Origin: Rhodococcus phenolicus
GTDB lineage: Bacteria; Actinomycetota; Actinomycetes; Mycobacteriales; Mycobacteriaceae
Direction: 5' to 3'
DNA: 64,000 bases
Assembly (NCBI RefSeq): GCF_001646785.1
Contig: NZ_LRRH01000005.1
Location: 124,001 to 188,000 of the forward strand
Both the position numbers and the translations under genes were made by a program. Every line of letters starts with the position of its first letter. The first letter of the stretch is position 1. The notes below the pieces were generated by a model. That model was not told the origin of the DNA and did not search any database. It saw nothing but the letters and a program-made list of their open reading frames with translations. Positions 1 to 64,000 of the stretch are shown here, in pieces.

Positions 1-1368
1 GGCCTGGACCGACACGTCGAGCGCCGAGACCGGTTCGTCGAGCACGAGCAGATCGGGTCGCAGTGCGAGCGCCCGGGCGATGGCGACTCGCTGCCGTTGC
101 CCACCCGACAGTTCCGCGGGCTTGCGGTCCAGGTGCGCCGTCGACAGCGCCACCTGATCGAGGAGGCGTCCGACGTGTTCGGTGCGCTCGGCTCGTGTGC
201 CGATGCCGAAGGCATCGAGCGGTTCGGCGACGATGTCGCGGATCCGCAGTTTCGGATCGAGCGACGCGTACGGGTTCTGATGCACGATCTGCACCCGGCG
301 GCGCAACGCCCGCAGTGCGCGTCCGCGGAGGCCGGTGATGTCGTCACCGTCGAACCGCACCTCTCCCGTGGTGGGACGCTCGAGCCGGATCGCGATCCGC
401 GAGACGGTGGACTTGCCGGATCCGGACTCTCCGACCAGCGACAGGGTGCCGCCGCGCGGAACCTCGAACGAGACGTCGCGCACGGCATGCAGCGACGACC
501 CCCGGGCGATGCGGAACGTCTTCGACACGTTCGAGACCGTGAGGATCGGGGCCGCCTTGCGCAGGGCGGGGCGTTCCGGTGCCTCCGCAAGACTCGGTGC
601 CGCCGCGACGAGCGAGCGCGTGTACTCGTGTTGCGGGTCGGCGAGTACCCGCGCGGCCGTTCCTGTTTCGACGACCCGTCCGGCCTTCATCACCACGATG
701 CGGTCGGCGCGGTCCGCAGCGACCCCCAGGTCGTGGGTGATGAGCAGCACTGCCGCGCCGGTCTCGGCGATTCGCGCGTCGAGGTGGTCGAGGATGCGGC
801 GCTGCACCGTCACGTCGAGCGCGCTGGTCGGTTCGTCCGCGATGACGAGGTCCGGGCGGCACGCGAGGGCGATACCGATGAGCACGCGCTGACGCTGCCC
901 GCCCGACAGTTCCTGCGGGTACTGCCCGGCGCGCAGTTCCGGATCGTCGAGGCCGGCGTCCTCGAGGATGCGCAGTGTTTCGATCCTGGCCGTGCGCCGG
1001 TCGGCGAGACCGTGGATCCGGAGCACCTCGGCGACCTGATCTCCCACGCGGAGGACGGGATTGAGCGAGGTCGTCGGATCCTGGGGAACGAACCCGATGC
1101 GTGCGCCGCGGAGGCGCTCGAAGGCACGCTCGGGCAGGTCGTTCAGCCGGGTGCCTTCGAAGGTCACCGATCCCGCGGTGACCCGTCCGGTGCCGGCGAG
1201 CAGACCGATGATCGCCTGGGCGGTCGTGGACTTGCCCGACCCCGATTCGCCGACCAGCGCCAGCACCTCGCCACGTGCCACGGTGAGATCGACGCCGTCC
1301 ACCGCGACCACCGGTTCGCGTGCCGATCCGTAGGCGACCTGCAGGTCGCGGATCTCGAGCAGTGTCAT
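1..1368 (-). CDS. Oligopeptide-type ABC transporter ATPase, two fused ATP-binding domains (partial)
   Basis: Powers the importer encoded by the next three genes upstream, at the inner face of the membrane. Two complete nucleotide-binding cores are fused in one chain, as in DppD-DppF fusions. The first Walker A is GESGSGKST at residues 40-48, followed by signature ELSGGQRQ. The second Walker A is near residue 313, and a second Walker B (LLVLDEPVSALD) lies in the last 60 bases visible. The gene runs off the left edge after about 456 residues, so the C-terminus is not seen. Its ATG overlaps the upstream permease stop by 4 bp (ATGA), showing translational coupling. Family assignment is firm; the substrate is not shown by this subunit. 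Confidence 0.93.
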   Translation of the reverse strand, partial: MTLLEIRDLQVAYGSAREPVVAVDGVDLTVARGEVLALVGESGSGKSTTAQAIIGLLAGTGRVTAGSVTFEGTRLNDLPERAFERLRGARIGFVPQDPTTSLNPVLRVGDQVAEVLRIHGLADRRTARIETLRILEDAGLDDPELRAGQYPQELSGGQRQRVLIGIALACRPDLVIADEPTSALDVTVQRRILDHLDARIAETGAAVLLITHDLGVAADRADRIVVMKAGRVVETGTAARVLADPQHEYTRSLVAAAPSLAEAPERPALRKAAPILTVSNVSKTFRIARGSSLHAVRDVSFEVPRGGTLSLVGESGSGKSTVSRIAIRLERPTTGEVRFDGDDITGLRGRALRALRRRVQIVHQNPYASLDPKLRIRDIVAEPLDAFGIGTRAERTEHVGRLLDQVALSTAHLDRKPAELSGGQRQRVAIARALALRPDLLVLDEPVSALDVSVQA

Positions 1369-2261
1369 CGCGCGCTCCTGTCCTCGACGGCGTGACCGAC
1401 GCGGTGGGCGGAGAGCACGACGGCCACGATGACCAGGCCCGGCAGCGTCGTCATCCACCACGCCGTGGCCAGGTAGTTGCGTCCCTCCGAGATGAGCGAC
1501 CCCCACTCGGGAGTGGGCGGGACGGCTCCGAAACCGAGGAAGCTCAGCGACGACACGGCGAGCACTGCCATCCCGAATTCCACGGCTGCAAGGGCCGTGA
1601 CGGGTGCGTACGAGTTGCGCAACACGTGACGGCGGAGCACGGTGTGCCACCGGACGCCGCATGCGAATGCCGCTTCGACGTACAGGGCCCTGCGTACTCG
1701 CAGTACTTCCGAGCGCATGACGCGCGCGAAGTTCGCCACGAGGCTCACACCGACCGCGATCGCGACGTTCATCGTGCCGAAGCCGAGTGCGGTGACCAGC
1801 GCGAGCGAGAGCAGCAGCGAGGGGATGGACAGCAGAACGTCGACGATGCGCATGAGTGCCGCGTCGAGGGCACCTCCGACCGCACCGGACAGGAGCCCGA
1901 AGAGCGAACCGACGAGCAGTGCGATCCCGACAGCGACGAGTGTCGCCGTGAGTGAGAGCCCGGCGCCGTGCACGACGCGCGTGTAGACGTCGCGGCCGAG
2001 ATTGTCGGTGCCGAACCAGTGTGCGGTGCTCGGTCCCTGCAGTTTCTCGGCGGGCACGCCCTGCAGCGGGTCACCGGAGGCGAACACCGACGGAAACAAC
2101 GCGAATCCCACTGCGAGAAGCAGGACGACCGAGGAGACCGAGAGCACGGTATTCCGTCGCAGCGCCGCCGCGACGGACGCGACACGGAACGTTCTGTGCG
2201 AGGCCGGTTCCGGCGGCGGCGAGGCCGCCGGTGCCGTCACGCGGATCAAGGTGTCAGACAC
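1365..2261 (-). CDS. Oligopeptide-type ABC transporter permease (DppC-like)
   Basis: Inner-membrane permease of 298 residues. After a hydrophilic N-terminus, a transmembrane helix at about residues 38-58 is followed by a periplasmic stretch with the DppC-typical HWFGTDNLGRDVYTR motif and then the BPD transport core. The EAA-type loop is around EAAFACGVRW. The GTG start overlaps the end of the DppB-like gene by 8 bp, so the two permeases are co-translated. It should pair with the DppB-like subunit to form the channel. Length and motifs match the family. Confidence 0.93.
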   Translation of the reverse strand: MSDTLIRVTAPAASPPPEPASHRTFRVASVAAALRRNTVLSVSSVVLLLAVGFALFPSVFASGDPLQGVPAEKLQGPSTAHWFGTDNLGRDVYTRVVHGAGLSLTATLVAVGIALLVGSLFGLLSGAVGGALDAALMRIVDVLLSIPSLLLSLALVTALGFGTMNVAIAVGVSLVANFARVMRSEVLRVRRALYVEAAFACGVRWHTVLRRHVLRNSYAPVTALAAVEFGMAVLAVSSLSFLGFGAVPPTPEWGSLISEGRNYLATAWWMTTLPGLVIVAVVLSAHRVGHAVEDRSAR

Positions 2262-3264
2262 GTGCTTCGACCTCCGGGAGAGTGTCGTCGTGAGCCGGGC
2301 GCTCCTCGGCCGATGCCGCGGCGTTGCGTTCGATGCCGTGCGTGATCCGCGGGTCGAGGAGGGGATAGAGCAGGTCGACGGCGAGGTTGACGAGCACGAA
2401 GACGGTGGCCGAGGACACGACTATTCCCTGCACCACGGGAATGTCCTGCGCCATCACCGACATCTGGGCGAGCCGTCCGATACCGGTGCGGGAGAACACG
2501 GTTTCGACGACCACGGATCCCGCGAGCAGGTTGCCGACGATGACGCCGGCGATCGTGAACGCCGGGATGCTCGACAGCTTCAGGGCGTGTCGCGCCTGGA
2601 TGCGCAGCCGTGATGCGCCTTTCGCGCGCGCGGCCTCGATGAACGGCTGCCGCCAGGTCGTCTGCAGGCTCGTCGCGAGCACCTGCGCGATCACCGCGCC
2701 GGTGGGCAGTGCGAGCGTGATCGCCGGAAGGATCACGGTTTCGATGCCCTGATCTCCGAAGGCAGGGAACAGTTTCAGTCGGAACGAGAAGAGTTGCAAC
2801 AGGATCAGGCCCACCCAGAAGGTCGGCACGGCCACCCCGAGAGGGGGAAGCGAGAACAGCAGGTTCCGCAACCATCCGGCACGTGTGTAGGTCGCGAGGA
2901 ATGCGACCGCCGTGCCGAACACCAGGGCGAGCACCAGTGCTGTGCCCGCCAGTACGAGAGTGCTCGGCAGGGCAGCCGCGATCGCGTCGGTCACCTGCTG
3001 ACCGGTGGAGATGGAGATGCCGAAGTCACCCTGGACCGCGTGGCTCAGCGCATTCCAGTACTGCACCGGGACCGGCTGATCCAGGCCGTAGCGCGCCTGG
3101 AGCTGTTCGATCGCAGCGGCATCGACGGGGGTGCCGGCGTCGGCACCGGCCGCGATGCTCACCGGATCGGACGGCAGCAGATAGAGCACCGCGAACGACA
3201 CCGTGAATGCCGCCCACAGCACACCGACGGCCTGGAACAGGCGGAACCCGAGGTAGCGCACCAT
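2254..3264 (-). CDS. Oligopeptide-type ABC transporter permease (DppB-like)
   Basis: Inner-membrane permease of 336 residues with an N-terminal transmembrane helix (residues 5-30), a short external domain, and a C-terminal BPD core with about five helices. The EAA loop reads EAARAKGASR. DppB proteins have this size and arrangement. The start is an ATG 3 bp after the stop of the solute-binding gene, so the operon reads binding protein, DppB, DppC, ATPase. Substrate specificity is set by the binding protein, not by this subunit. Confidence 0.93.
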   Translation of the reverse strand: MVRYLGFRLFQAVGVLWAAFTVSFAVLYLLPSDPVSIAAGADAGTPVDAAAIEQLQARYGLDQPVPVQYWNALSHAVQGDFGISISTGQQVTDAIAAALPSTLVLAGTALVLALVFGTAVAFLATYTRAGWLRNLLFSLPPLGVAVPTFWVGLILLQLFSFRLKLFPAFGDQGIETVILPAITLALPTGAVIAQVLATSLQTTWRQPFIEAARAKGASRLRIQARHALKLSSIPAFTIAGVIVGNLLAGSVVVETVFSRTGIGRLAQMSVMAQDIPVVQGIVVSSATVFVLVNLAVDLLYPLLDPRITHGIERNAAASAEERPAHDDTLPEVEARV

Positions 3265-3267
3265 GTT

Positions 3268-4896
3268 CTACTCGCTCAGCCAGGTGTCGAAGAACTGCAG
3301 CCGAGCCGACGCCTCGAACTTCAGGTCCGCCACGTTCGGTCCGGCACCGATCGCCTGCGACAGTTCGACGGTGGGGATCCACAGGCCGTTGTCGAGAACG
3401 AGCTGCTGTGCCTGCTCGATGAGGGCGGCACGAGCATCCGGATCCGTCGTGGACAGTTGGCGGTTCAGCACGTTGTCGAGCTCGGGGATCGGGCCACGCC
3501 GGTTGAGGTTGCGACCGTCCAGGCCGAACGCGGTGCGCAGGATGTCACCGTCGGCGCGGGTGCTGTTGTAGTAGGTCGACTCGTAGTCACCGGCATTCTG
3601 CCGGGCGGTGCTCTCGGGAGTGGAGACGAGGTCGAGCTGCAGGTCGATGCCGACCGCACGCAACTGCTGCTGCACCAGTTCGAGAATCGCCTGGTTGCCG
3701 GCGAACACGGAGCTGAAGAGCACCGGGAAGCTCAGGCGCTGCCCGTCCTTGACGCGGATTCCGTCGGGGCCGGGCACCCAGCCCGCGTCGCCGAGGATCT
3801 TCTCCGCTTTCTGTGGGTCGTGGGTGACGTCGGCGAGTTCGAGATATCCGGGAGTCGCGGACGCGAGGGTGCCGGCGGCGGGGCGGAAGTCGGGACCGAG
3901 GACGGTGTCGACGAGTTCCTGCCGGTCGATCGCCGGAATCAGTGCGCTCCGGACGGCCGGATCGGCGAGTACGCCGCGGCTGACGTTGGGCTGGAATCCG
4001 AACGGAATGCCCGGGTTCGGCGTGGTGAGGATGCGGCCGCCGGCACCTTCGATCTGCGGGGCGTCCTGCGGTAGCGCATCCGAGATCCCGTCGAGCTGCC
4101 CGGACGCGAGCGAGCCGGTGCGGACTCCGGATTCGGGAACGATGGTGAATTCGATCCGGTCGAGGTACGCCTCACCGTCGTGTCCGAACGCCTCGGACCC
4201 CCACGCATATCCAGCACGCTTGACGAGCGTCGCGGACCTGTCCTGCTGGTAATCCTCGTAGACGAACGGCCCGGTGCCGGAAAGCTCTCCCGCGCAGCGC
4301 TCCTCGGCACTCTTCGCGGTGTCCGCAGCCGAGAGCAGACCGAGTTGGTGGCTGGCGGTGGCCTGCAGGAAAGGCGCGTTCGGAGCCGAGAAGTTCACCT
4401 GAGCGGTGCGGTCGTCGACGACAGTGGTTCCGGTGTACCCCGCGAGGAAACCGACGGCCTGGGGTGCCTTCACTCCGCCGAGGGTGTTCACGATCGCGTC
4501 GAAGTTCTTCTTCACGGAGTCCGCGGTGAACGGGGTGCCGTCGCTGAAGGTCACCCCGTCCTTCAGGCGGAAGGTGAACTGCGTGCCCTCGGCGTTCGAT
4601 TCCCAGCTCTCCGCCAGCCACGGCACGATCGCACCGGTCTCGGGATCCTGGTCGGTGAGCGAGTCGACGACCTGCCGGGCAACGTAGATGGTCTGGTTGC
4701 TGCCGGCCTGAGCCGGATCCGCGCAGGTCGGTGCCTGCGACAGCCCGTACCGCAGAGTGCCGCCGGGCTGTGGATCCCCGCTGGGCTCCGAGGTCGCCGC
4801 AGTGCCGGACCCGCACGCGGTCAGTGCTGCGCCCAGCACAGCCGCTGCAGCCGCCGTGACGACGAGCCGGGACACAGAAGAGGACAAGATGGACAA
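3268..4896 (-). CDS. Solute-binding lipoprotein of the oligopeptide/nickel family (SBP_bac_5)
   Basis: Extracellular receptor of the importer, 542 residues. A lipoprotein signal peptide ends in LTAC with the lipidated Cys at residue 28. The mature part has family 5 features (GGTLRYGLSQAP near the N-terminus, then LAESWE and FRLKDGVTFSDGTP). I chose the TTG at 4894-4896 because GGAG lies 7 nt upstream; a second in-frame TTG three codons later is possible. A cysteine-containing leader ORF (4984-5070) ends 87 bp upstream of the start, which suggests a sulfur-containing ligand such as a thio-peptide or organosulfur compound. That ligand is inference; the fold assignment is firm. Confidence 0.9.
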   Translation of the reverse strand: MSILSSSVSRLVVTAAAAAVLGAALTACGSGTAATSEPSGDPQPGGTLRYGLSQAPTCADPAQAGSNQTIYVARQVVDSLTDQDPETGAIVPWLAESWESNAEGTQFTFRLKDGVTFSDGTPFTADSVKKNFDAIVNTLGGVKAPQAVGFLAGYTGTTVVDDRTAQVNFSAPNAPFLQATASHQLGLLSAADTAKSAEERCAGELSGTGPFVYEDYQQDRSATLVKRAGYAWGSEAFGHDGEAYLDRIEFTIVPESGVRTGSLASGQLDGISDALPQDAPQIEGAGGRILTTPNPGIPFGFQPNVSRGVLADPAVRSALIPAIDRQELVDTVLGPDFRPAAGTLASATPGYLELADVTHDPQKAEKILGDAGWVPGPDGIRVKDGQRLSFPVLFSSVFAGNQAILELVQQQLRAVGIDLQLDLVSTPESTARQNAGDYESTYYNSTRADGDILRTAFGLDGRNLNRRGPIPELDNVLNRQLSTTDPDARAALIEQAQQLVLDNGLWIPTVELSQAIGAGPNVADLKFEASARLQFFDTWLSE

Positions 4897-4924
4897 CGAC
4901 GGGCTCCATGATCTGGACAGTGCA

Positions 4925-4951
4925 CCGGCGGCGTGACGCGAGCGGCGCCGG
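4925..4951 (-). promoter_or_regulatory. Hairpin between leader ORF and transporter operon
   Basis: CCGGCG and CGCCGG form a six-pair stem, with one more G-U pair on the RNA and a 15-nt loop, in the 87-bp gap between the leader ORF stop and the TTG of the binding-protein gene. There is no U-run after it. It is therefore more likely a structure affecting ribosome access or Rho action than an intrinsic terminator. A regulatory role is inferred only from its position downstream of a cysteine leader. Confidence 0.35.
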
Positions 4952-4983
4952 CGGGCGGAAGGAAGGTGGATTCGACGCGGATC

Positions 4984-5070
4984 TCAGCGACCGCGACACC
5001 TGGCCCCGCAGTGGCGGCACAGGTCGACGTGGATGCGTTCCCACGCATCCACCAGGCCGTCGCTCGTCAT
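4984..5070 (-). CDS. Cysteine-containing leader peptide, probable attenuator
   Basis: A 28-codon ORF starting at ATG 5068-5070, with GGAGG ending 5 nt upstream. The C-terminal half is ERIHVDLCRHCGARCRGR, with Cys at 18, 21 and 25. Short ORFs with an R/I-H-V-D-L-x-R core and cysteines near the stop occur ahead of sulfur-assimilation and sulfonate-use operons in actinobacteria, where ribosome stalling at Cys codons is thought to report cysteine shortage. Here it precedes a four-gene ABC importer. The ORF and Shine-Dalgarno site are directly visible; the attenuation mechanism is inferred by analogy. Confidence 0.7.
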   Translation of the reverse strand: MTSDGLVDAWERIHVDLCRHCGARCRGR

Positions 5071-5417
5071 CTTCTCCTCCATCGTTCCCGGCGGTAGCAC
5101 CCTCACCTGCCGGAGCAGGGGGTTGCTGCGACGTCGTCGAGCCAGGTCTCTCGGTCGCTCTGGATGGTCGTTGCAGACGGTAGCGACCTCCCGGTCCACG
5201 GAATACCTTTTCCGTCATCGCGATCGAAACCTGTCCGGCGATACCGGCGGTCACCGGCGGCAGCGCGAATGTGGTCATTCGCCTCGCAAGGGCACCGACG
5301 ACACCGCGTGTTCGCGATGCCACGGGGAAAAACGGGCGGGGAGAAAACGTATGTGTGGGGGTCTCCAGGTCGCTCCGGTTGGTTCGTTCCGAATCCAGGC
5401 GTCCGGGCGCAACCGGA
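5071..5417. other. Non-coding stretch upstream of the leader ORF
   Basis: I see no convincing gene on either strand. It should contain the promoter of the minus-strand leader/ABC operon. The 5200-5420 part, near the degraded ATPase remnant, has no recognisable coding signal and may be further decayed sequence. Confidence 0.5.
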
Positions 5418-5745
5418 TCACCTTTCCCTCGACGCGATTCGAATTCTGCCTCGGCCGGGGATATTCGCCGAATCGATCTGAGCCGACATGTTGAGCAGGC
5501 CGTGGACCTGGGTGGCGGCGTTACCCGGTATCCGGTTGTTCAGTCCCTTCGGTGCCTGCGTGGTGAAGACGAGACCCAGACCGGTAATTGCGGGCCTGGG
5601 AGGCGAGGGCCAGCGTGCTCAGCGTGCACGCGCTGGTCTGGCCGGACGGCGCGAACGTCTGCGCTTCGTCCATCACGAACAGACCTCCCAGCGGTCGTTC
5701 ACCGGCAGGGTTCTTCTCGATCCAGGCGAACGGTTGACGAACCCT
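5418..5745 (-). pseudogene. Remnant of a HerA/DUF853-like ATPase, frameshifted
   Basis: Two adjoining minus-strand frames encode one recognisable protein segment. The first (5584-5745) contains PLGGLFVMDEAQTFAPSG, the Walker B region of HerA-type helicase ATPases, running into LALASQARNY. One extra base at 5583 breaks the frame. The second frame (5582 down to a stop at 5418) continues with GLGLVFTTQAPKGLNNRIPG and then VHGLLNMSAQIDSANI, the expected continuation. The N-terminal Walker A part and the C-terminus are missing, so only about 90 codons of a protein of roughly 500 residues survive. It is a decayed fragment, not a functional gene. Confidence 0.7.
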
Positions 5746-5768
5746 ACAGCCGGCAGGGCCCGCGGAGT

Positions 5769-6134
5769 TCAGCCGGTTTCGGCCGCCCACGCGATCGCGG
5801 CGGTGCGCTCGGCCAGCGGGAAGCGCTTGAATTCCCCGGGCGTCATCCACCCGAACAGGGAAGTCACGGTGACCATCCAGTCCAGGTCGGTGACGAGCGC
5901 GATCCGCTCCCAGCGGGTGAGGTGCTCGACGCCGAGTTTCATGTCGTCCCATGCCGCGCCCGCGGAGACCCCGTCGAACCGCTCGAACACCAGCACTATC
6001 CGGATTCCGCCGCCTCGATCGCAGATTTCGCGCACGGCGGGCATCAGCACGTTCTCGTAGTCGGAGGCTTCGAGCCGGCCCACCGCCTCGAAGCCGAGGA
6101 CACCGTCGGGTAGGTCTCGGATCGGTTCGAGCAT
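5769..6134 (-). CDS. SpoIIAA-like (STAS-fold) protein
   Basis: A 121-residue cytoplasmic protein with the pattern of the SpoIIAA-like family: LPDGVLGFEAVGRLEASDYENVLMPAV at the N-terminus (positions 8-34) and a central IRIVLVFERFDG strand. The WERIALVTDLDWM segment and the C-terminal MTPGEFKRFPLAERTAAIAW also match. These proteins are related to the anti-sigma antagonist/CRAL-TRIO fold, but their ligands are mostly unknown. It is monocistronic, divergent from the TauE/SafE gene, and lies just upstream of the ATPase remnant. Start ATG 6132-6134. Confidence 0.8.
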   Translation of the reverse strand: MLEPIRDLPDGVLGFEAVGRLEASDYENVLMPAVREICDRGGGIRIVLVFERFDGVSAGAAWDDMKLGVEHLTRWERIALVTDLDWMVTVTSLFGWMTPGEFKRFPLAERTAAIAWAAETG

Positions 6135-6457
6135 GGCGACAACGGTACCGCGGCGGGCTGCCGGACAGAGCCGATTGCGGCAATCGGGCCGGGTACTTCT
6201 CGAACGGGTGCGGCCCGATCGCCTCGGCGGGGCGCCCGGATTGGACAGGGCGGAGTCCCGGCCGCGAGATACAACGCGACCGCTTCGGGCTGCCGCCAGC
6301 CGGTGGTCAGGTAGATTCGAACGTTCTTCTCGCGCACCCCTCCCGCGCGCGGGTGATGGGAACCGATATTCGGTCTGTCCGGGTGAAGGTTCCCCCCACC
6401 GGGCAGCGCGAGGTGGACGGTGAGGGACGACGGCGGCCGGTCCGTAGACTCCTCGCG
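6135..6457. other. Divergent intergenic region, no gene seen
   Basis: The 323 bp between the divergent SpoIIAA-like and TauE/SafE genes should carry both promoters. I see no convincing ORF, repeat or RNA structure here. A longer in-frame extension of the TauE/SafE gene runs through it, but its translation is arginine-rich and low complexity, unlike a protein N-terminus. Confidence 0.45.
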
Positions 6458-7231
6458 GTGACTGCGTTCGAACTGTTTCTCGTCGCCCTCGCCGGCCTGG
6501 GTGCCGGCGCGATCAACGCCCTCGTCGGCTCCGGCACCCTCATCACGTTCCCGACTCTCGTGGCGTTCGGTTTGCCGCCGGTGACTGCGACGATGTCGAA
6601 TGCGGTGGGGCTCGTCGCCGGTGGCGTGTCGAGCACGTGGGGATACCGGCGCGAACTGCGCGGTCAGTGGCCGCGTCTGCGCTGGCAGATTCCGGCATCG
6701 CTGACCGGCGCGGTCCTCGGGTCGTGGCTGCTGTTGCACCTGCCGGAGTCGGCGTTCGAGACGATCGTGCCGGTCCTCATGGTGCTCGCACTGATTCTCG
6801 TTGTGCTGCAACCCAAACTGCAGAAGTGGGTGCTGGCGCGGGCCGGCGGGAACCGTGACGACCACATCGGACCGGTGCGCATGACGATTCTCGTCGCCGG
6901 CACCTTCGCCATCGGTGTGTACGGGGGCTATTTCACCGCAGCGCAAGGAATTCTGCTGATGGGCCTGTTCGGTGCGCTGCTGCACGACAACATCCAGCGG
7001 CAGAACGCGGCGAAGAACCTGCTCTCGCTCCTGGTGAACATCGTCGCGGCCACCGCGTACACCCTCGTTGCGTTCGACCGGATCGACTGGACGGTCGCCG
7101 GGCTCATCGCGGTCGGTTCGCTGATCGGCGGCGCGCTGGGTTCGCGCTACGGCCGGCGGCTGTCGCCCGCGGCGCTGCGCGGCGTCATCGTCGTCGTCGG
7201 CCTGATCGGCCTCTACCGCCTGCTGGCGTGA
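6458..7231 (+). CDS. TauE/SafE-family (sulfite exporter-like) membrane permease
   Basis: A 257-residue integral membrane protein with about eight predicted helices. The family hallmark GLGAGAINALVGSGTLITFP is near the N-terminus (residues 12-31), and the repeated half contains YGGYFTAAQGILLMGLFGAL. The family moves anions such as sulfite, sulfoacetate or other organosulfonates. The GTG at 6458 was chosen because it opens the first hydrophobic helix directly (VTAFELFLVALAG); no strong Shine-Dalgarno site is visible. It is followed after 20 bp by the HAD phosphatase gene. Substrate is unknown. Confidence 0.88.
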   Translation: MTAFELFLVALAGLGAGAINALVGSGTLITFPTLVAFGLPPVTATMSNAVGLVAGGVSSTWGYRRELRGQWPRLRWQIPASLTGAVLGSWLLLHLPESAFETIVPVLMVLALILVVLQPKLQKWVLARAGGNRDDHIGPVRMTILVAGTFAIGVYGGYFTAAQGILLMGLFGALLHDNIQRQNAAKNLLSLLVNIVAATAYTLVAFDRIDWTVAGLIAVGSLIGGALGSRYGRRLSPAALRGVIVVVGLIGLYRLLA

Positions 7232-7251
7232 GCGGATGAGAAAATGAAGCG

Positions 7252-8055
7252 GTGAGTACACCCGAGGACAACACCGCCACCGCCTGGACCTATCTGATGG
7301 ACATGGACGGCGTGCTCGTCCACGAGGACGCACTGATCCCCGGCGCGGACGCCTTCCTCGGCGAACTGCGTTCCAACGGAACACCGTTCATGGTCCTGAC
7401 CAACAACTCGATTCGCACTCCGCGTGATCTGCGCGCCCGGCTGCTGCGCACCGGCCTCGACATCCCGGAGGAATCGATCTGGACGTCGGCGCTCGCGACC
7501 GCGACATTCCTCGCGAACCAGCGACCGGAAGGGACCGCCTACGTCGTCGGCGAATCGGGGCTGACGACAGCACTGCACGACATCGGATACGTGCTCACCG
7601 ACCGCGACCCCGACTACGTGGTGCTCGGCGAGACCCGAACCTACTCGTTCGAGGCGATCACCACGGCTATCCGGCTCGTGGAGCGCGGCGCCCGGTTCAT
7701 CGCGACGAATCCCGACCCGACGGGCCCGTCACTCGAGGGGTCGCTGCCGGCGACCGGTGCCGTCGCCGCGTTGATCACGCGAGCGACCGGCCGCGAACCG
7801 TACTTCGTGGGCAAACCGAACGCGCTCATGATGCGGTCCGCCCTGCGCGCGATCGGTGCGCATTCGGCGTCGACGGTGATGATCGGCGACCGCATGGACA
7901 CCGACATCGTCGCCGGTCTCGAAGCGGGACTTCAGACGCTGCTGGTCCTCACCGGCATCTCGACGCGCACCTCGGTGGAGCTGTATCCCTACCGGCCGAC
8001 GCGGATCGTCGAGTCGGTCGCGGATCTGGTCGGCCGCACCACGAATCCGTTTTGA
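7252..8055 (+). CDS. HAD-superfamily subfamily IIA phosphatase (NagD-like)
   Basis: A 267-residue cytoplasmic hydrolase with the HAD signature DMDGVL, nucleophile Asp17 and general acid Asp19. Motif II is VLTNN, and GDRMDTDIVAG near the C-terminus carries the Mg-binding aspartates; NPDPTGPSLEG fits the type IIA cap domain. NagD-like enzymes dephosphorylate small phosphates such as nucleoside monophosphates or sugar phosphates; which one is acted on here cannot be told. GTG start at 7252, in the same direction as the TauE/SafE gene 20 bp upstream, probably co-transcribed. The gene ends at a pair of strong hairpins. Confidence 0.88.
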   Translation: MSTPEDNTATAWTYLMDMDGVLVHEDALIPGADAFLGELRSNGTPFMVLTNNSIRTPRDLRARLLRTGLDIPEESIWTSALATATFLANQRPEGTAYVVGESGLTTALHDIGYVLTDRDPDYVVLGETRTYSFEAITTAIRLVERGARFIATNPDPTGPSLEGSLPATGAVAALITRATGREPYFVGKPNALMMRSALRAIGAHSASTVMIGDRMDTDIVAGLEAGLQTLLVLTGISTRTSVELYPYRPTRIVESVADLVGRTTNPF

Positions 8056-8056
8056 C

Positions 8057-8091
8057 GTCGCCTCCCGGCCCCCACCGGGCCGGAAGGCGAC
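8057..8091. terminator. Strong hairpin after the HAD phosphatase gene
   Basis: Two 7-bp arms (GTCGCCT/AGGCGAC and CCGGCCC/GGGCCGG) are separated by a single mismatch and close on a 5-nt loop. The hairpin starts 2 bp after the plus-strand stop codon. There is no T-run, as is usual in high-GC actinobacteria. It lies between convergent genes and could act in either direction. Confidence 0.7.
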
Positions 8092-8095
8092 GACG

Positions 8096-8132
8096 CCCCG
8101 CCGCCGAGAGGATGAGGCTCTCGGTGGCGGGG
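8096..8132. terminator. Second strong hairpin, on the porin side
   Basis: Arms CCCCGCC/GGCGGGG and CCGAGAG/CTCTCGG with one G-T position between them, and a 7-nt loop. It starts 4 bp after the first hairpin ends and lies 25 bp from the stop of the minus-strand porin gene, so it probably serves that gene. Confidence 0.7.
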
Positions 8133-8156
8133 CCGGCTACCTGTCGGAGTTGCCTG

Positions 8157-8909
8157 TCAGCCGATGCTGAAGGGCTGTCCCCACAGGGTGACCTGCTGGG
8201 TCGCCGTCGCGGTGTCGACGGTGACCTTCACGAAGCTGCGGGCCTGGGCGTAGCCGGCGCAGCCGGAGATACCCACGGTCGAATCGGCCCACGTGACGCT
8301 ACCTTCGGTGGCCTTCGTGACCATCGAGAAGGGGCGGAACACCCGCTCGCCGAAGGAGTTCTCCTGCTCCACGGAGAGCACGTAGAACTGGCTGGTCTTA
8401 CCCGGGGACAGCGTGATTCCCACGTTGGCGCTCAGCCCGCCGGAGCCGTTGGAGGTGTTGGAACCGGCAGCCACCACTGCCTCGCCCTCGGGCGTGTCCA
8501 CGATCGTGGTCGTCGAGGATGCGCCCGCAGACCCATTCGCGCCGCCACCTGCACTACCGGTGATGTCCACCTGGCAGCCCACAACGTAGCCCGGCATGAT
8601 GCGGAAGTAGTTGACGTTCTTGGCGCCGGCGCCCGACAGCTTGACCTGAGCCGAACCGGACACCCACACGTTGCGGTGGACCGGGGTCGAGCCCATCGAC
8701 GGGTTGATGTTGGCAGACTCGCCCGTGGTCGAGACCGTGACAACAACGTCGCCCGGGAGGGTCTGGGTGATCGAACCGTCCTGCAGGGGAACGAAGGTGT
8801 CGGCGTTGGCCGCACCGACGGAGGTGAAGCCGATGGCGACGGCGACAGCGGCGCCGATACCGGCGGCGCGGAAACCGCGGCGCAGGCCCTTGGTGATGCT
8901 GGTCTTCAT
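8157..8909 (-). CDS. MspA-family outer-membrane porin (first of a tandem pair)
   Basis: A 250-residue secreted protein. The signal peptide (basic start, hydrophobic core) ends at ANA after residue 36, giving mature DTFVPLQDGSI. MspA-family features are the N-terminal strand motif, the central PGYVVGCQVDI strand (MspA: LGYQIGF) and the C-terminal VTLWGQPFSIG (MspA: TTYGEPWNM). MspA-type proteins are octameric water-filled channels across the mycolic-acid outer membrane for small hydrophilic solutes. The 62-bp gap to the upstream paralogue suggests a shared transcript. The loops contain glycine/serine-rich segments and two cysteines that also occur in the paralogue. Confidence 0.85.
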   Translation of the reverse strand: MKTSITKGLRRGFRAAGIGAAVAVAIGFTSVGAANADTFVPLQDGSITQTLPGDVVVTVSTTGESANINPSMGSTPVHRNVWVSGSAQVKLSGAGAKNVNYFRIMPGYVVGCQVDITGSAGGGANGSAGASSTTTIVDTPEGEAVVAAGSNTSNGSGGLSANVGITLSPGKTSQFYVLSVEQENSFGERVFRPFSMVTKATEGSVTWADSTVGISGCAGYAQARSFVKVTVDTATATQQVTLWGQPFSIG

Positions 8910-8971
8910 GTCATCTCTCTCGAGTTCGTGGCTCGCGTGAGCGAGAAATCAGTCAGGGACTGGTGCGGCGG

Positions 8972-9736
8972 TCAGCCGATGCTGAACGGCTGGCCGTACA
9001 GAGTGGTCTTGACGTAGTCCTTACCCACGACCTCGAGGACGGTGTAGGAACGAGCCTGTGCGTAGCCGCCGCAGCCCATGGTGCTGAGCTCGGAATCCTG
9101 GTACTGGACCGTGTAATCCGTGTCCTTCTTCGTGATGTCCTTACCCTCCAGGTGCACGAAGACCACCTGGCCCGGCTGCAGCGGGACGTTGAGGGACGCC
9201 GAAGGGCTGATTCCGCCGGACGAGGTCCCTGTGCTGATCGCGGTCCCGGCCGGGCCTGCAGTCGTACCGACCAGAAGGTCCGTCAGGGAAGAGACCACGT
9301 TGGTGTTGAAGTTGATACCGAGGTTGCCCTTCAGGCCCGAGATGTCGACCTGGCAGCCCACGATGTAGCCGGTGTTGATACGCGAGACGCCGTGCGTCGA
9401 GGAGTTGTTGGTCCCGTTCAAGGGCGAGGTGCTGCCGTCGGTCTTACCCGGGGTGGACGGGATGTCGACGTTGACTCGTGCAGTCACCGTGCCGGACACC
9501 CAGGCGACGCGGTTGGCCGGGTTCGCGGCCATGGAGGGCGAGACGAGCGCGCTCTCCGCGGTCCGGGTCACCGTCGCCTTGTCACCCGGAGCAGTGATTT
9601 GCCCGTCGGGCAGGGGAACGAAGGTGTCGGCGTTCGCTGCGCCGGCGGACAGGAATCCCAAGGCGATGGCCGCGGCGGCGGCCACGCTTCCGATCCGGGC
9701 GCCACGGCGCAGACCGGACGTGTGCTTCTTGCTCAA
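8972..9736 (-). CDS. MspA-family outer-membrane porin (second of a tandem pair)
   Basis: A 254-residue paralogue of the adjacent porin, with the same signal-peptide design (cleavage after residue 36 at ANA) and conserved blocks ADTFVPLPDGQIT, GYIVGCQVDISG, GGYAQARSY and the C-terminal TTLYGQPFSIG. The two differ mainly in the constriction and loop regions, as expected of channels with different selectivity made by local duplication. It is the promoter-proximal gene of the pair: a 473-bp relatively AT-rich gap lies upstream, and the other porin follows after 62 bp. The family is inferred from motif positions and length. Confidence 0.85.
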   Translation of the reverse strand: MSKKHTSGLRRGARIGSVAAAAAIALGFLSAGAANADTFVPLPDGQITAPGDKATVTRTAESALVSPSMAANPANRVAWVSGTVTARVNVDIPSTPGKTDGSTSPLNGTNNSSTHGVSRINTGYIVGCQVDISGLKGNLGINFNTNVVSSLTDLLVGTTAGPAGTAISTGTSSGGISPSASLNVPLQPGQVVFVHLEGKDITKKDTDYTVQYQDSELSTMGCGGYAQARSYTVLEVVGKDYVKTTLYGQPFSIG

Positions 9737-10209
9737 TTGGTACCCCTACTCAGGTGTGTGCGGTGCCCGTCCTCGGGGGAGGGGCACGGTCGAGCGCGCC
9801 GATCTCCGGGCAGCGAAGATCGACTGTGGTGTGTGACAGTGTTGGGCGTCGCTCGAAAGTCCTCTTGCGCAAAGGACCTCGACGCGCGTTCGACTGTTCG
9901 CCCTAAGGGCACTGTGGCCGTCCCGCAACCCTCCGGCCTCAGTTCGTGACGAACGATAACACGCTCTGTGAGTAGTACCACTAACGATTTCACAGCTATG
10001 ATTCAGATCACTTTTTCGACTCGAATTCCTAAAGAAAACCCAAAGAGGCACCGATCGCCGGAACGCGACAGGCCAGGGTAATTGGACCGAATATTACTGT
10101 CCAGTAGTCACTTTCGACATCGATGAGAGCGCTCGCTATCGGAGAGCCCTACATCGTGACACATCACAAGGCGATAAACCAGGACGAGTCCCAGTGGACC
10201 CTCGATCCG
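9737..10209. other. AT-rich regulatory region upstream of the porins
   Basis: No gene is apparent. Compared with the rest of the window the stretch at about 9945-10120 is AT-rich, typical of a promoter region. Visible symmetry includes a perfect 13-bp palindrome GTTCGTGACGAAC at 9942-9954, about 205 bp upstream of the porin start. A TGGAC-N11-GTCCA inverted repeat lies at 10083-10103. Either could be an operator for the porins; the regulator is unknown. Confidence 0.45.
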
Positions 10210-11553
10210 TCAGCGGAGGCGCATCGGGATGCCCGCGACGACGAGGGACACCGAGTCCGAGATCTCCGCGACCCTCGCGTTCAGCCGGCCGAGCTGGTCC
10301 CGGAACAGCCGGCCCGACGCACTCGCCGGAACCACCCCGCTGCCGACCTCGTTGCTCACCGCGACCACCGGCACGGCACAGGCCGCCCACGCGGCCAGCA
10401 ATTCCTCGACGTCTCGTTCGACGGCGGCGATATCCCCGCCCGTCCACACCTCGTGCACGTCCAGCCTCGCGGTGAGCCAGGTACCGAGACAGTCGACGAG
10501 CAGCGGTCGGGTCGCCGCCCGCAACACCTCTGCGACATCCGATGTCTCCACGGTGCACCAGGATTCGGGCCGGCGTTCGCGATGCAACGCGACCCGGGCC
10601 GCCCACTCCGCATCCCCCTCGCGGGTCCCGCCGGTCGCCACGTACGTCACCGCCGGATGGGCCTCGAGCAACTGCTCGGCGTATCGGGACTTCCCGGATC
10701 GGACGCCGCCGAGAATCAGTGTCCGCTGCACTGCACCGTCTTCGAACACGGAAGGACCCACCCGAACCACTTCCCCGTCGTTGCCGACCCTCGCACCGCA
10801 CCGGTTCAATCGGCTGCGAACCTGCGCGATCGGCGGATTGTGATGCCCGAGGTGCACCGCCACCACATCGGTGGCGTCGACGACCGCGTCGCACATTCGC
10901 AACGTCGCCACGGTCTCCTCGAATGCCGCCAGCGTGTGGTGACCCGCGCCGAGATCCGCACGGTCACCGAATGTTTCCTCGAGGAACACGGCGTCGAACT
11001 CCGCACCGCGCACGCCCTCGAACCACTCTCCGGGCAACGGTCCGGTGTCGCACGCCCAGAGAATACGGGCGTCGGGGCCGGCGACGTCGTAGAGCACGGC
11101 GTCACCGTCCTCGAACACCTGGTGCGTGGCGGCGAGCACCCGGACCCGGTAATCGCCGACGGTCACCACATCCCCCGCCGTCACCGGCACGAAACGCACC
11201 GGATCGTCCGGCCCCGTCCAATCCCGGCACGCATCGACCGCGGCGGCCGGCCCGATCACGTCGACGGTGAACCCGGCCTCGGCCCACGACCGGAACAGCA
11301 GTGCCTGCGGTCCGAGATGATCGGTGTGTGCGTGGGTGAGCAGAATGTGCCGGACCCGCGCCAGACTCCTACCGTGACGCAGCGCCGCGCGCGGAACTTC
11401 CGGCCCGCAGTCGAGCATCAGCACATCGTCGATCAGTGCCGCGGTCTGCCCCCGGATCTCACCGTGTCGTGCCGCGTCGTGGCACGAGGCGCACGTGCAG
11501 AACGGGTTGGGCCATCCGTCCGCGGCTCCGGTGCCGAGCAGCACGATATCCAT
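10210..11553 (-). CDS. Fusion of PhnP-like metallo-beta-lactamase hydrolase and CobU (cobinamide kinase/guanylyltransferase)
   Basis: About 447 residues. The N-terminal 275 form a metallo-beta-lactamase-fold hydrolase of the PhnP type, with a CTCASC zinc cluster at residues 19-24 and metal-binding THAHTDH at about 73-79. The C-terminal 170 are CobU: P-loop GGVRSGKS near 283-290, the guanylylated His in the HRERRP motif near 324, then VDCLGTWLT and VSNEVGSGVVP. CobU phosphorylates adenosylcobinamide and transfers GMP to it, for corrinoid salvage and the nucleotide loop. The role of the hydrolase half is unknown; nucleotide-loop phosphate chemistry is a guess. The second of two adjacent ATGs was chosen (GGAG 5 nt upstream). 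It overlaps btuD. Confidence 0.88.
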   Translation of the reverse strand: MDIVLLGTGAADGWPNPFCTCASCHDAARHGEIRGQTAALIDDVLMLDCGPEVPRAALRHGRSLARVRHILLTHAHTDHLGPQALLFRSWAEAGFTVDVIGPAAAVDACRDWTGPDDPVRFVPVTAGDVVTVGDYRVRVLAATHQVFEDGDAVLYDVAGPDARILWACDTGPLPGEWFEGVRGAEFDAVFLEETFGDRADLGAGHHTLAAFEETVATLRMCDAVVDATDVVAVHLGHHNPPIAQVRSRLNRCGARVGNDGEVVRVGPSVFEDGAVQRTLILGGVRSGKSRYAEQLLEAHPAVTYVATGGTREGDAEWAARVALHRERRPESWCTVETSDVAEVLRAATRPLLVDCLGTWLTARLDVHEVWTGGDIAAVERDVEELLAAWAACAVPVVAVSNEVGSGVVPASASGRLFRDQLGRLNARVAEISDSVSLVVAGIPMRLR

Positions 11554-12335
11554 CATGTCTCCTTCGGAGGGTGACGCAGGGGAAGGACCGCGAATCCACC
11601 TGGGCGATCGAGAATTTCGACCCTCGCCCCGTAGACCTCGCCGATCCGCTCCGGGGTGAGAACTTGCTCGGGCGGTCCGTCCGCGACCACGCGGCCGGAG
11701 TCGAGCAGCACCAGCCGTTCGCCGTACTGCGCGGCGGAAGTGAGATCGTGCATGGCGGCGAGCACCGTGAGATCGCCGTCGCGGCGCAGCGAATCGATCA
11801 GGTCGAGAACCTGCTGCTGGTGACCGATGTCGAGGGCGCTGGTCGGTTCGTCGAGCAGCAGGACCCGGGGCTGCTGGGCGAGGGCACGCCCCAGCACCAC
11901 CCGTTGCAACTCACCGCCGGACAGTTCGGTCGCCGGCCGTGACGCGAGCGCGTTCAGATCGAGCCGGTCGATCACCGAGTCGACGACACCGCGATCGTCC
12001 GGGCCGCCGGTCGCGAATCTCGGGACGTGCGGGGTGCGGCCGAGCCGGATCAGCTCGCGGACCGTGACCCCTTCGGGGACCACGGGCCGCTGCGGCATCA
12101 ACGCGACCACCCGGGCGATCGCGCGGCGGCCCGCGCCGGGCGTCAGTCCCGCGATGCGCACGTCACCGGAGGACGGCACCAGTCCGGCCAGGGCATGCAG
12201 CAAGGTCGTCTTCCCCGCGCCGTTCGGCCCGAGGATCGACACCCACTCCCCCTGGCGAACAACGAGATCCACCGAGTCGACGACGGTGACTCCGGCGCGT
12301 TCGACGGTGACGGACCGGCACTGGACAGCGGTCAC
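11553..12335 (-). CDS. B12/corrinoid-type ABC transporter ATPase (BtuD-like)
   Basis: A 260-residue ATPase of the FecE/BtuD class: Walker A GPNGAGKT at residues 36-43, signature LSGGE, Walker B LLLDEPTSALD, and the H-loop in AAMHDLTSAA. It energises the adjacent FecCD-type permease. The GTG start overlaps the permease stop (GTGA). The frame stays open upstream inside the permease gene, but homology to ATPases begins here. The whole operon sits behind a cobalamin riboswitch and also carries CobU, which makes cobalamin or cobinamide the likely cargo rather than an iron siderophore. Confidence 0.9.
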   Translation of the reverse strand: MTAVQCRSVTVERAGVTVVDSVDLVVRQGEWVSILGPNGAGKTTLLHALAGLVPSSGDVRIAGLTPGAGRRAIARVVALMPQRPVVPEGVTVRELIRLGRTPHVPRFATGGPDDRGVVDSVIDRLDLNALASRPATELSGGELQRVVLGRALAQQPRVLLLDEPTSALDIGHQQQVLDLIDSLRRDGDLTVLAAMHDLTSAAQYGERLVLLDSGRVVADGPPEQVLTPERIGEVYGARVEILDRPGGFAVLPLRHPPKET

Positions 12336-13360
12336 GAGACCCCCCTGCTGCGGCGGAGGACGAGCAGGAAGAACGGTGCTCCGATCGCCGCGGTCACGAC
12401 ACCGATGGGCAGTTCCGCCGGAGACATCACGGTGCGGGCCGCGACGTCGGCGAGCACCAGGAACGCCGCGCCGGTCATCAGCGACAGCGGCAGCAGCAAC
12501 CGGTGCCCGGGTCCGACGAGCAGCCGGACCGCGTGCGGCACCACGATCCCGACGAACCCGATGAGTCCGCTGACACTGACGACCGCAGCGGTGCCGAGCG
12601 TCGCCACACACACCAGCACCAGGCGGACCCGCGCCGGGTGCACACCGAGGCTGGCCGCTTCGACGTCGCCGACGGCCATCACGTCGAGGGTGCGGCGGTA
12701 CAGCAGGATCGCGGCGGTCGCGACCACGACGTACGGCAGCACGACCACCACATCGGACCAGCCGTCCGTGCCGAGCCGGCCCAGCAGCCACGTGTAGACC
12801 TGGCGGAGGCTGTCGTCGGACAGTTGCTGCGCGAACGTCTGCGCCGCGTTGGTGAACGCCGCGACCGCGACGCCGGCGAGGATGATCACCACCTCGGACC
12901 GGGCGCCGCCGACGGTGCTTCCCAGCAGATAGGTGGCGGCGACGGCGAGCAGTCCGCCGACGAACGCCGCGACGGGAACACCCACCATGCCCAGGACCCC
13001 GCCGAATGCGATCGCGAGGGTCGCGCCGAGTCCCGCGCCGCTCGAGACACCGAGCAGATAGGGGTCGGCGAGCGGATTGCGGAACACCCCCTGGTACGCG
13101 GCGCCGGCGACGGCGAGCATCGCACCGACGAGCGCCCCCAGCACGACCCGCGGCATGCGGATGTTCCACAGGATGGCCTGCTGCCTCGCCGACAGACCAC
13201 TGTCGATGTCGACGAAGGGCAGGGCGTCGAGCAGTTCGAGCAGGACGCCGCGCACGGTCAGGCCCGCGGGACCGACGAGGATGCCGACGAGCAGCGCCGC
13301 GACCAGCACCAGCGCCGCCCCGGTCAGCACCAGCGCCCGGCGCCGCGGCGCCACGGTCAC
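12332..13360 (-). CDS. B12/corrinoid-type ABC transporter permease (BtuC-like, FecCD family)
   Basis: A 342-residue polytopic permease with around ten helices. FecCD-family landmarks are visible: RMPRVVLGALVGAMLAVAG, the region beginning FRNPLADPYLLGVSSG, and the cytoplasmic coupling segment with GFVGIVVPHAVRLLVGPGHR. The GTG start overlaps the solute-binding gene end by 4 bp. Family and topology are clear. The assignment to B12 rather than ferric siderophores rests on the upstream riboswitch and the downstream CobU domain. Confidence 0.9.
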   Translation of the reverse strand: MTVAPRRRALVLTGAALVLVAALLVGILVGPAGLTVRGVLLELLDALPFVDIDSGLSARQQAILWNIRMPRVVLGALVGAMLAVAGAAYQGVFRNPLADPYLLGVSSGAGLGATLAIAFGGVLGMVGVPVAAFVGGLLAVAATYLLGSTVGGARSEVVIILAGVAVAAFTNAAQTFAQQLSDDSLRQVYTWLLGRLGTDGWSDVVVVLPYVVVATAAILLYRRTLDVMAVGDVEAASLGVHPARVRLVLVCVATLGTAAVVSVSGLIGFVGIVVPHAVRLLVGPGHRLLLPLSLMTGAAFLVLADVAARTVMSPAELPIGVVTAAIGAPFFLLVLRRSRGVS

Positions 13361-14316
13361 GACGTGGGCTGCGCGGCCGGCACCGCAGCGGCTGTCGCGG
13401 CGAGATCGCGGAGCAGATCCACCACTCGCGGTCCCCAGCGGCTCGCGATGTCCTCGTCCAGCACGTGGATGCGGCCTTCACGGACGGCGGTCAGCTCACC
13501 CCAGCCGGCGCGCGCGGCGACCGTCTCCGGGGTGACCCCGCAGCACTGGCCGTCCGCCAGGAAGATGGCGTCGGGATCGGATTCGAGGATGTATTCGGCG
13601 GACAGCTGCGGGTAGGCGTCGGGGCCGGTCGCGATCGACCGGAAACCGACGAGCCCGTACAGGTAACCGAGGAAGGTGTCGTCGGCGATGCTGTAGTAGG
13701 TGTCGTCGAGCTCGTGGTAGTAGGTCAGCGGCTCGTCCCGCTGCGGCACCCCGGCGAGGATCTGCTCGATGTCGGTGCGCATCGAGGTTGCCAGTTCCAC
13801 GGAGTCACCGATGTGCCCGGTGGCGGCACCGACCTGCTCGATCTGGGTGTAGATGTCGTCGAGGGTTTCGGGGGCGGGCAGCAGCAGCGTGGGCACGCCG
13901 GCCTTCGCCAGGCCTGCGACGACGTCGCCGTTGTCGTCGGTGGCGACGACCAGGTCCGGTTCGTATCCGAGGATCGCCTCGACGTTGGGCGTGTAACCGG
14001 ACAGGTCCGTGACGGGGGCCTGCGGCGGATGGTCGGACTGGTCGTCGACAGCGACGACCTGGTCCCCCGCGCCGACGGCGAAGAGCATCTCGGTGGTCGT
14101 CGGGGCGAGCGACACGATCGCGTCCGGGCGCTCCTCGACGGTGACGGCCCGGTCGCCGGATCCGACGGTGACGGGAAACGTTCCGTCTACCGTGGGCGTG
14201 GAACCGCCCGCGTCGCTTCCGGCGTCGTCCGCACTGCTGCACGCCGTCACGATCACGGCGAGCGCCGCGACCGACGCGCCGAGCATCCGGCGCACGCGAA
14301 ACCTGGTGGTGGGCAC
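13357..14316 (-). CDS. B12/corrinoid-binding lipoprotein (BtuF-like periplasmic-binding protein)
   Basis: A 319-residue receptor. The signal peptide ends in a lipobox with the lipidated Cys at residue 26 (VTACSS), followed by a Ser/Asp-rich linker. The two-lobed helical-backbone fold of FecB/BtuF proteins follows, with RPDAIVSLAPTTTEMLFAVG and VGVP-like segments. I chose the GTG at 14314-14316 because GGAGG lies exactly 6 nt upstream; an in-frame ATG two codons earlier abuts the GGAGG and is too close. A longer upstream reading would translate the riboswitch and is rejected. First gene of the riboswitch operon. Confidence 0.88.
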   Translation of the reverse strand: MPTTRFRVRRMLGASVAALAVIVTACSSADDAGSDAGGSTPTVDGTFPVTVGSGDRAVTVEERPDAIVSLAPTTTEMLFAVGAGDQVVAVDDQSDHPPQAPVTDLSGYTPNVEAILGYEPDLVVATDDNGDVVAGLAKAGVPTLLLPAPETLDDIYTQIEQVGAATGHIGDSVELATSMRTDIEQILAGVPQRDEPLTYYHELDDTYYSIADDTFLGYLYGLVGFRSIATGPDAYPQLSAEYILESDPDAIFLADGQCCGVTPETVAARAGWGELTAVREGRIHVLDEDIASRWGPRVVDLLRDLAATAAAVPAAQPTS

Positions 14317-14321
14317 AGCCA

Positions 14322-14337
14322 TCCTCCGTTCGGAGGA
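14322..14337 (-). promoter_or_regulatory. Hairpin sequestering the btuF Shine-Dalgarno site
   Basis: TCCTCC and GGAGGA pair across a GAAC loop, burying the GGAGG that serves the GTG start at 14316. It sits just downstream of the cobalamin aptamer, which fits a translational off-switch. The upstream segment at about 14380-14400 (minus strand GGTCCTCGG...GAAGGACGG) could offer competing pairings. Confidence 0.6.
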
Positions 14338-14384
14338 CGAAAACAGTACGGCTGCAACGGGTGTCCGTCGCGGCACGTCACCGT

Positions 14385-14560
14385 CCTTCGTCCGAGGACC
14401 AGTACGTGACCGCAGCGACAGCCGATCTGACTCGTCCGGCACGCGGCCGGCTTCACAGTTGCGGGACAGTGCCGGGTTCACACCGGACTTCGCCGTGACG
14501 CTGCGGGACCCCGGCCGAAGCGGTCGGGGTCACCCGCAGCGTATCGCAGGGCACGTGTGC
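14385..14560 (-). promoter_or_regulatory. Cobalamin riboswitch upstream of btuFCD-cobU operon
   Basis: Read on the minus strand, the conserved core is present: CCGGTG, GAACCCGG, the invariant CTGTCCCGCAACTGTGA (14453-14470), and a B12-box-like GACGAGTCAGAT at about 14426-14437. A peripheral GC-rich hairpin closed by a CTTCGG-type loop precedes the core. Binding of adenosylcobalamin to such elements represses the downstream genes. Here it leads into a Shine-Dalgarno-sequestering hairpin ahead of btuF, so high B12 should switch off the importer operon. Confidence 0.88.
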
Positions 14561-14561
14561 A

Positions 14562-14596
14562 CCCGCCGGTGCAGTACCTGCACGTGCAGCGGCGGG
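14562..14596. terminator. Hairpin downstream of metZ
   Basis: CCCGCCG and CGGCGGG form the outer stem, with an inner GTGCAG/CTGCAC pairing. It starts 8 bp beyond the metZ stop and separates metZ from the riboswitch. It is a plausible GC-rich terminator lacking a U-run; it could instead be part of the riboswitch leader. Confidence 0.5.
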
Positions 14597-14604
14597 AGCA
14601 ACGC

Positions 14605-15828
14605 CTAGCTCAGTGCCTGCTGGAGATCCTCGAGGAGGTCCTGGGGATCCTCCAGGCCGACGGACAGTCGCACCACGCCGTCGGCCAGGCCGATCGCGGC
14701 TCGTCCCTCGGGGCCCATCGCGCGGTGCGTCGTCGTCGCCGGGTGTGTGATGAGCGACTTCGCATCACCGAGATTGTTGGAGATGTCGACGATCCGCAGC
14801 TTGTTGAGCAACTCGAACGCCTTCTTCTTGCCTTCGCCGTCGGCGGCGGCAAGTTCGAAGGTGATGACGCTGCCGCCACCGCTCATCTGGGACCGGGCGA
14901 GCTCGTGCTGCGGATGCGACTCGAGGTAGGGGTACTTGACCCAGTTCACCGCGTCCTGGCTTTCGAGGAAGCGGGCCAGTTCGAGTGCCGTGTCCACCGA
15001 GCGCTGCACGCGCAGCGGCATCGTCTCGAGACCCTTGAGCAGCGTCCACGCGTTGAACGGGCTCAGCGACGGACCGGTGTGGCGGATGAGCTGCTGCACG
15101 GGTCCGTCGATGTAGTCCTTCGGGCCGAGGATCGCACCACCGAGCACCCGGCCCTGGCCGTCGATGTGCTTGGTCCCCGAGTAGACGACGATGTCGGCGC
15201 CGAGGTCGAGGCTGCGCTGCAACAGCGGAGTGGCGAAGACATTGTCCAGCACCACTTTCGCGCCGGCAGCGTGTGCCATCTCGGAGACCTTGCGGACATC
15301 GACGAGGGTCTGCATCGGATTCGACGGCGTCTCGAAGAACACCGCGGTGGTCGGCACCGACAGTGCCTTCTCCCACTGGTCGAGGTCCTCACCGTCGACG
15401 AACACGGTCTCCACGCCCCAGCGGGGCAGGATCTCGTTGCACACCACGAAGCACGAGCCGAACAGGCTGCGAGCGGCGACCAGCCGGTCGCCCTTGCCGA
15501 GCAGCGCGCCGAGCGCGGTGAACACCGCGGACATGCCGCTGGCGGTCGCGTAGGCGCCTTCGGCGCCGTCGAGCAACCGGAGCCGTTCCTCGAACATCTT
15601 CACGGTCGGGTTGCCGTACCGCGAGTAGACGAAGTGGTCGACCTCGCCGGTGAAGGCCTGCTCGGCGGCCTCGGCGGATTCGTACACGAATCCGGAGTTC
15701 AGGTAGAGCGCCTCGGAGGTCTCCTCGAACCCGGAGCGCAGCAGGCCGCCGCGGACACCGAGAGTGGCCGGGCGCACCGAATCGGGCAGTGGCCGCTCGA
15801 ACGCGCCACCCTGGGGAATTGCACTCAC
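14605..15828 (-). CDS. metZ: O-succinylhomoserine sulfhydrylase
   Basis: A 407-residue PLP enzyme that makes homocysteine from O-succinylhomoserine and sulfide in methionine synthesis. The PLP lysine is K220 in VVYSGTKHIDGQG; the cofactor-loop motif YSRYGNPTVKMFEERL (69-84) and the ETPSNP segment (166-171) are typical of the Cys/Met-metabolism family and of MetZ. The GTG start overlaps the rhodanese gene stop (GTGA). The rhodanese-metZ pairing matches M. tuberculosis Rv0390-Rv0391, and a sulfur-handling partner next door fits sulfide supply. Strong assignment. Confidence 0.93.
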   Translation of the reverse strand: MSAIPQGGAFERPLPDSVRPATLGVRGGLLRSGFEETSEALYLNSGFVYESAEAAEQAFTGEVDHFVYSRYGNPTVKMFEERLRLLDGAEGAYATASGMSAVFTALGALLGKGDRLVAARSLFGSCFVVCNEILPRWGVETVFVDGEDLDQWEKALSVPTTAVFFETPSNPMQTLVDVRKVSEMAHAAGAKVVLDNVFATPLLQRSLDLGADIVVYSGTKHIDGQGRVLGGAILGPKDYIDGPVQQLIRHTGPSLSPFNAWTLLKGLETMPLRVQRSVDTALELARFLESQDAVNWVKYPYLESHPQHELARSQMSGGGSVITFELAAADGEGKKKAFELLNKLRIVDISNNLGDAKSLITHPATTTHRAMGPEGRAAIGLADGVVRLSVGLEDPQDLLEDLQQALS

Positions 15829-16238
15829 GACTGCCTCCACGGCAGGCCCGCGGCCCGCCAGCCCTCGGCGCCCCGATGCCCTTCGGGGTCGAGGGCGCCT
15901 TCGAATCCTTCGAGAACGTTGTAGGACGGGGTCAGGCCCGCAGCGGTCGCCGTGACGGCGGCACCGATGGAACGCTGCCCCGAGCGACACAGGAAGATCA
16001 CCGGTCCGCCGTCGATGCCGGCCGCGCGCAGTTCGTCCACGAACCGCTCGTTCGGCGCACCGGTCGGGTAACCGACCCATTCGACGAACACCGTGCGGCG
16101 ACCGATGGACGAGGTCTCGGGAACCCCGACGTACTTCCATTCGGCGTCGGTTCGCACATCGACGAGCACGGCATCCGGGTTTTCCTGCAGCAGCTCCCAG
16201 GCTTGCTGCGGCGTTATATCACCTGCGTAGCTCACCAC
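15825..16238 (-). CDS. Rhodanese-domain protein
   Basis: A 137-residue single-domain protein with VLVDVRTDAEWKYVG and the active-site loop CRSGQRS, Cys84 being the persulfide carrier. It probably delivers or detoxifies sulfane sulfur. It is translationally coupled to metZ, so persulfide handling for methionine synthesis is the natural inference. Start is a GTG at 16236-16238 (a second GTG follows directly). Similar in size and position to the M. tuberculosis gene upstream of metZ. Confidence 0.9.
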   Translation of the reverse strand: MVSYAGDITPQQAWELLQENPDAVLVDVRTDAEWKYVGVPETSSIGRRTVFVEWVGYPTGAPNERFVDELRAAGIDGGPVIFLCRSGQRSIGAAVTATAAGLTPSYNVLEGFEGALDPEGHRGAEGWRAAGLPWRQS

Positions 16239-16281
16239 ACCAGCTTTTCACAGGCGTGGCGCCGACGACGAGGCGGGCGGA

Positions 16282-16713
16282 TCACGCGGTGCAGATCCGC
16301 CAGTTGCCGTCCACCCGGGTCAGCGACCAGACGCTCGCCTCCTGTTTGCCGTCGGCCGTGGCGCGGACCTCGACGCGGCCGCGGTCCCCGTCGATGTCGA
16401 CGGTGCCGAATTCGTCGACGCGGACCTCGCCGTCGACGTCGGCGAGCGGCGCCTGCTCCGCGGGCAGCTCGGCACAACGCAGCCGGGTCATGGTGTCACC
16501 GTCGTCGGCGTTGTGGGCCCGGACATAGTCGTCGACGGTCCTGGACACCAGGTCGGAGTCGCTCACGGATTCCTCGGACGGTCCGAATACCTGCCCGGCG
16601 ACGACGGCGATGATGAGCACGACCACGACGGCCAGCGCACCGAGGAACGGGCCGGCGCTGCCGCGTTCCGGCTCGTCGGGGTCCGGTTCGGGTGCGGGTC
16701 GTGTGTCTGCCAT
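16282..16713 (-). CDS. Single-pass membrane protein, Rv0361-like
   Basis: 143 residues: a proline/acidic cytoplasmic N-terminus (MADTRPAPEPDPDEPERG), one transmembrane helix at about residues 24-43, and an extracytoplasmic domain of about 95 residues. That domain resembles the small NTF2-like/DUF4878 fold seen in mycobacterial lipoproteins and membrane proteins, with VDDYVRAHNADDGDTMTRLRC and a C-terminal DGNWRIC. It lies 43 bp upstream of the rhodanese gene on the same strand and is divergent from fprA. No biochemical function can be given; it is likely a cell-envelope component. Confidence 0.72.
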   Translation of the reverse strand: MADTRPAPEPDPDEPERGSAGPFLGALAVVVVLIIAVVAGQVFGPSEESVSDSDLVSRTVDDYVRAHNADDGDTMTRLRCAELPAEQAPLADVDGEVRVDEFGTVDIDGDRGRVEVRATADGKQEASVWSLTRVDGNWRICTA

Positions 16714-17005
16714 GCCCCCGATCCTAGGTGGGCGTCGATCGCCGCCGGTCGGGGCATATTTGCCTGAATAAACCCTCTCGAGGTAGGAATTGCCCATGGC
16801 CTCTGCACACCTCGTTCGACGTCTCGCCGTCGACCTCTGTCGTGTGTCTGCCCATATGTGTTGTCGCTGAAGCGATTCCCTGCCCAGCTGCGTTCCCTGC
16901 GCACTCGCCGCCCGTCTGCCGCGGCATTGTGTCGGCCCATCAGAGGGCATCCTAATTTAAGCTGAACCACGTCCGTCCGTTCTCCGAAGAGGTAGTTGAC
17001 CCCTG

Positions 17006-18403
17006 ATGACCGATCAGACTCGTCCCCTTCGCGTCGCGATCGTCGGTGCCGGTCCCGCCGGTATCTACGCCGCCGATGCGCTCATGAAGTCCGACACTGC
17101 GCAGGATCCCGGGGTCAGCATCGACCTGTTCGAACGCATGCCGGCGCCGTTCGGCCTGATCCGCTACGGCGTGGCACCGGACCACCCGCGCATCAAGGGC
17201 ATCATCACCGCCCTGCACAAGGTGCTCGACAAGCCGCAGGTCCGCCTGCTCGGCAACCTCGACTACGGCACCGACTTCACCCTCGAGGACCTGCAGCGGT
17301 TCTACGACGCGGTGATCTTCTCCACCGGCGCCAACGCCGACCGCGCCCTGAACATCCCCGGCATCGACCTCGACGGCAGCTACGGCGCCGCCGACTTCGT
17401 GTCCTGGTACGACGGCCACCCGGACGTGCCCCGCGAGTGGCCGCTCGAGGCCGAGAAGGTCGCGGTGCTCGGTGTCGGCAACGTCGCCCTCGACATCGCC
17501 CGCGTGCTCGCCAAGACCGGCGACGAGCTGCTGCCGACCGAGATCCCGCCGAACGTCTACGAGGGTCTGAAGCAGAACAAGGCGCTCGAGGTGCACGTCT
17601 TCGGCCGCCGCGGTCCGGCTCAGGCCAAGTTCACCCCGCTCGAGCTGCGCGAACTCGATCACTCCCCCACCATCGAGGTCATCGTCGATCCGGAGGACAT
17701 CGAGTACGACGAGGGCTCGGAGGCGGCACGCCGCAACTCCAAGCAGGTCGACATGGTCGCCAACACCCTCCAGGACTGGGCGATCCGCGACGTGGGCGAC
17801 CGCCCGCACAAGCTGTTCCTGCACTTCTTCGAGTCTCCGTCGGAGGTGCTCGGTGAGGACGGCAAGGTCGTCGGGCTGCGCACCGAACGCACCGAGCTCG
17901 ACGGCACCGGCAACGTCCGCGGCACCGGCAAGTTCAACGACTGGGAGGTCCAGGCCGTCTACCGTGCCGTCGGCTACCTGTCGCAGAACATCGCTCGGCT
18001 ACCGTTCGACGAGCAGGCGGGCACCGTGCCCAACGAGGCCGGCCGCGTCGTCGCGGACGAGACCGCCGAGGGCCAGGATCGCTTCCTGCCGCACACCTAC
18101 GTCACCGGCTGGATCAAGCGCGGCCCGGTCGGCCTGATCGGCCACACCAAGGGCGACGCGAACGAAACCGTCGCGAACCTGCTCGAGGACCACGCCAAGG
18201 GCCGCCTGAACACCCCGGCCGAGCCCGAGGTCGATGCCGTCGTCGCATTCCTCGAAGGCAAGCAGCTGCCGTACACGACGTGGCAGGGCTGGTACCGCCT
18301 CGACGCCCACGAGCGCAGCCTCGGCGAGGCCGAGGGCCGCGAGCGGGTGAAGGTCGTCGAGCGCGACGACATGTTCCGCGCGTCGGAGCCCCACAAGTCC
18401 TGA
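17006..18403 (+). CDS. fprA: NADPH-ferredoxin reductase FprA (adrenodoxin reductase type)
   Basis: A 465-residue FAD enzyme passing electrons from NADPH to ferredoxins, for example for cytochromes P450. The FAD Rossmann motif is GAGPAG at 14-19; ERMPAPFGLIRYGVAPDHP (46-64) is the adrenodoxin reductase-family signature, and the NADPH-binding GVGNVALDIAR follows. The C-terminal GWIKRGPVGLIGHTKGDA supports the same family. Length matches M. tuberculosis FprA. ATG start at 17006 with a GAAGAGG site 8-14 nt upstream. Monocistronic, ending at a perfect hairpin. Confidence 0.95.
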   Translation: MTDQTRPLRVAIVGAGPAGIYAADALMKSDTAQDPGVSIDLFERMPAPFGLIRYGVAPDHPRIKGIITALHKVLDKPQVRLLGNLDYGTDFTLEDLQRFYDAVIFSTGANADRALNIPGIDLDGSYGAADFVSWYDGHPDVPREWPLEAEKVAVLGVGNVALDIARVLAKTGDELLPTEIPPNVYEGLKQNKALEVHVFGRRGPAQAKFTPLELRELDHSPTIEVIVDPEDIEYDEGSEAARRNSKQVDMVANTLQDWAIRDVGDRPHKLFLHFFESPSEVLGEDGKVVGLRTERTELDGTGNVRGTGKFNDWEVQAVYRAVGYLSQNIARLPFDEQAGTVPNEAGRVVADETAEGQDRFLPHTYVTGWIKRGPVGLIGHTKGDANETVANLLEDHAKGRLNTPAEPEVDAVVAFLEGKQLPYTTWQGWYRLDAHERSLGEAEGRERVKVVERDDMFRASEPHKS

Positions 18404-18428
18404 CCCGCGGCCCGACCGCCGGTTTCCC

Positions 18429-18475
18429 GAGCGAACGGTACATCCGGTCCGATCGACCGGATGTACCGTTCGCTC
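18429..18475. terminator. Perfect 21-bp hairpin between convergent genes
   Basis: Two 21-bp arms, exactly complementary, flank a 5-bp CGATC loop between the ends of fprA (18403) and the DUF456 gene (18511). The symmetry and convergent position indicate a bidirectional terminator without a T-run. Confidence 0.85.
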
Positions 18476-18510
18476 CGTTTCGGAGGCGGGCGGGGCGGCC
18501 GGGGGGACGC

Positions 18511-18996
18511 TCAGAGCACGAACAGCACGGCCCACAGCCAGGCGCCGGCCGCGACGAGGCCGCCGAGCAGCTCCACCAGCATCGACAGCCCTACGGCCTT
18601 GGTCGCCTCGATCGTCGAATCCCACGCACCGCGGTGGGTGCGGTGCCGCTGCGCTTCCGACAGGTACATCCCGAGCAGGAACCCCAGCACCAGGCCGATC
18701 ACCGGCACCACGAAGAATCCGACGATGCCGACGAGACCGCCGACTACGAGCGAGCGGGTCGGCACCCCGGCCTGCCGGATCCGTTTTCCGGGCCACGTGT
18801 ACTTCACGATTCCGGTGACGACCAGCGCGACCGTCGCGATCGCGAACACGACCCAGGCGGTGGTGCCGCCGGTGAGCATCGCCCAGAGCAGGATCGCGCC
18901 GAAGATCAGGATCGTGCCCGGCAGGATCGGCACGACGATCCCGAACAGGCCGACGAGGATCGCCAGCCCGACGAGGACCTCCGCGCCCGCGCTCAC
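18511..18996 (-). CDS. DUF456 membrane protein
   Basis: 161 residues with about four to five hydrophobic helices. The N-terminal [20 protein letters not shown] and the central [19 protein letters not shown] (110 residues apart in pairs of hairpin helices) match the DUF456 glycine-zipper-like pattern. Function of the family is unknown. It is downstream of purT on the same strand with a 4-bp overlap (18993-18996), so it is co-transcribed with the purine gene. Confidence 0.82.
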
Positions 18997-20198
18997 GGAG
19001 CCACCGGCCGCACGAGCGCGGCAGCTTCGCCGGCCCGGGCGCGGGCGGTGTCGACGTCGGGGCCGGTGGCCACGGCCACCCCCATCCGGCGGCGCGCGTA
19101 CGACTCCGGTTTGCCGAACAGCCGCAGGTCGGACTCCGGTACCCGCAGCGCGTCGGCGACCCCTTCGAAGGCGATGCCGGTGGCGTCGACGCCGCCGTAG
19201 ATCACGGCGGACGCCCCCGGGGCGAGCAGCGCCGTGTCGACCGGCAGGCCCAGGATCGCGCGGGCGTGCAGCTCGAACTCCGACAGGCGCTGGCTGCGCA
19301 GGGTCACCAGGCCGGTGTCGTGCGGGCGGGGGCTGACCTCCGAGAAGTACACGTCGTCACCCTTGACGAACAGTTCGACACCGAACACGCCGCGACCGCC
19401 GAGCGCCCCGGTGACCGCCGCCGCGACCTCCCGCGACCGCGTGAGCGCCGCGTCGCTCATCGGCTGCGGCTGCCACGATTCGATGTAGTCGCCGCGGCTC
19501 TGCAGATGCCCGATCGGCTCGCAGAAGAACGTCTCGACGTCCCCGGAGTCGCCGACTGCGCGGACGGTGAGCTGGGTGATCTCGTAGTCGAAGTCCACGA
19601 AGCCCTCGACGATGACCCGGCCGTGGTTGATGCGCCCACCGGCCAGCGCGTAGTCCCACGCGGCGGGCATCTCGTCGGCGGACCGCACCGTCGACTGGCC
19701 CTTGCCCGAGGACGACATGACCGGTTTGACGACGCACGGATAGCCGACGGCCTCGGCTGCGGCGAGCACCTCCGCCAGCGATTCCGCGAAGCGGTAAGGC
19801 GAGGTGGGCAGGCCCAGTTCCTCGGCGGCCAGACGCCGGATCCCTTCCCGGTTCATGGTCAGCCGGGTGGCGCGTGCGGTGGGGATGACCTCGGCGAGCC
19901 CACGTTCCTCGACGACGGCGAGCGCATCGGTGGCGATGGCCTCGATCTCCGGGACGACCAGATCCGGCTGTTCGGCCTCGATGATCGCGAGCAGAGCCTG
20001 CGGGTCACCCATGTCGACGGTGTGGGCGCGATGCGCGACCTGCTGTGCGGGCGCGTTCGAGTACCGGTCGACGGCGACCACCTCAACACCCAGCCGTTGC
20101 AGCGCGATGGTGACCTCCTTCCCCAGTTCCCCGGCACCGAGCATCAGGACACGGGTGGCATTCGGCGACAGCGGAGTGCCGAGACGCGGTGAGATCAT
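18993..20198 (-). CDS. purT: Formate-dependent phosphoribosylglycinamide formyltransferase
   Basis: A 401-residue ATP-grasp enzyme that formylates GAR using free formate, the third step of purine synthesis, independent of 10-formyl-THF. Visible are the N-terminal [11 protein letters not shown], the ATP-grasp loop MSSSGKGQS, and [18 protein letters not shown] with the metal ligands. The ATG at 20196-20198 was chosen since the PurT family begins about 15 residues before the GAGELG motif. Only 44 bp separate its start from the divergent nrdJ start. Confidence 0.94.
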
Positions 20199-20242
20199 GG
20201 TGGGACTATATGTGGCACCGGCGGTCGTCCCGGGAGGACGCG

Positions 20243-22960
20243 ATGAGCAGTAGCCAGGCGGACAGCGCGACACGCAGGCACGATGGTGCCGCGCCCGACA
20301 TCTTCCGTGCCGATGTGCGGCATTTCACCACCGCGGGTGGTGATCCCGCGGACGAGGTGGACTGGCAGCGCCGCGACGCCCGCATCGTGCACCACGGCAC
20401 CGGCGCCGTCGTGTTCGAGCAGACCGACGTCGAGTTCCCGGCCGGATGGTCGCAGAACGCCACGGACATCGTCACCCAGAAGTACTTCCGCGGGGAACTC
20501 GGCTCCCCGGCCCGCGAGAATTCGCTGCGCGACGTCGTGGCCCGCATCGTCGACACCGTCACCGCGTGGGGCACCGCGGACGGGCACCTCGACGACCCCG
20601 AGGCGTTCGCAGCGGAACTGACGCATCTGCTCGTGCACCAGAAGGCGTCGTTCAACAGCCCGGTGTGGTTCAACATCGGGGTCTCTGGCGTTCCGCAGCA
20701 GGCCAGCGCGTGTTTCATCCTGTCGGTCGACGACAGCATCGACTCGATCCTCGAGTGGTACCGGCAGGAAGCGGTGATCTTCAAGGGCGGTTCCGGGGCC
20801 GGGGTCAACCTGTCGAGGATCCGCTCGTCCGCCGAACCGCTGGGCGGGGGCGGCACCGCGTCGGGTCCGGTCAGTTTCATGCGCGGAGCGGACGCGTCCG
20901 CCGGCACCATCAAGTCCGGCGGCAAGACGCGACGGGCCGCGAAAATGGTGATCCTCGACGTGGGTCATCCCGACATCGAGGAGTTCGTGGACTGCAAGGC
21001 GATCGAGGAACGCAAGGCCCGCGTGCTCGACGCCGCCGGATTCGACATGGGACTCGACGGCCGCGACAGCCATTCGGTGCAGTACCAGAACGCCAACAAC
21101 TCGGTGCGGGTCACCGACGAGTTCATGCAGGCGGTCGTCGACGACGCTCCGTGGCCGCTGCGTTCGGTCACCTCCGGTTCGACGGTGCGGACGGTTCCCG
21201 CGCGAGAGTTGTTCGGCCGCATCGCCTCCGCGGCATGGGAGTGCGCCGATCCGGGTATCCAGTTCGACACCACCGTCAATCGCTGGCACACCGCGGCGGT
21301 GACGGGCCGGATCAACGCGTCGAACCCGTGCTCGGAGTACATGCATCTCGACGATTCCGCGTGCAATCTGGCGAGCCTGAACCTGCTGACGTTCCTGCTC
21401 GAGGACGGCACGTTCGACGTGACCGGATTCCGGCACGCGGTGGCGGTGCTCCTCACCGCTCAGGAGATTCTCGTGGGCCGTGCCGACTATCCGACCGAGC
21501 GGATCGGCGACACCTCGCGCCGGTTCCGGCAGCTCGGACTCGGGTACGCGAATCTCGGTGCGCTGCTGATGGCCTCGGGCCTGCCGTATGACAGCGACGC
21601 CGGTCGCGCATACGCCGCGGCGGTGACCGCCCTGATGACCGGTCACGCCTATGCGGTGTCGGCGCGCCTGGCCGAACGCCTCGGACCGTTCGACGGATTC
21701 ACCGACAATCGGCAGCCGACCCTCACCGTGCTCGCGCGGCATCGCGGCGCACTCGACGACATCGACTCCGGCCTCGCGCCGGCCGCGGTGCTCGCCGCTG
21801 CCCGGGAGAGCTGGGACGCGGCGGTCGCCGGCGCGTCCGAGCACGGGGTGCGCAACTCGCAGGTGACGGTACTGGCCCCGACCGGCACGATCGGTCTGGC
21901 AATGGACTGCGACACAACGGGTATCGAACCGGATCTGGCGCTGGTCAAGTCGAAGAAACTGGTGGGCGGCGGCACCCTGTCGATCGTCAACCGCACGGTG
22001 CCGCGCGCGCTGTCACGGCTCGGCTACACCCCGGCGCAGGTCGCGGACGTGGTGACCCACCTGGATACGCGCCGCACCCTGACCGGTGCTCCGCACGTGC
22101 GCGACGAGCATCGTGCAGTGTTCGCGACGTCGATGGGCGACAACGTGATCGAGCCGCGCGGCCACGTGCTGATGATGGCGGCGGTGCAGCCGTTCCTGTC
22201 GGGAGCGATCTCGAAGACCGTGAATCTGCCCGAGTCCGCGACCGTCCGCGACATCGAGGAACTCTATCTCGACAGTTGGCGGCTCGGCCTCAAAGCGGTC
22301 GCGGTGTACCGGGACAACTGCAAGCTCGGACAACCGCTGTCGAGTGCTCCGGCGGCAGGCCCGGCGGTTCCGGGCACGGTGGTGGCGGCACCGCGGCGCG
22401 AACGCCTTCCGCGGACACGCAATTCGCGCACGTTCGAGTTCCGGGTCGCGGACTGCAAGGGCTTCTTCACGATCGGTGAGTACGACGACGGCAGGCCGGG
22501 CGAGATGTTCCTGCGCGTGTCGAAGCAGGGGTCGACCCTGGCCGGGATCATGGATGCGTTCTCGATGTCGGTGAGTTACGGACTGCAGTACGGGGTTCCG
22601 TTGAGCACCTTCGTGCGGGCGTTCACCAGTACCCGGTTCGAGCCCGCCGGGATCACGGACGATCCGGATCTGCGGTTGGCCACGTCCATTCTCGACTACA
22701 TCTTCCGGCGTCTCGCGATCGACTACCTGGAACCGGACGAGCGTATGGAAATGGGGATCCGCACGGGTTCGGAGCGGTCGGTACAGCTGTCCGGCGCGAC
22801 CGGGACCGACGAGACGGTCACCGACACCCGGCAGGGGCATGCGGGCATCTCCGCCCCGGCGTCGGACGCGCCGTACTGCATGCAGTGCGGAGTACGGATG
22901 CAGCGTGCGGGTTCCTGCCACGCGTGCCCCTCGTGCGGAAACACCAGCGGCTGTAGCTGA
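20243..22960 (+). CDS. nrdJ: Adenosylcobalamin-dependent (class II) ribonucleotide reductase
   Basis: A 905-residue enzyme reducing ribonucleoside diphosphates to deoxyribonucleotides with a radical generated from adenosylcobalamin, so it needs no oxygen or iron. The active-site loop NPCSEY places radical Cys363 and Glu365, with redox cysteines at about 157 and 374. A C-terminal zinc-ribbon-like segment with CMQCG and CHACPSCG matches NrdJ proteins. The ATG at 20243 has GGGAGG a few bases upstream; an earlier in-frame ATG lacks this. It makes B12 supply matter for DNA synthesis in this organism. Confidence 0.95.
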
Positions 22961-22970
22961 ATCCGCAGCG

Positions 22971-23162
22971 GTGTTCGTGGCGTTCTTCGTCATTGCGATC
23001 GGCAGCTACATCACGCACGGCATGCTGCGCGACACCACGAATCAGTTCGAGCACACGGACCGCAGCACGACGGTCGCGATGACCGCTCTCATCGTCGGTG
23101 AAATGGGCGGATTCTTCGTCCTGCTGGCCGGATTCGTGTGGGGTGGTTTCCTCGGCGGGTGA
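22971..23162 (+). CDS. Small membrane protein, two predicted helices
   Basis: A 63-residue ORF beginning GTG 10 bp after nrdJ. Two hydrophobic segments (about residues 1-19 and 40-62) flank a polar loop, HGMLRDTTNQFEHTDRST. I do not recognise the family. Codon bias and helix-loop-helix structure look like a genuine gene. Position directly after nrdJ suggests co-transcription, but a functional link is not shown. Confidence 0.55.
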   Translation: MFVAFFVIAIGSYITHGMLRDTTNQFEHTDRSTTVAMTALIVGEMGGFFVLLAGFVWGGFLGG

Positions 23163-23183
23163 CCCGCCGCCAGGGGACTCCCG

Positions 23184-23564
23184 TCAGGCCGGCGGCTGGG
23201 TCAGCGAGAGCACGTTGCCGTGCGGGTCGCGGAACCACGCGACCCGAAGACCGTCGGGGGCCGTCCACACGTCGTGGTCGTCCTGGTCCATACCGTTGTA
23301 TCGAACGAGGTCGACGCCCTTGGCCCGCAACGCCTCGACGGTGCCGTTGAGGTCGGCGACCTGCCAGCCCAGCACGGTGTAGCCGGTGTCGGCGCGGGAC
23401 TGCACCAGCGTCACCCGCACCGGGGTGCCACCGCCACCGTCGAGCACCAGCGCGAAATGGTCGCGGGCGATCTTCCCGAATCCGAGCGTGTCGACATAGA
23501 ACATTTCCGAGACATCGAGATCGGTGCTCGGCACGAAACCCACGAGTTGGCCGCTGATCGTCAT
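23184..23564 (-). CDS. VOC-superfamily (glyoxalase/bleomycin-resistance fold) protein
   Basis: 126 residues with the paired beta-alpha-beta-beta-beta modules of the vicinal-oxygen-chelate fold: FVPSTDLDVSEMFYVDTLGF at the start of the first module and GWQVADLNGTVEALRAKGVDL in the second. The ending AWFRDPHGNVLSLTQ carries the last metal ligand. Substrate cannot be predicted. ATG at 23562-23564; the frame is open further upstream, but the fold starts here. Confidence 0.85.
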   Translation of the reverse strand: MTISGQLVGFVPSTDLDVSEMFYVDTLGFGKIARDHFALVLDGGGGTPVRVTLVQSRADTGYTVLGWQVADLNGTVEALRAKGVDLVRYNGMDQDDHDVWTAPDGLRVAWFRDPHGNVLSLTQPPA

Positions 23565-23653
23565 GGTGTCCACTGTGCTCCGCGGCTCCGGGACCGGCAA
23601 CCGAACGGCCACATTCACCCACCGTCTCCCGGCACTGACTAGCATCTGCGGAT

Positions 23654-24034
23654 ATGAGCACTTCGGAGATCGCCACCGTCCTCGCCTGGCACGACGCCGT
23701 GAACGACAACGACGTCGAGACCCTGCTGGAGTTGTCCAGCGACGACATCGTCCTGCCGACGGACGACGACGACGAGGACCAAGGCCTGGACGAGCTCCGG
23801 GAATGGGCGACGACAGCCGGGGTGACGCTGACGCCGGGCCGGATGTTCGTGCACAGCGGCATCGTCGTCGTCGAGGAGACCGCGACGTGGGCGTCCGAAC
23901 CGGACAAGGCGGAACCGGAGGCGCTGGCGTTCCGGGTGGTCGACGACCAGGTCGTGTCCGTCTACCGGCACCCGACGCTCGAGCATGCACTCGAAGCGAC
24001 CCGCCTGAGCGAGGACGACCTGTACGAGGGGTGA
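23654..24034 (+). CDS. NTF2/SnoaL-like small protein
   Basis: 126 residues with the cone-shaped NTF2-like pattern: VLAWHDAVNDNDVETLLELSSDDIVL at the N-terminus, an acidic DDDDEDQGLDELREW loop, and a terminal HPTLEHALEATRLSEDDLY helix. Such proteins may be small hydrolases, isomerases or ligand binders; no catalytic residue set is evident. It is divergent from the VOC gene and 75 bp upstream of the racemase gene. Confidence 0.7.
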   Translation: MSTSEIATVLAWHDAVNDNDVETLLELSSDDIVLPTDDDDEDQGLDELREWATTAGVTLTPGRMFVHSGIVVVEETATWASEPDKAEPEALAFRVVDDQVVSVYRHPTLEHALEATRLSEDDLYEG

Positions 24035-24109
24035 CCGCCAGCACATCTAACGATCGCTAAAGGTAGCCTCACGAGGACAGGTCCCAACGTCCGGAGTGAG
24101 GTTCGCCGA

Positions 24110-25207
24110 GTGTCCGCAGAAGCAGTTGAGAAGAAGGGTCCGCTCGCGGGTATCCGCGTCGTCGAGTTCGCCGGTCTCGGCCCGGGGCCGCACGCCGCGA
24201 CCCTCCTCGCCGATCTCGGTGCCGACGTCGTGTGCGTCCAGCGTCCCGGGCTGATCCCGCCCGCCGGTCAGCGCGACCAGATCCAGCGCGGCCGCACGGT
24301 CGTCGAGGCCAACCTCAAGGATCCCGAGCAGGTCGAGAAGGTGCTCGGACTCATCGAGCGTGCCGACGTGCTCATCGAGGGGTTCCGTCCCGGTGTCACC
24401 GAGCGCATGGGCCTCGGTCCCGATGCCGCCCTGGCCCGCAACCCGCGCCTGGTCTACGGCCGCATGACCGGCTGGGGCCAGGAGGGCCCGCTGGCCAACG
24501 CCGCAGGCCACGACATCAACTACATCTCGCTCACCGGTGTGCTGCACGCCATCGGGCGCAAGGGTGAACGCCCGGTGCCGCCGCTGAACATGGTCGGCGA
24601 CTTCGGCGGCGGTTCGATGTTCCTGATCTTCGGCATCCTCTCCGCGCTCGTCGAGCGGCAGACGTCAGGCAAGGGCCAGGTCGTCGACGCCGCGATGGTC
24701 GACGGTGCCCTCGCGCTCTCGCACATGATGTGGGCGTTCCGAGGTCGCGGTGTGTGGTCGGACGAGCGCGGCACGAACCTGCTCGACACCGGCGCGCCGT
24801 ACTACGACGTCTACGAGACCTCCGACGGCAAGTACATGGCGGTCGGTGCGATCGAGCCGCAGTTCTACGCCCTGCTGCTCGAGGGCCTCGGCCTGGATGC
24901 GGCCGAGCTGCCCGGTCAGACCGACATCACGGCGTGGCCCGAGCTGCGGAAGGTGTTCACCGAGAAGTTCCTGTCGAAGACCCGCGACGAGTGGTCGCGG
25001 ATCTTCCTCGGCACCGATGCGTGCGTGTCCCCCGTCCTGACGTTCGGTGAGGCGTCGGACAACGAGCACATCGCCGCCCGCGGCTCGCTCATCGAACTCG
25101 ACGGGGTCACCCAGCACGCGCCGGCACCGCGCTTCTCGCGCACGCCCGCGGGTGCCCCCACCCCGCCGGCCGGTGAGGCGACCGATATCGACACCGTCTG
25201 GACGTAG
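24110..25207 (+). CDS. mcr: Alpha-methylacyl-CoA racemase (CaiB/BaiF family III CoA-transferase fold)
   Basis: 365 residues. Epimerises 2-methylacyl-CoAs so that branched fatty acids and sterol side chains can enter beta-oxidation. The catalytic residues of M. tuberculosis MCR (His126, Asp156, Glu241) all appear here at a constant offset of eight: His134 in GHDINY, Asp164 in VGDFGGGSM and Glu249 in GAIEPQFY. The N-terminal [20 protein letters not shown] is characteristic. GTG start at 24110. It ends 6 bp from the convergent pknK gene. Confidence 0.92.
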
Positions 25208-25213
25208 CGCCCG

Positions 25214-28200
25214 CTACAGCCGGTGCACCGTCCCCGCCGTGACCGCCGCTTCGAGGAACGCGAGCGGCACGGCGGGGCGTCCGTCGTCGAGGACGCGCCG
25301 CACCACCGCGAGCACGTGGGGCCCGCCGTCGGGCAGGAACCGGGCCAGTCCCGCACGGTCCGCGACGGCCGAGATCGAGGCGAGCAGGCTCGCGGCCTCG
25401 TCGTCGCGCCCGGCCGCGTCGAGGCACGCCACCAGCAGCCGCTCGGCGAGCAGCGTGCGCCGCGGCCATCTGCCGTCCCGCCACTTCTGCACCCATTCCG
25501 ACGCCCAGCGGCACGCGAGGTCGGCGTGTTCGGCTGTGGGGTCGGCCAGCAGCAACCGGATCGCGGTCGCCTCGTCGATCTGCGCCGTCAGCAGCGCGGT
25601 ACCCGATTCGGGTCGCTCGGCCGCACCGTACCCCGCGATCGGCCGCCGTCGGCGGACCGGCGGCAGATCCAGACGGACGCGTTCGTTCTCGACGGCCGCG
25701 GCCAGACGCTCGAGTTGCAGGTTCGCGGCGGCGTCGGCACCGTCGCGCAATCGTTCGGCCGCGGTGCCGCGGTCGTCGCGTACCGCCGCGACGCGCGCCC
25801 CGACGACGAATCTGGCGATCTTGAAATCGACGACGCCGCCTTCGGCGCCCAGCACGTAACCGTCGTCGAGCAGGCGCGCCGCCTCGTCGAGTTCGCCTCT
25901 CTCGTAGAGGAACTCGCCACGCACCGATCCTGCGAGCAGCGCCGCCGACGAGTGCCGGCCGCCCGCGCGCCGCGACAGGGCCAGGGCTTCCCGGAAATGT
26001 TCGGCGGCGGTGTCGACATCGAGTTCCTCGAACGCGGCGAGCCCCAGGAGGGAATGCCCGTGCATGAGGTTGTACGGCCCGGCGTTGAGTTCGTGATACG
26101 GCCACGCGAGTTCCTGCAGCCGCCGCGCCTCCGCGAAATCACCGAGATACACCGCATCGAACGTGGCCGTGTTGAGCCCGGACGACACCACCACGGACGG
26201 CAGGGTCGCGGCCCGGGCCAGGCAGTGTTCGACCAGTTGGTCCGCGCGTCCGACACGATCGGCGCGGACGTCGACGAAACTGTGGATCACCTGCACCTCG
26301 ACGGCCGTGTCGGCGGCTTCGTCGCCTTCGAGAGCACCGGCCGCCATCCCACTCTCGACCAGGCCGAGTGCCCGCAGTCCGGGACGGATGCGGTGGGTGA
26401 CGACGTTCGCCCACGCGACGGCCAGTTGCAGACGCGGTCGGCGCGCCACCTCCGCCGCGGGCAGCTTCTCGACGAGGCCGAGCAGCACCGATCCCCTGCC
26501 GTGTTCGAGGAGGCGCCGTCCGTCCCGCTCGACGAGATCGACGGCACGCTCGTCGTCCCCTGTCGCGAGCGCATGGTCGACTGCCTCGGTGAGCATGGCA
26601 TGGTTCTCGAACCACCGTGATGCGGTGCGGTGCAACTGGATCGACCGATCGGGACGGTCCCGTTCGAGACGCTGGCGCAGGAACTCGGCGAACAGCGGCT
26701 GGAACCGGAACCACCGCCCCTCCTGATCCACCCGGTGGAGGAAGAGGTCGCGTTCCTCGATCTCCTCGAGCATCGCCTGCGCCCGCTCGTGTCCGCTGAG
26801 TGTCGCTGCGAGACTCCCGCAGGTGCGGTCGGTGACCGCCGCGGTGAGGAGGAAGTCGACCAGTTCCGGTTCGAGCGACGCGAGGACGTTCTCGGCGAGA
26901 AATTCGCCGATGTCGCGGTGCCGGCCGGACAGGTGGGCGATGAAGTCGTCCGCGTCCTCGTGCCCGCGCAGCGACATCGACGCCAGCTGCAGGGCGGCCG
27001 GCCAGCCGTCCGTCGCTGCCGTCAGCGCCGCGACACGGTCGTCGTCGAGGGCGAGGCCGCAGTGCCCCACGAGGAATTCGCGGGCTTCCTGCGTACTGAA
27101 ACGCAGTTCGTGGAAATCGATCTCGATCAGGTCGTCGCGTACCCGCATCCGGCTCATCGGAAGCCCGGCGCGTGTCCGCCCGACCACCATCACCTGCAGA
27201 TGACGGCAGCAGTTGTCCAGCAGGAACCCCATCGCCGCGAAGGTGCGGCGGTCGGTGACGCGGTGCCAGTCGTCGAGAATGACGACGACACGTTCGCCGG
27301 CTGCGTGGATCTCGTCGATCAACGAGGTGAGCACATACCTCTCGGCCTCGTCGCCGCGCTCGGCGAGGGCCTGACCCAGCTCGTCGACGAGCGCCGGGCG
27401 GACCTGCCGGACCGCTTCGAGGAGGTGCGTGAGGAACCACACGACATTGTTGTCGTCGCCGTCGACGTTCAGCCACGCGACCGGGACCGCGTCACGATCG
27501 AGCACGTACCGCCACTGCAACGCGAGCATCGTCTTGCCGAACCCGGGCGGCGCGTGCACGGCGATCAGCCGGCGACGCCGCTCACCGGCGAGCAGGGCGA
27601 GCAACTTGCGGCGCGCCACGAGCCTTCGTGTCGGCACGGGCGGGCGGAACCGGGTGGCCGGAGCCGGCGGCGTGGTGATCCGTGTGCCGCCGCCGGTGCG
27701 CCGGGCACTGCGCCCGCTCGTCCCCGTCGCGCCCCCGAGAAGTACCGGCTCGTGCGTGGGGTCCGGCGGACCGGCGATGAACATCTCGTCGACGACGAGG
27801 CCCTGTCGTGCCTGGACGTCGCGCAGTTGCTCCCCGAATTCGGCGGCGGTCGCGGGCCGATCCCGTGGATCGGCCGACATGGCCTGCTCGATGACCGCGG
27901 ACAGCGCGTCGGGCACGCCCTCCTCACGCAGATCCGGAACCGGTTCGGTGCTCATACGCACGAACTGGGTGACGATCTTCTCACCGCTGCGGCGTTCGAA
28001 GGCGGCGTGCCCGGTGAGCGCGCAGAACAGTGTCGCGGCGAGGCTGTACACATCGGATGCCGGGGTCGGGGTGTGCCCGGACAGCACCTCGGGTGCGGTG
28101 AACGCCGGTGATCCGGTGACCTCCCCGGTCACCGTCTCGAATCCGCCGCGGATCCGCGCGATCCCGAAGTCGGTGAGCTGGGGTTCGCCGAACTCGGTGA

Positions 28201-28669
28201 GCATGATGTTCGCGGGCTTGACGTCGCGGTGCAGGATGCCGAGCCGGTGGGCGGTCTCGAGTGCCCCGGCCAGCGCCACCCCCAGGTGCACGGTTTCCTC
28301 CCAGCCGACGGGGCCGGTGCGGCGGATCCGCACGTCCAGCGAATCCCGGCGGTGGTACTGCATCACCAGATAGGGCCTGCCGGACACGGTGGTTCCGACC
28401 TGCATGACGTTGACGATGTGCGGGTGCCCGGACAGCCGGCCCATGGCGCGCTGCTCGCGGAGGAACCGTTCGAGGTTGTCCTCGTCCAGGTGCGAGGTCA
28501 GTACCTTGACCGCCACCGTCCGGTCGAGAGCGACCTCGTGACAGCGGTAGACGATTCCGAATCCGCCACGGCCGATCTCGTGTGCGTCCGTGAATCCGGC
28601 AAGGGCGAGTTCCGTTGCGACGTCGGGTCCGACGTCGCGCTGTGTGGACAGCGGATCCTGCCCGGCCAC
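25214..28669 (-). CDS. pknK: Serine/threonine kinase fused to MalT-like ATPase, PknK type
   Basis: 1151 residues. N-terminal kinase: glycine loop GRGGFG (33-38), Lys55, HRDVKPAN (147-154), DFG (167-169) and activation-loop Thr179/Thr181, the same positions reported for M. tuberculosis PknK. A Pro-rich linker leads to a MalT/LAL-type STAND ATPase with P-loop APPGFGKT (373-380), LDDWHRV, and a long helical-repeat C-terminus without a LuxR HTH. I chose the GTG at 28667-28669, which has GAGG upstream and aligns with the M. tuberculosis N-terminus. PknK is linked to growth-phase control of transcription and translation. No transmembrane helix, so it is cytoplasmic. Confidence 0.93.
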   Translation of the reverse strand: MAGQDPLSTQRDVGPDVATELALAGFTDAHEIGRGGFGIVYRCHEVALDRTVAVKVLTSHLDEDNLERFLREQRAMGRLSGHPHIVNVMQVGTTVSGRPYLVMQYHRRDSLDVRIRRTGPVGWEETVHLGVALAGALETAHRLGILHRDVKPANIMLTEFGEPQLTDFGIARIRGGFETVTGEVTGSPAFTAPEVLSGHTPTPASDVYSLAATLFCALTGHAAFERRSGEKIVTQFVRMSTEPVPDLREEGVPDALSAVIEQAMSADPRDRPATAAEFGEQLRDVQARQGLVVDEMFIAGPPDPTHEPVLLGGATGTSGRSARRTGGGTRITTPPAPATRFRPPVPTRRLVARRKLLALLAGERRRRLIAVHAPPGFGKTMLALQWRYVLDRDAVPVAWLNVDGDDNNVVWFLTHLLEAVRQVRPALVDELGQALAERGDEAERYVLTSLIDEIHAAGERVVVILDDWHRVTDRRTFAAMGFLLDNCCRHLQVMVVGRTRAGLPMSRMRVRDDLIEIDFHELRFSTQEAREFLVGHCGLALDDDRVAALTAATDGWPAALQLASMSLRGHEDADDFIAHLSGRHRDIGEFLAENVLASLEPELVDFLLTAAVTDRTCGSLAATLSGHERAQAMLEEIEERDLFLHRVDQEGRWFRFQPLFAEFLRQRLERDRPDRSIQLHRTASRWFENHAMLTEAVDHALATGDDERAVDLVERDGRRLLEHGRGSVLLGLVEKLPAAEVARRPRLQLAVAWANVVTHRIRPGLRALGLVESGMAAGALEGDEAADTAVEVQVIHSFVDVRADRVGRADQLVEHCLARAATLPSVVVSSGLNTATFDAVYLGDFAEARRLQELAWPYHELNAGPYNLMHGHSLLGLAAFEELDVDTAAEHFREALALSRRAGGRHSSAALLAGSVRGEFLYERGELDEAARLLDDGYVLGAEGGVVDFKIARFVVGARVAAVRDDRGTAAERLRDGADAAANLQLERLAAAVENERVRLDLPPVRRRRPIAGYGAAERPESGTALLTAQIDEATAIRLLLADPTAEHADLACRWASEWVQKWRDGRWPRRTLLAERLLVACLDAAGRDDEAASLLASISAVADRAGLARFLPDGGPHVLAVVRRVLDDGRPAVPLAFLEAAVTAGTVHRL

Positions 28670-28781
28670 GGTCGCCCTCGCATCTCGTTCGCAGTGCCGA
28701 TGCTTGCTTCTTCCCGCTTCCATCGAGGATAACGTTCGCCACCGACATGCGGACCCGGTCGGCGCAAAGGCCCCGAAGCGG

Positions 28782-30254
28782 TCAGACCACCAGCCGGGAT
28801 TCGGTGAGGTCACGGCCGATCGCGAGCGCGCGGTACGCCTCGGCGACCGCGGTGACTCCGCGACGGAGGTCGTCGGGTTCCCGCGTGTACGGCAGGCGCA
28901 CGAAACGCTCGAACGCGCCCTGCACCCCGAATCGGGGGCCGGCGGCGAGCAGCACCCCGTGGTTGGGGGCGATCGCGGCGAGGGCGGTCGACACCGGTTC
29001 GGGCATCCGCACCCACAGCGACATGCCGCCGCGCCCCACCGGACACTCCCATCCCGGCAGGTGTGCATCGAGTTCCTCGAGCATCACCGTCCGCTGCTTC
29101 CGTAGCTGCGCGCGCCGCCCGGCGAGCAGTTCGTCGACGTCGGCGAGCAGGTGCGCCGCGGCGAGCTGTTCCATGACGGGAGTACCGAGATCCACCGCGG
29201 ACCTCGCGCCGGTGAGCCGGGTGATCAGGTCGCGGTCGGCGCGGATCCAGCCGACACGAAGCCCACCCCACAGGGACTTGCCGGTCGAACCGATGGTCAC
29301 GACCGACTCGCCGTGGCCGAGGGCCTGCGCGTAGGACGCGACCGACGGCGGCGGCGGCGCGTCGAGCCACAGATCCACCATCGTCTCGTCGACGACGACG
29401 GTCATGCGGGTCTCACGGGCGATGCGGGCGAGTTCGGCGCGACCGTCCTCCCCGAGGCACAGACCGGTCGGGTTGTGGAAGTCCGGGATCAGGTAGGCCA
29501 TGCGCGCCGCCGTCTGGCGGGCGGCGCTGCGCAGCCCGTCCGGGTCCCAGCCGCCGTCGGCGCCGCCCTCCGGCCGCACCGGCACCGGGATCGGGCGGGC
29601 ACCGTGCCGCCGGATCGCCTCGAGCGCGTTCGGGTAGGTCGGATGGTCGACGACGACGCGGTCGCCGGGATCCGTGAGCACCCCGAGCAGCAGCCTCAAC
29701 GCGTGCTGGGCTCCGGTGGTGACCATGATCTGGTCGACGCTCGTGGGCAGGCCGCGCTCGGCGTAGCGCTGCGCGATCACTTCCCGCAGGCCCGGAATGC
29801 CGATGGGTTCGACTCCGTGGCCGGTGAGGTACGCGGGCATGGCTCGCAGCGCCGCCGCGTAGGCCGTTTCGATCTCCGGTCCCGGCGCAGGCATCGACGC
29901 GTCGCTCAGGTCGATCGCTTCCCCCACGGGCGCGGCGGACCGCTCCCGGTTCCCGGCCGGGCGCGGGGCGTCAACCGGTTTCGCGACGACGCTGCGGGCG
30001 CCCTGCCTGCTGTGGAGATATCCCTGTTCGCGCAGCACGGTGTACGCGGAGGTGATGGTGGTGCGGCTCAGCGACAGCGCGGTCGCGAGTTCGCGTTCGC
30101 TGGGCAGCGCGACTCCGAGCGGCACGCGGCCGTCGTGCACGAGCAGCCGGATGCCGTCGGCGAGCGCCCGGTAGGCGGGGCGCGCGTCGTCGGTGTCCTG
30201 CCAGTTGCCGAGGTCCCGTGCGAGGGAACAGGCGCCGATCGCGCGAGTCATCAC
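28782..30254 (-). CDS. MocR-type regulator: GntR DNA-binding domain plus aminotransferase-like domain
   Basis: 490 residues. A winged-helix GntR domain at about 25-95 (LPSERELATALSLSRTTITS, LREQGYL) is followed by a fold-type I aminotransferase domain with PLP lysine in IGSTGKSLWGG. MocR proteins use PLP or an aminated ligand as effector; PdxR is the vitamin B6-sensing example. Its divergent neighbour is ogt rather than pdxS/pdxT, so the target is uncertain. The 67-bp gap between them holds several GTCCAGT repeats that are good candidates for its operator. Confidence 0.9.
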   Translation of the reverse strand: MMTRAIGACSLARDLGNWQDTDDARPAYRALADGIRLLVHDGRVPLGVALPSERELATALSLSRTTITSAYTVLREQGYLHSRQGARSVVAKPVDAPRPAGNRERSAAPVGEAIDLSDASMPAPGPEIETAYAAALRAMPAYLTGHGVEPIGIPGLREVIAQRYAERGLPTSVDQIMVTTGAQHALRLLLGVLTDPGDRVVVDHPTYPNALEAIRRHGARPIPVPVRPEGGADGGWDPDGLRSAARQTAARMAYLIPDFHNPTGLCLGEDGRAELARIARETRMTVVVDETMVDLWLDAPPPPSVASYAQALGHGESVVTIGSTGKSLWGGLRVGWIRADRDLITRLTGARSAVDLGTPVMEQLAAAHLLADVDELLAGRRAQLRKQRTVMLEELDAHLPGWECPVGRGGMSLWVRMPEPVSTALAAIAPNHGVLLAAGPRFGVQGAFERFVRLPYTREPDDLRRGVTAVAEAYRALAIGRDLTESRLVV

Positions 30255-30256
30255 CG

Positions 30257-30320
30257 GTCCAGTATGGCAGTCCAGTCTCGAACAGTGGCCACCTGTCGGC
30301 GGTCCAGTTCATACTGGGAC
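30257..30320. promoter_or_regulatory. GTCCAGT repeats between mocR-type gene and ogt
   Basis: Direct copies of GTCCAGT start at 30257, 30270 and 30302, and an inverted ACTGG lies at 30313-30317, making GTCCAGT-TCAT-ACTGG a near-palindrome. They fill the 67-bp divergent gap. MocR proteins commonly bind direct repeats in such gaps, so these are probably operators of the adjacent regulator. Confidence 0.6.
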
Positions 30321-30321
30321 G

Positions 30322-30924
30322 GTGACCGCACCCGGCACCGCCGCCACCCGAGAGCCACCCGCCGCAGCTCGGTCTGCGCGAAATCCGCTGCACACGGCGT
30401 TCGCGCTGTTCGACACCGCGATCGGCACGTGCGCGATCATCTGGTCGGCCACCGGCGTCGTCGGGCTGCAGCTGCCCGAGCCCGCCCCGGAACCGACCCG
30501 CGACGAGGTGCGGCGCCGGTTCCCCACCGCCGACGAGCACCCCGTACCGCCCGCGATCGCGCCGATCGTGGAAGCGGTGACGGCCCACCTGACCGGCGCC
30601 GCCGACGATCTGCGCTGGGTACCGGTGGACTACCGGGATGTATCCGAATTCGACTGTGCGGTCTACGAATTCACCCGTTCCCTCGATCCCGGCTCGACAG
30701 CGACCTACGGCGAGGTCGCCGCGGCGCTGGGACGGCCGGGCGGGGCGCAGGCGGTCGGTCAGGCCCTGGGCCGCAACCCGGTTCCGCTCGTCGTTCCCTG
30801 TCATCGGGTCCTCGCCGCCGGCGGGGCCATCGGCGGGTTCTCCGCCCCGGGCAGCATCGTCACCAAACGCGAACTGCTCGCCCTCGAACACACACCGGGA
30901 TTCAACGACCCGACGCTGTTCTGA
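30322..30924 (+). CDS. ogt: Methylated-DNA-protein cysteine methyltransferase
   Basis: 200 residues. Suicide repair protein that transfers alkyl groups from O6-alkylguanine to Cys160 in the invariant PCHRV motif. The helix-turn-helix GSTATYGEVAAALGRPGGAQAVGQALG (124-150) and the following GGAIGGF are standard. The N-terminal 25 residues (VTAPGTAATRE...) are disordered-looking. GTG at 30322 was preferred because earlier in-frame starts lie inside the divergent operator region and the mocR gene. Strong assignment. Confidence 0.93.
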   Translation: MTAPGTAATREPPAAARSARNPLHTAFALFDTAIGTCAIIWSATGVVGLQLPEPAPEPTRDEVRRRFPTADEHPVPPAIAPIVEAVTAHLTGAADDLRWVPVDYRDVSEFDCAVYEFTRSLDPGSTATYGEVAAALGRPGGAQAVGQALGRNPVPLVVPCHRVLAAGGAIGGFSAPGSIVTKRELLALEHTPGFNDPTLF

Positions 30925-30972
30925 TCGCGTCGCGGTTCCCCGGCGCCGTTCCCCGGCGTCGCGCGGGCAGCC

Positions 30973-33591
30973 TCAGAGCTGCTTGCGGTTCCGCTCGCGC
31001 AGCGCCTCGCCCAGTTGCGTGCGGTCCGTGACGCCGAGTTTCATGCAGGCCCGGTAGATGTGCCCCTCGACGGTGCGCACCGACAGCACCAGCCGGTCGG
31101 CGATCTCCTGATTGCTGAGCCCGGTCGCCACCATCGTCGCGATTTCCCGTTCCCGCTTGGTGAGCGGAAGCGGCTGTGCTGCTTCGAGAATCGCGGGGGT
31201 GGTCACGTGATCGCACTGCTCGGCGAGTGTGTTCGCCGCAGCGGCAGCGTTGAGTGCCTCGTTCCGGCGTCCCGCTGCCATCGCGGCCCGGGCGGCCTGC
31301 GCGTAGGCGTCCGCGGCGTCGATCGGGATCCCCATGGCCTCGTACTCGCGTGCGATGTCGACGAGCTTGCCGTGATCTGCTGCCTCTACCGCCGCCGCCT
31401 GCGCGGCGGCGAGCGGCACCAGGCGTCCGTCGCACACCTCGGCGAGTTCGGAGAGCCGCGCCGCGGTGGTGGTGTCCCCGAACCGCATCGCGGTGTACAG
31501 CGCGAGCGCCTCCACACCGAACTGCCCGCTCTCCGAGGCCGTTCCGATGACGGAGCGGGTGGTCGCGAGCGCCCGGGACAGCTCGCCCCGGGACGCGAAC
31601 AACCAGGCCCGGGCAAGTTCGTGTTGCACCGCGTTGAGAAGCAGCGGGCTGTTGCGCGCAGCCGCGACCTCCAGGATCGCATCTGCGTCGGCGACGCGAC
31701 CCAGCAGCGCATACGCCACGACGAGCGGCCCGTACGCGGGGAACACCCACGCGATCGCGTTCGTGGGCGGGCCGACGCTCAACGCCGCAATCGCCTGCTC
31801 GAGACGGCGCGCCGCATCGCAGACCCGCCCCCGGGCCAGTTCGACATCGGCGACGACGACGCTGGCCTGCCCCCACGCGAGATACTCGAGACTGCTTGCG
31901 CTGTCGAGGAAACGGCGCGCCCGGCGCTCGGCCGCGTCGAACTCGCCGGCGAGGAGCTGGGCGTGCACGGACGCGACCGCGGCCATGTAGCGGAACAGGC
32001 CGTCGACCTGATCGGCGACGGTGTCGTTGCGGGCCGCAGCCGCGCACGCAGCGGAAGTTCGCCCGGACACACCGTTCGCCCACAGTTGCGCGTAGGTGGC
32101 GAACTCGACGGCCCAGGGAAGCAGGTCCGGTGCGGCCATCACCGCGTCCGCCTCGGCGAGTCCCTCCTCGATCCGGTTCCGTGACACAGCACAGGTCGCC
32201 GCCAGCGCGCGCACGGCCAGTACCAGCGCGGGATGCTCCACGCGCTCCCGCAACAGCGCGAGAACCTGTTCGGCCGCCGCGACGTCGCCCTTCCCGAAGA
32301 ACAGGTTGGACGCGCGGGTCATGCCCCACCGCAACAACTGTGCCGGATCGAGCTCGTCCGGATCGAACACGGCCAGCTGCGCCTCGGCCTCGTCGCAGCG
32401 CCCGAGCCACAGAAGCGTGCGGGCCAGGAGCTGTGCGGCGTCGAACCCGCCTCCCGCGCGCACTGCGGCCCGCGCGAACCGCTCGCCGAGTCCGAAGTCG
32501 GCGAGCCGGATGGCGCTGCGCGCCGCCGAGATCAGCAGCGCGATGTCGGGCGCGCGGTCGCTCTCGAGCGCGAGTTCGGTGAGCCGGATGTGCGCGGCCG
32601 GGGTCGACAGATCGGAGGACTGCAGCGCCTCGACGAGCGAGCCGCGCAGACGCCGTGCCGCGGCCCGTCCGACGCCGGCGCGGATGACCTCGCTGAACAG
32701 TGGGTGCGCGTAGTGGACCTCGAGTCCGGGTCCGTCCTCGTGGATTCTGATCAGGCCGCGGCTCTCCGCTTCCTCGACCGCGTCCTCCCCTGCAATGGAG
32801 GCCAGGGTGTCGAGGTCGATCGGTTCGCAGAACGCGAGGAGCTGCAGGCAGCACAGCACGTCGTCGGGCAGCTGTGCGATGCGGCCCTCGAGCAGCGCGG
32901 CGAGTTCGGACGTGATGGCCGCACGCCCCCGCAGCTGCCAGACACCGCTTTTCTCCCGGAGCGTGCCCGCTTCGAGCGCGCCCTCGACGAGATGCCGCAG
33001 GAACAGCGCGTTTCCACCCGACGCCTCCCACATGCGATCTGCACTGAGTTCCTCGAGGATTCCGCCGAGAACCGATTCGATGTACTGGGTGCTCTGCTCG
33101 CGGCTGAACGGCGTCAGTTCGAGGTGCTCGAGATAGCCGTCCTTCCACAGCGAGGTCACCGCATCGGGCACCGATTCGCCGGTGCGGACGGTCGCGACGA
33201 TGTGCGCGACCCCGTCGATCGCGAGCTGGTGCAGGAACGTCGCCGACAACTGGTCGAGCAGATGCGCGTCGTCGACGCCGATGACGATGCCCGTGCCGTC
33301 CGCGAGCAGCGCTTCGCGGGCGGCGGCGAGGAAGTTGACGGGATCGCGCGACGTGGCCGACCCCACCAGGTGCGCGAACACACCGAGCGGGATGCTGCGA
33401 GCGGACTCGGTTCCGGCCACCCACCGCACCCCGCCGGGCAACGACGCGGTCGCGAACCGCGCGAGAGTGGTCTTCCCGACGCCGGCGGCGCCGGTGAGCA
33501 CCACCCCGCACGTACCGGCGTCGGCAGTGAGTGCCCGAAGTATGACGTCGAACTCCCCCTGCCGCTGAATCAGCGGCCAAGTCTGACTCAT
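30973..33591 (-). CDS. Large ATP-binding LuxR-family (LAL) transcriptional regulator
   Basis: 872 residues: an N-terminal AAA/STAND ATPase with P-loop GAAGVGKT (34-41) and Walker [13 protein letters not shown], a long alpha-helical TPR-like middle, and a C-terminal LuxR HTH. The HTH reads [20 protein letters not shown] and then [22 protein letters not shown] regulators (MalT type) assemble on ATP and an inducer to activate transcription. No operon partner shares its strand immediately downstream, so its targets cannot be named. purA lies 75 bp upstream on the same strand. Confidence 0.9.
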
Positions 33592-33631
33592 GGCCAGGAT
33601 TCTAGTCCCGGCAGGGGGCGCCTACGGCAAC

Positions 33632-33664
33632 TCGGTGAAGACCACGAAACCGGGTGTTCACCGA
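33632..33664. terminator. Hairpin downstream of purA
   Basis: TCGGTGAA and TTCACCGA form an 8-bp stem around a 17-nt loop, starting 2 bp after the purA stop and before the LAL start at 33591. There is no U-run. It may end purA transcripts or only attenuate them. Confidence 0.45.
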
Positions 33665-33666
33665 CG

Positions 33667-35037
<1,371 letters not shown>

Positions 35038-35171
35038 TCAGTCTAGTCGACGGCCTGTCGTCCATCGTGCCCGGCGTCACCGAAAGGCCGCGCACACCCG
35101 GTTCGAGCCTTCACTACAGTGGACGACGACGCTGGACACCTGCCCGACCCGATCTGTTGCAAGGAGCCCTG

Positions 35172-35834
35172 TTGACCCCGGTAGTGCTCAAATGCGGTGA
35201 AACACCCGTACCGCTGGCGCTCACGTCGGTGACCGCGGTGTCCGCACCCGCCCTACCGGACAAGGACGACTTCGAGGATGCATTCGCCCACCTCGAAGCG
35301 GTCGAGGATCCTCGTCTGATCGTGGTCGGTGGCGACGCCGCGTTCGCGGCAACCCTGACCCGGCTGATGCGCACCGACCGCCTGAGTGTGGAGCTGGCGT
35401 ACGTGCCGGAGAAGCGCACGCCCGCCACCGAAGCCTACGGATTGCGTACGGGTTCGAAGGCTGCCGCGGAGGCACTGCGGAGTGAGGCACGGTCCATCCC
35501 GCTGATCCGGGACGATGCGGGAATCGCACTGGTGGGCCGCGCCCTCGTGGAGGGTGACGGTCCCGATCTCGTCGGGGAGGCGTACGTCGACGACACACGG
35601 CTGTTCTCCGGCACTGTCCCCGGTCTGCGCATCGAACCGACTCCGACACTGCCCGGATTGCGGGCGGCCGTCGACCGTCCGCGCTGGTTCGGCGGGTACC
35701 GCTGGACCCAGGGCCGCGCCGTGCAACTCGGCTCACCGGGTGCGGTGCTGACCCGTGACGGGGTCGCGAACCCACGGGCGGTGAAGCGCTCGACGTTCTA
35801 TCGGCACGACCAGAACTGGCTGCTGGTGCTCTGA
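35172..35834 (+). CDS. Conserved hypothetical protein, Rv0358-like
   Basis: 220 residues, start TTG at 35172 with AAGGAG 5 nt upstream. Features include LIVVGGDAAFAATLTRLMRTDRL, reminiscent of a nucleotide or diacylglycerol-kinase-like strand-loop, and a C-terminal RWFGGYRWTQGRAVQLGSPG. The position next to purA is shared with M. tuberculosis. Function is not established and I see no catalytic motif that would settle it; a diacylglycerol/NAD kinase-like fold is only a weak possibility. Confidence 0.75.
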   Translation: MTPVVLKCGETPVPLALTSVTAVSAPALPDKDDFEDAFAHLEAVEDPRLIVVGGDAAFAATLTRLMRTDRLSVELAYVPEKRTPATEAYGLRTGSKAAAEALRSEARSIPLIRDDAGIALVGRALVEGDGPDLVGEAYVDDTRLFSGTVPGLRIEPTPTLPGLRAAVDRPRWFGGYRWTQGRAVQLGSPGAVLTRDGVANPRAVKRSTFYRHDQNWLLVL

Positions 35835-36133
35835 CGACGCTCGCCGGCGCCGGAGTGGGCCTGGCACTGCCGACCTTCCTGGCCACGGCGACCGCGGCGC
35901 TGCCTCCGGCGCGAGCGGCGACCGGCAGCGCGGTCGTCAATGCGGACCGGCAGATCGGCACCGTGCTCGGTGTGGCAGCGATCGTCACGGCCCTCGCGGC
36001 CGGCGGCGACACCGGATTCGACCGGGCATGGTGGATCGTCGTCGCGCTCGCGGCGGTCACTGTGATTGCCGCCCTTCGGATCACACCTCGCGCTGCGGTA
36101 TCCACGACCGTCGGCCAGGAGCGGGTCCGATGA
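35835..36133 (+). pseudogene. C-terminal fragment of a DHA2-type MFS transporter
   Basis: About 99 codons reading TTLAGAGVGLALPTFLATAT, then RAATGSAVVNADRQIGTVLG and a final helix, the last quarter of a drug-proton antiporter of the EmrB/QacA class (about 470 residues). No start codon with a ribosome site and none of the other 10-11 helices are present. The open frame begins right at the stop of the preceding gene. A GTG at 35855 could only make a two-to-three-helix stub. Interpreted as a deletion remnant. Confidence 0.7.
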
Positions 36134-36356
36134 CCGGTTCACCGACCCCCGGACTTCCGGACTCGTTCGACGCCACCTGGCGCGGGTTCTGCGGTCTGCC
36201 GGCCGGAGTGTTGCGGCATGCCACCGCCGCCGAACCGGACGCCGTGCCGACGGCCGTCACCGCGCGGACCCGGGTGTCGACGACACCGAACTTCGCACGG
36301 CCACCGGAGAACTCGCCGCCCAGGGCCGGCGGTTGCGGCGCATCACGGGGCGTTGA
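36130..36356 (+). pseudogene. Possible degraded small gene after the MFS fragment
   Basis: An ATG at 36130 overlaps the MFS fragment stop (ATGA), and the first 35 codons (MTGSPTPGLPDSFDATWRGF and on) look protein-like. The frame then turns arginine/proline-rich. A neighbouring frame ends convincingly as DDTELRTATGELAAQGRRLR before a stop at 36356, suggesting a frameshift in between. No family is recognised, and the 3' end overlaps the convergent WYL gene by 14 bp. Confidence 0.25.
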
Positions 36357-37296
36357 GGCGGGCGAGCCGGTCCGCCGCGGCCCACAACGACGCCCGCAGC
36401 GAAGCCGGGGCGAGCACTTCGACGTCGCCGCCGAGGGCGAGGAACTGATCGACGGCGACGTCCTCGCCTTCGAGCATCAGCTCGGCTCGCACCCAGCCTT
36501 CGGCGTCGGGTTCACCCGGGTCGATACCGGCCGCTCCGGCGCCGATGATCTTCGGGAGCCTGCGCCACGCCGACGGGGACAGCCGCACCGTACACGCGAA
36601 GGTCCTTATCGCACGGTCGAACTCACGAGCGGACGCGGACCACCATGCGGCGAGGTCGAAATCGTCCGGCCGGTGCGCCGCGTCGTCGAGAACGGCGGCT
36701 CCGGCGATGCGGCCGACGCGGTAGCTCAGAATCTGCCGGCCGCGGGCGGCGACGAGATACCAGACGCCGGCCTTGGCGACGAGACCGAGCGGGTCCAGGA
36801 TGCGCGTCCCGTCCGTACCGCCACGGCGGTAGCGGACACGCAGCCGCCTGCCTTCGAGAACCCCCGTCGCAACGGCCGGAAGATGCTCGGTACCACCGGG
36901 TTCGGAGAACCACCCGGGTGCATCGACGTGCACGCGGTCGCGCCAGAGCTGGGCAGTGCTGCGAAGCGGCACCGGCATCGTTCCGAGCAGCTTCGAGCGG
37001 GCCGCGTCGACCTCGACACCGAGCTCGGCGGCGAGGGCCGGCACACCGAGCAGCATCAGCGCGGCGGTTTCGGGCCGGGTCAGCCCGCTGAGGCGCGACT
37101 GCCAGCCGTCGAGCAACCGAATGCCGCCGCCGGGTCCGCTCTCGGTCCACACGGGCACACCCGCCGCGGACAACGCGCCGACGTCGCGGTAGACGGTGCG
37201 CACCGAGACACCGAGTTCGTCGGCGAGGTTCTGTGCGGTGACGCCGGGGCTGCCCTGCAGGCGCAGCATCATCTCGAGCAGGCGAGCCGATCGCAT
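36343..37296 (-). CDS. WYL-domain transcriptional regulator (YafY type)
   Basis: 317 residues. N-terminal HTH_11 (MRSARLLEMMLRLQGSPGVT, AQNLADELGVSVRTVYRDVG), then a WYL domain with LDPLGLVAKAGVWYLVAARG and YRVGRI, and a C-terminal WCX-like region. WYL proteins sense ligands, often nucleic acids or nucleotides, and regulate repair, defence or metabolic genes. The ATG at 37294-37296 starts the HTH exactly. No operon partner; convergent to MFS debris, and the likely former target may have been the lost transporter. Confidence 0.9.
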   Translation of the reverse strand: MRSARLLEMMLRLQGSPGVTAQNLADELGVSVRTVYRDVGALSAAGVPVWTESGPGGGIRLLDGWQSRLSGLTRPETAALMLLGVPALAAELGVEVDAARSKLLGTMPVPLRSTAQLWRDRVHVDAPGWFSEPGGTEHLPAVATGVLEGRRLRVRYRRGGTDGTRILDPLGLVAKAGVWYLVAARGRQILSYRVGRIAGAAVLDDAAHRPDDFDLAAWWSASAREFDRAIRTFACTVRLSPSAWRRLPKIIGAGAAGIDPGEPDAEGWVRAELMLEGEDVAVDQFLALGGDVEVLAPASLRASLWAAADRLARLNAP

Positions 37297-37346
37297 GGCT
37301 CGACAGTAGACCGCCGACGGCGGTGATCGCCCGACTGTCGCGCCGT

Positions 37347-38858
37347 CTACGGACCGTCGCCGTCGCTCGCTTCCCTGCCCGGTTCCCGCAGCCATCGCCG
37401 CCGGTACTCGCGCAACTCGGTCTCGCGGCGGGCATGGTAGTGCGCCAACGCCGCCGACAACAGATCACCGAGATGATGCCGATGATTCACCCGAGGTTTC
37501 TGTTCGGGGTCGATGTGCGGCAGCGGGATCCACTCCGTGCGACCCGGACACTCCGAACCCGCCGGGGCGACCCGGGTTTCCCAGCCGCCGGGACCGTCGT
37601 GCACCAGCGCATGACACGCATCGCACGCCAGATCCTTGTTGGTGATGTCGGTGGGACCACCGTCGCGCCATTCGGTGATGTGATGCACCGCAGTGAGGGT
37701 GGCCGGGGTGTCGCACCCCGGGCGGGTACAGCCCCCGGACGCGGCGATCAACGCGAGCCGCTGATCCGCCGACGCCAACCGTTTCGCTCTGCCGAGGTGC
37801 AGGGGCCGGCCGTGGTGATCGAAGATCGCGAGCACCGGATGGGCCTTTTCGGCCATGCGCAGCGCATCCCGGATCGGCACCAGACCACCCGACGCGGTGC
37901 TCACGGCACCGGTCGCTTCTTCGACCTGCGTGACCGACATGGTCAGGATCGCGGTGACCGGGAGCCCGCGGTGACTACCGAGCACACCCGACGACAGCAC
38001 CTGCCGCAACGCCACTTTCAGTGCGTCGTGATTGCGCTGCACCGCGGTGCGGGTGTCGCGGGCGGCGGCCTTCGCCAGGGCATCACGATCGAGATCCTCG
38101 GATTCGACGTCACCGCGCGGTGATTCCGGATCGTCGGGATTGTTCATACCCGGCCGGGCGAGCTTCGCGAGCACGGGTTCGAGCAACGTGCGGGTTTCCG
38201 GATCGAGCAATCCCGAAATCGGGGTCATCAGGTCCGTGCCCTGCTTCCCGATCCGCAGACCACGTCGCCGTCGCCGTTCCTTCTCGTCGGGGACGTCGCC
38301 GTCCGGGTTCAGATAGGCGAGCAGGTGCGCGCCGATCTTGGCGACTTCCTCGGGGGTCACCGAACACGCGGCATCGGCCAGGATCTTCTCGGCGACGGTG
38401 ATCTCGTCGAAGCCGGTCCCGTGCGGAACCTTGCGCATGATCTTCGCGACCGCGGCGACATGATCTGCTCCGATCACCCCGGCGCGTTGCGCGGCGGCGG
38501 CGGCCGGCAACTCCACGGGCATGTCGCCGCCATCCGCGGCGTGCCAGCTGCCTGCTTTCTTCGCGCCCTTCACCCGCCGGGCCGCGTCGGCCGCGGAGAT
38601 CCGCAGCGTCCCGATGAGGAAGTCGGTGATCGACCGGCAGCCGAGGTGTTCGGGGATCCTGCGTTCGGTGGTTTCGACGATCAGTCGGTGCCCGGCCGCG
38701 GAGGCCTTGCGCAGGGAGGTTTCCATCCGTTGCAGGACCTCGACGATGTCGTCGTTCGACAAGCCGGTGAGGTCGTCGTCGAGCAGGGCGGTGACGGCGG
38801 TGTCGAGTGCGGTCAGCCGCGCCTCGACGGTGTCGCCACCCACCCTGTTCGAATGCAT
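37347..38858 (-). CDS. DUF222/HNH endonuclease-signature protein (13E12 repeat family)
   Basis: 503 residues: an N-terminal helical DUF222 domain (about 1-300) and a C-terminal HNH motif with CTRPGCDTPATLTAVHHITE followed by DGG, the second metal Cys pair in CDACHALVH, and an acidic/charged tail. Family members are multiplied in actinobacterial genomes as the mycobacterial 13E12 repeats and may be mobile or self-spreading. The cleavage target is unknown. ATG start at 38858. A 116-bp gap without obvious features separates it from the next gene upstream. Confidence 0.88.
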   Translation of the reverse strand: MHSNRVGGDTVEARLTALDTAVTALLDDDLTGLSNDDIVEVLQRMETSLRKASAAGHRLIVETTERRIPEHLGCRSITDFLIGTLRISAADAARRVKGAKKAGSWHAADGGDMPVELPAAAAAQRAGVIGADHVAAVAKIMRKVPHGTGFDEITVAEKILADAACSVTPEEVAKIGAHLLAYLNPDGDVPDEKERRRRRGLRIGKQGTDLMTPISGLLDPETRTLLEPVLAKLARPGMNNPDDPESPRGDVESEDLDRDALAKAAARDTRTAVQRNHDALKVALRQVLSSGVLGSHRGLPVTAILTMSVTQVEEATGAVSTASGGLVPIRDALRMAEKAHPVLAIFDHHGRPLHLGRAKRLASADQRLALIAASGGCTRPGCDTPATLTAVHHITEWRDGGPTDITNKDLACDACHALVHDGPGGWETRVAPAGSECPGRTEWIPLPHIDPEQKPRVNHRHHLGDLLSAALAHYHARRETELREYRRRWLREPGREASDGDGP

Positions 38859-38974
38859 GTTCGAACAATAGCGATGGGGTCCGACAGCAAACCAGCACTG
38901 TAGGTTTTTCGGCTCGTTCGTCGCTTCTCCGAGTTTCTGAGCTGCGAGTTCTCAATGTCGTGACGGTGTTCCCA

Positions 38975-40216
38975 TCAACCCACGCGGATGCCTCTGTCGG
39001 CGAGGAACTCGCGGGCACGACCCAGTTGGCGGTCGGTGGAGAAGGCATACCACTGGCCGGCGAGGCTCTCCTGGTGGACGAGGTCGCGGAACCGGCCGAA
39101 CGCGCCCTTGCCCTCGATCGCCCGCTCCAGCCGCTCCCGCAGCGCCGCATCCTGATGCCGCTCGGCGAAGGCCGCCATGTCATGCCAGCCGTCCCGTGAG
39201 TCTGTCCGGTCGAATCGGAGCAGGCGGTCGGGCTCGGCCTCCACGTCGACGGCGGCGTCATCTCCGACCATCATCGGATCAGTACTGCCGGCGTCGTACA
39301 CCTGTCCGGTGCGCAGGTCGACGTAGCCGCCCGTCGACATGTCCGGATCCCCCTCCAATTCGGTACCGAGCATCTCGAGGTCGACCGGCACCACCTGCCC
39401 GGCCGGCGACTCGCCGCGCAGACACGCGAGCAGGTCCTCGGCCAGCACCCCGTCACCCGGACCGGCACGCCAGGTCAGCCGGTTGATGACCGACACCGCC
39501 ACCGGTTCGGCCTGCTCCGGTCGCTGCTTCAGTGCCATCGGTATGCCGGCCCCCACCTGTTGCAGCGCGTCATCGACGTCATGTCCGCGCACCGCGGCGA
39601 GGAACCGGGTGGCATCTGCTGCAGAGATAGCGGCGCGCAGCTCGGACATATCGAGTGCGGGCACCTGGTCCTGGGCGGGCCACGCATGCAGCAGCATCGG
39701 ATGCGGCCGGCTCGGTCTGCGCGGGGCTCGGCTCTGCCCGTCGTCGTCGGCCCACCGGCGCCCGTACTGGTCCGGGATGGTGCCCCAACCCCAATACGGC
39801 ACAGGGACAGCGGGGCGGATACCCACCACCTCGATGGGGTCGACCTTGTCGCCGCCGATCACACAGCGGTGGGTCCAGTCATCGCCCAGGTCGAAGGTGA
39901 ACTGGAACTCCGCCCCGAGCCCGAGCAGCCGAGCGACTTCGGCCGACTCGATGTCCACCGCCTCGGTGATCGGTCCGCCGAGCGATTCCACCATCTCGGC
40001 GCCGGTCTCGGTGTCGGTGACTACGCGTCCGTCGGCAAGGGTGAACATCGACAGGTGCGAGCGGTCCCACCGGGCGAAGGCGTCGTTGATCGCGTTCGCG
40101 AGGTCGTCGAAGGTGTGCGACGGTCCGACCGCGAAGACGCGGCCGGGCCATGGCCACAGCTCCTCGCCGCGCCCGCCGAGCAGTTCCACCGTCACCGACA
40201 ACCACGTTCGTGCCAT
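38975..40216 (-). CDS. pRiA4b ORF-3-like domain fused to UPF0158-like domain
   Basis: 413 residues. The N-terminal half is a plasmid pRiA4b ORF-3-type domain: SHTFDDLANAINDAFARWDR, LSMFTLADGR and the FQFTFDLGDDWTHRCVIG strand. The C-terminal 130 residues resemble UPF0158: YVDLRTGQVYD, then RDGWHDMAAFAERHQDAALR, GAFGRFRD and a WYAFSTDRQL-type ending. Neither domain has a proven activity. The fusion may be a nucleic-acid-associated protein. Start ATG 40214-40216; a pair of IS-terminus-like repeats begins 49 bp upstream, hinting at a mobile origin. Confidence 0.75.
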   Translation of the reverse strand: MARTWLSVTVELLGGRGEELWPWPGRVFAVGPSHTFDDLANAINDAFARWDRSHLSMFTLADGRVVTDTETGAEMVESLGGPITEAVDIESAEVARLLGLGAEFQFTFDLGDDWTHRCVIGGDKVDPIEVVGIRPAVPVPYWGWGTIPDQYGRRWADDDGQSRAPRRPSRPHPMLLHAWPAQDQVPALDMSELRAAISAADATRFLAAVRGHDVDDALQQVGAGIPMALKQRPEQAEPVAVSVINRLTWRAGPGDGVLAEDLLACLRGESPAGQVVPVDLEMLGTELEGDPDMSTGGYVDLRTGQVYDAGSTDPMMVGDDAAVDVEAEPDRLLRFDRTDSRDGWHDMAAFAERHQDAALRERLERAIEGKGAFGRFRDLVHQESLAGQWYAFSTDRQLGRAREFLADRGIRVG

Positions 40217-40264
40217 TCCCCGAGGATGGCATGCAGGCCGTGGCGCCGCCTGGTCTCCGGCCAA

Positions 40265-40318
40265 GTGACATGAGACCTGGAAGATGACTCGCCGGTGACA
40301 CGAAATCCGGAAAACGAC
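40265..40318. repeat. Two 24-bp direct repeats resembling IS21-family terminal repeats
   Basis: Imperfect copies at 40265-40288 and 40295-40318 both start GTGACA and end with GGAA-x-A-x-GAC, agreeing at about 18 of 24 positions and spaced 30 bp apart. Multiple direct repeats of this kind, with a GTGACA...AATCCGGAAAA core, are seen at the ends of IS21-group elements. No istA/istB gene is nearby, so this would be a solo end or relic. Identification is by memory of the pattern. Confidence 0.4.
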
Positions 40319-40409
40319 ACCTCCCCGCAGAACCTACAAGCACCTGACGGATACGACCGCCGGAAATTCCTGACACAGGATGTCAGCGATCTCCGGGCAC
40401 TGTGTCGAT

Positions 40410-40874
40410 ATGGCACCCTGGGAACAATTCCGCACCGAGGCCCCCGAACTGGCCGACGCGATCGCCGCGCGCTGGGCCGCACACAAACACCACGTCCTGG
40501 CGACACTGCGCCGCGACGGCTCCCCTCGGGTCAGCGGCACCGAGGTCGAGATCGCCGAGGGCAGGCTCGTGCTCGGATCGATGCCGGGCGCGCTCAAGGC
40601 CCGCGATCTGCAACGCGACGGACGGTATGCCCTGCACGCGAATCCCGGCCATCACGACATGGCCGGCGGCGACGCGAAGGTCTCCGGTCACGCGCGCGAA
40701 CTGCTCGGCGACGAGAAGGACGGGATCCTGGCGGCGTACCCGTCCGACGTACCCGAGGGACCGGTGCACGTGTTCGAACTCGACATCGAGGAGGCCGTGC
40801 TCGTCACGGTGGACGAGAAGCTGCACGTGGACCTGTGGCGTCCGGGTGCCGGAGTTGTCCGATTCGACCGTTGA
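40410..40874 (+). CDS. Pyridoxamine 5'-phosphate oxidase-fold flavin/F420-binding protein
   Basis: 154 residues of split-barrel PPOX fold: HVLATLRRDGSPRVSGTEVE, RLVLGSMPGALKARDLQRDGRYALH and the terminal KLHVDLWRPGAGV. This subfamily includes general-stress proteins and F420-dependent reductases; the cofactor cannot be decided from sequence alone. ATG at 40410 preferred, as the fold begins with WEQFRTEAPELADAI; an in-frame ATG at 40380 is possible. Confidence 0.8.
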   Translation: MAPWEQFRTEAPELADAIAARWAAHKHHVLATLRRDGSPRVSGTEVEIAEGRLVLGSMPGALKARDLQRDGRYALHANPGHHDMAGGDAKVSGHARELLGDEKDGILAAYPSDVPEGPVHVFELDIEEAVLVTVDEKLHVDLWRPGAGVVRFDR

Positions 40875-40928
40875 AAACGGTACCAATTTATCAATTCGCC
40901 CGAAACGCACCGGGTTTGGCGGTCAACC

Positions 40929-40947
40929 TTCGGTGAGTCTTACCTTG
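40929..40947 (+). promoter_or_regulatory. IdeR/DtxR-type iron box upstream of the iron importer
   Basis: The 19-bp TTCGGTGAGTCTTACCTTG agrees with the DtxR/IdeR consensus TWAGGTWAGSCTWACCTWA at about 14-15 positions, including both GGT/ACC half-site cores. It lies 64 bp upstream of the binding-protein ATG. Iron-loaded IdeR should repress the operon. Confidence 0.65.
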
Positions 40948-41010
40948 GTCGGCGCGTAGCATTCGGAACGATCGCCGGCCGATCGAACTGCGCTCGACAC
41001 GGAGGAACAC

Positions 41011-42072
41011 ATGAGCACCACACCGTCGCGACACCGATGGACCCGAAGCGCCCTGGTAGCCGGAGCGCTCGGCGTCGCGGCCCTGCTCACGCTGTCGGCG
41101 TGCAGCAGCAACGACACGTCCGACGGCGAATCCGGCGGGGATCCGAACGCGATCACGGTCTACAACGCGCAGCACGAATCCCTGACGCAGGAATGGGTCG
41201 ACGAGTTCACCGCGGAAACCGGCATCACCGTCAACCTCCGCAACGGAGGCGACACCGAGATGGCGAACCAGCTGATCGCGGAGGGCGAGCGCTCTCCGGC
41301 CGACGTGTTCCTCACCGAGAACTCACCGGCGATGGCCGCGGTCGAGGACGCCGGCCTGTTCACCGACGTCGCCCCCGAGACCCTCGCCCAGGTACCCGAG
41401 CAGTACCGCCCCTCCACCGGGAAGTGGACCGGCATCGCCGCGCGTTCCACGGTGTTCGTCTACAACACCGGCGCACTCACCCCGGACCGGCTGCCGCAGT
41501 CCCTCCTCGATCTGCAGAACCCGGAATGGAAGGGCCGGTGGGCGGCGTCGCCCTCCGGTGCCGACTTCCAGGCCATCGTGGCCGCGCTGCTCGACCTGCG
41601 TGGGGAGGACGCGACCCGCGCCTGGCTCGACGCGATGAAGGCCGGCGCCGTGCCCTACAAGGGCAACACCGCGGTCCTCAAGGCCGTGAACGCCGGGGAG
41701 ATCGACGGCGGCGTCATCTATCACTACTACTGGTTCGGGGACCAGGCCAAGGGCGGCGAGAACAGCAACAACACCCAGCTCCACTACTTCCGCAACGAAG
41801 ACCCGGGTGCCTTCGTGAGCGTGTCCGGCGGCGGCGTGCTGGCCTCGAGCAGCCACCAGCAGCAGGCGCAGGAGTTCCTGAAGTTCATCACCGGCAAGAA
41901 GGGGCAGGAGATTCTGCAGACCGGCACCTCGTTCGAGTACCCGGTGGGCAGCGACGTCGCCGCCAACCCCGCGCTCGTCCCGCTCGCCGAACTGCAGGCA
42001 CCGGCCGTCGACCCTTCGACGCTCGACAGCGCGAAGGTCACGCAGCTGATGACCGACGCCGGCCTGATCTGA
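41011..42072 (+). CDS. Iron(III)-type ABC transporter binding lipoprotein (FbpA-like)
   Basis: 353 residues. The signal peptide ends LTLSAC with lipidated Cys31. The mature protein starts ITVYNAQHESLTQEWVDEF, the usual FbpA/AfuA opening, and has the Tyr cluster YHYYW at 237-241, the site of ferric-iron ligands in this family. The C-terminal KKGQEILQTGTSFEYPV also fits. It should capture ferric iron or a simple ferric chelate outside the membrane. An IdeR-like box lies upstream and the permease and ATPase follow, so all three importer parts are present. Confidence 0.88.
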   Translation: MSTTPSRHRWTRSALVAGALGVAALLTLSACSSNDTSDGESGGDPNAITVYNAQHESLTQEWVDEFTAETGITVNLRNGGDTEMANQLIAEGERSPADVFLTENSPAMAAVEDAGLFTDVAPETLAQVPEQYRPSTGKWTGIAARSTVFVYNTGALTPDRLPQSLLDLQNPEWKGRWAASPSGADFQAIVAALLDLRGEDATRAWLDAMKAGAVPYKGNTAVLKAVNAGEIDGGVIYHYYWFGDQAKGGENSNNTQLHYFRNEDPGAFVSVSGGGVLASSSHQQQAQEFLKFITGKKGQEILQTGTSFEYPVGSDVAANPALVPLAELQAPAVDPSTLDSAKVTQLMTDAGLI

Positions 42073-42082
42073 CGCGTTCCGC

Positions 42083-43651
42083 ATGACCGTCACGTCCACG
42101 CTCGTCCGGCGACCGGGACGCGGCTCCACCCGAACGCGTCCTCCGCTCGCCGTGACACTCGCCGCGGCGCTGATGGTCGCGGCCTCGCTGATCCCTCTCG
42201 GGTTCGTCGTCACCGGTGTCGTCGAATCCGGGTGGGACGACATCCGCACGCTGGTCTTCCGTCCACGCGTCGGGGAACTGCTCGTCGACACCGGCCTGCT
42301 GGTGCTGATCACCGTGCCGCTGTGTGCTGTGATCGGTGTCGCCGCTGCGTGGTTCGTCGCGCGCACGACCCTCGTCGGGGCCCGCTGGTGGGCGCCGGTC
42401 CTGGTGACGCCGCTCGCGATCCCCGCGTTCGTCGACAGCTACGCGTGGGTCACCGTCGTTCCGTCGCTGCACGGTCTGTTCGCCGGGGTCCTCATCACCA
42501 CGTTGGCGTACTTTCCGCTCGTGTATCTGCCGGTGCTCGCCACGCTGCGCCGCCTCGACGCCGAGATCGAGGAGTCCGCGCGGGCGCTGGGCTGCGGACC
42601 GTGGGCGGTCTTCGGCCGGGTCGTGCTGCCCCAGCTGCGGCTCGCGATCCTCGGCGGCTCGCTGCTGGTGGCGTTGCACCTGCTCGCCGAGTTCGGCGCG
42701 TTCTCGATGATCCGGTTCGACACCTTCACCACCGCGATCTACCAGCAGTTCCAGGCGACCTTCAACGGCACGGCCGGCACGATGCTCGCCGGGGTCCTGG
42801 TGCTGTGCTGCCTGGCGGTGCTCCTGCTCGAAGCCCTCGCGCGTGGCCGTTCGCGCTACGCGCGCATCGGATCCGGCACCGGACGCAGCGCCACCCCCAC
42901 CCCGCTGGGATGGGGACAGCTACCCGCTCTCGCATTCCTCACCGTGCTGCTCGCCGCCGCGGTCGGGGTACCGCTGTACGTGATCGTCCGCTGGCTCGCC
43001 CGCGGCGGAACGGCCGTGTGGGACGCGGCCGCGCTTCGTCCCGCCCTGCTGCAGACACTCGCCTACGGGGCGGTGGCGGCGGTCGCGACGGCCGTACTCG
43101 CGTTCCCGATCGCGTGGATCGCGGTGCGGTTCCCCGGCCGGTTCGCGAAGGTCGTGGAGGGCTGCAACTACATCACCAGTTCGCTGCCGGGCATCGTGGT
43201 GGCGCTCGCGCTGATCACCGTGGGCCTCACGTATCTGCCCGGGCTGTACCAGACGACGACGATGGTGATCGTCGCCTATGTGCTGATGTTCGTCCCCCGG
43301 GCTCTGGTGAACGTGCGGGCCGGGCTGGCGCAGGCGCCCGCCGGACTCGAGGAGGCCGCACAGTCCCTCGGCGTCCGGCCGGTCGTCGCGTTCGTGCGGG
43401 TCACCCTGCGGCTGACCGCCCCTGCCGTGGCCGCCGGCATGGCGCTGGTGTTCATCGCGGTCTCCACCGAACTGACCGCGACGCTGATGTTGTCCCCCAC
43501 CGGGACCGCAACGCTGGCCACCCGATTCTGGTCTGCGAGCAGCGAACTCGACTACGCCGGCGCGGCACCCTACGCGGCGATCATGGTGCTCGTATCACTC
43601 CCGGTCACCTACCTGTTGTTCCGTCAATCACAGAAAGCTGCAGGGGCATGA
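42083..43651 (+). CDS. Iron(III)-type ABC transporter permease (FbpB-like)
   Basis: A 522-residue fused permease with two BPD cores, about twelve helices in all, as usual for FbpB/SfuB. The first EAA-type loop is EESARALGCGPW and the second EEAAQSLGVRP, each followed by the expected proline/valine-rich segment. It starts 10 bp after the binding-protein gene and overlaps the ATPase start by 4 bp (ATGA). Two-core permeases of this length import ferric iron, although related ones import other small ligands. Confidence 0.9.
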   Translation: MTVTSTLVRRPGRGSTRTRPPLAVTLAAALMVAASLIPLGFVVTGVVESGWDDIRTLVFRPRVGELLVDTGLLVLITVPLCAVIGVAAAWFVARTTLVGARWWAPVLVTPLAIPAFVDSYAWVTVVPSLHGLFAGVLITTLAYFPLVYLPVLATLRRLDAEIEESARALGCGPWAVFGRVVLPQLRLAILGGSLLVALHLLAEFGAFSMIRFDTFTTAIYQQFQATFNGTAGTMLAGVLVLCCLAVLLLEALARGRSRYARIGSGTGRSATPTPLGWGQLPALAFLTVLLAAAVGVPLYVIVRWLARGGTAVWDAAALRPALLQTLAYGAVAAVATAVLAFPIAWIAVRFPGRFAKVVEGCNYITSSLPGIVVALALITVGLTYLPGLYQTTTMVIVAYVLMFVPRALVNVRAGLAQAPAGLEEAAQSLGVRPVVAFVRVTLRLTAPAVAAGMALVFIAVSTELTATLMLSPTGTATLATRFWSASSELDYAGAAPYAAIMVLVSLPVTYLLFRQSQKAAGA

Positions 43652-44766
43652 GCGGTCTCGTCGTCGGCGCGGTGCGCAAGTCGTTCGGCGCGGTGGAGGT
43701 GCTGCACGGCGTCGACCTCACCGTCGCCGCGGGCAGCACCACGGCCGTCGTGGGATCGTCCGGGTGCGGGAAGACGACCCTGCTGCGCATCATCGCGGGA
43801 TTCGAACGTCCCGCGGCAGGCAACGTCCGTCTGGGCACCGAGGTCGTCGTCGACGACGACCGGTTCGTACCGGCACACCGGCGCGACATCGGATATGTCG
43901 CCCAGGACGGCGCGTTGTTCCCGCACCTGACCGTGGGCCGCAACATCCTCTTCGGATTACCTTGGCGCGAACGGCGTTCGGCCGCGCGGATCCGGGAACT
44001 CATGGAGATCGTGTCGCTGGACCCGGACTTCGCGGACCGGCGACCCGACGAACTGTCCGGTGGTCAGCAGCAACGAGTCGCTCTCGCCCGGGCGCTGGCG
44101 CGGAAACCGAAACTGATGTTGCTCGACGAACCGTTCACCGCGCTGGACGCCTCGCTGCGCGCGGGCATGCGCCGTTCGGTCGCGAAACTGCTCCACGAGG
44201 CCGGGGTGACGACGGTTCTGGTCACCCACGACCAGGAGGAGGCGCTGTCGTTCGCCGACCAGGTCGCGGTGATGGAGAAGGGCCGGCTCACGCAGGTCGG
44301 GCCGCCGCAGGACGTCTACACCCGTCCCGCGGACCTGTTCACCGCGAACTTCCTCGGCGACGTGGTGATCCTGCCGGCCCGGATCACCACGCCGGGCATC
44401 GCGGACTGCCCGCTCGGTGCGGTACCGGTGCCCGCGGACGTCCCCGAGGGCGAAGTCCGGATCCTGTTGCGTCCCGAACAGATCGTGGCGACCCCATCGA
44501 ACGGCACCGCCAACGCGGTCGTACTGGAACGCGAGTTCCTCGGACACGATTCGATGCTCCGGATCCGGCTGACTCCGACACCGGACATCCGGTCCCGCTA
44601 CACCTCCGAGGCACCGCACGGCGTGCTCTCGGTACGTCAGACCAGTGTCATCGCTCCCGACATCGGTGCCCGGGTGAGCCTGCACGTGCTCGGTGAGGCG
44701 GTCGTGCTGGCGGATACGCAGACGACGCCTCAGGCGCCGGTGGTGCCCGCCGAACCGACAGCATAG
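43648..44766 (+). CDS. Iron(III)-type ABC transporter ATPase (FbpC-like)
   Basis: 372 residues. Walker A GSSGCGKT at 36-43, Q-loop in YVAQDGALFPHLTV, signature LSGGQQQR, Walker B LMLLDEPFTALD, and H-loop VTHDQEEA. A C-terminal TOBE-like regulatory domain (about 240-350) contains LLRPEQIV. The frame is open far upstream through the permease gene, but ATPase homology starts at ATG 43648, so it is not a fusion. It overlaps the convergent B12-type ATPase gene by 37 bp at its 3' end. Confidence 0.92.
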   Translation: MSGLVVGAVRKSFGAVEVLHGVDLTVAAGSTTAVVGSSGCGKTTLLRIIAGFERPAAGNVRLGTEVVVDDDRFVPAHRRDIGYVAQDGALFPHLTVGRNILFGLPWRERRSAARIRELMEIVSLDPDFADRRPDELSGGQQQRVALARALARKPKLMLLDEPFTALDASLRAGMRRSVAKLLHEAGVTTVLVTHDQEEALSFADQVAVMEKGRLTQVGPPQDVYTRPADLFTANFLGDVVILPARITTPGIADCPLGAVPVPADVPEGEVRILLRPEQIVATPSNGTANAVVLEREFLGHDSMLRIRLTPTPDIRSRYTSEAPHGVLSVRQTSVIAPDIGARVSLHVLGEAVVLADTQTTPQAPVVPAEPTA

Positions 44767-45539
44767 GTCCGACCGGCCTCGCTGTTCGGGCGGTGATAAC
44801 GGATCACCGGCGTCCCGTCGTTCTCCACGACGGACGCCCGCACCCCGTACACCCGTCCGATCAGGTCCGACGTCAGTGCCTCGGCCGGCGTGCCGTGCGC
44901 GACGATCCGTCCCCGGGCCAGCACGACGACCCGATCGCAGAACATCGCCGCGAGATTCAGATCGTGCAGCGCCACATAGCTGGTCACGGAAAGCGCGGCC
45001 ACCCGCTCGAGAATGTCGAGCTGATGCTGGATGTCGAGGTGATTGGTCGGTTCGTCGAGCAGCAGTTCCTCGGGTTCCTGTGCCAGTGCCCTCGCGATCT
45101 GCGCGCGCTGCCGTTCCCCACCGGACATCGCCCGCCACATGCGGTCCGCGTGCTCGATCATGCCGGTGACGGCCAGCGCCCGCTCGATCGCCGCGTCACC
45201 GCCGTCGTCGCGCCCGAACACATCGGCGTGCGGCACGCGTCCGAGCCGCACGACGTCACGGACCCGGATGTCGACCTCGGTGTGCGCATGCTGACCCACC
45301 ATCGCGACGCGCCGGGCCAGGGCGCGCCGGCCGAGCCTCCGGATGTCGGCACCGTCGAGCGTCACCGTCCCCGAGTCGGGGCCGTCGATGCCGGCGAGCA
45401 GACGGAGCAACGACGACTTGCCGGACCCGTTGGGCCCGAGCAGGCCGATCGTTTCACCCGGAACCGGGTCGATCGTCACGTCGTCGACGACGAGATTGCC
45501 GCCGCGGCTCCACCGCAGCGAGGTTGCCGCCAGGGTCAT
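44730..45539 (-). CDS. Second B12-type ABC transporter ATPase (BtuD-like)
   Basis: 269 residues with Walker A GPNGSGKS (35-42), signature MSGGERQRAQI, Walker B LLLDEPTNHLD and H-loop VALHDLNLAA. FecE/BtuD class by length and motifs. It ends inside the convergent iron-transport ATPase gene, overlapping it by 37 bp. It is 28 bp downstream of its permease. A cobalamin riboswitch at the head of the operon indicates a corrinoid importer, although the protein family alone could equally serve ferric siderophores. Confidence 0.9.
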   Translation of the reverse strand: MTLAATSLRWSRGGNLVVDDVTIDPVPGETIGLLGPNGSGKSSLLRLLAGIDGPDSGTVTLDGADIRRLGRRALARRVAMVGQHAHTEVDIRVRDVVRLGRVPHADVFGRDDGGDAAIERALAVTGMIEHADRMWRAMSGGERQRAQIARALAQEPEELLLDEPTNHLDIQHQLDILERVAALSVTSYVALHDLNLAAMFCDRVVVLARGRIVAHGTPAEALTSDLIGRVYGVRASVVENDGTPVIRYHRPNSEAGRTYAVGSAGTTGA

Positions 45540-45567
45540 CGGCTGCTCCTCGTCATCGATCGCCTCG

Positions 45568-46638
45568 TCACTGCGTGCCCCTCATCCGGAACAGGATCAA
45601 CGCGAAGGCAGGCACACCGATGAGGGCGGTGACCACACCGACCGGCACCTCCTGCGGCGCGAACACCGTGCGGGCCACCGCATCGACCCACACCATGAAC
45701 ACCGCGCCCACCACAGCGGCGACCGGCACGAGCCGGCTGTGCCGCGGACCGACCAGGAAGCGTGCCGCGTGCGGCAGGACCAGACCCACGAATCCGATGG
45801 CACCGGCTGCGCTCACCAGCACCGCGGTGATGAGAGCGGTCACCACCAGAAACATCAGCCGGGTGCGGCCGACCGCGATGCCGAGCGTCGCGGCCGTGGA
45901 CGATCCGAACGTGAACGCGTCGAGCGCGGATGCCTTCAACAGGCATACCGCGACACCTGCCGCGCACACCACTCCGCACAGGATCACGTCGCTCCAGGTC
46001 GCTCCGGCCAGCGAACCGAGCAGCCAGAACAGCACGCCGCGCGTGCGTTCGGCGTCCGCCGACGAGATCACGATGAACGACGTGAGCGCCGAGAACAGCT
46101 GAGTTCCGGCGACACCCGCGAGCACCACGCGGGACGTGCCGCCACCCGCGCCGGTCGCGAGCAGCAGCACCAGGCCGAACGAGACGAGCGCGCCGAGAAA
46201 CGCGCCGCCCGAAAGCGACACCGCACCACCACCGATTCCGAGTACCGCGATCATCACGGCACCCGTGGAGGCGCCGGAGGAGATGCCCAGCACGAAGGGG
46301 TCGGCAAGGGGGTTGCGCAGCAGGGACTGCATGATGACGCCGCAGACCGCCAGGCCGGCACCGCATATCGCTGCGAGCAGCGTCCGTGGGAGCCGCAACT
46401 CCCAGACGATTCCTTCGCGGATGGCACTGATCGTGGATTCGCCCACGCCCAGCTTGTCGAAGATCACCGAATACACGTCCGCGACCGACAGATCCGCCGG
46501 ACCTATCGTCACCGTCACCGCGACCGACAGCGCGAGCACCACCAGACCCACTGCGGTGACGACGGCCGCGATCGGGACGCGCTCGTTCTCGACCGATCGA
46601 ACCTCGGCGTCCGTCACGATCAGCTGCCGAGGTTCCAT
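45568..46638 (-). CDS. Second B12-type ABC transporter permease (BtuC-like, FecCD family)
   Basis: 356 residues, about ten helices. FecCD landmarks: RLPRTLLAAICGAGLAVCG, LLRNPLADPFVLGISSGAS, and GFVGLVLPHAARFLVGPRHS near the C-terminus. The ATG start overlaps the end of the binding-protein gene by 19 bp; an in-frame GTG at about residue 8 is an alternative start. Similar in layout but not especially close in sequence to the permease at 12332-13360, so this is probably not a recent duplicate. Confidence 0.9.
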   Translation of the reverse strand: MEPRQLIVTDAEVRSVENERVPIAAVVTAVGLVVLALSVAVTVTIGPADLSVADVYSVIFDKLGVGESTISAIREGIVWELRLPRTLLAAICGAGLAVCGVIMQSLLRNPLADPFVLGISSGASTGAVMIAVLGIGGGAVSLSGGAFLGALVSFGLVLLLATGAGGGTSRVVLAGVAGTQLFSALTSFIVISSADAERTRGVLFWLLGSLAGATWSDVILCGVVCAAGVAVCLLKASALDAFTFGSSTAATLGIAVGRTRLMFLVVTALITAVLVSAAGAIGFVGLVLPHAARFLVGPRHSRLVPVAAVVGAVFMVWVDAVARTVFAPQEVPVGVVTALIGVPAFALILFRMRGTQ

Positions 46639-47702
46639 CGGCGCAGCGCGTCGGCGACCTTCTCGATGCCGTCGACGGTGCGGATCGACGGGTTCATGTC
46701 TGCGCCGTTGACGACGATGTAGCGCTTGTTCCGCACGGCGGACAACCGCTGCGTGACCGGATTCGACTCGAGGAAGGCGATCTTGCTGTCGAGGGCGTCA
46801 CCTTCGATACTGCGGCGACTCAGGTCTCCGAGGACGAGGGCGGTCGGGTCGCGATCGAGGACGGATTCCCAGCTCACCTGCGGCCACTCGTTGGTGGTGT
46901 CGGCGAACACGTTCTCGGCACCGACCGAGGCGGCGATGATGCCGGAGGAACCGCAGCAACCCGCGACGTAGGGGGTGCTGGTGTCCGCGAACCAGAACGC
47001 CAGTGTCACGTCGGTTGCTTCGATCGCGCCCGCCGCCGTCTCGTAGCGGTCTTCGAGTTCGGCGACGAATGCTTCACCGCGCTCGCGGACGTCGAAGATC
47101 GCTGCCAGCTCGCGGATCTCCTTGTACACCGATTCCATGGTGAGCGGTTCGGTGCGGTTGCCGTCGGCGTTGACGCTGTCGTCGTTCTTTCCGTCGCAGT
47201 CGGTGGGCGACAGGTAGGTCGGCACCCCGAGTTGCTCGAACTGGTCCCGGTCGGCCACGCCACCCGCGCCGAGCGTGCCCCCGAAGGATGCCGAGACGAA
47301 GTCCGGTTCGGTATCGAGAACGACCTCGAAGGACGGCTTGTTGTCGGCGAGGCGGCGAACGGTCTCGTTGTCGGCGGCCAGGTTTGCGCGCACCGGGTCG
47401 GTCCACGTCGCGGTTCCCACCATGCGGTCCGCGAGACCGAGCGAGAGCAGGATCTCGGTCGAGCCCTGGTTGAGCGACACCGCCCGCTGCGGCGGCGCGG
47501 CCACGGTGACGGTCCGGCCGCAGTTCTCGACGGTCAGCGGGTAGGCGGTGGAGGCAGAACCGCTGCCGTCACCTCGATCGGCATCCGCTTCGGACGGGGC
47601 CGGTGAGCATCCGGTGGCCACGGTGGCCACCGCCAGCAATCCGATCCCCGTGTGCAGCAGCGATCGCCGCCCGTTCCGGGCGGAAGTTCTCCAGTTGTAC
47701 AT
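46620..47702 (-). CDS. Second B12-type ABC transporter binding lipoprotein (BtuF-like)
   Basis: 360 residues. The signal peptide with basic start (RTSARNGRRSL) ends in a lipobox with Cys32 (ATGCSP). The mature part has the FecB/BtuF backbone: RAVSLNQGSTEILLSLGLAD and FEVVLDTEPDFVSASFGG, with a cysteine pair at about 251-252 (AGCCGSSG). I preferred ATG 47700-47702 because GAGG lies 6 nt upstream; the ATG two codons earlier abuts it. First gene of the operon behind the second cobalamin riboswitch. Confidence 0.88.
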   Translation of the reverse strand: MYNWRTSARNGRRSLLHTGIGLLAVATVATGCSPAPSEADADRGDGSGSASTAYPLTVENCGRTVTVAAPPQRAVSLNQGSTEILLSLGLADRMVGTATWTDPVRANLAADNETVRRLADNKPSFEVVLDTEPDFVSASFGGTLGAGGVADRDQFEQLGVPTYLSPTDCDGKNDDSVNADGNRTEPLTMESVYKEIRELAAIFDVRERGEAFVAELEDRYETAAGAIEATDVTLAFWFADTSTPYVAGCCGSSGIIAASVGAENVFADTTNEWPQVSWESVLDRDPTALVLGDLSRRSIEGDALDSKIAFLESNPVTQRLSAVRNKRYIVVNGADMNPSIRTVDGIEKVADALRRWNLGS

Positions 47703-47719
47703 GTCCATCCTCGTGGTAG

Positions 47720-47885
47720 CGATATTCGGCGCAGGTGTCCTGGCTCCCGGATCGACGCTCTCCCCCGGCCTTCCAACCCTGATGGGCCGTGGCCGAGCGT
47801 TGGGGGATCGCTCCTCGGTGACAGTTGCGGGACAGCCCCGGATTCCCACCGGTGTTCCCTACGTCGATTTCGAACAGTACAAGAT
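47720..47885 (-). promoter_or_regulatory. Cobalamin riboswitch upstream of the second btuFCD operon
   Basis: Minus-strand reading shows the class core: GGGAACACCGGTGGGAATCC, then GGGCTGTCCCGCAACTGTCA (invariant part at 47819-47835), and a near-perfect B12 box CCGGGAGCCAGGACACCTGC at 47731-47750. The aptamer ends about 20 bp upstream of the btuF ATG. Translational or transcriptional repression by adenosylcobalamin is expected. It is the clearest indication that this FecBCD-type transporter handles B12 or a precursor. Confidence 0.93.
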
Positions 47886-47997
47886 CGGCGACACCACGCG
47901 TCCCATCGCAACCGTGTCCTGCGTGTGACTCCCGCGTGCACGTCTCCCGTCTGCGGGGCGCATACTGGGGACCTTGTGCCCTGAGCGAGGAGGTCCG

Positions 47998-48513
47998 GTG
48001 CGCGACGACCTGTCCGCCTACCACAGCGAGTTCACCCGCATCGAGAAGAAGGTGGCCGGCGAGTTCGGCGCCGGCCGCCGGCAATGGGTGCTCGCCGGAT
48101 GCGTGACCGTTCTGGTCGTCGCTCTGCTGATGCCCCAGACGGAGACCGCCGCGTCGTGGACGGTGCTGGGCGGCTGGTTCGGCGTGCACGCGACCGTCAC
48201 GTTGCCGATGCGCCTCTTCGTCTCCCTCGCGCTCGTGTTCGGCGTTGCCGTGTCCACGGCGGCGCTGTGCCTGCGCCGGTGGCGTCTGGCAGTCGCCTCG
48301 ATGCTCGGCTGCGGCCTGTCGTCGCTGTTCGGGCTGTTCGGGTACTGGTCGCAGAACGGTATGGAGACCTCGGCTCCGCATTCTCCGTCCTTCGGGATGG
48401 TGCTGGCCTGGCTCGCCGTGGTGGCGCTCACCTCGCAGTGGCTTCCCGTCGTCCTCAGCAGGTCCCCGACGGACTCCGGACCGCGTCCGGCGGTGCTGTT
48501 CGCGCAGCGGTGA
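47998..48513 (+). CDS. Conserved membrane protein, four predicted helices
   Basis: 171 residues; GTG start at 47998 with AGGAGG 4-5 nt upstream. After a charged N-terminus (VRDDLSAYHSEFTRIEKKVAGEF), there are four hydrophobic helices at about 36-52, 75-96, 100-118 and 135-151. I do not recognise the family. It points away from the btuF gene and converges with cobF, which ends 8 bp away. There is no evidence linking it to B12 other than location. Confidence 0.7.
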   Translation: MRDDLSAYHSEFTRIEKKVAGEFGAGRRQWVLAGCVTVLVVALLMPQTETAASWTVLGGWFGVHATVTLPMRLFVSLALVFGVAVSTAALCLRRWRLAVASMLGCGLSSLFGLFGYWSQNGMETSAPHSPSFGMVLAWLAVVALTSQWLPVVLSRSPTDSGPRPAVLFAQR

Positions 48514-48520
48514 TACCTGC

Positions 48521-49267
48521 TCAGGCGCGCCGCAGCAGGTAGGTGTCCATCACCCAGCCGCGGGCGGACTTCGAGCGGGCGCGGGCCACCTCGATACGGT
48601 CCCGGACCTCGGACAGGCGCCCGGCGACGAGTTCCTCGTCCGCTGTCCCGAGGTTCGCTCCCCACCAGATGTCCCATTCCCCGGGCAATTCGGTACACGC
48701 GAGATTTCCGTCGAGCATCACGACGAGGTTGTCGCCGCCAGCCGCGACATCGTCGTGCAGACGACGCCCCGTCGTGATCGTCACCGGGCCGCCGATCCTG
48801 TTGAGCACCAGCCGGTGCCGGGCGGCGAGCATCTGCACGCTGCTGACACCGGGGATCACGTCGTAGTCGAGGTCGACGACCCCGCGTTCGCGGATTCGTT
48901 CGACGACGCGAATGGTGCTGTCGTACAGGCTCGGATCACCCCACACCAGGAACCCGACGGTTTCCCCGGCGCGCACCTGCTCGCGCAGCACCGTCTCGTA
49001 GGTCTCCGCGCGTGCGGCATGCCAGTCCCGCACCTCGTTTCCGTACCGTTGCGGTGCGCGGTCCCGGGGCGGGTCGGGTACGACGAGCACCCGATGGTCT
49101 CCGGTGATGTGACGGCGGCAGATCTCTTCGCGCACCGACACCAGGTCGTCCACGCCGCGTTGCTTGTCGGCGACGAGGAACACGTCCACATCGTTCAGGG
49201 CACGCACCGCCGTGACGGTCAGGTCGTCCGGCCCACCGGGTCCGATGCCGATGAGACGTAACCTCAT
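48521..49267 (-). CDS. cobF: Precorrin-6A synthase (deacetylating)
   Basis: 248 residues of the SAM-dependent tetrapyrrole methylase fold: RLIGIGPGGPDDLTVTAVRA at the N-terminus, GFLVWGDPSLYDST with the substrate-binding Gly/Asp, and VIPGVSSVQMLAAR. CobF methylates C1 of precorrin-5 and releases acetate, giving precorrin-6A. Its ATG overlaps the cobN stop by 4 bp, so cobN-cobF are co-translated. As I recall, the M. tuberculosis complex lacks cobF, so its presence here suggests a more complete pathway. Start ATG 49265-49267. Confidence 0.93.
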   Translation of the reverse strand: MRLRLIGIGPGGPDDLTVTAVRALNDVDVFLVADKQRGVDDLVSVREEICRRHITGDHRVLVVPDPPRDRAPQRYGNEVRDWHAARAETYETVLREQVRAGETVGFLVWGDPSLYDSTIRVVERIRERGVVDLDYDVIPGVSSVQMLAARHRLVLNRIGGPVTITTGRRLHDDVAAGGDNLVVMLDGNLACTELPGEWDIWWGANLGTADEELVAGRLSEVRDRIEVARARSKSARGWVMDTYLLRRA

Positions 49268-52200
49268 TCGCGATCCTCGAGGTCTCCTTCGACGTCGAGG
49301 TAGGCCTGCTGCAGCGCCTGCATCGTCGCCGGGTCCGGTTCCGCCCACAGCCCACGGTCGGCGGCCTCGGTCAGTCGCTCGACGATTCCGCGCAACGCCC
49401 ACGGATTCGCTTCACGCAGGAACTGCTGGTTCTCCGAATCCAGGGCGTACGTCTGCGCCAGAGTCTCGTACATCCAGTCGGCGACGACCCCGGCGGTCGC
49501 GTCGTACCCGTACAGGTAGTCGACGGTCGCCGCGAGCTCGAACGCGCCCTTGTAACCGTGCCGGCGCATCGCCGCGAGCCAGCGCGGATTGACCACCCGC
49601 GCCCGGAACACCCGCGCCGTCTCCTCTGCCAGCGTCCGGGTCCGTACGGCGTCGGGTGTGGTCGAATCCCCGATGTAGGCCTTGGGGTCGTGGCCGGTCA
49701 GCGCGCGCACGGTCGCGACCATGCCGCCGTGGTACTGGAAATAGTCGTCCGAATCCGCGATGTCGTGTTCGCGGGTGTCGGTGTTCTTCGCCGCGACCGC
49801 GATGCGCCGGTAGTTGGCGCGCATGTCGTCGGCGGCGGGTTCGCCGTGCACCCCGCGGCCGTACGCGAATCCGCCCCACGCGGTGTACACCTCGGCGAGA
49901 TCCTCGTCGGTGCGCCAGTTTCCGGAGTCGATGAGCTGCAGGATGCCCGCGCCGTAGGAGCCCGGCTCGGATCCGAAGATCCGGCGGACCGCACGGTCCG
50001 CGTCGCCGTGCTCGGCCTCGTCGCGCCGGGCGTGGGCACGGACGTAGTTCATGTCGTCGGGTTCGTCGAGTGCCGCGACGGTGCGGATGGCGTCGTCCAG
50101 CATCCCGATGACGTGCGGGAACGCGTCGCGGAAGAACCCGGAGATCCGCACCGTGACATCGATGCGCGGACGGCCGAGTTCGGCGAGCGGCACGACCGTC
50201 AGCTCACGCACGCGGCGGGACTCGGGATCCCACTCCGGCCGGACACCGACGAGAGCGAGGACTTCGGCGATGTCGTCGCCCGCCGTGCGCATCGCGGAGG
50301 TCCCCCACACCGACAGTCCGACGGACCGCGGGTAGCTGCCGGTATCGGCGAGGTACCGCTCGACCAGTGCGTTCGCCAGTGCGACGCCGGTGTCGTAGGC
50401 GAGTCGACTGGGCACCGCCTTCGGGTCGACGGTGTAGAAGTTGCGCCCGGTGGGGAGCACGTTCACCAGACCGCGCAGCGGCGAACCGGACGGGCCGGCG
50501 GGCACGTAGCCGCCGTCCAGGGCATGCAGCACCATGTCGAGTTCGTCGGTCGTGCGCGCCAGTCTCGGCACCACCTGTTCGGCCGCGAAGGTCAGCACGC
50601 GTGCGATCTCCGCGTCGTCGGCACCGAGAACGGATTCGACTGCGCCCGAGACCGATCCGGTGGCCCACCCGGCGTCTTCCATCGCCTGCACCAGAGCCCG
50701 GGCCTGCGACTCCACCGCATCCACCTCGGTCAGGGGAGCATCGGGTTTCAGGCCCAGTGCGGCGCGCAGTCCCGGAACCGCATGGGCCTGCCCACCCCAC
50801 ACCTGTGCGGCCCGCAGGATCGACAGCACCAGATTCACCCGGGCCTCGCCGGCCGGAGCGCCGCCGAGCACGTGCAGACCGTCACGGATCTGCGCGTCCT
50901 TGACCTCGCACAGCCACCCGTCGACATGCAGCAGGAAATCGTCGAACTCGGCGTCGTGGGGCCGGTCGTCCAGACCCAGGTCGTGGTCGAGTTTCGCAGC
51001 CCGGATCAGCGTCCAGATCTGTGCGCGGATCGCCGGGAGCTTGGCGGGATCCATTGCCGCGATGTTCGAGTACTCGTCGAGCAACTGTTCCAAACGCGCT
51101 ATGTCGCCGTACGATTCGGCGCGCGCCATCGGCGGGATCAGATGGTCGACGATCGTCGCGTGCGCGCGCCGCTTGGCCTGCGCGCCTTCCCCGGGATCGT
51201 TGACGAGGAACGGGTAGATCAGCGGGAGGTTGCCGATCGCCGCGTCGGTCGCGCAGGAGGCGGACAGTCCGGCGTTCTTGCCGGGCAGCCATTCCATCGA
51301 GCCGTGCTTGCCGAGATGCACGACGGCGTCGGCACCGAATCCTCGTTCCACCCATCGATAGGCCGCCATGTAATGGTGGGACGGCGCCATGTCCGGATCG
51401 TGGTAGATCGCGACGGGATTCTCCCCGAATCCCCTGGGCGGCTGGATCATCAGGACGATGTTCCCGGCCTGCAGGGTCGCCAGTACGACCGCCTCGTCCT
51501 CACCCTCGCCGTCGACGAACAACGATCCGGGTGCCTCGCCCCACGCCTCGGTCATCGCGTCGGTCAGCTCCGCGGGCAGGGACTTCGTCCACTCCCGATA
51601 CCGAGCGGTGGTCACGCGTACCGGGTTACCGGACAGCTGCTCGGCCGTGAGCCATTCCTCGTCCTGACCGCCGGCGTCGATGAGCGCGTGGATCAGGGCG
51701 TTCCCGGCCTCCGTGTCGTCCTCCAGATCCATGCCGGGGAAGCCGTCGCCCAGGTCGTAGCCCTGGTCCCGCATGGCCCGCAGCAACCGGATCGCCGAGA
51801 CCGGGGTGTCGAGACCCACCGCGTTGCCCACCCGCGAATGCTTCGTCGGGTACGCCGAGAGCATGATCGCGATGCGTCGCTGCGCGGGCGGCACGTGCCG
51901 CAATCGCGCGTGCGCGACCGCGATTCCCGCGACCCGGGCACAGCGTTCGGGGTCGGTGACGTATCGGGGAAGACCGTCGGCGCCGAGCTCCTTGAACGAG
52001 AACGGAACCGTGATGATGCGCCCGTCGAACTCCGGGACGGCGATCTGCGTAGCCGAATCCAGCGGGGAGACACCGTCGTCCGAGTCCGCCCAGTTCTCCC
52101 GGCTCCAGGTCAGGCACAGCGCCTGCAGGATCGGGATGTCGAGGGCGGCGAGCGTCGCGACGTCCCAGGCCTCGTCGTCGCCGCCCGCGCCGACGGTCGC

Positions 52201-52884
52201 CGGTTTGGTGCCACCCGCGGCGAGCACCGTCACCACCAGGGCGTCGAGGGTCCCCAGCAGACCGAGCAGATCCTCGGGTGCACCACGCAGCGACGCGCAG
52301 TGGATCACTACGGCCTGCGCCCGGCCGGTCGCGTCGATCGCGTCCGCGAGATCGTGCACGAACTGCACGTTTCCGCTCGCGTGGTGGGCGCGGTAGAACA
52401 GCACGCCCACCCTCGGCAACCCGCCGACGGCGGGCGCGGGACGGTCGGCGACGCCCCATTCGGGAAGTGCCGCAGGAGGTTCGAAACCGTCGCCGCCGAG
52501 GAGCACGGTGTCCGACAGGAAGGCATGCAGTTGCGCGAGGTTCCCGGGTCCGCCGTGGGCCAGGTATCGGTGCGCTTCGGACGCGGTGCCGATGGGCACG
52601 GTCGAGTAACCCATCAACTCGCCGTCGGGCGTCTGCTCGCCGCCCAGGACGACCACGGGGACACCCCGGGCGAGCACCCGATCGAGCCCCTCCTGCCAGG
52701 ACCGGGCCGACCCGAGAATCCGCACGACGACCAGGTCGGAGCCCGCGAGCAGCGCGGGCAGGGCGGTCGGAGATTCACCGGTCAGGTCGAGCCGGGACGG
52801 GTTCCCCACCACCCAGTCGGCGCCGCTCGCCCGAGCCGACAGCAGGTCGGTGTCGGACGTCGACAGCAACGTCAGGCGCGTCAC
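49264..52884 (-). CDS. cobN: Cobaltochelatase large subunit CobN
   Basis: 1206 residues. The large subunit of the ATP-dependent aerobic cobaltochelatase that inserts Co2+ into hydrogenobyrinic acid a,c-diamide. CobN/magnesium-chelatase H features include VLFYRAHHASGNVQFVHDLA, VGNAVGLDTPVSAIRLLRAM, the metal-site region beginning HLGKHGSMEWLPGK, and GLSVWGTSAMRTAGDDIAEV. GTG start at 52882-52884; the strong homology begins right after it. It needs CobS and CobT-type (or ChlI/D) partners, not seen in this window. It is the first gene behind the third cobalamin riboswitch and is co-translated with cobF. Confidence 0.95.
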   Translation of the reverse strand: MTRLTLLSTSDTDLLSARASGADWVVGNPSRLDLTGESPTALPALLAGSDLVVVRILGSARSWQEGLDRVLARGVPVVVLGGEQTPDGELMGYSTVPIGTASEAHRYLAHGGPGNLAQLHAFLSDTVLLGGDGFEPPAALPEWGVADRPAPAVGGLPRVGVLFYRAHHASGNVQFVHDLADAIDATGRAQAVVIHCASLRGAPEDLLGLLGTLDALVVTVLAAGGTKPATVGAGGDDEAWDVATLAALDIPILQALCLTWSRENWADSDDGVSPLDSATQIAVPEFDGRIITVPFSFKELGADGLPRYVTDPERCARVAGIAVAHARLRHVPPAQRRIAIMLSAYPTKHSRVGNAVGLDTPVSAIRLLRAMRDQGYDLGDGFPGMDLEDDTEAGNALIHALIDAGGQDEEWLTAEQLSGNPVRVTTARYREWTKSLPAELTDAMTEAWGEAPGSLFVDGEGEDEAVVLATLQAGNIVLMIQPPRGFGENPVAIYHDPDMAPSHHYMAAYRWVERGFGADAVVHLGKHGSMEWLPGKNAGLSASCATDAAIGNLPLIYPFLVNDPGEGAQAKRRAHATIVDHLIPPMARAESYGDIARLEQLLDEYSNIAAMDPAKLPAIRAQIWTLIRAAKLDHDLGLDDRPHDAEFDDFLLHVDGWLCEVKDAQIRDGLHVLGGAPAGEARVNLVLSILRAAQVWGGQAHAVPGLRAALGLKPDAPLTEVDAVESQARALVQAMEDAGWATGSVSGAVESVLGADDAEIARVLTFAAEQVVPRLARTTDELDMVLHALDGGYVPAGPSGSPLRGLVNVLPTGRNFYTVDPKAVPSRLAYDTGVALANALVERYLADTGSYPRSVGLSVWGTSAMRTAGDDIAEVLALVGVRPEWDPESRRVRELTVVPLAELGRPRIDVTVRISGFFRDAFPHVIGMLDDAIRTVAALDEPDDMNYVRAHARRDEAEHGDADRAVRRIFGSEPGSYGAGILQLIDSGNWRTDEDLAEVYTAWGGFAYGRGVHGEPAADDMRANYRRIAVAAKNTDTREHDIADSDDYFQYHGGMVATVRALTGHDPKAYIGDSTTPDAVRTRTLAEETARVFRARVVNPRWLAAMRRHGYKGAFELAATVDYLYGYDATAGVVADWMYETLAQTYALDSENQQFLREANPWALRGIVERLTEAADRGLWAEPDPATMQALQQAYLDVEGDLEDRE

Positions 52885-52944
52885 CGCACGCCCCGGAACA
52901 GCACGAAAACAGCCATGTTCAGTCTCCAAACCCTCGTGGACCTC

Positions 52945-53130
52945 GCGTGCCGTGGCCGGTCTCCTGGCTGACGGATCGACGCCGGCCGCACCGACCTTCC
53001 CGGAGGCAACTCCAGTGGTCTCCGCCCCGGCGAACCGGACCGGACGAGGGTGAGCCGACTACCCGCTCACAGTGGCGAGGGCCGCGCCGGTTTCTCACCG
53101 GCTTCCCGAACACCACGGCACGCCGAGAGT
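52945..53130 (-). promoter_or_regulatory. Cobalamin riboswitch upstream of cobN-cobF
   Basis: On the minus strand: GGGAAGCCGGTGAGAAACCG near 53090-53110, CTCGCCACTGTGA for the core, a long peripheral GC-rich region, and the B12 box GTCAGCCAGGAGACCGGCC at about 52953-52971. This is a textbook cobalamin element. The aptamer lies about 60 bp before the cobN GTG. It should lower cobaltochelatase and CobF synthesis when B12 is plentiful. The cobG operon on the other strand starts just beyond it and is not directly downstream. Confidence 0.95.
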
Positions 53131-53168
53131 AGCGCACCTCCTGGGCAGGTATGCAACCATGTGCGGCC

Positions 53169-54242
53169 ATGACGGACCGTTCGGCCGACCCCCTCCCCCC
53201 GGATCGATGCCCGGGGCTGCTGCGCCCGCACCTCGCCGCGGACGGCGCGCTGGTGCGCGTGCGTGCTCCCGGCGGGCGTCTCCCCGACCACGGGCTGCGT
53301 CGGCTCTCCGCCGCCGCAGCCCGGTTCGCCGACGGCGACCTTCACCTCACCTCACGCGGAAACATCCAGATCAGGGGTGTTTTCGTGGACGAGTGCGGTG
53401 GTGTCCCCGAGCGCCTGGTCACCGCGGTCGCCGACGCGGGCTTCCTGCCGTCCGCGAGCCACGAACGGGTCCGCAACGTCGTCGCGTCCCCGTTGTCCGG
53501 CATCACCGGAGGACTCGCGGACGTCCGCCCCCTCGTCGCCGAACTCGATGCGGCAGTGTGCAGCGAACCCGGCCTGGCGGACCTGCCGGGCCGGTTCCTG
53601 TTCGCAATCGACGACGGCCGCGGCGACGTCACCGGTCTCCGCTGCGACCTGTCCGCGACGGCGCTCGACGCCGAACGGATGCGGATCGGGATCGGCGGAC
53701 TGAGCGGACCGGTCGTCCCGATCACCGGCGCGGTCCGGGCACTGGTCGACGCCGCGGTGAGGTTCGTCGAGGTGCGGGAAACGCTCTGGCACGTGCGGCA
53801 ACTACCGGGCGAGGGCCGCGAGCTCGGTGGTGTGGCACCGCTCCCCCGGCTCGCGCCGTACCGGATGCCGTACGGGGTCCTCGACGGTGCCGTGTCCGTT
53901 CTGGTGCCCCTGGGAATCATCACTCCGGCGATGGCGTCGGTCCTGCCGGATCGCGGCGTGATCGTCACGCCGTGGCGGGGTCTCGTCCTTCCGCCCGACG
54001 TCGATGTGGATGCGCTCGCGGACGCGGGTTTCGAACCTGCCGAGAATTCTCCGTGGTCTCGGGTGTCCGCGTGCACCGGTGCGCCCCGGTGTAGTCTCGC
54101 CCGCAGCGATACGCGAGAAGCGGCCCGACGAACAGTCGCAGAGCCGTCCTCTTCCCGGCACGTCCACATCGTCGGATGCGAACGTGCCTGCGGCGCACCA
54201 CCTTTTCCCCATACGCTCGTCGTCGCCAGGAGCCCCATGTGA
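53169..54242 (+). CDS. cobG: Precorrin-3B synthase
   Basis: 357 residues, oxygen-dependent ring-contraction-preparing enzyme of the aerobic route, converting precorrin-3A to precorrin-3B. It has the sulfite/nitrite-reductase-like ferredoxin half domain (LRRLSAAAARFADGDLHLTS, RGNIQIRG) and four cysteines for a 4Fe-4S cluster: Cys302 and Cys308 (CTGAPRC), Cys337 and Cys341 (GCERACG). Together with CobN this indicates the aerobic pathway. Start ATG 53169. The GTG of cobH overlaps its stop by 4 bp. Confidence 0.94.
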   Translation: MTDRSADPLPPDRCPGLLRPHLAADGALVRVRAPGGRLPDHGLRRLSAAAARFADGDLHLTSRGNIQIRGVFVDECGGVPERLVTAVADAGFLPSASHERVRNVVASPLSGITGGLADVRPLVAELDAAVCSEPGLADLPGRFLFAIDDGRGDVTGLRCDLSATALDAERMRIGIGGLSGPVVPITGAVRALVDAAVRFVEVRETLWHVRQLPGEGRELGGVAPLPRLAPYRMPYGVLDGAVSVLVPLGIITPAMASVLPDRGVIVTPWRGLVLPPDVDVDALADAGFEPAENSPWSRVSACTGAPRCSLARSDTREAARRTVAEPSSSRHVHIVGCERACGAPPFPHTLVVARSPM

Positions 54243-54889
54243 TCGAGACGCCCCCGCCCCGCCGGTACGACTACGAAACCGACGGTGCCGAGATCTATGT
54301 GCGGTCCTTCGCGACGATCCGGTCCGAGTCGGACCTGACCGGCATTCCCACCGACGCCGAGAAGGTCGCGGTGCGGATGATCCACGCCAGCGGCCAGACC
54401 GACCTCACCCGCGATCTCGTCATCCATCCCGGACTGGTCCGGGCGGCGCGGGACGCCTTGGCCGCCGGAGCGCCGATCCTCACCGACGCGAACATGGTCG
54501 CCTCCGGCGTCACCCGCAAGCGTCTGCCGGCGGACAACCCGGTGCTGTGCCTGCTCGGCGACCCACGGGTGCCGGGCATGGCCGAACGGTGGGGCACGAC
54601 CCGGTCCGCGGCGGCGGTGTCGCTGTGGGCCGATCACCTCGCCGGCGCGGTCGTCGCGATCGGCAACGCACCGACCGCCCTGTTCCACCTGCTCGAGATG
54701 CTCGACGCGGGCGGCCCGCGACCGGCCGCCATCGTCGGTGTGCCGGTCGGCTTCATCGGCGCGGCGGAATCGAAGGAAGCCCTGATCGAACACGAACTGC
54801 AGATCCCGTTCCTGGCGGTCCGGGGACGACGCGGCGGCTCGGCGATGGCGTCGTCCGCACTCAACGCACTAGCGCAGGAGCAGGAATGA
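54239..54889 (+). CDS. cobH: Precorrin-8X methylmutase
   Basis: 216 residues. Moves a methyl group from C11 to C12 of precorrin-8X giving hydrogenobyrinic acid. The catalytic His49 is in VAVRMIHASGQTD, and the SDxxMVASGVTRKRL-type loop (ILTDANMVASGVTRKRLP) and GNAPTALFHLLEM (helix) are present. GTG start overlaps cobG (GTGA) and has CAGGAG 6 nt upstream. It overlaps cobIJ by 4 bp. Size and motifs match the family closely. Confidence 0.95.
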   Translation: MIETPPPRRYDYETDGAEIYVRSFATIRSESDLTGIPTDAEKVAVRMIHASGQTDLTRDLVIHPGLVRAARDALAAGAPILTDANMVASGVTRKRLPADNPVLCLLGDPRVPGMAERWGTTRSAAAVSLWADHLAGAVVAIGNAPTALFHLLEMLDAGGPRPAAIVGVPVGFIGAAESKEALIEHELQIPFLAVRGRRGGSAMASSALNALAQEQE

Positions 54890-56403
54890 GCACCGGACGA
54901 CTCTACGGCGTGGGCCTGGGCCCTGGCGATCCCGAACTGATCACCCGCAAGGCGGCGCGGCTGATCGCCGACGCCGACGTGATCGCGTACCACTCCGGCA
55001 CTCACGGCCGATCGATCGCGCGATCCATTGCCGCCGAGATCATTCCGGTCGGCGTCGTCGAGGAGCGGATGGTGTACCCGGTGACCACGGGCACCACTGA
55101 ACACCCCGGTGGGTACGACGGTGCGATCGCCGAGTTCTACGACGACTGCGCCCGGCGCCTCGCCGCCCACCTCGAGGCCGGGCGGACCGTCGTGGTGCTG
55201 TGCGAGGGCGATCCGCTGTTCTACGGCTCCTACATGTATCTGCACGACCGACTCGCCGATCGATATACGGCCGAGGTGGTCCCCGGCGTGACGTCGTTCT
55301 CGGCCGCGGCGGCGGCCACAGCGGAACCCCTCGTCCGGCGAACCGATGTGCTCACTGTCCTGCCCGGCACCCTGCCGGAACCGGAGCTGGCGCGGCGGCT
55401 CGCCGACACCGACGGTGCGGTGATCATGAAACTGGGACGGACCTTTCCCGCGGTCCGGAACGCTCTCGCGCAGGCCGGCCGGCTCGACGACGCCGTGTAC
55501 GTCGAACGCGCATCGATGGGAGGACAACGCATCGCGCCGGTCGCCGACGTGGATCCCGATGCGGTGCCGTACTTCTCGGTGATCCTCGCGCCGGGCGACC
55601 GGGCCCCGCGCAATCGCGGCATCACCGACCGCTCCCGTCCGGCGAGCCCCGACCGCGTGGAAACCACTGCGGTACAGGAACTCCTGGTGATCGGACTCGG
55701 CCCCGCCGACGACAGGTGGCTGACTCCGGAAGCGTCCGCCGCATTGGCGTCCGTCGATCACGTCGTCGGTTACGGACCGTACGTGGACCGGGTACCGGTT
55801 CGGGCCGGACTGCAACGGCATTCGAGCGGAAACACCGTCGAGGTGGACCGGGCGCGCTTCGCACTCGACCTGGCGGCGGCGGGCGAGAAGGTCGCGGTGG
55901 TCTCCGGTGGTGACGCCGGCGTCTTCGGCATGGCGTCGGCCGTGTTCGAGGCCGCACAGGACGACCGCTACGACGAGATTCCGATCCGGGTACTGCCCGG
56001 GGTGTCCGCGGTGCAGGCCGTCGCCGCGCGGGCGGGCGCTCCGATCGGCGGCGACTTCGCGGTGATGAGCCTGTCCGACCGGCTCAAGCCGTGGCCGGTC
56101 ATCGAGAAGCGCCTGATCGCGGTCGCGCAGGCGGACCTGGTGCTAGGCATCTACAACCCGGCGTCGCGGTCCCGCACCACGCAGGTCGCCGACGCCCGGG
56201 CCGTGCTCCTGCGGCACCGGCCCGCCGACACCGTCGTGGTCGTCGGCCGGGACGTGGGCCGTCCGGGGGAATCGCTCGACGTCACTACGCTCGAAAAGCT
56301 GGACCCGGCGACGATCGACATGAAGTGCCTGCTGATCGTCGGTGCGGCAGGTACGTCCGTGACACCCGCGGGCGCGGTGTGGACCGCCCGATCGGTGGAC
56401 TGA
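54886..56403 (+). CDS. cobIJ: Bifunctional precorrin-2 C20- and precorrin-3B C17-methyltransferase (CobI-CobJ fusion)
   Basis: 505 residues holding two SAM-methylase domains in series. CobI (1-250) has YGVGLGPGDPELITRKAAR, CEGDPLFYGS and VVPGVTSFSAAAA. CobJ (262-505) has IGLGPADDRWLTPEASAALA, VSGGDAGVFGMA and YNPASRSRT. The first makes precorrin-3A and the second, after CobG, precorrin-4. This fusion is the usual form in actinobacteria such as M. tuberculosis. Last gene of the cobG-cobH-cobIJ set; the next gene is convergent and unrelated. Confidence 0.95.
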   Translation: MSTGRLYGVGLGPGDPELITRKAARLIADADVIAYHSGTHGRSIARSIAAEIIPVGVVEERMVYPVTTGTTEHPGGYDGAIAEFYDDCARRLAAHLEAGRTVVVLCEGDPLFYGSYMYLHDRLADRYTAEVVPGVTSFSAAAAATAEPLVRRTDVLTVLPGTLPEPELARRLADTDGAVIMKLGRTFPAVRNALAQAGRLDDAVYVERASMGGQRIAPVADVDPDAVPYFSVILAPGDRAPRNRGITDRSRPASPDRVETTAVQELLVIGLGPADDRWLTPEASAALASVDHVVGYGPYVDRVPVRAGLQRHSSGNTVEVDRARFALDLAAAGEKVAVVSGGDAGVFGMASAVFEAAQDDRYDEIPIRVLPGVSAVQAVAARAGAPIGGDFAVMSLSDRLKPWPVIEKRLIAVAQADLVLGIYNPASRSRTTQVADARAVLLRHRPADTVVVVGRDVGRPGESLDVTTLEKLDPATIDMKCLLIVGAAGTSVTPAGAVWTARSVD

Positions 56404-56418
56404 ACGCCACGCGGCCCG

Positions 56419-56967
56419 CTACAGCGCGGGGTCGTCGATGATCGCCTGCACGAGCGCGCCGTAGGTCGCGACGAGCCGGTCGCTCTCGATCACGTCGGGG
56501 GTGACCAGCTCGAAGGTTCGCAGTCCGCTGGCGAGCCCGAGCAGCATGCTGACGATGAGCCGCGCGCGCACCTGCGTCGGGGTGTCCTCGCCGATCGCGG
56601 CGGCGATGCGCGGGACGAACCGCGCCTCCATGTTCGCGCGCGCCGCGTCCCGGTCGGGTGCCTCCTGCAGCAGGAACGGCGCCATCGCCCAGAACTCGAA
56701 GTCGCCGGAATCACGACGCTCGACGAGCGCCCGGGTCATGCGGTGGCCGACCGGCTCGGCGGGATGGTCGAGTTCGTCGACGTTCGGTGCGTCGGGGACC
56801 GCGGCCTCGAACAGCTGCGCCTTGCTGCCGGTCAGCTTCATCACCAGCGCCGGCGAGACGCCGGCCCCCTCGGCGATGTCGCGGATCGTCGTCGACGTGA
56901 ATCCACGCTCGGTGAACAGTTTCCGGGCCACCTCGAGGACGGCGTCCCGGGTGGTGCGTTCGGTCAC
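56419..56967 (-). CDS. TetR-family transcriptional repressor
   Basis: 182 residues with an N-terminal TetR HTH (ARKLFTERGFTSTTIRDIAE, GAGVSPALVMKLTGSKAQL) and a divergent ligand domain. GTG start overlaps the stop of the MFS gene by 4 bp, so exporter and repressor are made together. Two perfect palindromes upstream of the MFS gene are its natural operators. Ends 15 bp from cobIJ in convergent orientation. Confidence 0.9.
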   Translation of the reverse strand: MTERTTRDAVLEVARKLFTERGFTSTTIRDIAEGAGVSPALVMKLTGSKAQLFEAAVPDAPNVDELDHPAEPVGHRMTRALVERRDSGDFEFWAMAPFLLQEAPDRDAARANMEARFVPRIAAAIGEDTPTQVRARLIVSMLLGLASGLRTFELVTPDVIESDRLVATYGALVQAIIDDPAL

Positions 56968-58406
56968 AACCCTGCCCGGACGGACTCCGGGGTCGTCACC
57001 GGTTCGATGCGTGCGCGGGCGGGTCTGGGTAGGAACACACCGGCCAGGGTAGCCAACAGCGTCGCGGCACCGGCGACCGCGAACATCGCGACGAACGCGG
57101 CGTGTCCGGGGAAGGTGTGTCCGGCGGCCTCGACGGTGATGCCGGTCAGCAACGCCGCGACGACGGCGCTCATGCTCGACGAGCCGACGGTGCGCAGCAG
57201 CGAGTTGACGCCGTTGGCGGCGGCGGTCTCGTTCAGCGGCACCGCGTTCATGATGAGGATCGGCATGACGGCGAAGGCGAGCGCGTTGCCGATGCTCACC
57301 AGGACGCTGCCGACGACGATGAGGACGACCGTGTCGTCGAAGGTCATGCGGAAGGCGTAGGCCAGCGTCATCAGGAGTGTCGACGCGACCAGGGTGGTGC
57401 GGGCACCGAAACGTCCGGTGATCCGCGCGGAGAGCGGCGAGATGATCATCATGGCCATGCCGCCGGGCACCATGCACAGGCCCGCGGTCGCGGCACTGAG
57501 CCCGAATCCGAACCCCGTGATCTCCGGCAGCTGCAGCTGCTGGGTGGTCGCAAGGGTGTTGGCGTACGCGGCGAACGAGACGAACAGACCTGCGAGGTTG
57601 GTCAGCAGGACGGGACGGCGCACCGAGATGCGCAGGTCCACCATCGGCGCCTTCGCACGGAGCTCGTAGGGCACCCAAGCGGCGAGGACGAGGACGGCCG
57701 CGCCCAGGCTCAGCAGGATGCGGGGGCTGGTCCAACCCCAGGCCGGTCCTTTCGAGATGCCGAGCAGCAACGCGACCAGCGCGAGGGAGAGCAGTACCGC
57801 CCCGAGGACGTCGAAGCGGCCGGGGGTCCCGGAGACACCGGCGGGAACGAGGATCAGGATGCCGGTGAGCAGCAGCGCACCCGCGGCCGCGGACACCCAG
57901 AACACCGAGCTCCAGCCGAAGTGGTCGAACAGCACACCCGCGGCGGGGAGACCGAGGGCACCGCCGATACCCATCGTCGCGCTGACCATCGCGACGCCGG
58001 ACGCGACCTTCTCCCGCGGCAGCACATCACGCAGCACCGCCATCGCGACCGGGATCAACGCGGACGAGAAGCCCTGGAAGGCACGGCCGACGAGCACGGT
58101 CACGTAGGTGCCGCCGATCGCCGCGACGAGGGAACCGAGCAGCATCATCGACAGCGACAGGATCATCATCCGGCGCTTGCCGTACATGTCGGCCATGCGC
58201 GAGACGATCGGCGTCGCGACCGCGCCGGTGAGCAGTGTGATCGTCACCAGCCAGGTCGCGTCGCCGTCGCTGACACCGAGGATGCCGGGCAGGTTGGGCA
58301 GCAACGGCACCACGAGGGTCGTCTGCAGCGCGACGACGAGCCCGGCCAGGCTCAGCAGTGCCGTGACGGCGGTATCGCTCTGCGGTTTCCGGTGATCTGG
58401 GCTCAC
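56964..58406 (-). CDS. DHA2-type MFS drug/metabolite exporter
   Basis: 480 residues, 14 predicted helices. Motif A is visible as RMADMYGKRRMM, and motif C-like GGALGLPAAGVLFDHFGW follows in helix five. The GTG at 58404-58406 is chosen because GGGAGG lies 5 nt upstream; a longer ATG-started reading would overlap one of the operator palindromes. It is first in an operon with the TetR repressor. The exported compound is unknown; it could be a substrate or product of the adjacent molybdenum hydroxylase. Confidence 0.9.
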   Translation of the reverse strand: MSPDHRKPQSDTAVTALLSLAGLVVALQTTLVVPLLPNLPGILGVSDGDATWLVTITLLTGAVATPIVSRMADMYGKRRMMILSLSMMLLGSLVAAIGGTYVTVLVGRAFQGFSSALIPVAMAVLRDVLPREKVASGVAMVSATMGIGGALGLPAAGVLFDHFGWSSVFWVSAAAGALLLTGILILVPAGVSGTPGRFDVLGAVLLSLALVALLLGISKGPAWGWTSPRILLSLGAAVLVLAAWVPYELRAKAPMVDLRISVRRPVLLTNLAGLFVSFAAYANTLATTQQLQLPEITGFGFGLSAATAGLCMVPGGMAMMIISPLSARITGRFGARTTLVASTLLMTLAYAFRMTFDDTVVLIVVGSVLVSIGNALAFAVMPILIMNAVPLNETAAANGVNSLLRTVGSSSMSAVVAALLTGITVEAAGHTFPGHAAFVAMFAVAGAATLLATLAGVFLPRPARARIEPVTTPESVRAGL

Positions 58407-58429
58407 TGCGCCCTCCCTGTCGACAATAT

Positions 58430-58470
58430 GGTGAACAATGTTCACCGAAATACCAGTGAACGTCGTTCAC
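58430..58470. promoter_or_regulatory. Two perfect 15-bp palindromes, probable TetR operators
   Basis: GTGAACAATGTTCAC at 58431-58445 (17 bp with flanking G/C) and GTGAACGTCGTTCAC at 58456-58470 share GTGAAC/GTTCAC half-sites. Their centres are 25 bp apart. They sit 25 bp upstream of the MFS-TetR operon and about 80 bp from a possible promoter of the divergent hydroxylase, so the repressor may govern both. Confidence 0.8.
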
Positions 58471-58530
58471 CCCCGTCCGTCAAGCGTGATCCCGGCCACG
58501 CCCGCTCCACCGCCGGTAAGCGAGACTCTC

Positions 58531-58576
58531 CAATCACGAGAATGTGATTGACATCTCATTCGGGCCGATGCTAAAC
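58531..58576 (+). promoter_or_regulatory. Candidate promoter with overlapping palindrome for the hydroxylase operon
   Basis: TTGACA (58548-58553), a 17-bp spacer and CTAAAC (58571-58576) look like a housekeeping-type promoter. A perfect inverted repeat CAATCAC-N6-GTGATTG spans 58531-58550, overlapping the -35 hexamer, so a dimeric regulator bound there could block or assist RNA polymerase. The start codon is 72 bp downstream. Confidence 0.5.
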
Positions 58577-58647
58577 AGGTGCTCAGCACAGCGAGCCCGA
58601 CCCGTGCAGCGACCTTCCCGTGTTTCGTGCGAAGTCCGAGGTGACGA

Positions 58648-60987
58648 GTGAGCGTGACCCCAACAGTTCCTTCCTGCTACGTCGGTGCCCGGGTTCCGCG
58701 CATCGAAGATCCGCGGTTGCTCACCGGCGCCGGGTTGTTCGTCGACGACGTCACGCGTCCGGGCATGTTCCACGCATGCTTCGTCCGCAGCCCGATTCCC
58801 CGGGGCAGAATCGTCTCGATCGACACCAGCGAAGCCGAGGCGCTCGACGGCGTGCACGCGGTGTTCGTCGCGTCCGACCTCAACCCGCGCGTCCACGAAC
58901 AGAAGTACGCGCTGGACGGCCCGTTCATGCCGAGTCTGAACTGGCCACCGCTGGCCGAGGACGAGGTCCGGTTCGTCGGCGACCCCGTCGCGCTCGTCAT
59001 CGCCCGCGACCGCTACATCGCCGAGGACGCCGTCGAACTCGTCGCGGTCGACTACGAAGCGCTCACGCCGGTGGTCGACTACGTCACCGCAGACACGAAC
59101 GACGAGCTCGTGCACGCGCAGTTCCCCGGTAACAACGCCGGTGGCATGGCGCTGCCCCCGTCCGACGAATTGCTGCGGATCTTCGACGAGGCGCCGCACG
59201 TCGTGTCCCAGACCGTCCACCAGCAGGCGTACATCGCGGTCCCGATGGAGACGCGCGGCCTGGTTGCGGAATGGACCACATCGACCGGAGAGATGACCGT
59301 GTGGGCATCGACCCAGTCGCCACACGAAGTCCGCGGATTCTGCGCGAAGCTGCTCGGCATCGACGAACACCGGGTCCGCGTCCTCATGCGCGACACCGGC
59401 GGTGGATTCGGCCAGAAGGTCGTGCCGCAGCGCGAGGACATCTGCATCATGCTCGCGGCGACCCTGCTGCCGTTCGCGGTCAAGTGGATCGAGGACCGGC
59501 AGGAGCACATGATGTCGGCCGGGATGGCGCGGGAGGAACACGGCGAGGCCCGCATCGCCCTGGACGCGGACGGCAGGATCCTCGCCGCCACGCTCGACCA
59601 CGTGCAGAACGTGGGCGCCTACCCGGTGCCGTCGCCGGTGACCGCCGCCTCCGCCGTCGGCATGCTCTTCCCCGGCCCGTATCGCGTCCCCGCCGCCACG
59701 TTCAGCCTGAAACTGCACTACACCAACACCGTCGGCCGCGTCGCGTACCGCGGACCGTGGCAGTACGAGTCGATGGCACGGGAAGTGCTGCTGGACACCG
59801 CGGCCCGCCGCATCGGACTCGATCCGATCGAGTTGCGCCGCCGGAACATGTACAGCAACGACGAGTTCCCCGTCGCCGCGCCGACCGGTATGCCGTTCAG
59901 CGACGTCACTCCACGCGAGACGTTCGAGCAGGCCCTGTCGATGCTCGACTTCGACGCCTTCCGCCGGGAGCAGGAAATGGCGCGCGCCGAGGGCCGCTAC
60001 ATCGGGCTCGGCACCTGCACCTATCTCGAACCCACCGCCGGCGCCACCCCGTTCCACAGCACCGAGGGCGCGACCATCCGCATCGAACCGTCCGGCAAGG
60101 TCAACGTGTACGTCGCGGGCGGATCGTCGGGCAACAGCCTCGAGACGACCGTGGTCCAGTTGACCGCCGACGCGCTCGGGTGCGCCCTCTCCGACGTCAA
60201 CACCATCCAGGGCGACACCGCGGTCGCGCCGTTCGGCGCCGGCACCGGCGGCAGCCGCTCGGGCGCGATGACCGCCGGTGCGGTCGGTGAGACCGCGTCG
60301 GTGCTGCGCGAACGCATCCTCGCGATCGCCGCGCACCGGCTCGAGGCCGCCCCGGAGGACATCGAACTCGCCGAGAGCCGCGCCACCGTCCGCGGGGTAC
60401 CCGGCGTCGGGCTGTCGCTGCAGGAGATCGCCGACATCGCGTACTTCCAGACCGAGACGTTGCCGCCGGGTGTGCCCGCGGGTCTGGAGGCCAGCGGTCG
60501 TTACCGCGCGGACCAGATGATGATCTGGGCCAACGCGACCCACCTGTGCACCGTCGAGGTCGACATCGCGACCGGCGCGGTGAAATTCCTGCGCTACATC
60601 GTCAGCGAGGACTGCGGCCCGATGATCAATCCCAACGTCGTCGAGGGACAGATCTGGGGCGGCACCGTGCAGGGCATCGGCGGCGCGCTCTACGAGCACC
60701 TGGCCTACGACGAGACCGGCAACCCGGTGACCACGACGTTCATGGACTACCTGCTGCCGACCGCCACCGAGGTCCCCGACATCGAACTCGGACACGTCGA
60801 AACACCGAGTCCCGGGCCCGGTGGGCACAAGGGTGTCGGTGAGGGCGGCGCGATCGGCTCCTCCCCTGCGGTGGTCAACGCGGTCGCGGACGCGCTCGCA
60901 CCGTTCGGTGTCGAGGTGTCGAGACTCCCGCTGACCCCGTCGACGATCGTGTCGATGATCGAGCAGGCCCGGAAGGTGACGGCATGA
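58648..60987 (+). CDS. Molybdenum hydroxylase large (molybdopterin) subunit, xanthine-dehydrogenase/CoxL family
   Basis: 779 residues. Binds molybdopterin cytosine dinucleotide and hydroxylates an unknown substrate. Motifs include RIEDPRLLTGAGLFVDD at the N-terminus, DTGGGFGQK, AYRGPWQ at 366-372, GAGTGGSRSGA and the catalytic Glu732 in KGVGEGGAIG. True form I CO dehydrogenases have AYxCSFR in the active-site loop and the common form II type AYRGAGR; this has neither, so CO oxidation is unlikely and the substrate is open. GTG start at 58648 with GAGGTGAC upstream. It is co-translated with the FAD subunit (ATGA overlap). Confidence 0.9.
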   Translation: MSVTPTVPSCYVGARVPRIEDPRLLTGAGLFVDDVTRPGMFHACFVRSPIPRGRIVSIDTSEAEALDGVHAVFVASDLNPRVHEQKYALDGPFMPSLNWPPLAEDEVRFVGDPVALVIARDRYIAEDAVELVAVDYEALTPVVDYVTADTNDELVHAQFPGNNAGGMALPPSDELLRIFDEAPHVVSQTVHQQAYIAVPMETRGLVAEWTTSTGEMTVWASTQSPHEVRGFCAKLLGIDEHRVRVLMRDTGGGFGQKVVPQREDICIMLAATLLPFAVKWIEDRQEHMMSAGMAREEHGEARIALDADGRILAATLDHVQNVGAYPVPSPVTAASAVGMLFPGPYRVPAATFSLKLHYTNTVGRVAYRGPWQYESMAREVLLDTAARRIGLDPIELRRRNMYSNDEFPVAAPTGMPFSDVTPRETFEQALSMLDFDAFRREQEMARAEGRYIGLGTCTYLEPTAGATPFHSTEGATIRIEPSGKVNVYVAGGSSGNSLETTVVQLTADALGCALSDVNTIQGDTAVAPFGAGTGGSRSGAMTAGAVGETASVLRERILAIAAHRLEAAPEDIELAESRATVRGVPGVGLSLQEIADIAYFQTETLPPGVPAGLEASGRYRADQMMIWANATHLCTVEVDIATGAVKFLRYIVSEDCGPMINPNVVEGQIWGGTVQGIGGALYEHLAYDETGNPVTTTFMDYLLPTATEVPDIELGHVETPSPGPGGHKGVGEGGAIGSSPAVVNAVADALAPFGVEVSRLPLTPSTIVSMIEQARKVTA

Positions 60988-61859
60988 AACCGGCAGCGTT
61001 CGACTACCACGCTCCCGCCACCGCAGAAGAGGCGATCGCCCTGATCACCGAACTCGGCGACGACGCGAAGTTCATCGCCGGCGGACAGTCGCTGATGCCG
61101 ATGCTCAACCTGCGCCTCGCCGTGTTCGAGCACCTCGTCGACCTGCGTCGCGTGGAGACGTTGCGGGGCATCGACGTTCGGGACGACTCGGTGTGGATCG
61201 GCGCCGGCACGACCCACAGCACGGTCGGCCGGTCCGAACAGGTCCGCGACGCGGTGCCGCTGCTCTCCCGCGCGACCCCGCTGATCGGGCATTTCCAGAT
61301 CCGCAATCGCGGCACGATCGGAGGGTCGATCGCCCACGCCGACGGCGCCGGCGAATATCCGGCCGTCGCACTGACACTCGACGCCGAGATCGAGACACTG
61401 TCGCCGCGGGGCGTCCGCACGATCCCCGCGTCGCAGTTCTTCACCGGCATGTGGAGCACCGATCTCGCCGAGGACGAGCTGATCACCGGCATCGTCTTCC
61501 CCGTCGCACCGCCCCGCAGCGGTTTCGCGATCGAGGAATTCACCCGGCGCAGCGGCGATTTCGCGGTCGCCGGCGCGCTCGTCGCACTCACCCTCGCCGA
61601 CGATTCGACGATCGAACGATGCGCGATCACCACCTTCGGGTTGGGGCCGACCGCGACCCGAGCGACCGCCGTCGAGGAGACCCTCACCGGCCGTGGTGCC
61701 GCGGAGCACGATCCGGAGACGGTCGGACGCGATGTCCTCGACACCGTCGAGTCGATCTCCGAGGACCTGCACGGTCCGGTCGAGTACCGCAAGCGCGTGG
61801 GAACAGCAATGGTGGCGCGCGCCTTCAAGCGCGCCGTAGAGGAGGCAACGCATGGCTGA
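60984..61859 (+). CDS. Molybdenum hydroxylase medium (FAD) subunit, CoxM type
   Basis: 291 residues with the FAD-binding type 2 domain: KFIAGGQSLMPMLNLRLA near the N-terminus, HFQIRNRGTIGGSIAHAD with the pyrophosphate-binding loop, and a C-terminal CODH_FAD_C domain. It transfers electrons from the iron-sulfur subunit to its acceptor. Overlaps the large subunit by 4 bp and the small subunit by 8 bp, so the three are stoichiometrically produced. Confidence 0.92.
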   Translation: MKPAAFDYHAPATAEEAIALITELGDDAKFIAGGQSLMPMLNLRLAVFEHLVDLRRVETLRGIDVRDDSVWIGAGTTHSTVGRSEQVRDAVPLLSRATPLIGHFQIRNRGTIGGSIAHADGAGEYPAVALTLDAEIETLSPRGVRTIPASQFFTGMWSTDLAEDELITGIVFPVAPPRSGFAIEEFTRRSGDFAVAGALVALTLADDSTIERCAITTFGLGPTATRATAVEETLTGRGAAEHDPETVGRDVLDTVESISEDLHGPVEYRKRVGTAMVARAFKRAVEEATHG

Positions 61860-62337
61860 CGTCGACATCGAGGTGCGGATCAACGGCACGAGCTATCGCC
61901 GCACCGTGCCTCCCCGGCTGACCCTCGCCGACTTCCTGCGCATCGACTGCGGCCTGACCGGAACACACCTGGGCTGCGAACACGGAGTGTGCGGCGCGTG
62001 CACGGTGCTGCTCGACGGCGAGGCGGTTCGCGCGTGCCTGGTGTTCGCGGTGCAGACCGACGGTTCCGAGATCACCACCGTCGAGGGTATCGCCGAACCC
62101 GACGGCACGCTGTCACCGGTCCAGGCCGCGTTCCGCGATCACCACGGCCTCCAATGCGGTTTCTGCACACCGGGGTTCGTCGTCACGGCGAGCGCGTTCC
62201 TGCGCGACAACCCGTCCCCGACGGACGGCGAGATCCGGGAGGCGCTGTCCGGAAACATCTGCCGCTGCACCGGCTACCAGGGAATCATTTCGGCCGTCAA
62301 GGCGGCCGCGGGAAGCGACACCGGCGGGAAGGGCTGA
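61852..62337 (+). CDS. Molybdenum hydroxylase small (2Fe-2S) subunit, CoxS type
   Basis: 161 residues. The N-terminal ferredoxin-like cluster is Cys42, Cys47, Cys50 and Cys62 (CEHGVCGAC, then AC); the C-terminal cluster is Cys102, Cys105, Cys137 and Cys139 (CGFC, CRC). It carries electrons from molybdenum to FAD. ATG at 61852. No chaperone (CoxD, XdhC type) or molybdenum-cofactor gene is adjacent, so maturation factors must lie elsewhere. Confidence 0.95.
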   Translation: MADVDIEVRINGTSYRRTVPPRLTLADFLRIDCGLTGTHLGCEHGVCGACTVLLDGEAVRACLVFAVQTDGSEITTVEGIAEPDGTLSPVQAAFRDHHGLQCGFCTPGFVVTASAFLRDNPSPTDGEIREALSGNICRCTGYQGIISAVKAAAGSDTGGKG

Positions 62338-62379
62338 GGTCGCGGTCGCGTTCATCACCGGCGCCGAGCCCGCCCGTCG

Positions 62380-62434
62380 CCGAGCGAAGGATACACTCAC
62401 TCGATTGAAGGAGACGAGGGATACATTCGCTCGG
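62380..62434. repeat. Inverted and direct repeat between hydroxylase and cobM
   Basis: CCGAGCGAA (62380-62388) and TTCGCTCGG (62426-62434) are exact inverted copies. Superimposed are two 15-bp direct copies, GGATACACTCACTCG (62389) and GGATACATTCGCTCG (62419), with 13 matches, 30 bp apart. The element sits between convergent genes. It could be a weak terminator or a remnant of a small insertion. Confidence 0.4.
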
Positions 62435-62443
62435 ACGGCGGGG

Positions 62444-63199
62444 TCACCTGGCCCGGTCGCGTGCCGGGTCGTACAGGTGTGAGCACGCGACCTGCGACTG
62501 CTCGCGGATCCCGAGTGCGCGTCCGACCAGGACGACGGCGGTGTGCTTCAGCCCGGCCTCCTCGACCTTGTCCGCGATGTCGGCGAGGGTGCCGCGCAGC
62601 ACGAGCTGGTTCGGCCGCGACGCGAACGCCACGACCGCGGCGGGACAGTCGACGCCGTATTCGGCGCTCAATTCGTCCGCCAGCACCCGGATCCGGGTGA
62701 TCGCCAGGTGCAGCACGAGGCTCGCACGAAGCCCCGCGACCTTCGCGAGCGCTTCGGTCGCGGGCATCGCGGTGGATCGGGCCTGCGTGCGGGTGAGCAC
62801 GACCGTCTGCGCGAGTTCGGGAACCGTCAGTTCCGCGCCGAGGGTCGCGGCGGCCGCGGCGTACGCGGGCACACCCGGTGTCACGTCCCACGGCACACCC
62901 GCGGCGTCGAGGCGGCGGGTCTGCTCGGTGAGCGCCGAGTACAGCGACGGGTCACCGGAGCACAGCCGCACCGTGTCGAGTCCGCGCCGGTGCGCGTCGA
63001 CGAGATGGGCGGTGATCTCGTCGAGATCGAGGTGCTGTGTGTCGATCAGTTCGACGCCGGCGGCGCAGTGGGACAGCACCTCCTGGTCCAGGTAGGTCCC
63101 CGCGTACAGCACGACGCGCGCCTCGCGCAGCATCGTCACCGCCCGCAGCGTCAGCAGATCCGCCGCACCCGGTCCGGATCCCACGAAATGCACTGTCAT
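62444..63199 (-). CDS. cobM: Precorrin-4 C11-methyltransferase
   Basis: 251 residues, SAM-dependent methylase fold: HFVGSGPGAADLLTLRAV at the N-terminus, VLYAGTYLDQEVL, RLCSGDPSLYSALTEQTR and DVTPGVPAYAAAAATLG. Converts precorrin-4 to precorrin-5, just before the CobF step. Start ATG 63197-63199; the overlap with cobL is 4 bp. In M. tuberculosis cobL and cobM are likewise paired, followed by cobK; here cobK does not follow. Confidence 0.95.
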   Translation of the reverse strand: MTVHFVGSGPGAADLLTLRAVTMLREARVVLYAGTYLDQEVLSHCAAGVELIDTQHLDLDEITAHLVDAHRRGLDTVRLCSGDPSLYSALTEQTRRLDAAGVPWDVTPGVPAYAAAAATLGAELTVPELAQTVVLTRTQARSTAMPATEALAKVAGLRASLVLHLAITRIRVLADELSAEYGVDCPAAVVAFASRPNQLVLRGTLADIADKVEEAGLKHTAVVLVGRALGIREQSQVACSHLYDPARDRAR

Positions 63200-64000
63200 T
63201 TTTCACCTTTCACGACGCTCCACTGCACCACCGGTCGCAGCGCCTGCCATCCGCTGAACGTCCCGATCGCGGCGGCCTGTTCGACCGAGTGCCGCGTCAG
63301 TTCTCCCCCGTGGCGTTTCCACCAGTCGACGAGGACCACTTCCGTTTCCAGCGTCACCGCATGCGCGACGAGCCTTCCACCGGGACGCAATGCCTCCCAA
63401 CATGTCTCGAGCACGCCCGTCCGGCTTCCCCCTCCGCCGACGAAGATCGCGTCGGGGGTGTCCAGACCGGCGAGTGCGGCAGGCGCGGCACCCCGCACGA
63501 CCCGTACCGTGGTCGGGACGCCGAGCCGGAGGGCGTTGCGTTCGATCGCATCGGCACGGGCGGCGTTCTGTTCGAGGGCGAGCGTGCGGCAGCGCGGGTC
63601 GGTGCGGGCCCATTCGATCCCGACCGAACCGGCACCCGCTCCGACGTCCCACAGCAGTTGCCCCGGTTTCGGGGACAGCGCGGACACCGCCGCGACCCGG
63701 ATCGGGCGTTTGCTGAGCTGACCGTCGTGCTCGAAGCAGTCGTCGGGCAGTCCCGGAACGGTCGACAATCCCTCGGCCCCCGAGCATTCGATGCACAGCA
63801 GGTTCAGCTCGGCGGAGGTCGTGCCGACGAGGCCGGCGGCCGGGCCGTCCCGGCGCGTCTCGTCGGTCGGGTGCCCGAGGTTCGCGAGCACCGTCACGCG
63901 GGCATCTGCGAAACCGGCGTCGACGAGCAGCCGCGCGACCTCCGCCGGACCGGAGGCGTCGGAGGTCAGCACGACGAGCCGACGGCCGCGGGTCAGATAG
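63196..64000 (-). CDS. cobL: Precorrin-6Y C5,15-methyltransferase (decarboxylating), partial
   Basis: The visible 267 codons end at the gene's natural stop but run off the right edge at the N-terminal side. They cover the end of the CbiE-type methylase (YLTRGRRLVVLTSD at the edge, then LANLGHPTDETR) and the whole CbiT-type Rossmann domain: LLWDVGAGAGSVGIEWAR, with SAM-binding GAGAGSVG, then IFVGGGGSRTGVLETCWEAL. CobL methylates C5 and C15 of the dihydro-precorrin and decarboxylates the C12 acetate. Co-translated with cobM. Confidence 0.93.
   Translation of the reverse strand, partial: YLTRGRRLVVLTSDASGPAEVARLLVDAGFADARVTVLANLGHPTDETRRDGPAAGLVGTTSAELNLLCIECSGAEGLSTVPGLPDDCFEHDGQLSKRPIRVAAVSALSPKPGQLLWDVGAGAGSVGIEWARTDPRCRTLALEQNAARADAIERNALRLGVPTTVRVVRGAAPAALAGLDTPDAIFVGGGGSRTGVLETCWEALRPGGRLVAHAVTLETEVVLVDWWKRHGGELTRHSVEQAAAIGTFSGWQALRPVVQWSVVKGEK

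Follow-up and report, generated by a model that had tools for sequence, protein, structure and literature searches.

In a 64,000-nucleotide stretch of the Rhodococcus phenolicus genome (hereafter the window), a SAM riboswitch aptamer lies directly ahead of a short cysteine-rich leader ORF, and the P1 helix of this aptamer runs into the Shine-Dalgarno (SD) sequence of the leader, which in turn precedes an importer operon. We regard a riboswitch-gated leader peptide as the probable overall explanation of this arrangement. In its fullest form, to which we give roughly even weight, the proposal is that of a two-input gate within one mRNA leader: a SAM riboswitch would license a nascent-peptide sensor that stalls only when cysteine is short, and an otherwise leaderless-looking peptide family would here have become a portable riboswitch cassette, present in seven or more actinobacterial genera and for the most part ahead of sulfur importers.

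The leader ORF (28 codons, MTSDGLVDAWERIHVDLCRHCGARCRGR) occupies positions 4984-5070 on the minus strand, on which the other parts of the riboswitch, leader, and operon also lie, and its SD sequence GGAGG (5076-5080) stands 5 nt upstream of the ATG. Its cysteines are found at codons 18 (5017-5019, the C of H-V-D-L-C-R), 21 (5008-5010), and 25 (4996-4998, the C-terminal Cys). A preliminary description of this locus had already pointed out the 28-codon cysteine leader with its GGAGG site, and also the spacing of 87 bp and the four-gene ABC operon that follows; all of these are borne out. From the leader stop to the best start of the first gene (TTG at 4896) there are 87 nt, and that gene encodes a substrate-binding protein of the peptide/nickel class (SBP_bac_5; 3268-4896; PF00496, 244 bits), whose nearest NCBIfam model, TIGR04028, scores 317.6 bits, short of its cut-off of 468.5. 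Next come a NikB/DppB-type permease (2254-3264; PF00528; NF045470, 266.6 bits, below the cut-off), a NikC/DppC-type permease (1365-2261; PF00528; NF045474, 245.6 bits, below the cut-off), and a double ABC ATPase (1-1368, start judged by eye) that runs off the window edge. Beyond the window, the operon strand carries two luciferase-type monooxygenases of the NtaA/DmoA family (L002:4677-5867 and L002:3293-4663), one of which exceeds the TIGR03860 cut-off of 279.7 bits (411.8), with the other below it (209.8). The presence of these DmoA-family enzymes in the operon agrees with the earlier reading of a leader ahead of a sulfur-type importer, and the operon content is compatible with organosulfur scavenging.

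Some neighboring features can be mentioned here. The same genome holds a paralogue of the substrate-binding protein (42% identical; G000:C33:6655-8223, plus strand, L172) that has no SAM box. On the opposite strand, the operon is adjoined by a gene for a TauE/SafE family protein (5951-7231, plus strand; PF01925, 154 bits), a group that includes sulfite exporters, although the first part of this ORF is probably non-coding. At 5488-5770 (minus strand), inspection by eye suggests a disrupted stretch whose reading frames look like a relic ATPase-like gene; it is adjoined by a SpoIIAA-like gene at 5769-6134.

The aptamer belongs to the S box (SAM-I) class. When the whole window was searched with the Rfam covariance models, RF00162 matched positions 5076-5170 with 55.0 bits (gathering threshold 44.4, E 6e-10), which is the sole match in this genome, and the 3' end of the match lies 5 nt ahead of the leader ATG. 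Folded alone, the aptamer is predicted to form a four-way junction, in which the P1 5' strand CCAUC (5163-5167) pairs with the 3' strand GAUGG (5079-5083). The last two bases of the latter are at the same time the first two of the leader SD, the sequence from P1 to SD being GAUGGAGG, followed by 5 nt and the AUG; since the overlap amounts to two bases, masking of the SD would be partial or steric. Among 53 distinct aptamers, each of the five P1 pairs forms in all 53, those of P2 in 52-53, those of the inner P3 in 51-53, and those of the outer P3 in 45-52. Compensatory changes occur in P2 and P3, and the core positions are invariant across seven genera, so that the SAM-I assignment has both the covariance score and the P1/P2/P3 junction helices behind it. 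In the 55 leader-bearing boxes described below, the final eight aptamer bases read GATGGAGG in 37, GATGGAAG in 14, GATGGGTG in three, and GATGGATG in one. With a SAM riboswitch directly upstream, a P1 that enters the leader SD, and a pairing kept in seven genera, the stand-alone cysteine attenuator of the preliminary description, which overlooked the riboswitch, is not supported as a full account of the locus. SAM control of the leader is, on these comparative grounds, well supported.

Upstream of the aptamer, a candidate -10 element (TACCGT, 5177-5182) is placed such that transcription would begin near the aptamer 5' end. Its TAnnnT position is kept in relatives: in 51 of the 53 distinct loci with a leader, the pattern starts between 9 and 16 nt ahead of aptamer position 1, compared with a control rate of 0.6% in equal windows further upstream. 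We infer from this placement a transcription start at or near P1. At three boxes before permeases, namely L036 (G108:C7:193863), L080 (G095:C20:30316), and L047 (G175:C1:2409386), the P1 end is no longer SD-like (GATGGTCG, GATGGAAC) and the gene start lies further downstream of the box; these may have another expression platform or be in decay. Elsewhere in the window there are two cobalamin riboswitches, both on the minus strand (47713-47911, 94.7 bits; 52937-53132, 85.8 bits).

The linkage of box and leader is a recurrent one. A search of 251 genomes of the family with RF00162 gave 108 matches in 69 genomes, and the downstream sequence was examined for 104 of these boxes. When a leader is defined as an ORF that starts no more than 24 nt from the box and contains the motif H-[VILAM]-[DEN]-[LMW]..R, 55 of the 104 boxes are directly followed by one, compared with a mean of 0.1 and a maximum of one when the downstream bases are shuffled (20 rounds). 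A narrower motif yielded 51 of 104, the 55 being the count for the wider motif without a length cap. Two cysteine leaders that fall outside the motif and were recognized by eye (in G234, MNICTCTHA, and in G041, RRCIDLCR) are excluded from the 55.

In an independent scan, a DNA pattern combining the P1 end with the H-V-D-L-C-R codons was run against one genome per species for 84,980 species; because it demands a Cys codon, this pattern is uninformative on cysteine conservation. It returned 61 matches in 59 stretches, 60 of which are in-frame leaders starting 1-9 nt past the P1 end; the lone match without an in-frame leader, in a metagenome bin (L146), has no RF00162 either. The matches come from Rhodococcus, Rhodococcoides, Williamsia, Kineococcus, Blastococcus, Geodermatophilus, and Pseudonocardia. 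The Rfam scan covered 16 of the 59 stretches, namely those outside Rhodococcus and Rhodococcoides, and found RF00162 above the gathering threshold directly upstream in 13; a second scan added L153 (44.4 bits) and L137 (42.1 bits), so that a SAM box lies directly upstream in all 15 in-frame leader loci outside these two genera. The comparison of the upstream ORF in other genera, which had been put forward as a check of the preliminary description, thus reveals a box-leader pair conserved in seven genera. In three Blastococcus loci (L164, L168, and L169), the pair lies about 1-1.5 kb or less from a tmRNA gene. A sampling at class level found the RF00162 box in 264 of 394 genomes, and no leader was seen downstream of the eight best boxes in that sample.

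In 42 distinct homologous leaders, cysteine makes up 123 of 1235 residues (10.0%), whereas it accounts for 0.58% in the comparison set, made up of the longest ORFs downstream at these loci, an enrichment of approximately 17-fold. The substitutions among leaders are mostly synonymous when the available sites are allowed for, with a pN/pS of 0.31 (35 pairs) for the leader and 0.28 (all pairs) for its core. This pN/pS of 0.31, together with the difference in cysteine content, indicates that the leader peptide is under selection. The cysteine codons themselves, on whose conservation among relatives the preliminary description had made its case depend, are largely kept: the cysteine that follows the HxDL-type motif (codon 18 in the window) is present in 40 of the 42 distinct leaders and absent from two, and two or more cysteines are likewise found in 40 of the 42. 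The two leaders with a single Cys both precede an OsmC gene. Because conservation extends beyond the Cys codons, R-x-H-[VI]-D-L-C-R...C is perhaps a true arrest peptide.

The proposed kinship with the R-x-H-V-D-L-x-R leaders of actinobacterial sulfur operons is supported. The core is shared, but NCBIfam NF042934 scores the window leader at 21.1 bits (E 1.7e-4; 19.6 bits in the genome search) and thus below its curated cut-off of 27; the window leader resembles NF042934 leaders by motif and position and is not filed as a member of the family. The same genome contains four further leaders above this cut-off, plus weaker ones, and a SAM box was sought at six of these other leaders and found at none. 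By eye, four of the six lack an SD and carry TAnnnT six or seven nt ahead of the start codon, which makes them look leaderless; a fifth has a near match to the -10 element, and the sixth is unclear. The near match belongs to a second Cys leader in the window (16796-16870, plus strand, MASAHLVRRLAVDLCRVSAHMCCR; NF042934 22.7 bits, below the cut-off), with the near -10 element just upstream and, behind it, a gene whose product resembles a ferredoxin-NADP reductase. As judged from these sequences, the same peptide motif occurs in two forms, namely leaderless without a SAM box and SD-led behind a SAM box, and the former implies that the motif can stand without SAM control.

Mycobacteria reportedly possess leaderless poly-Cys sORF attenuators, of the type that Canestrari is said to have described in 2020, which start at the first codon of the transcript without an SD and carry their Cys codons near the sORF 3' end, and through these codons expression reportedly responds to cysteine. 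The window leader shares the position of the cysteines (18, 21, and 25 of 28 codons), which are not consecutive, and departs from the leaderless form in being preceded by an aptamer and by a GGAGG that stands 5 nt from the ATG.

Which genes stand behind the boxes was established by tblastn with reference proteins, since several of the longest-ORF picks were in the wrong frame. Fifty-one of the 55 leaders precede importer genes and four an OsmC-like gene. Expressed per gene family, a leader is found at 25 of 29 boxes before SBP5-type importers, 24 of 32 before cystine-type permease operons, both boxes before SsuA-type binding proteins, and four of five before OsmC-like genes (the fifth having a variant leader). 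No motif leader occurs at boxes before the monooxygenase groups (0/8, 0/14, and 0/2; in the second group an acetyltransferase gene comes first at three boxes), before OpuAC-type binding proteins (0/4), before an FAD/NAD-binding protein (0/3), or before five others. Outside the family, the pair precedes a MetN-like ATPase (L135; under the MetN cut-off, NIL domain present), a rhodanese (L115), and a DmoA-family monooxygenase (L131). Thirteen of the 61 pattern loci had no match to the reference genes, and L135 and L115 are the ones among them that were then tested. The idea that the leaders are confined to importers was dropped in view of the four OsmC-like cases, L131, and L115.

The box is also used without the leader. 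At the 49 leader-less boxes, an ORF of 150 aa or more starts 0-15 nt after the box in 24 cases and 16-45 nt after it in 11, and in 14 there is none within 45 nt; among the 55 leader-bearing boxes, no such ORF lies within 15 nt. These direct boxes include those of cystine-type permeases (G154 and G144:C60) and of one SBP5 (G119, with a box below the gathering threshold at 39.3 bits); another SBP5, at G184, is counted among them with an ambiguous start. Cystine-type permeases and SBP5 are gene families that bear a leader elsewhere. The placement of the same box at the start of 24 main genes argues that the box is active.

Between leader and operon lies a C-rich gap (4897-4983; C 44%, G 28%), which we consider a candidate Rho region. 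C exceeds G in all 48 distinct leader-to-gene gaps, which span 33-243 nt from leader stop to gene (48 loci; approximate, as start picks are heuristic); the excess is moderate, with 12% of control windows from downstream genes reaching the observed median. The small GC hairpin that had been pointed out in this gap is no more stable than shuffled sequences (z +1.08), and no intrinsic-terminator-like site was found in positions 4800-5300, so the terminator and antiterminator hairpins of a classical ribosome-mediated attenuator do not follow the leader. A perfect 8-bp hairpin (GGATGCGT GGGA ACGCATCC, 5031-5050) lies within the leader ORF itself, just before the H-V-D-L-C codons. It is more stable than shuffles in the window (z -2.68 and -3.27 in two computations), and similar stems are predicted in two close relatives; as a general part of the leaders it was rejected, since 46 distinct leaders average a z of 0.0. 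Finally, a single-sequence fold and a seven-row consensus fold both predict that the leader start region pairs with the importer start region. The whole leader folds with a z of -1.04. Averaged over 25 loci, the start-region duplex has a z of -0.71, with values of -1.2 to -2.75 at four loci of the own genus. We keep this predicted pairing as a lead only, weak as it is outside the own genus.

Taken together, we propose the following mechanism, in which SAM binding, SD closure, leader translation, Cys stalling, and the sign of the stalling effect are inferred. Transcription would start at the aptamer. At high SAM the S-box fold would be stabilized, with the P1 3' strand GAUGG hiding the first bases of GGAGG; translation of the leader would then not be initiated, and the operon would be off. 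At low SAM the SD would be open and the leader translated. If Cys-tRNA is short as well, the ribosome would stall in H-V-D-L-C-R...C and the importer and monooxygenase operon would be expressed; if cysteine is plentiful, the leader would be finished quickly and the operon would stay mostly off. The leader would thus act as a relay from the SAM sensor to the operon that adds a cysteine signal, the operon being fully on only when both are low. Cysteine sensing is argued from the Cys enrichment and by analogy with the cysteine leaders of other actinobacteria. The last step would most likely be Rho-dependent termination in the C-rich gap whenever a stalled or translating ribosome does not protect it; alternatively, the importer start region may be opened. 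As for the sign, genes directly under the box should be off at high SAM, so a leader ahead of the same gene families should relay the same sign, and its translation would therefore have to favor expression.

Three other readings deserve consideration. Leader translation alone might set the operon, by coupling, RNA unfolding, or Rho protection, the Cys codons and the motif being kept for another reason (e.g., a product peptide or an inherited cassette). We think this rather unlikely, even though it builds on the P1/SD link, the best supported part of the whole, and could draw on the start-region pairing predicted in the four own-genus loci (z -1.2 to -2.75) and on the two distinct OsmC-type leaders with a single Cys. 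It would leave the approximately 17-fold Cys enrichment and the retention of DLC in 40 of 42 distinct leaders unaccounted for, it sits poorly with the other motif leaders of the same genome that lack a SAM box, and the long-range pairing it might use is weak overall. Those same box-less leaders speak for the converse reading, that of a degenerate or inactive S box and a leader that acts as the cysteine attenuator first proposed; the modest score of the box (just 55 bits) and the short P1 in the leader boxes of the family point the same way. Against it stand a score above the gathering threshold, a P1 that forms in every one of the 53 distinct aptamers, an invariant core and covarying helices over seven genera, and the same box at main-gene starts in 24 loci, which together make it very unlikely.

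The sign of the relay could also be reversed, with a translated leader that inhibits and a SAM-closed SD that relieves the inhibition, so that the operon would be on at high SAM. There is precedent for an inhibitory uORF in a riboswitch leader, since in M. tuberculosis the uORF of the metE leader lowers gene expression when it is translated (PMC11260477), and the sign could thus be the opposite one. Orthologous importers, however, are elsewhere placed directly under the same box, where high SAM should switch them off, and there would be little sense in inducing a sulfur-compound importer when sulfur is in excess; we therefore hold this reading to be hardly probable at all.

The elements of the proposed riboswitch-gated leader are each already known: SAM-I riboswitches, cysteine leaders, riboswitch-uORF relays (ppe2 and pe20), and a combined leader of the mgtA/mgtL type. 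As in translational SAM switches, RF00162 here places a P1 strand beside an SD, but the adjoining SD is that of a regulatory leader peptide and not that of the regulated gene. Candidate cys leader peptides have been described in actinobacteria (PMC1262725). Like these leaders, NF042934, and the mycobacterial sORFs, the window ORF is short, Cys-rich, and placed before sulfur genes, has the R-x-H-V-D-L-x-R core, and lacks an intrinsic terminator, with Rho suspected; unlike them, as they are described as leaderless, it has an SD beside a riboswitch P1, and its cysteines are spaced and not in a run.

Riboswitch-uORF relays are found in M. tuberculosis. A B12 riboswitch controls a uORF whose translation the ppe2 gene needs (PMC11260477). 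The ppe2 uORF stop overlaps the gene start (AUGA) and the two are coupled by reinitiation, whereas here 33-243 nt lie in between and the uORF resembles an amino-acid sensor. The pe20 Mbox is likewise a translational riboswitch on a conserved uORF with Rho-dependent termination, and Rho is reported to act after riboswitches with uORFs in this organism (PMC12810186); the Mbox ligand is magnesium, and its uORF is thought to encode a product instead of a sensor for a second metabolite. The main termination site of pe20 lies upstream of the uORF (PMC12810186), which calls for caution with a model of Rho acting in the gap. Salmonella mgtA/mgtL, finally, combines a metabolite-sensing RNA and a peptide with amino-acid-dependent translation speed in one leader (PMC6460261). 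There, peptide translation and RNA folding compete within one region in a terminator-type switch, whereas here the riboswitch lies upstream and should gate the sensor peptide, and the inputs would be SAM and cysteine, not magnesium and proline. In the literature searched, which included few subscription papers, no report of a SAM riboswitch ahead of a cysteine leader was found, nor was the string "HVDLCR."

If the proposal is true, a riboswitch decides whether the cell produces a second sensor, namely a stalling leader peptide, in the first place, and cysteine and SAM are read in series. As relatives also carry this aptamer directly on main genes, some of them from the same families, nature provides matched pairs with and without the relay, in which the contribution of the leader is directly testable. 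The finding would moreover link a motif curated as "putative leader peptide" to a defined sulfur signal, and the box-leader pair may serve as a sulfur-regulon marker for importers and monooxygenases without a known substrate.
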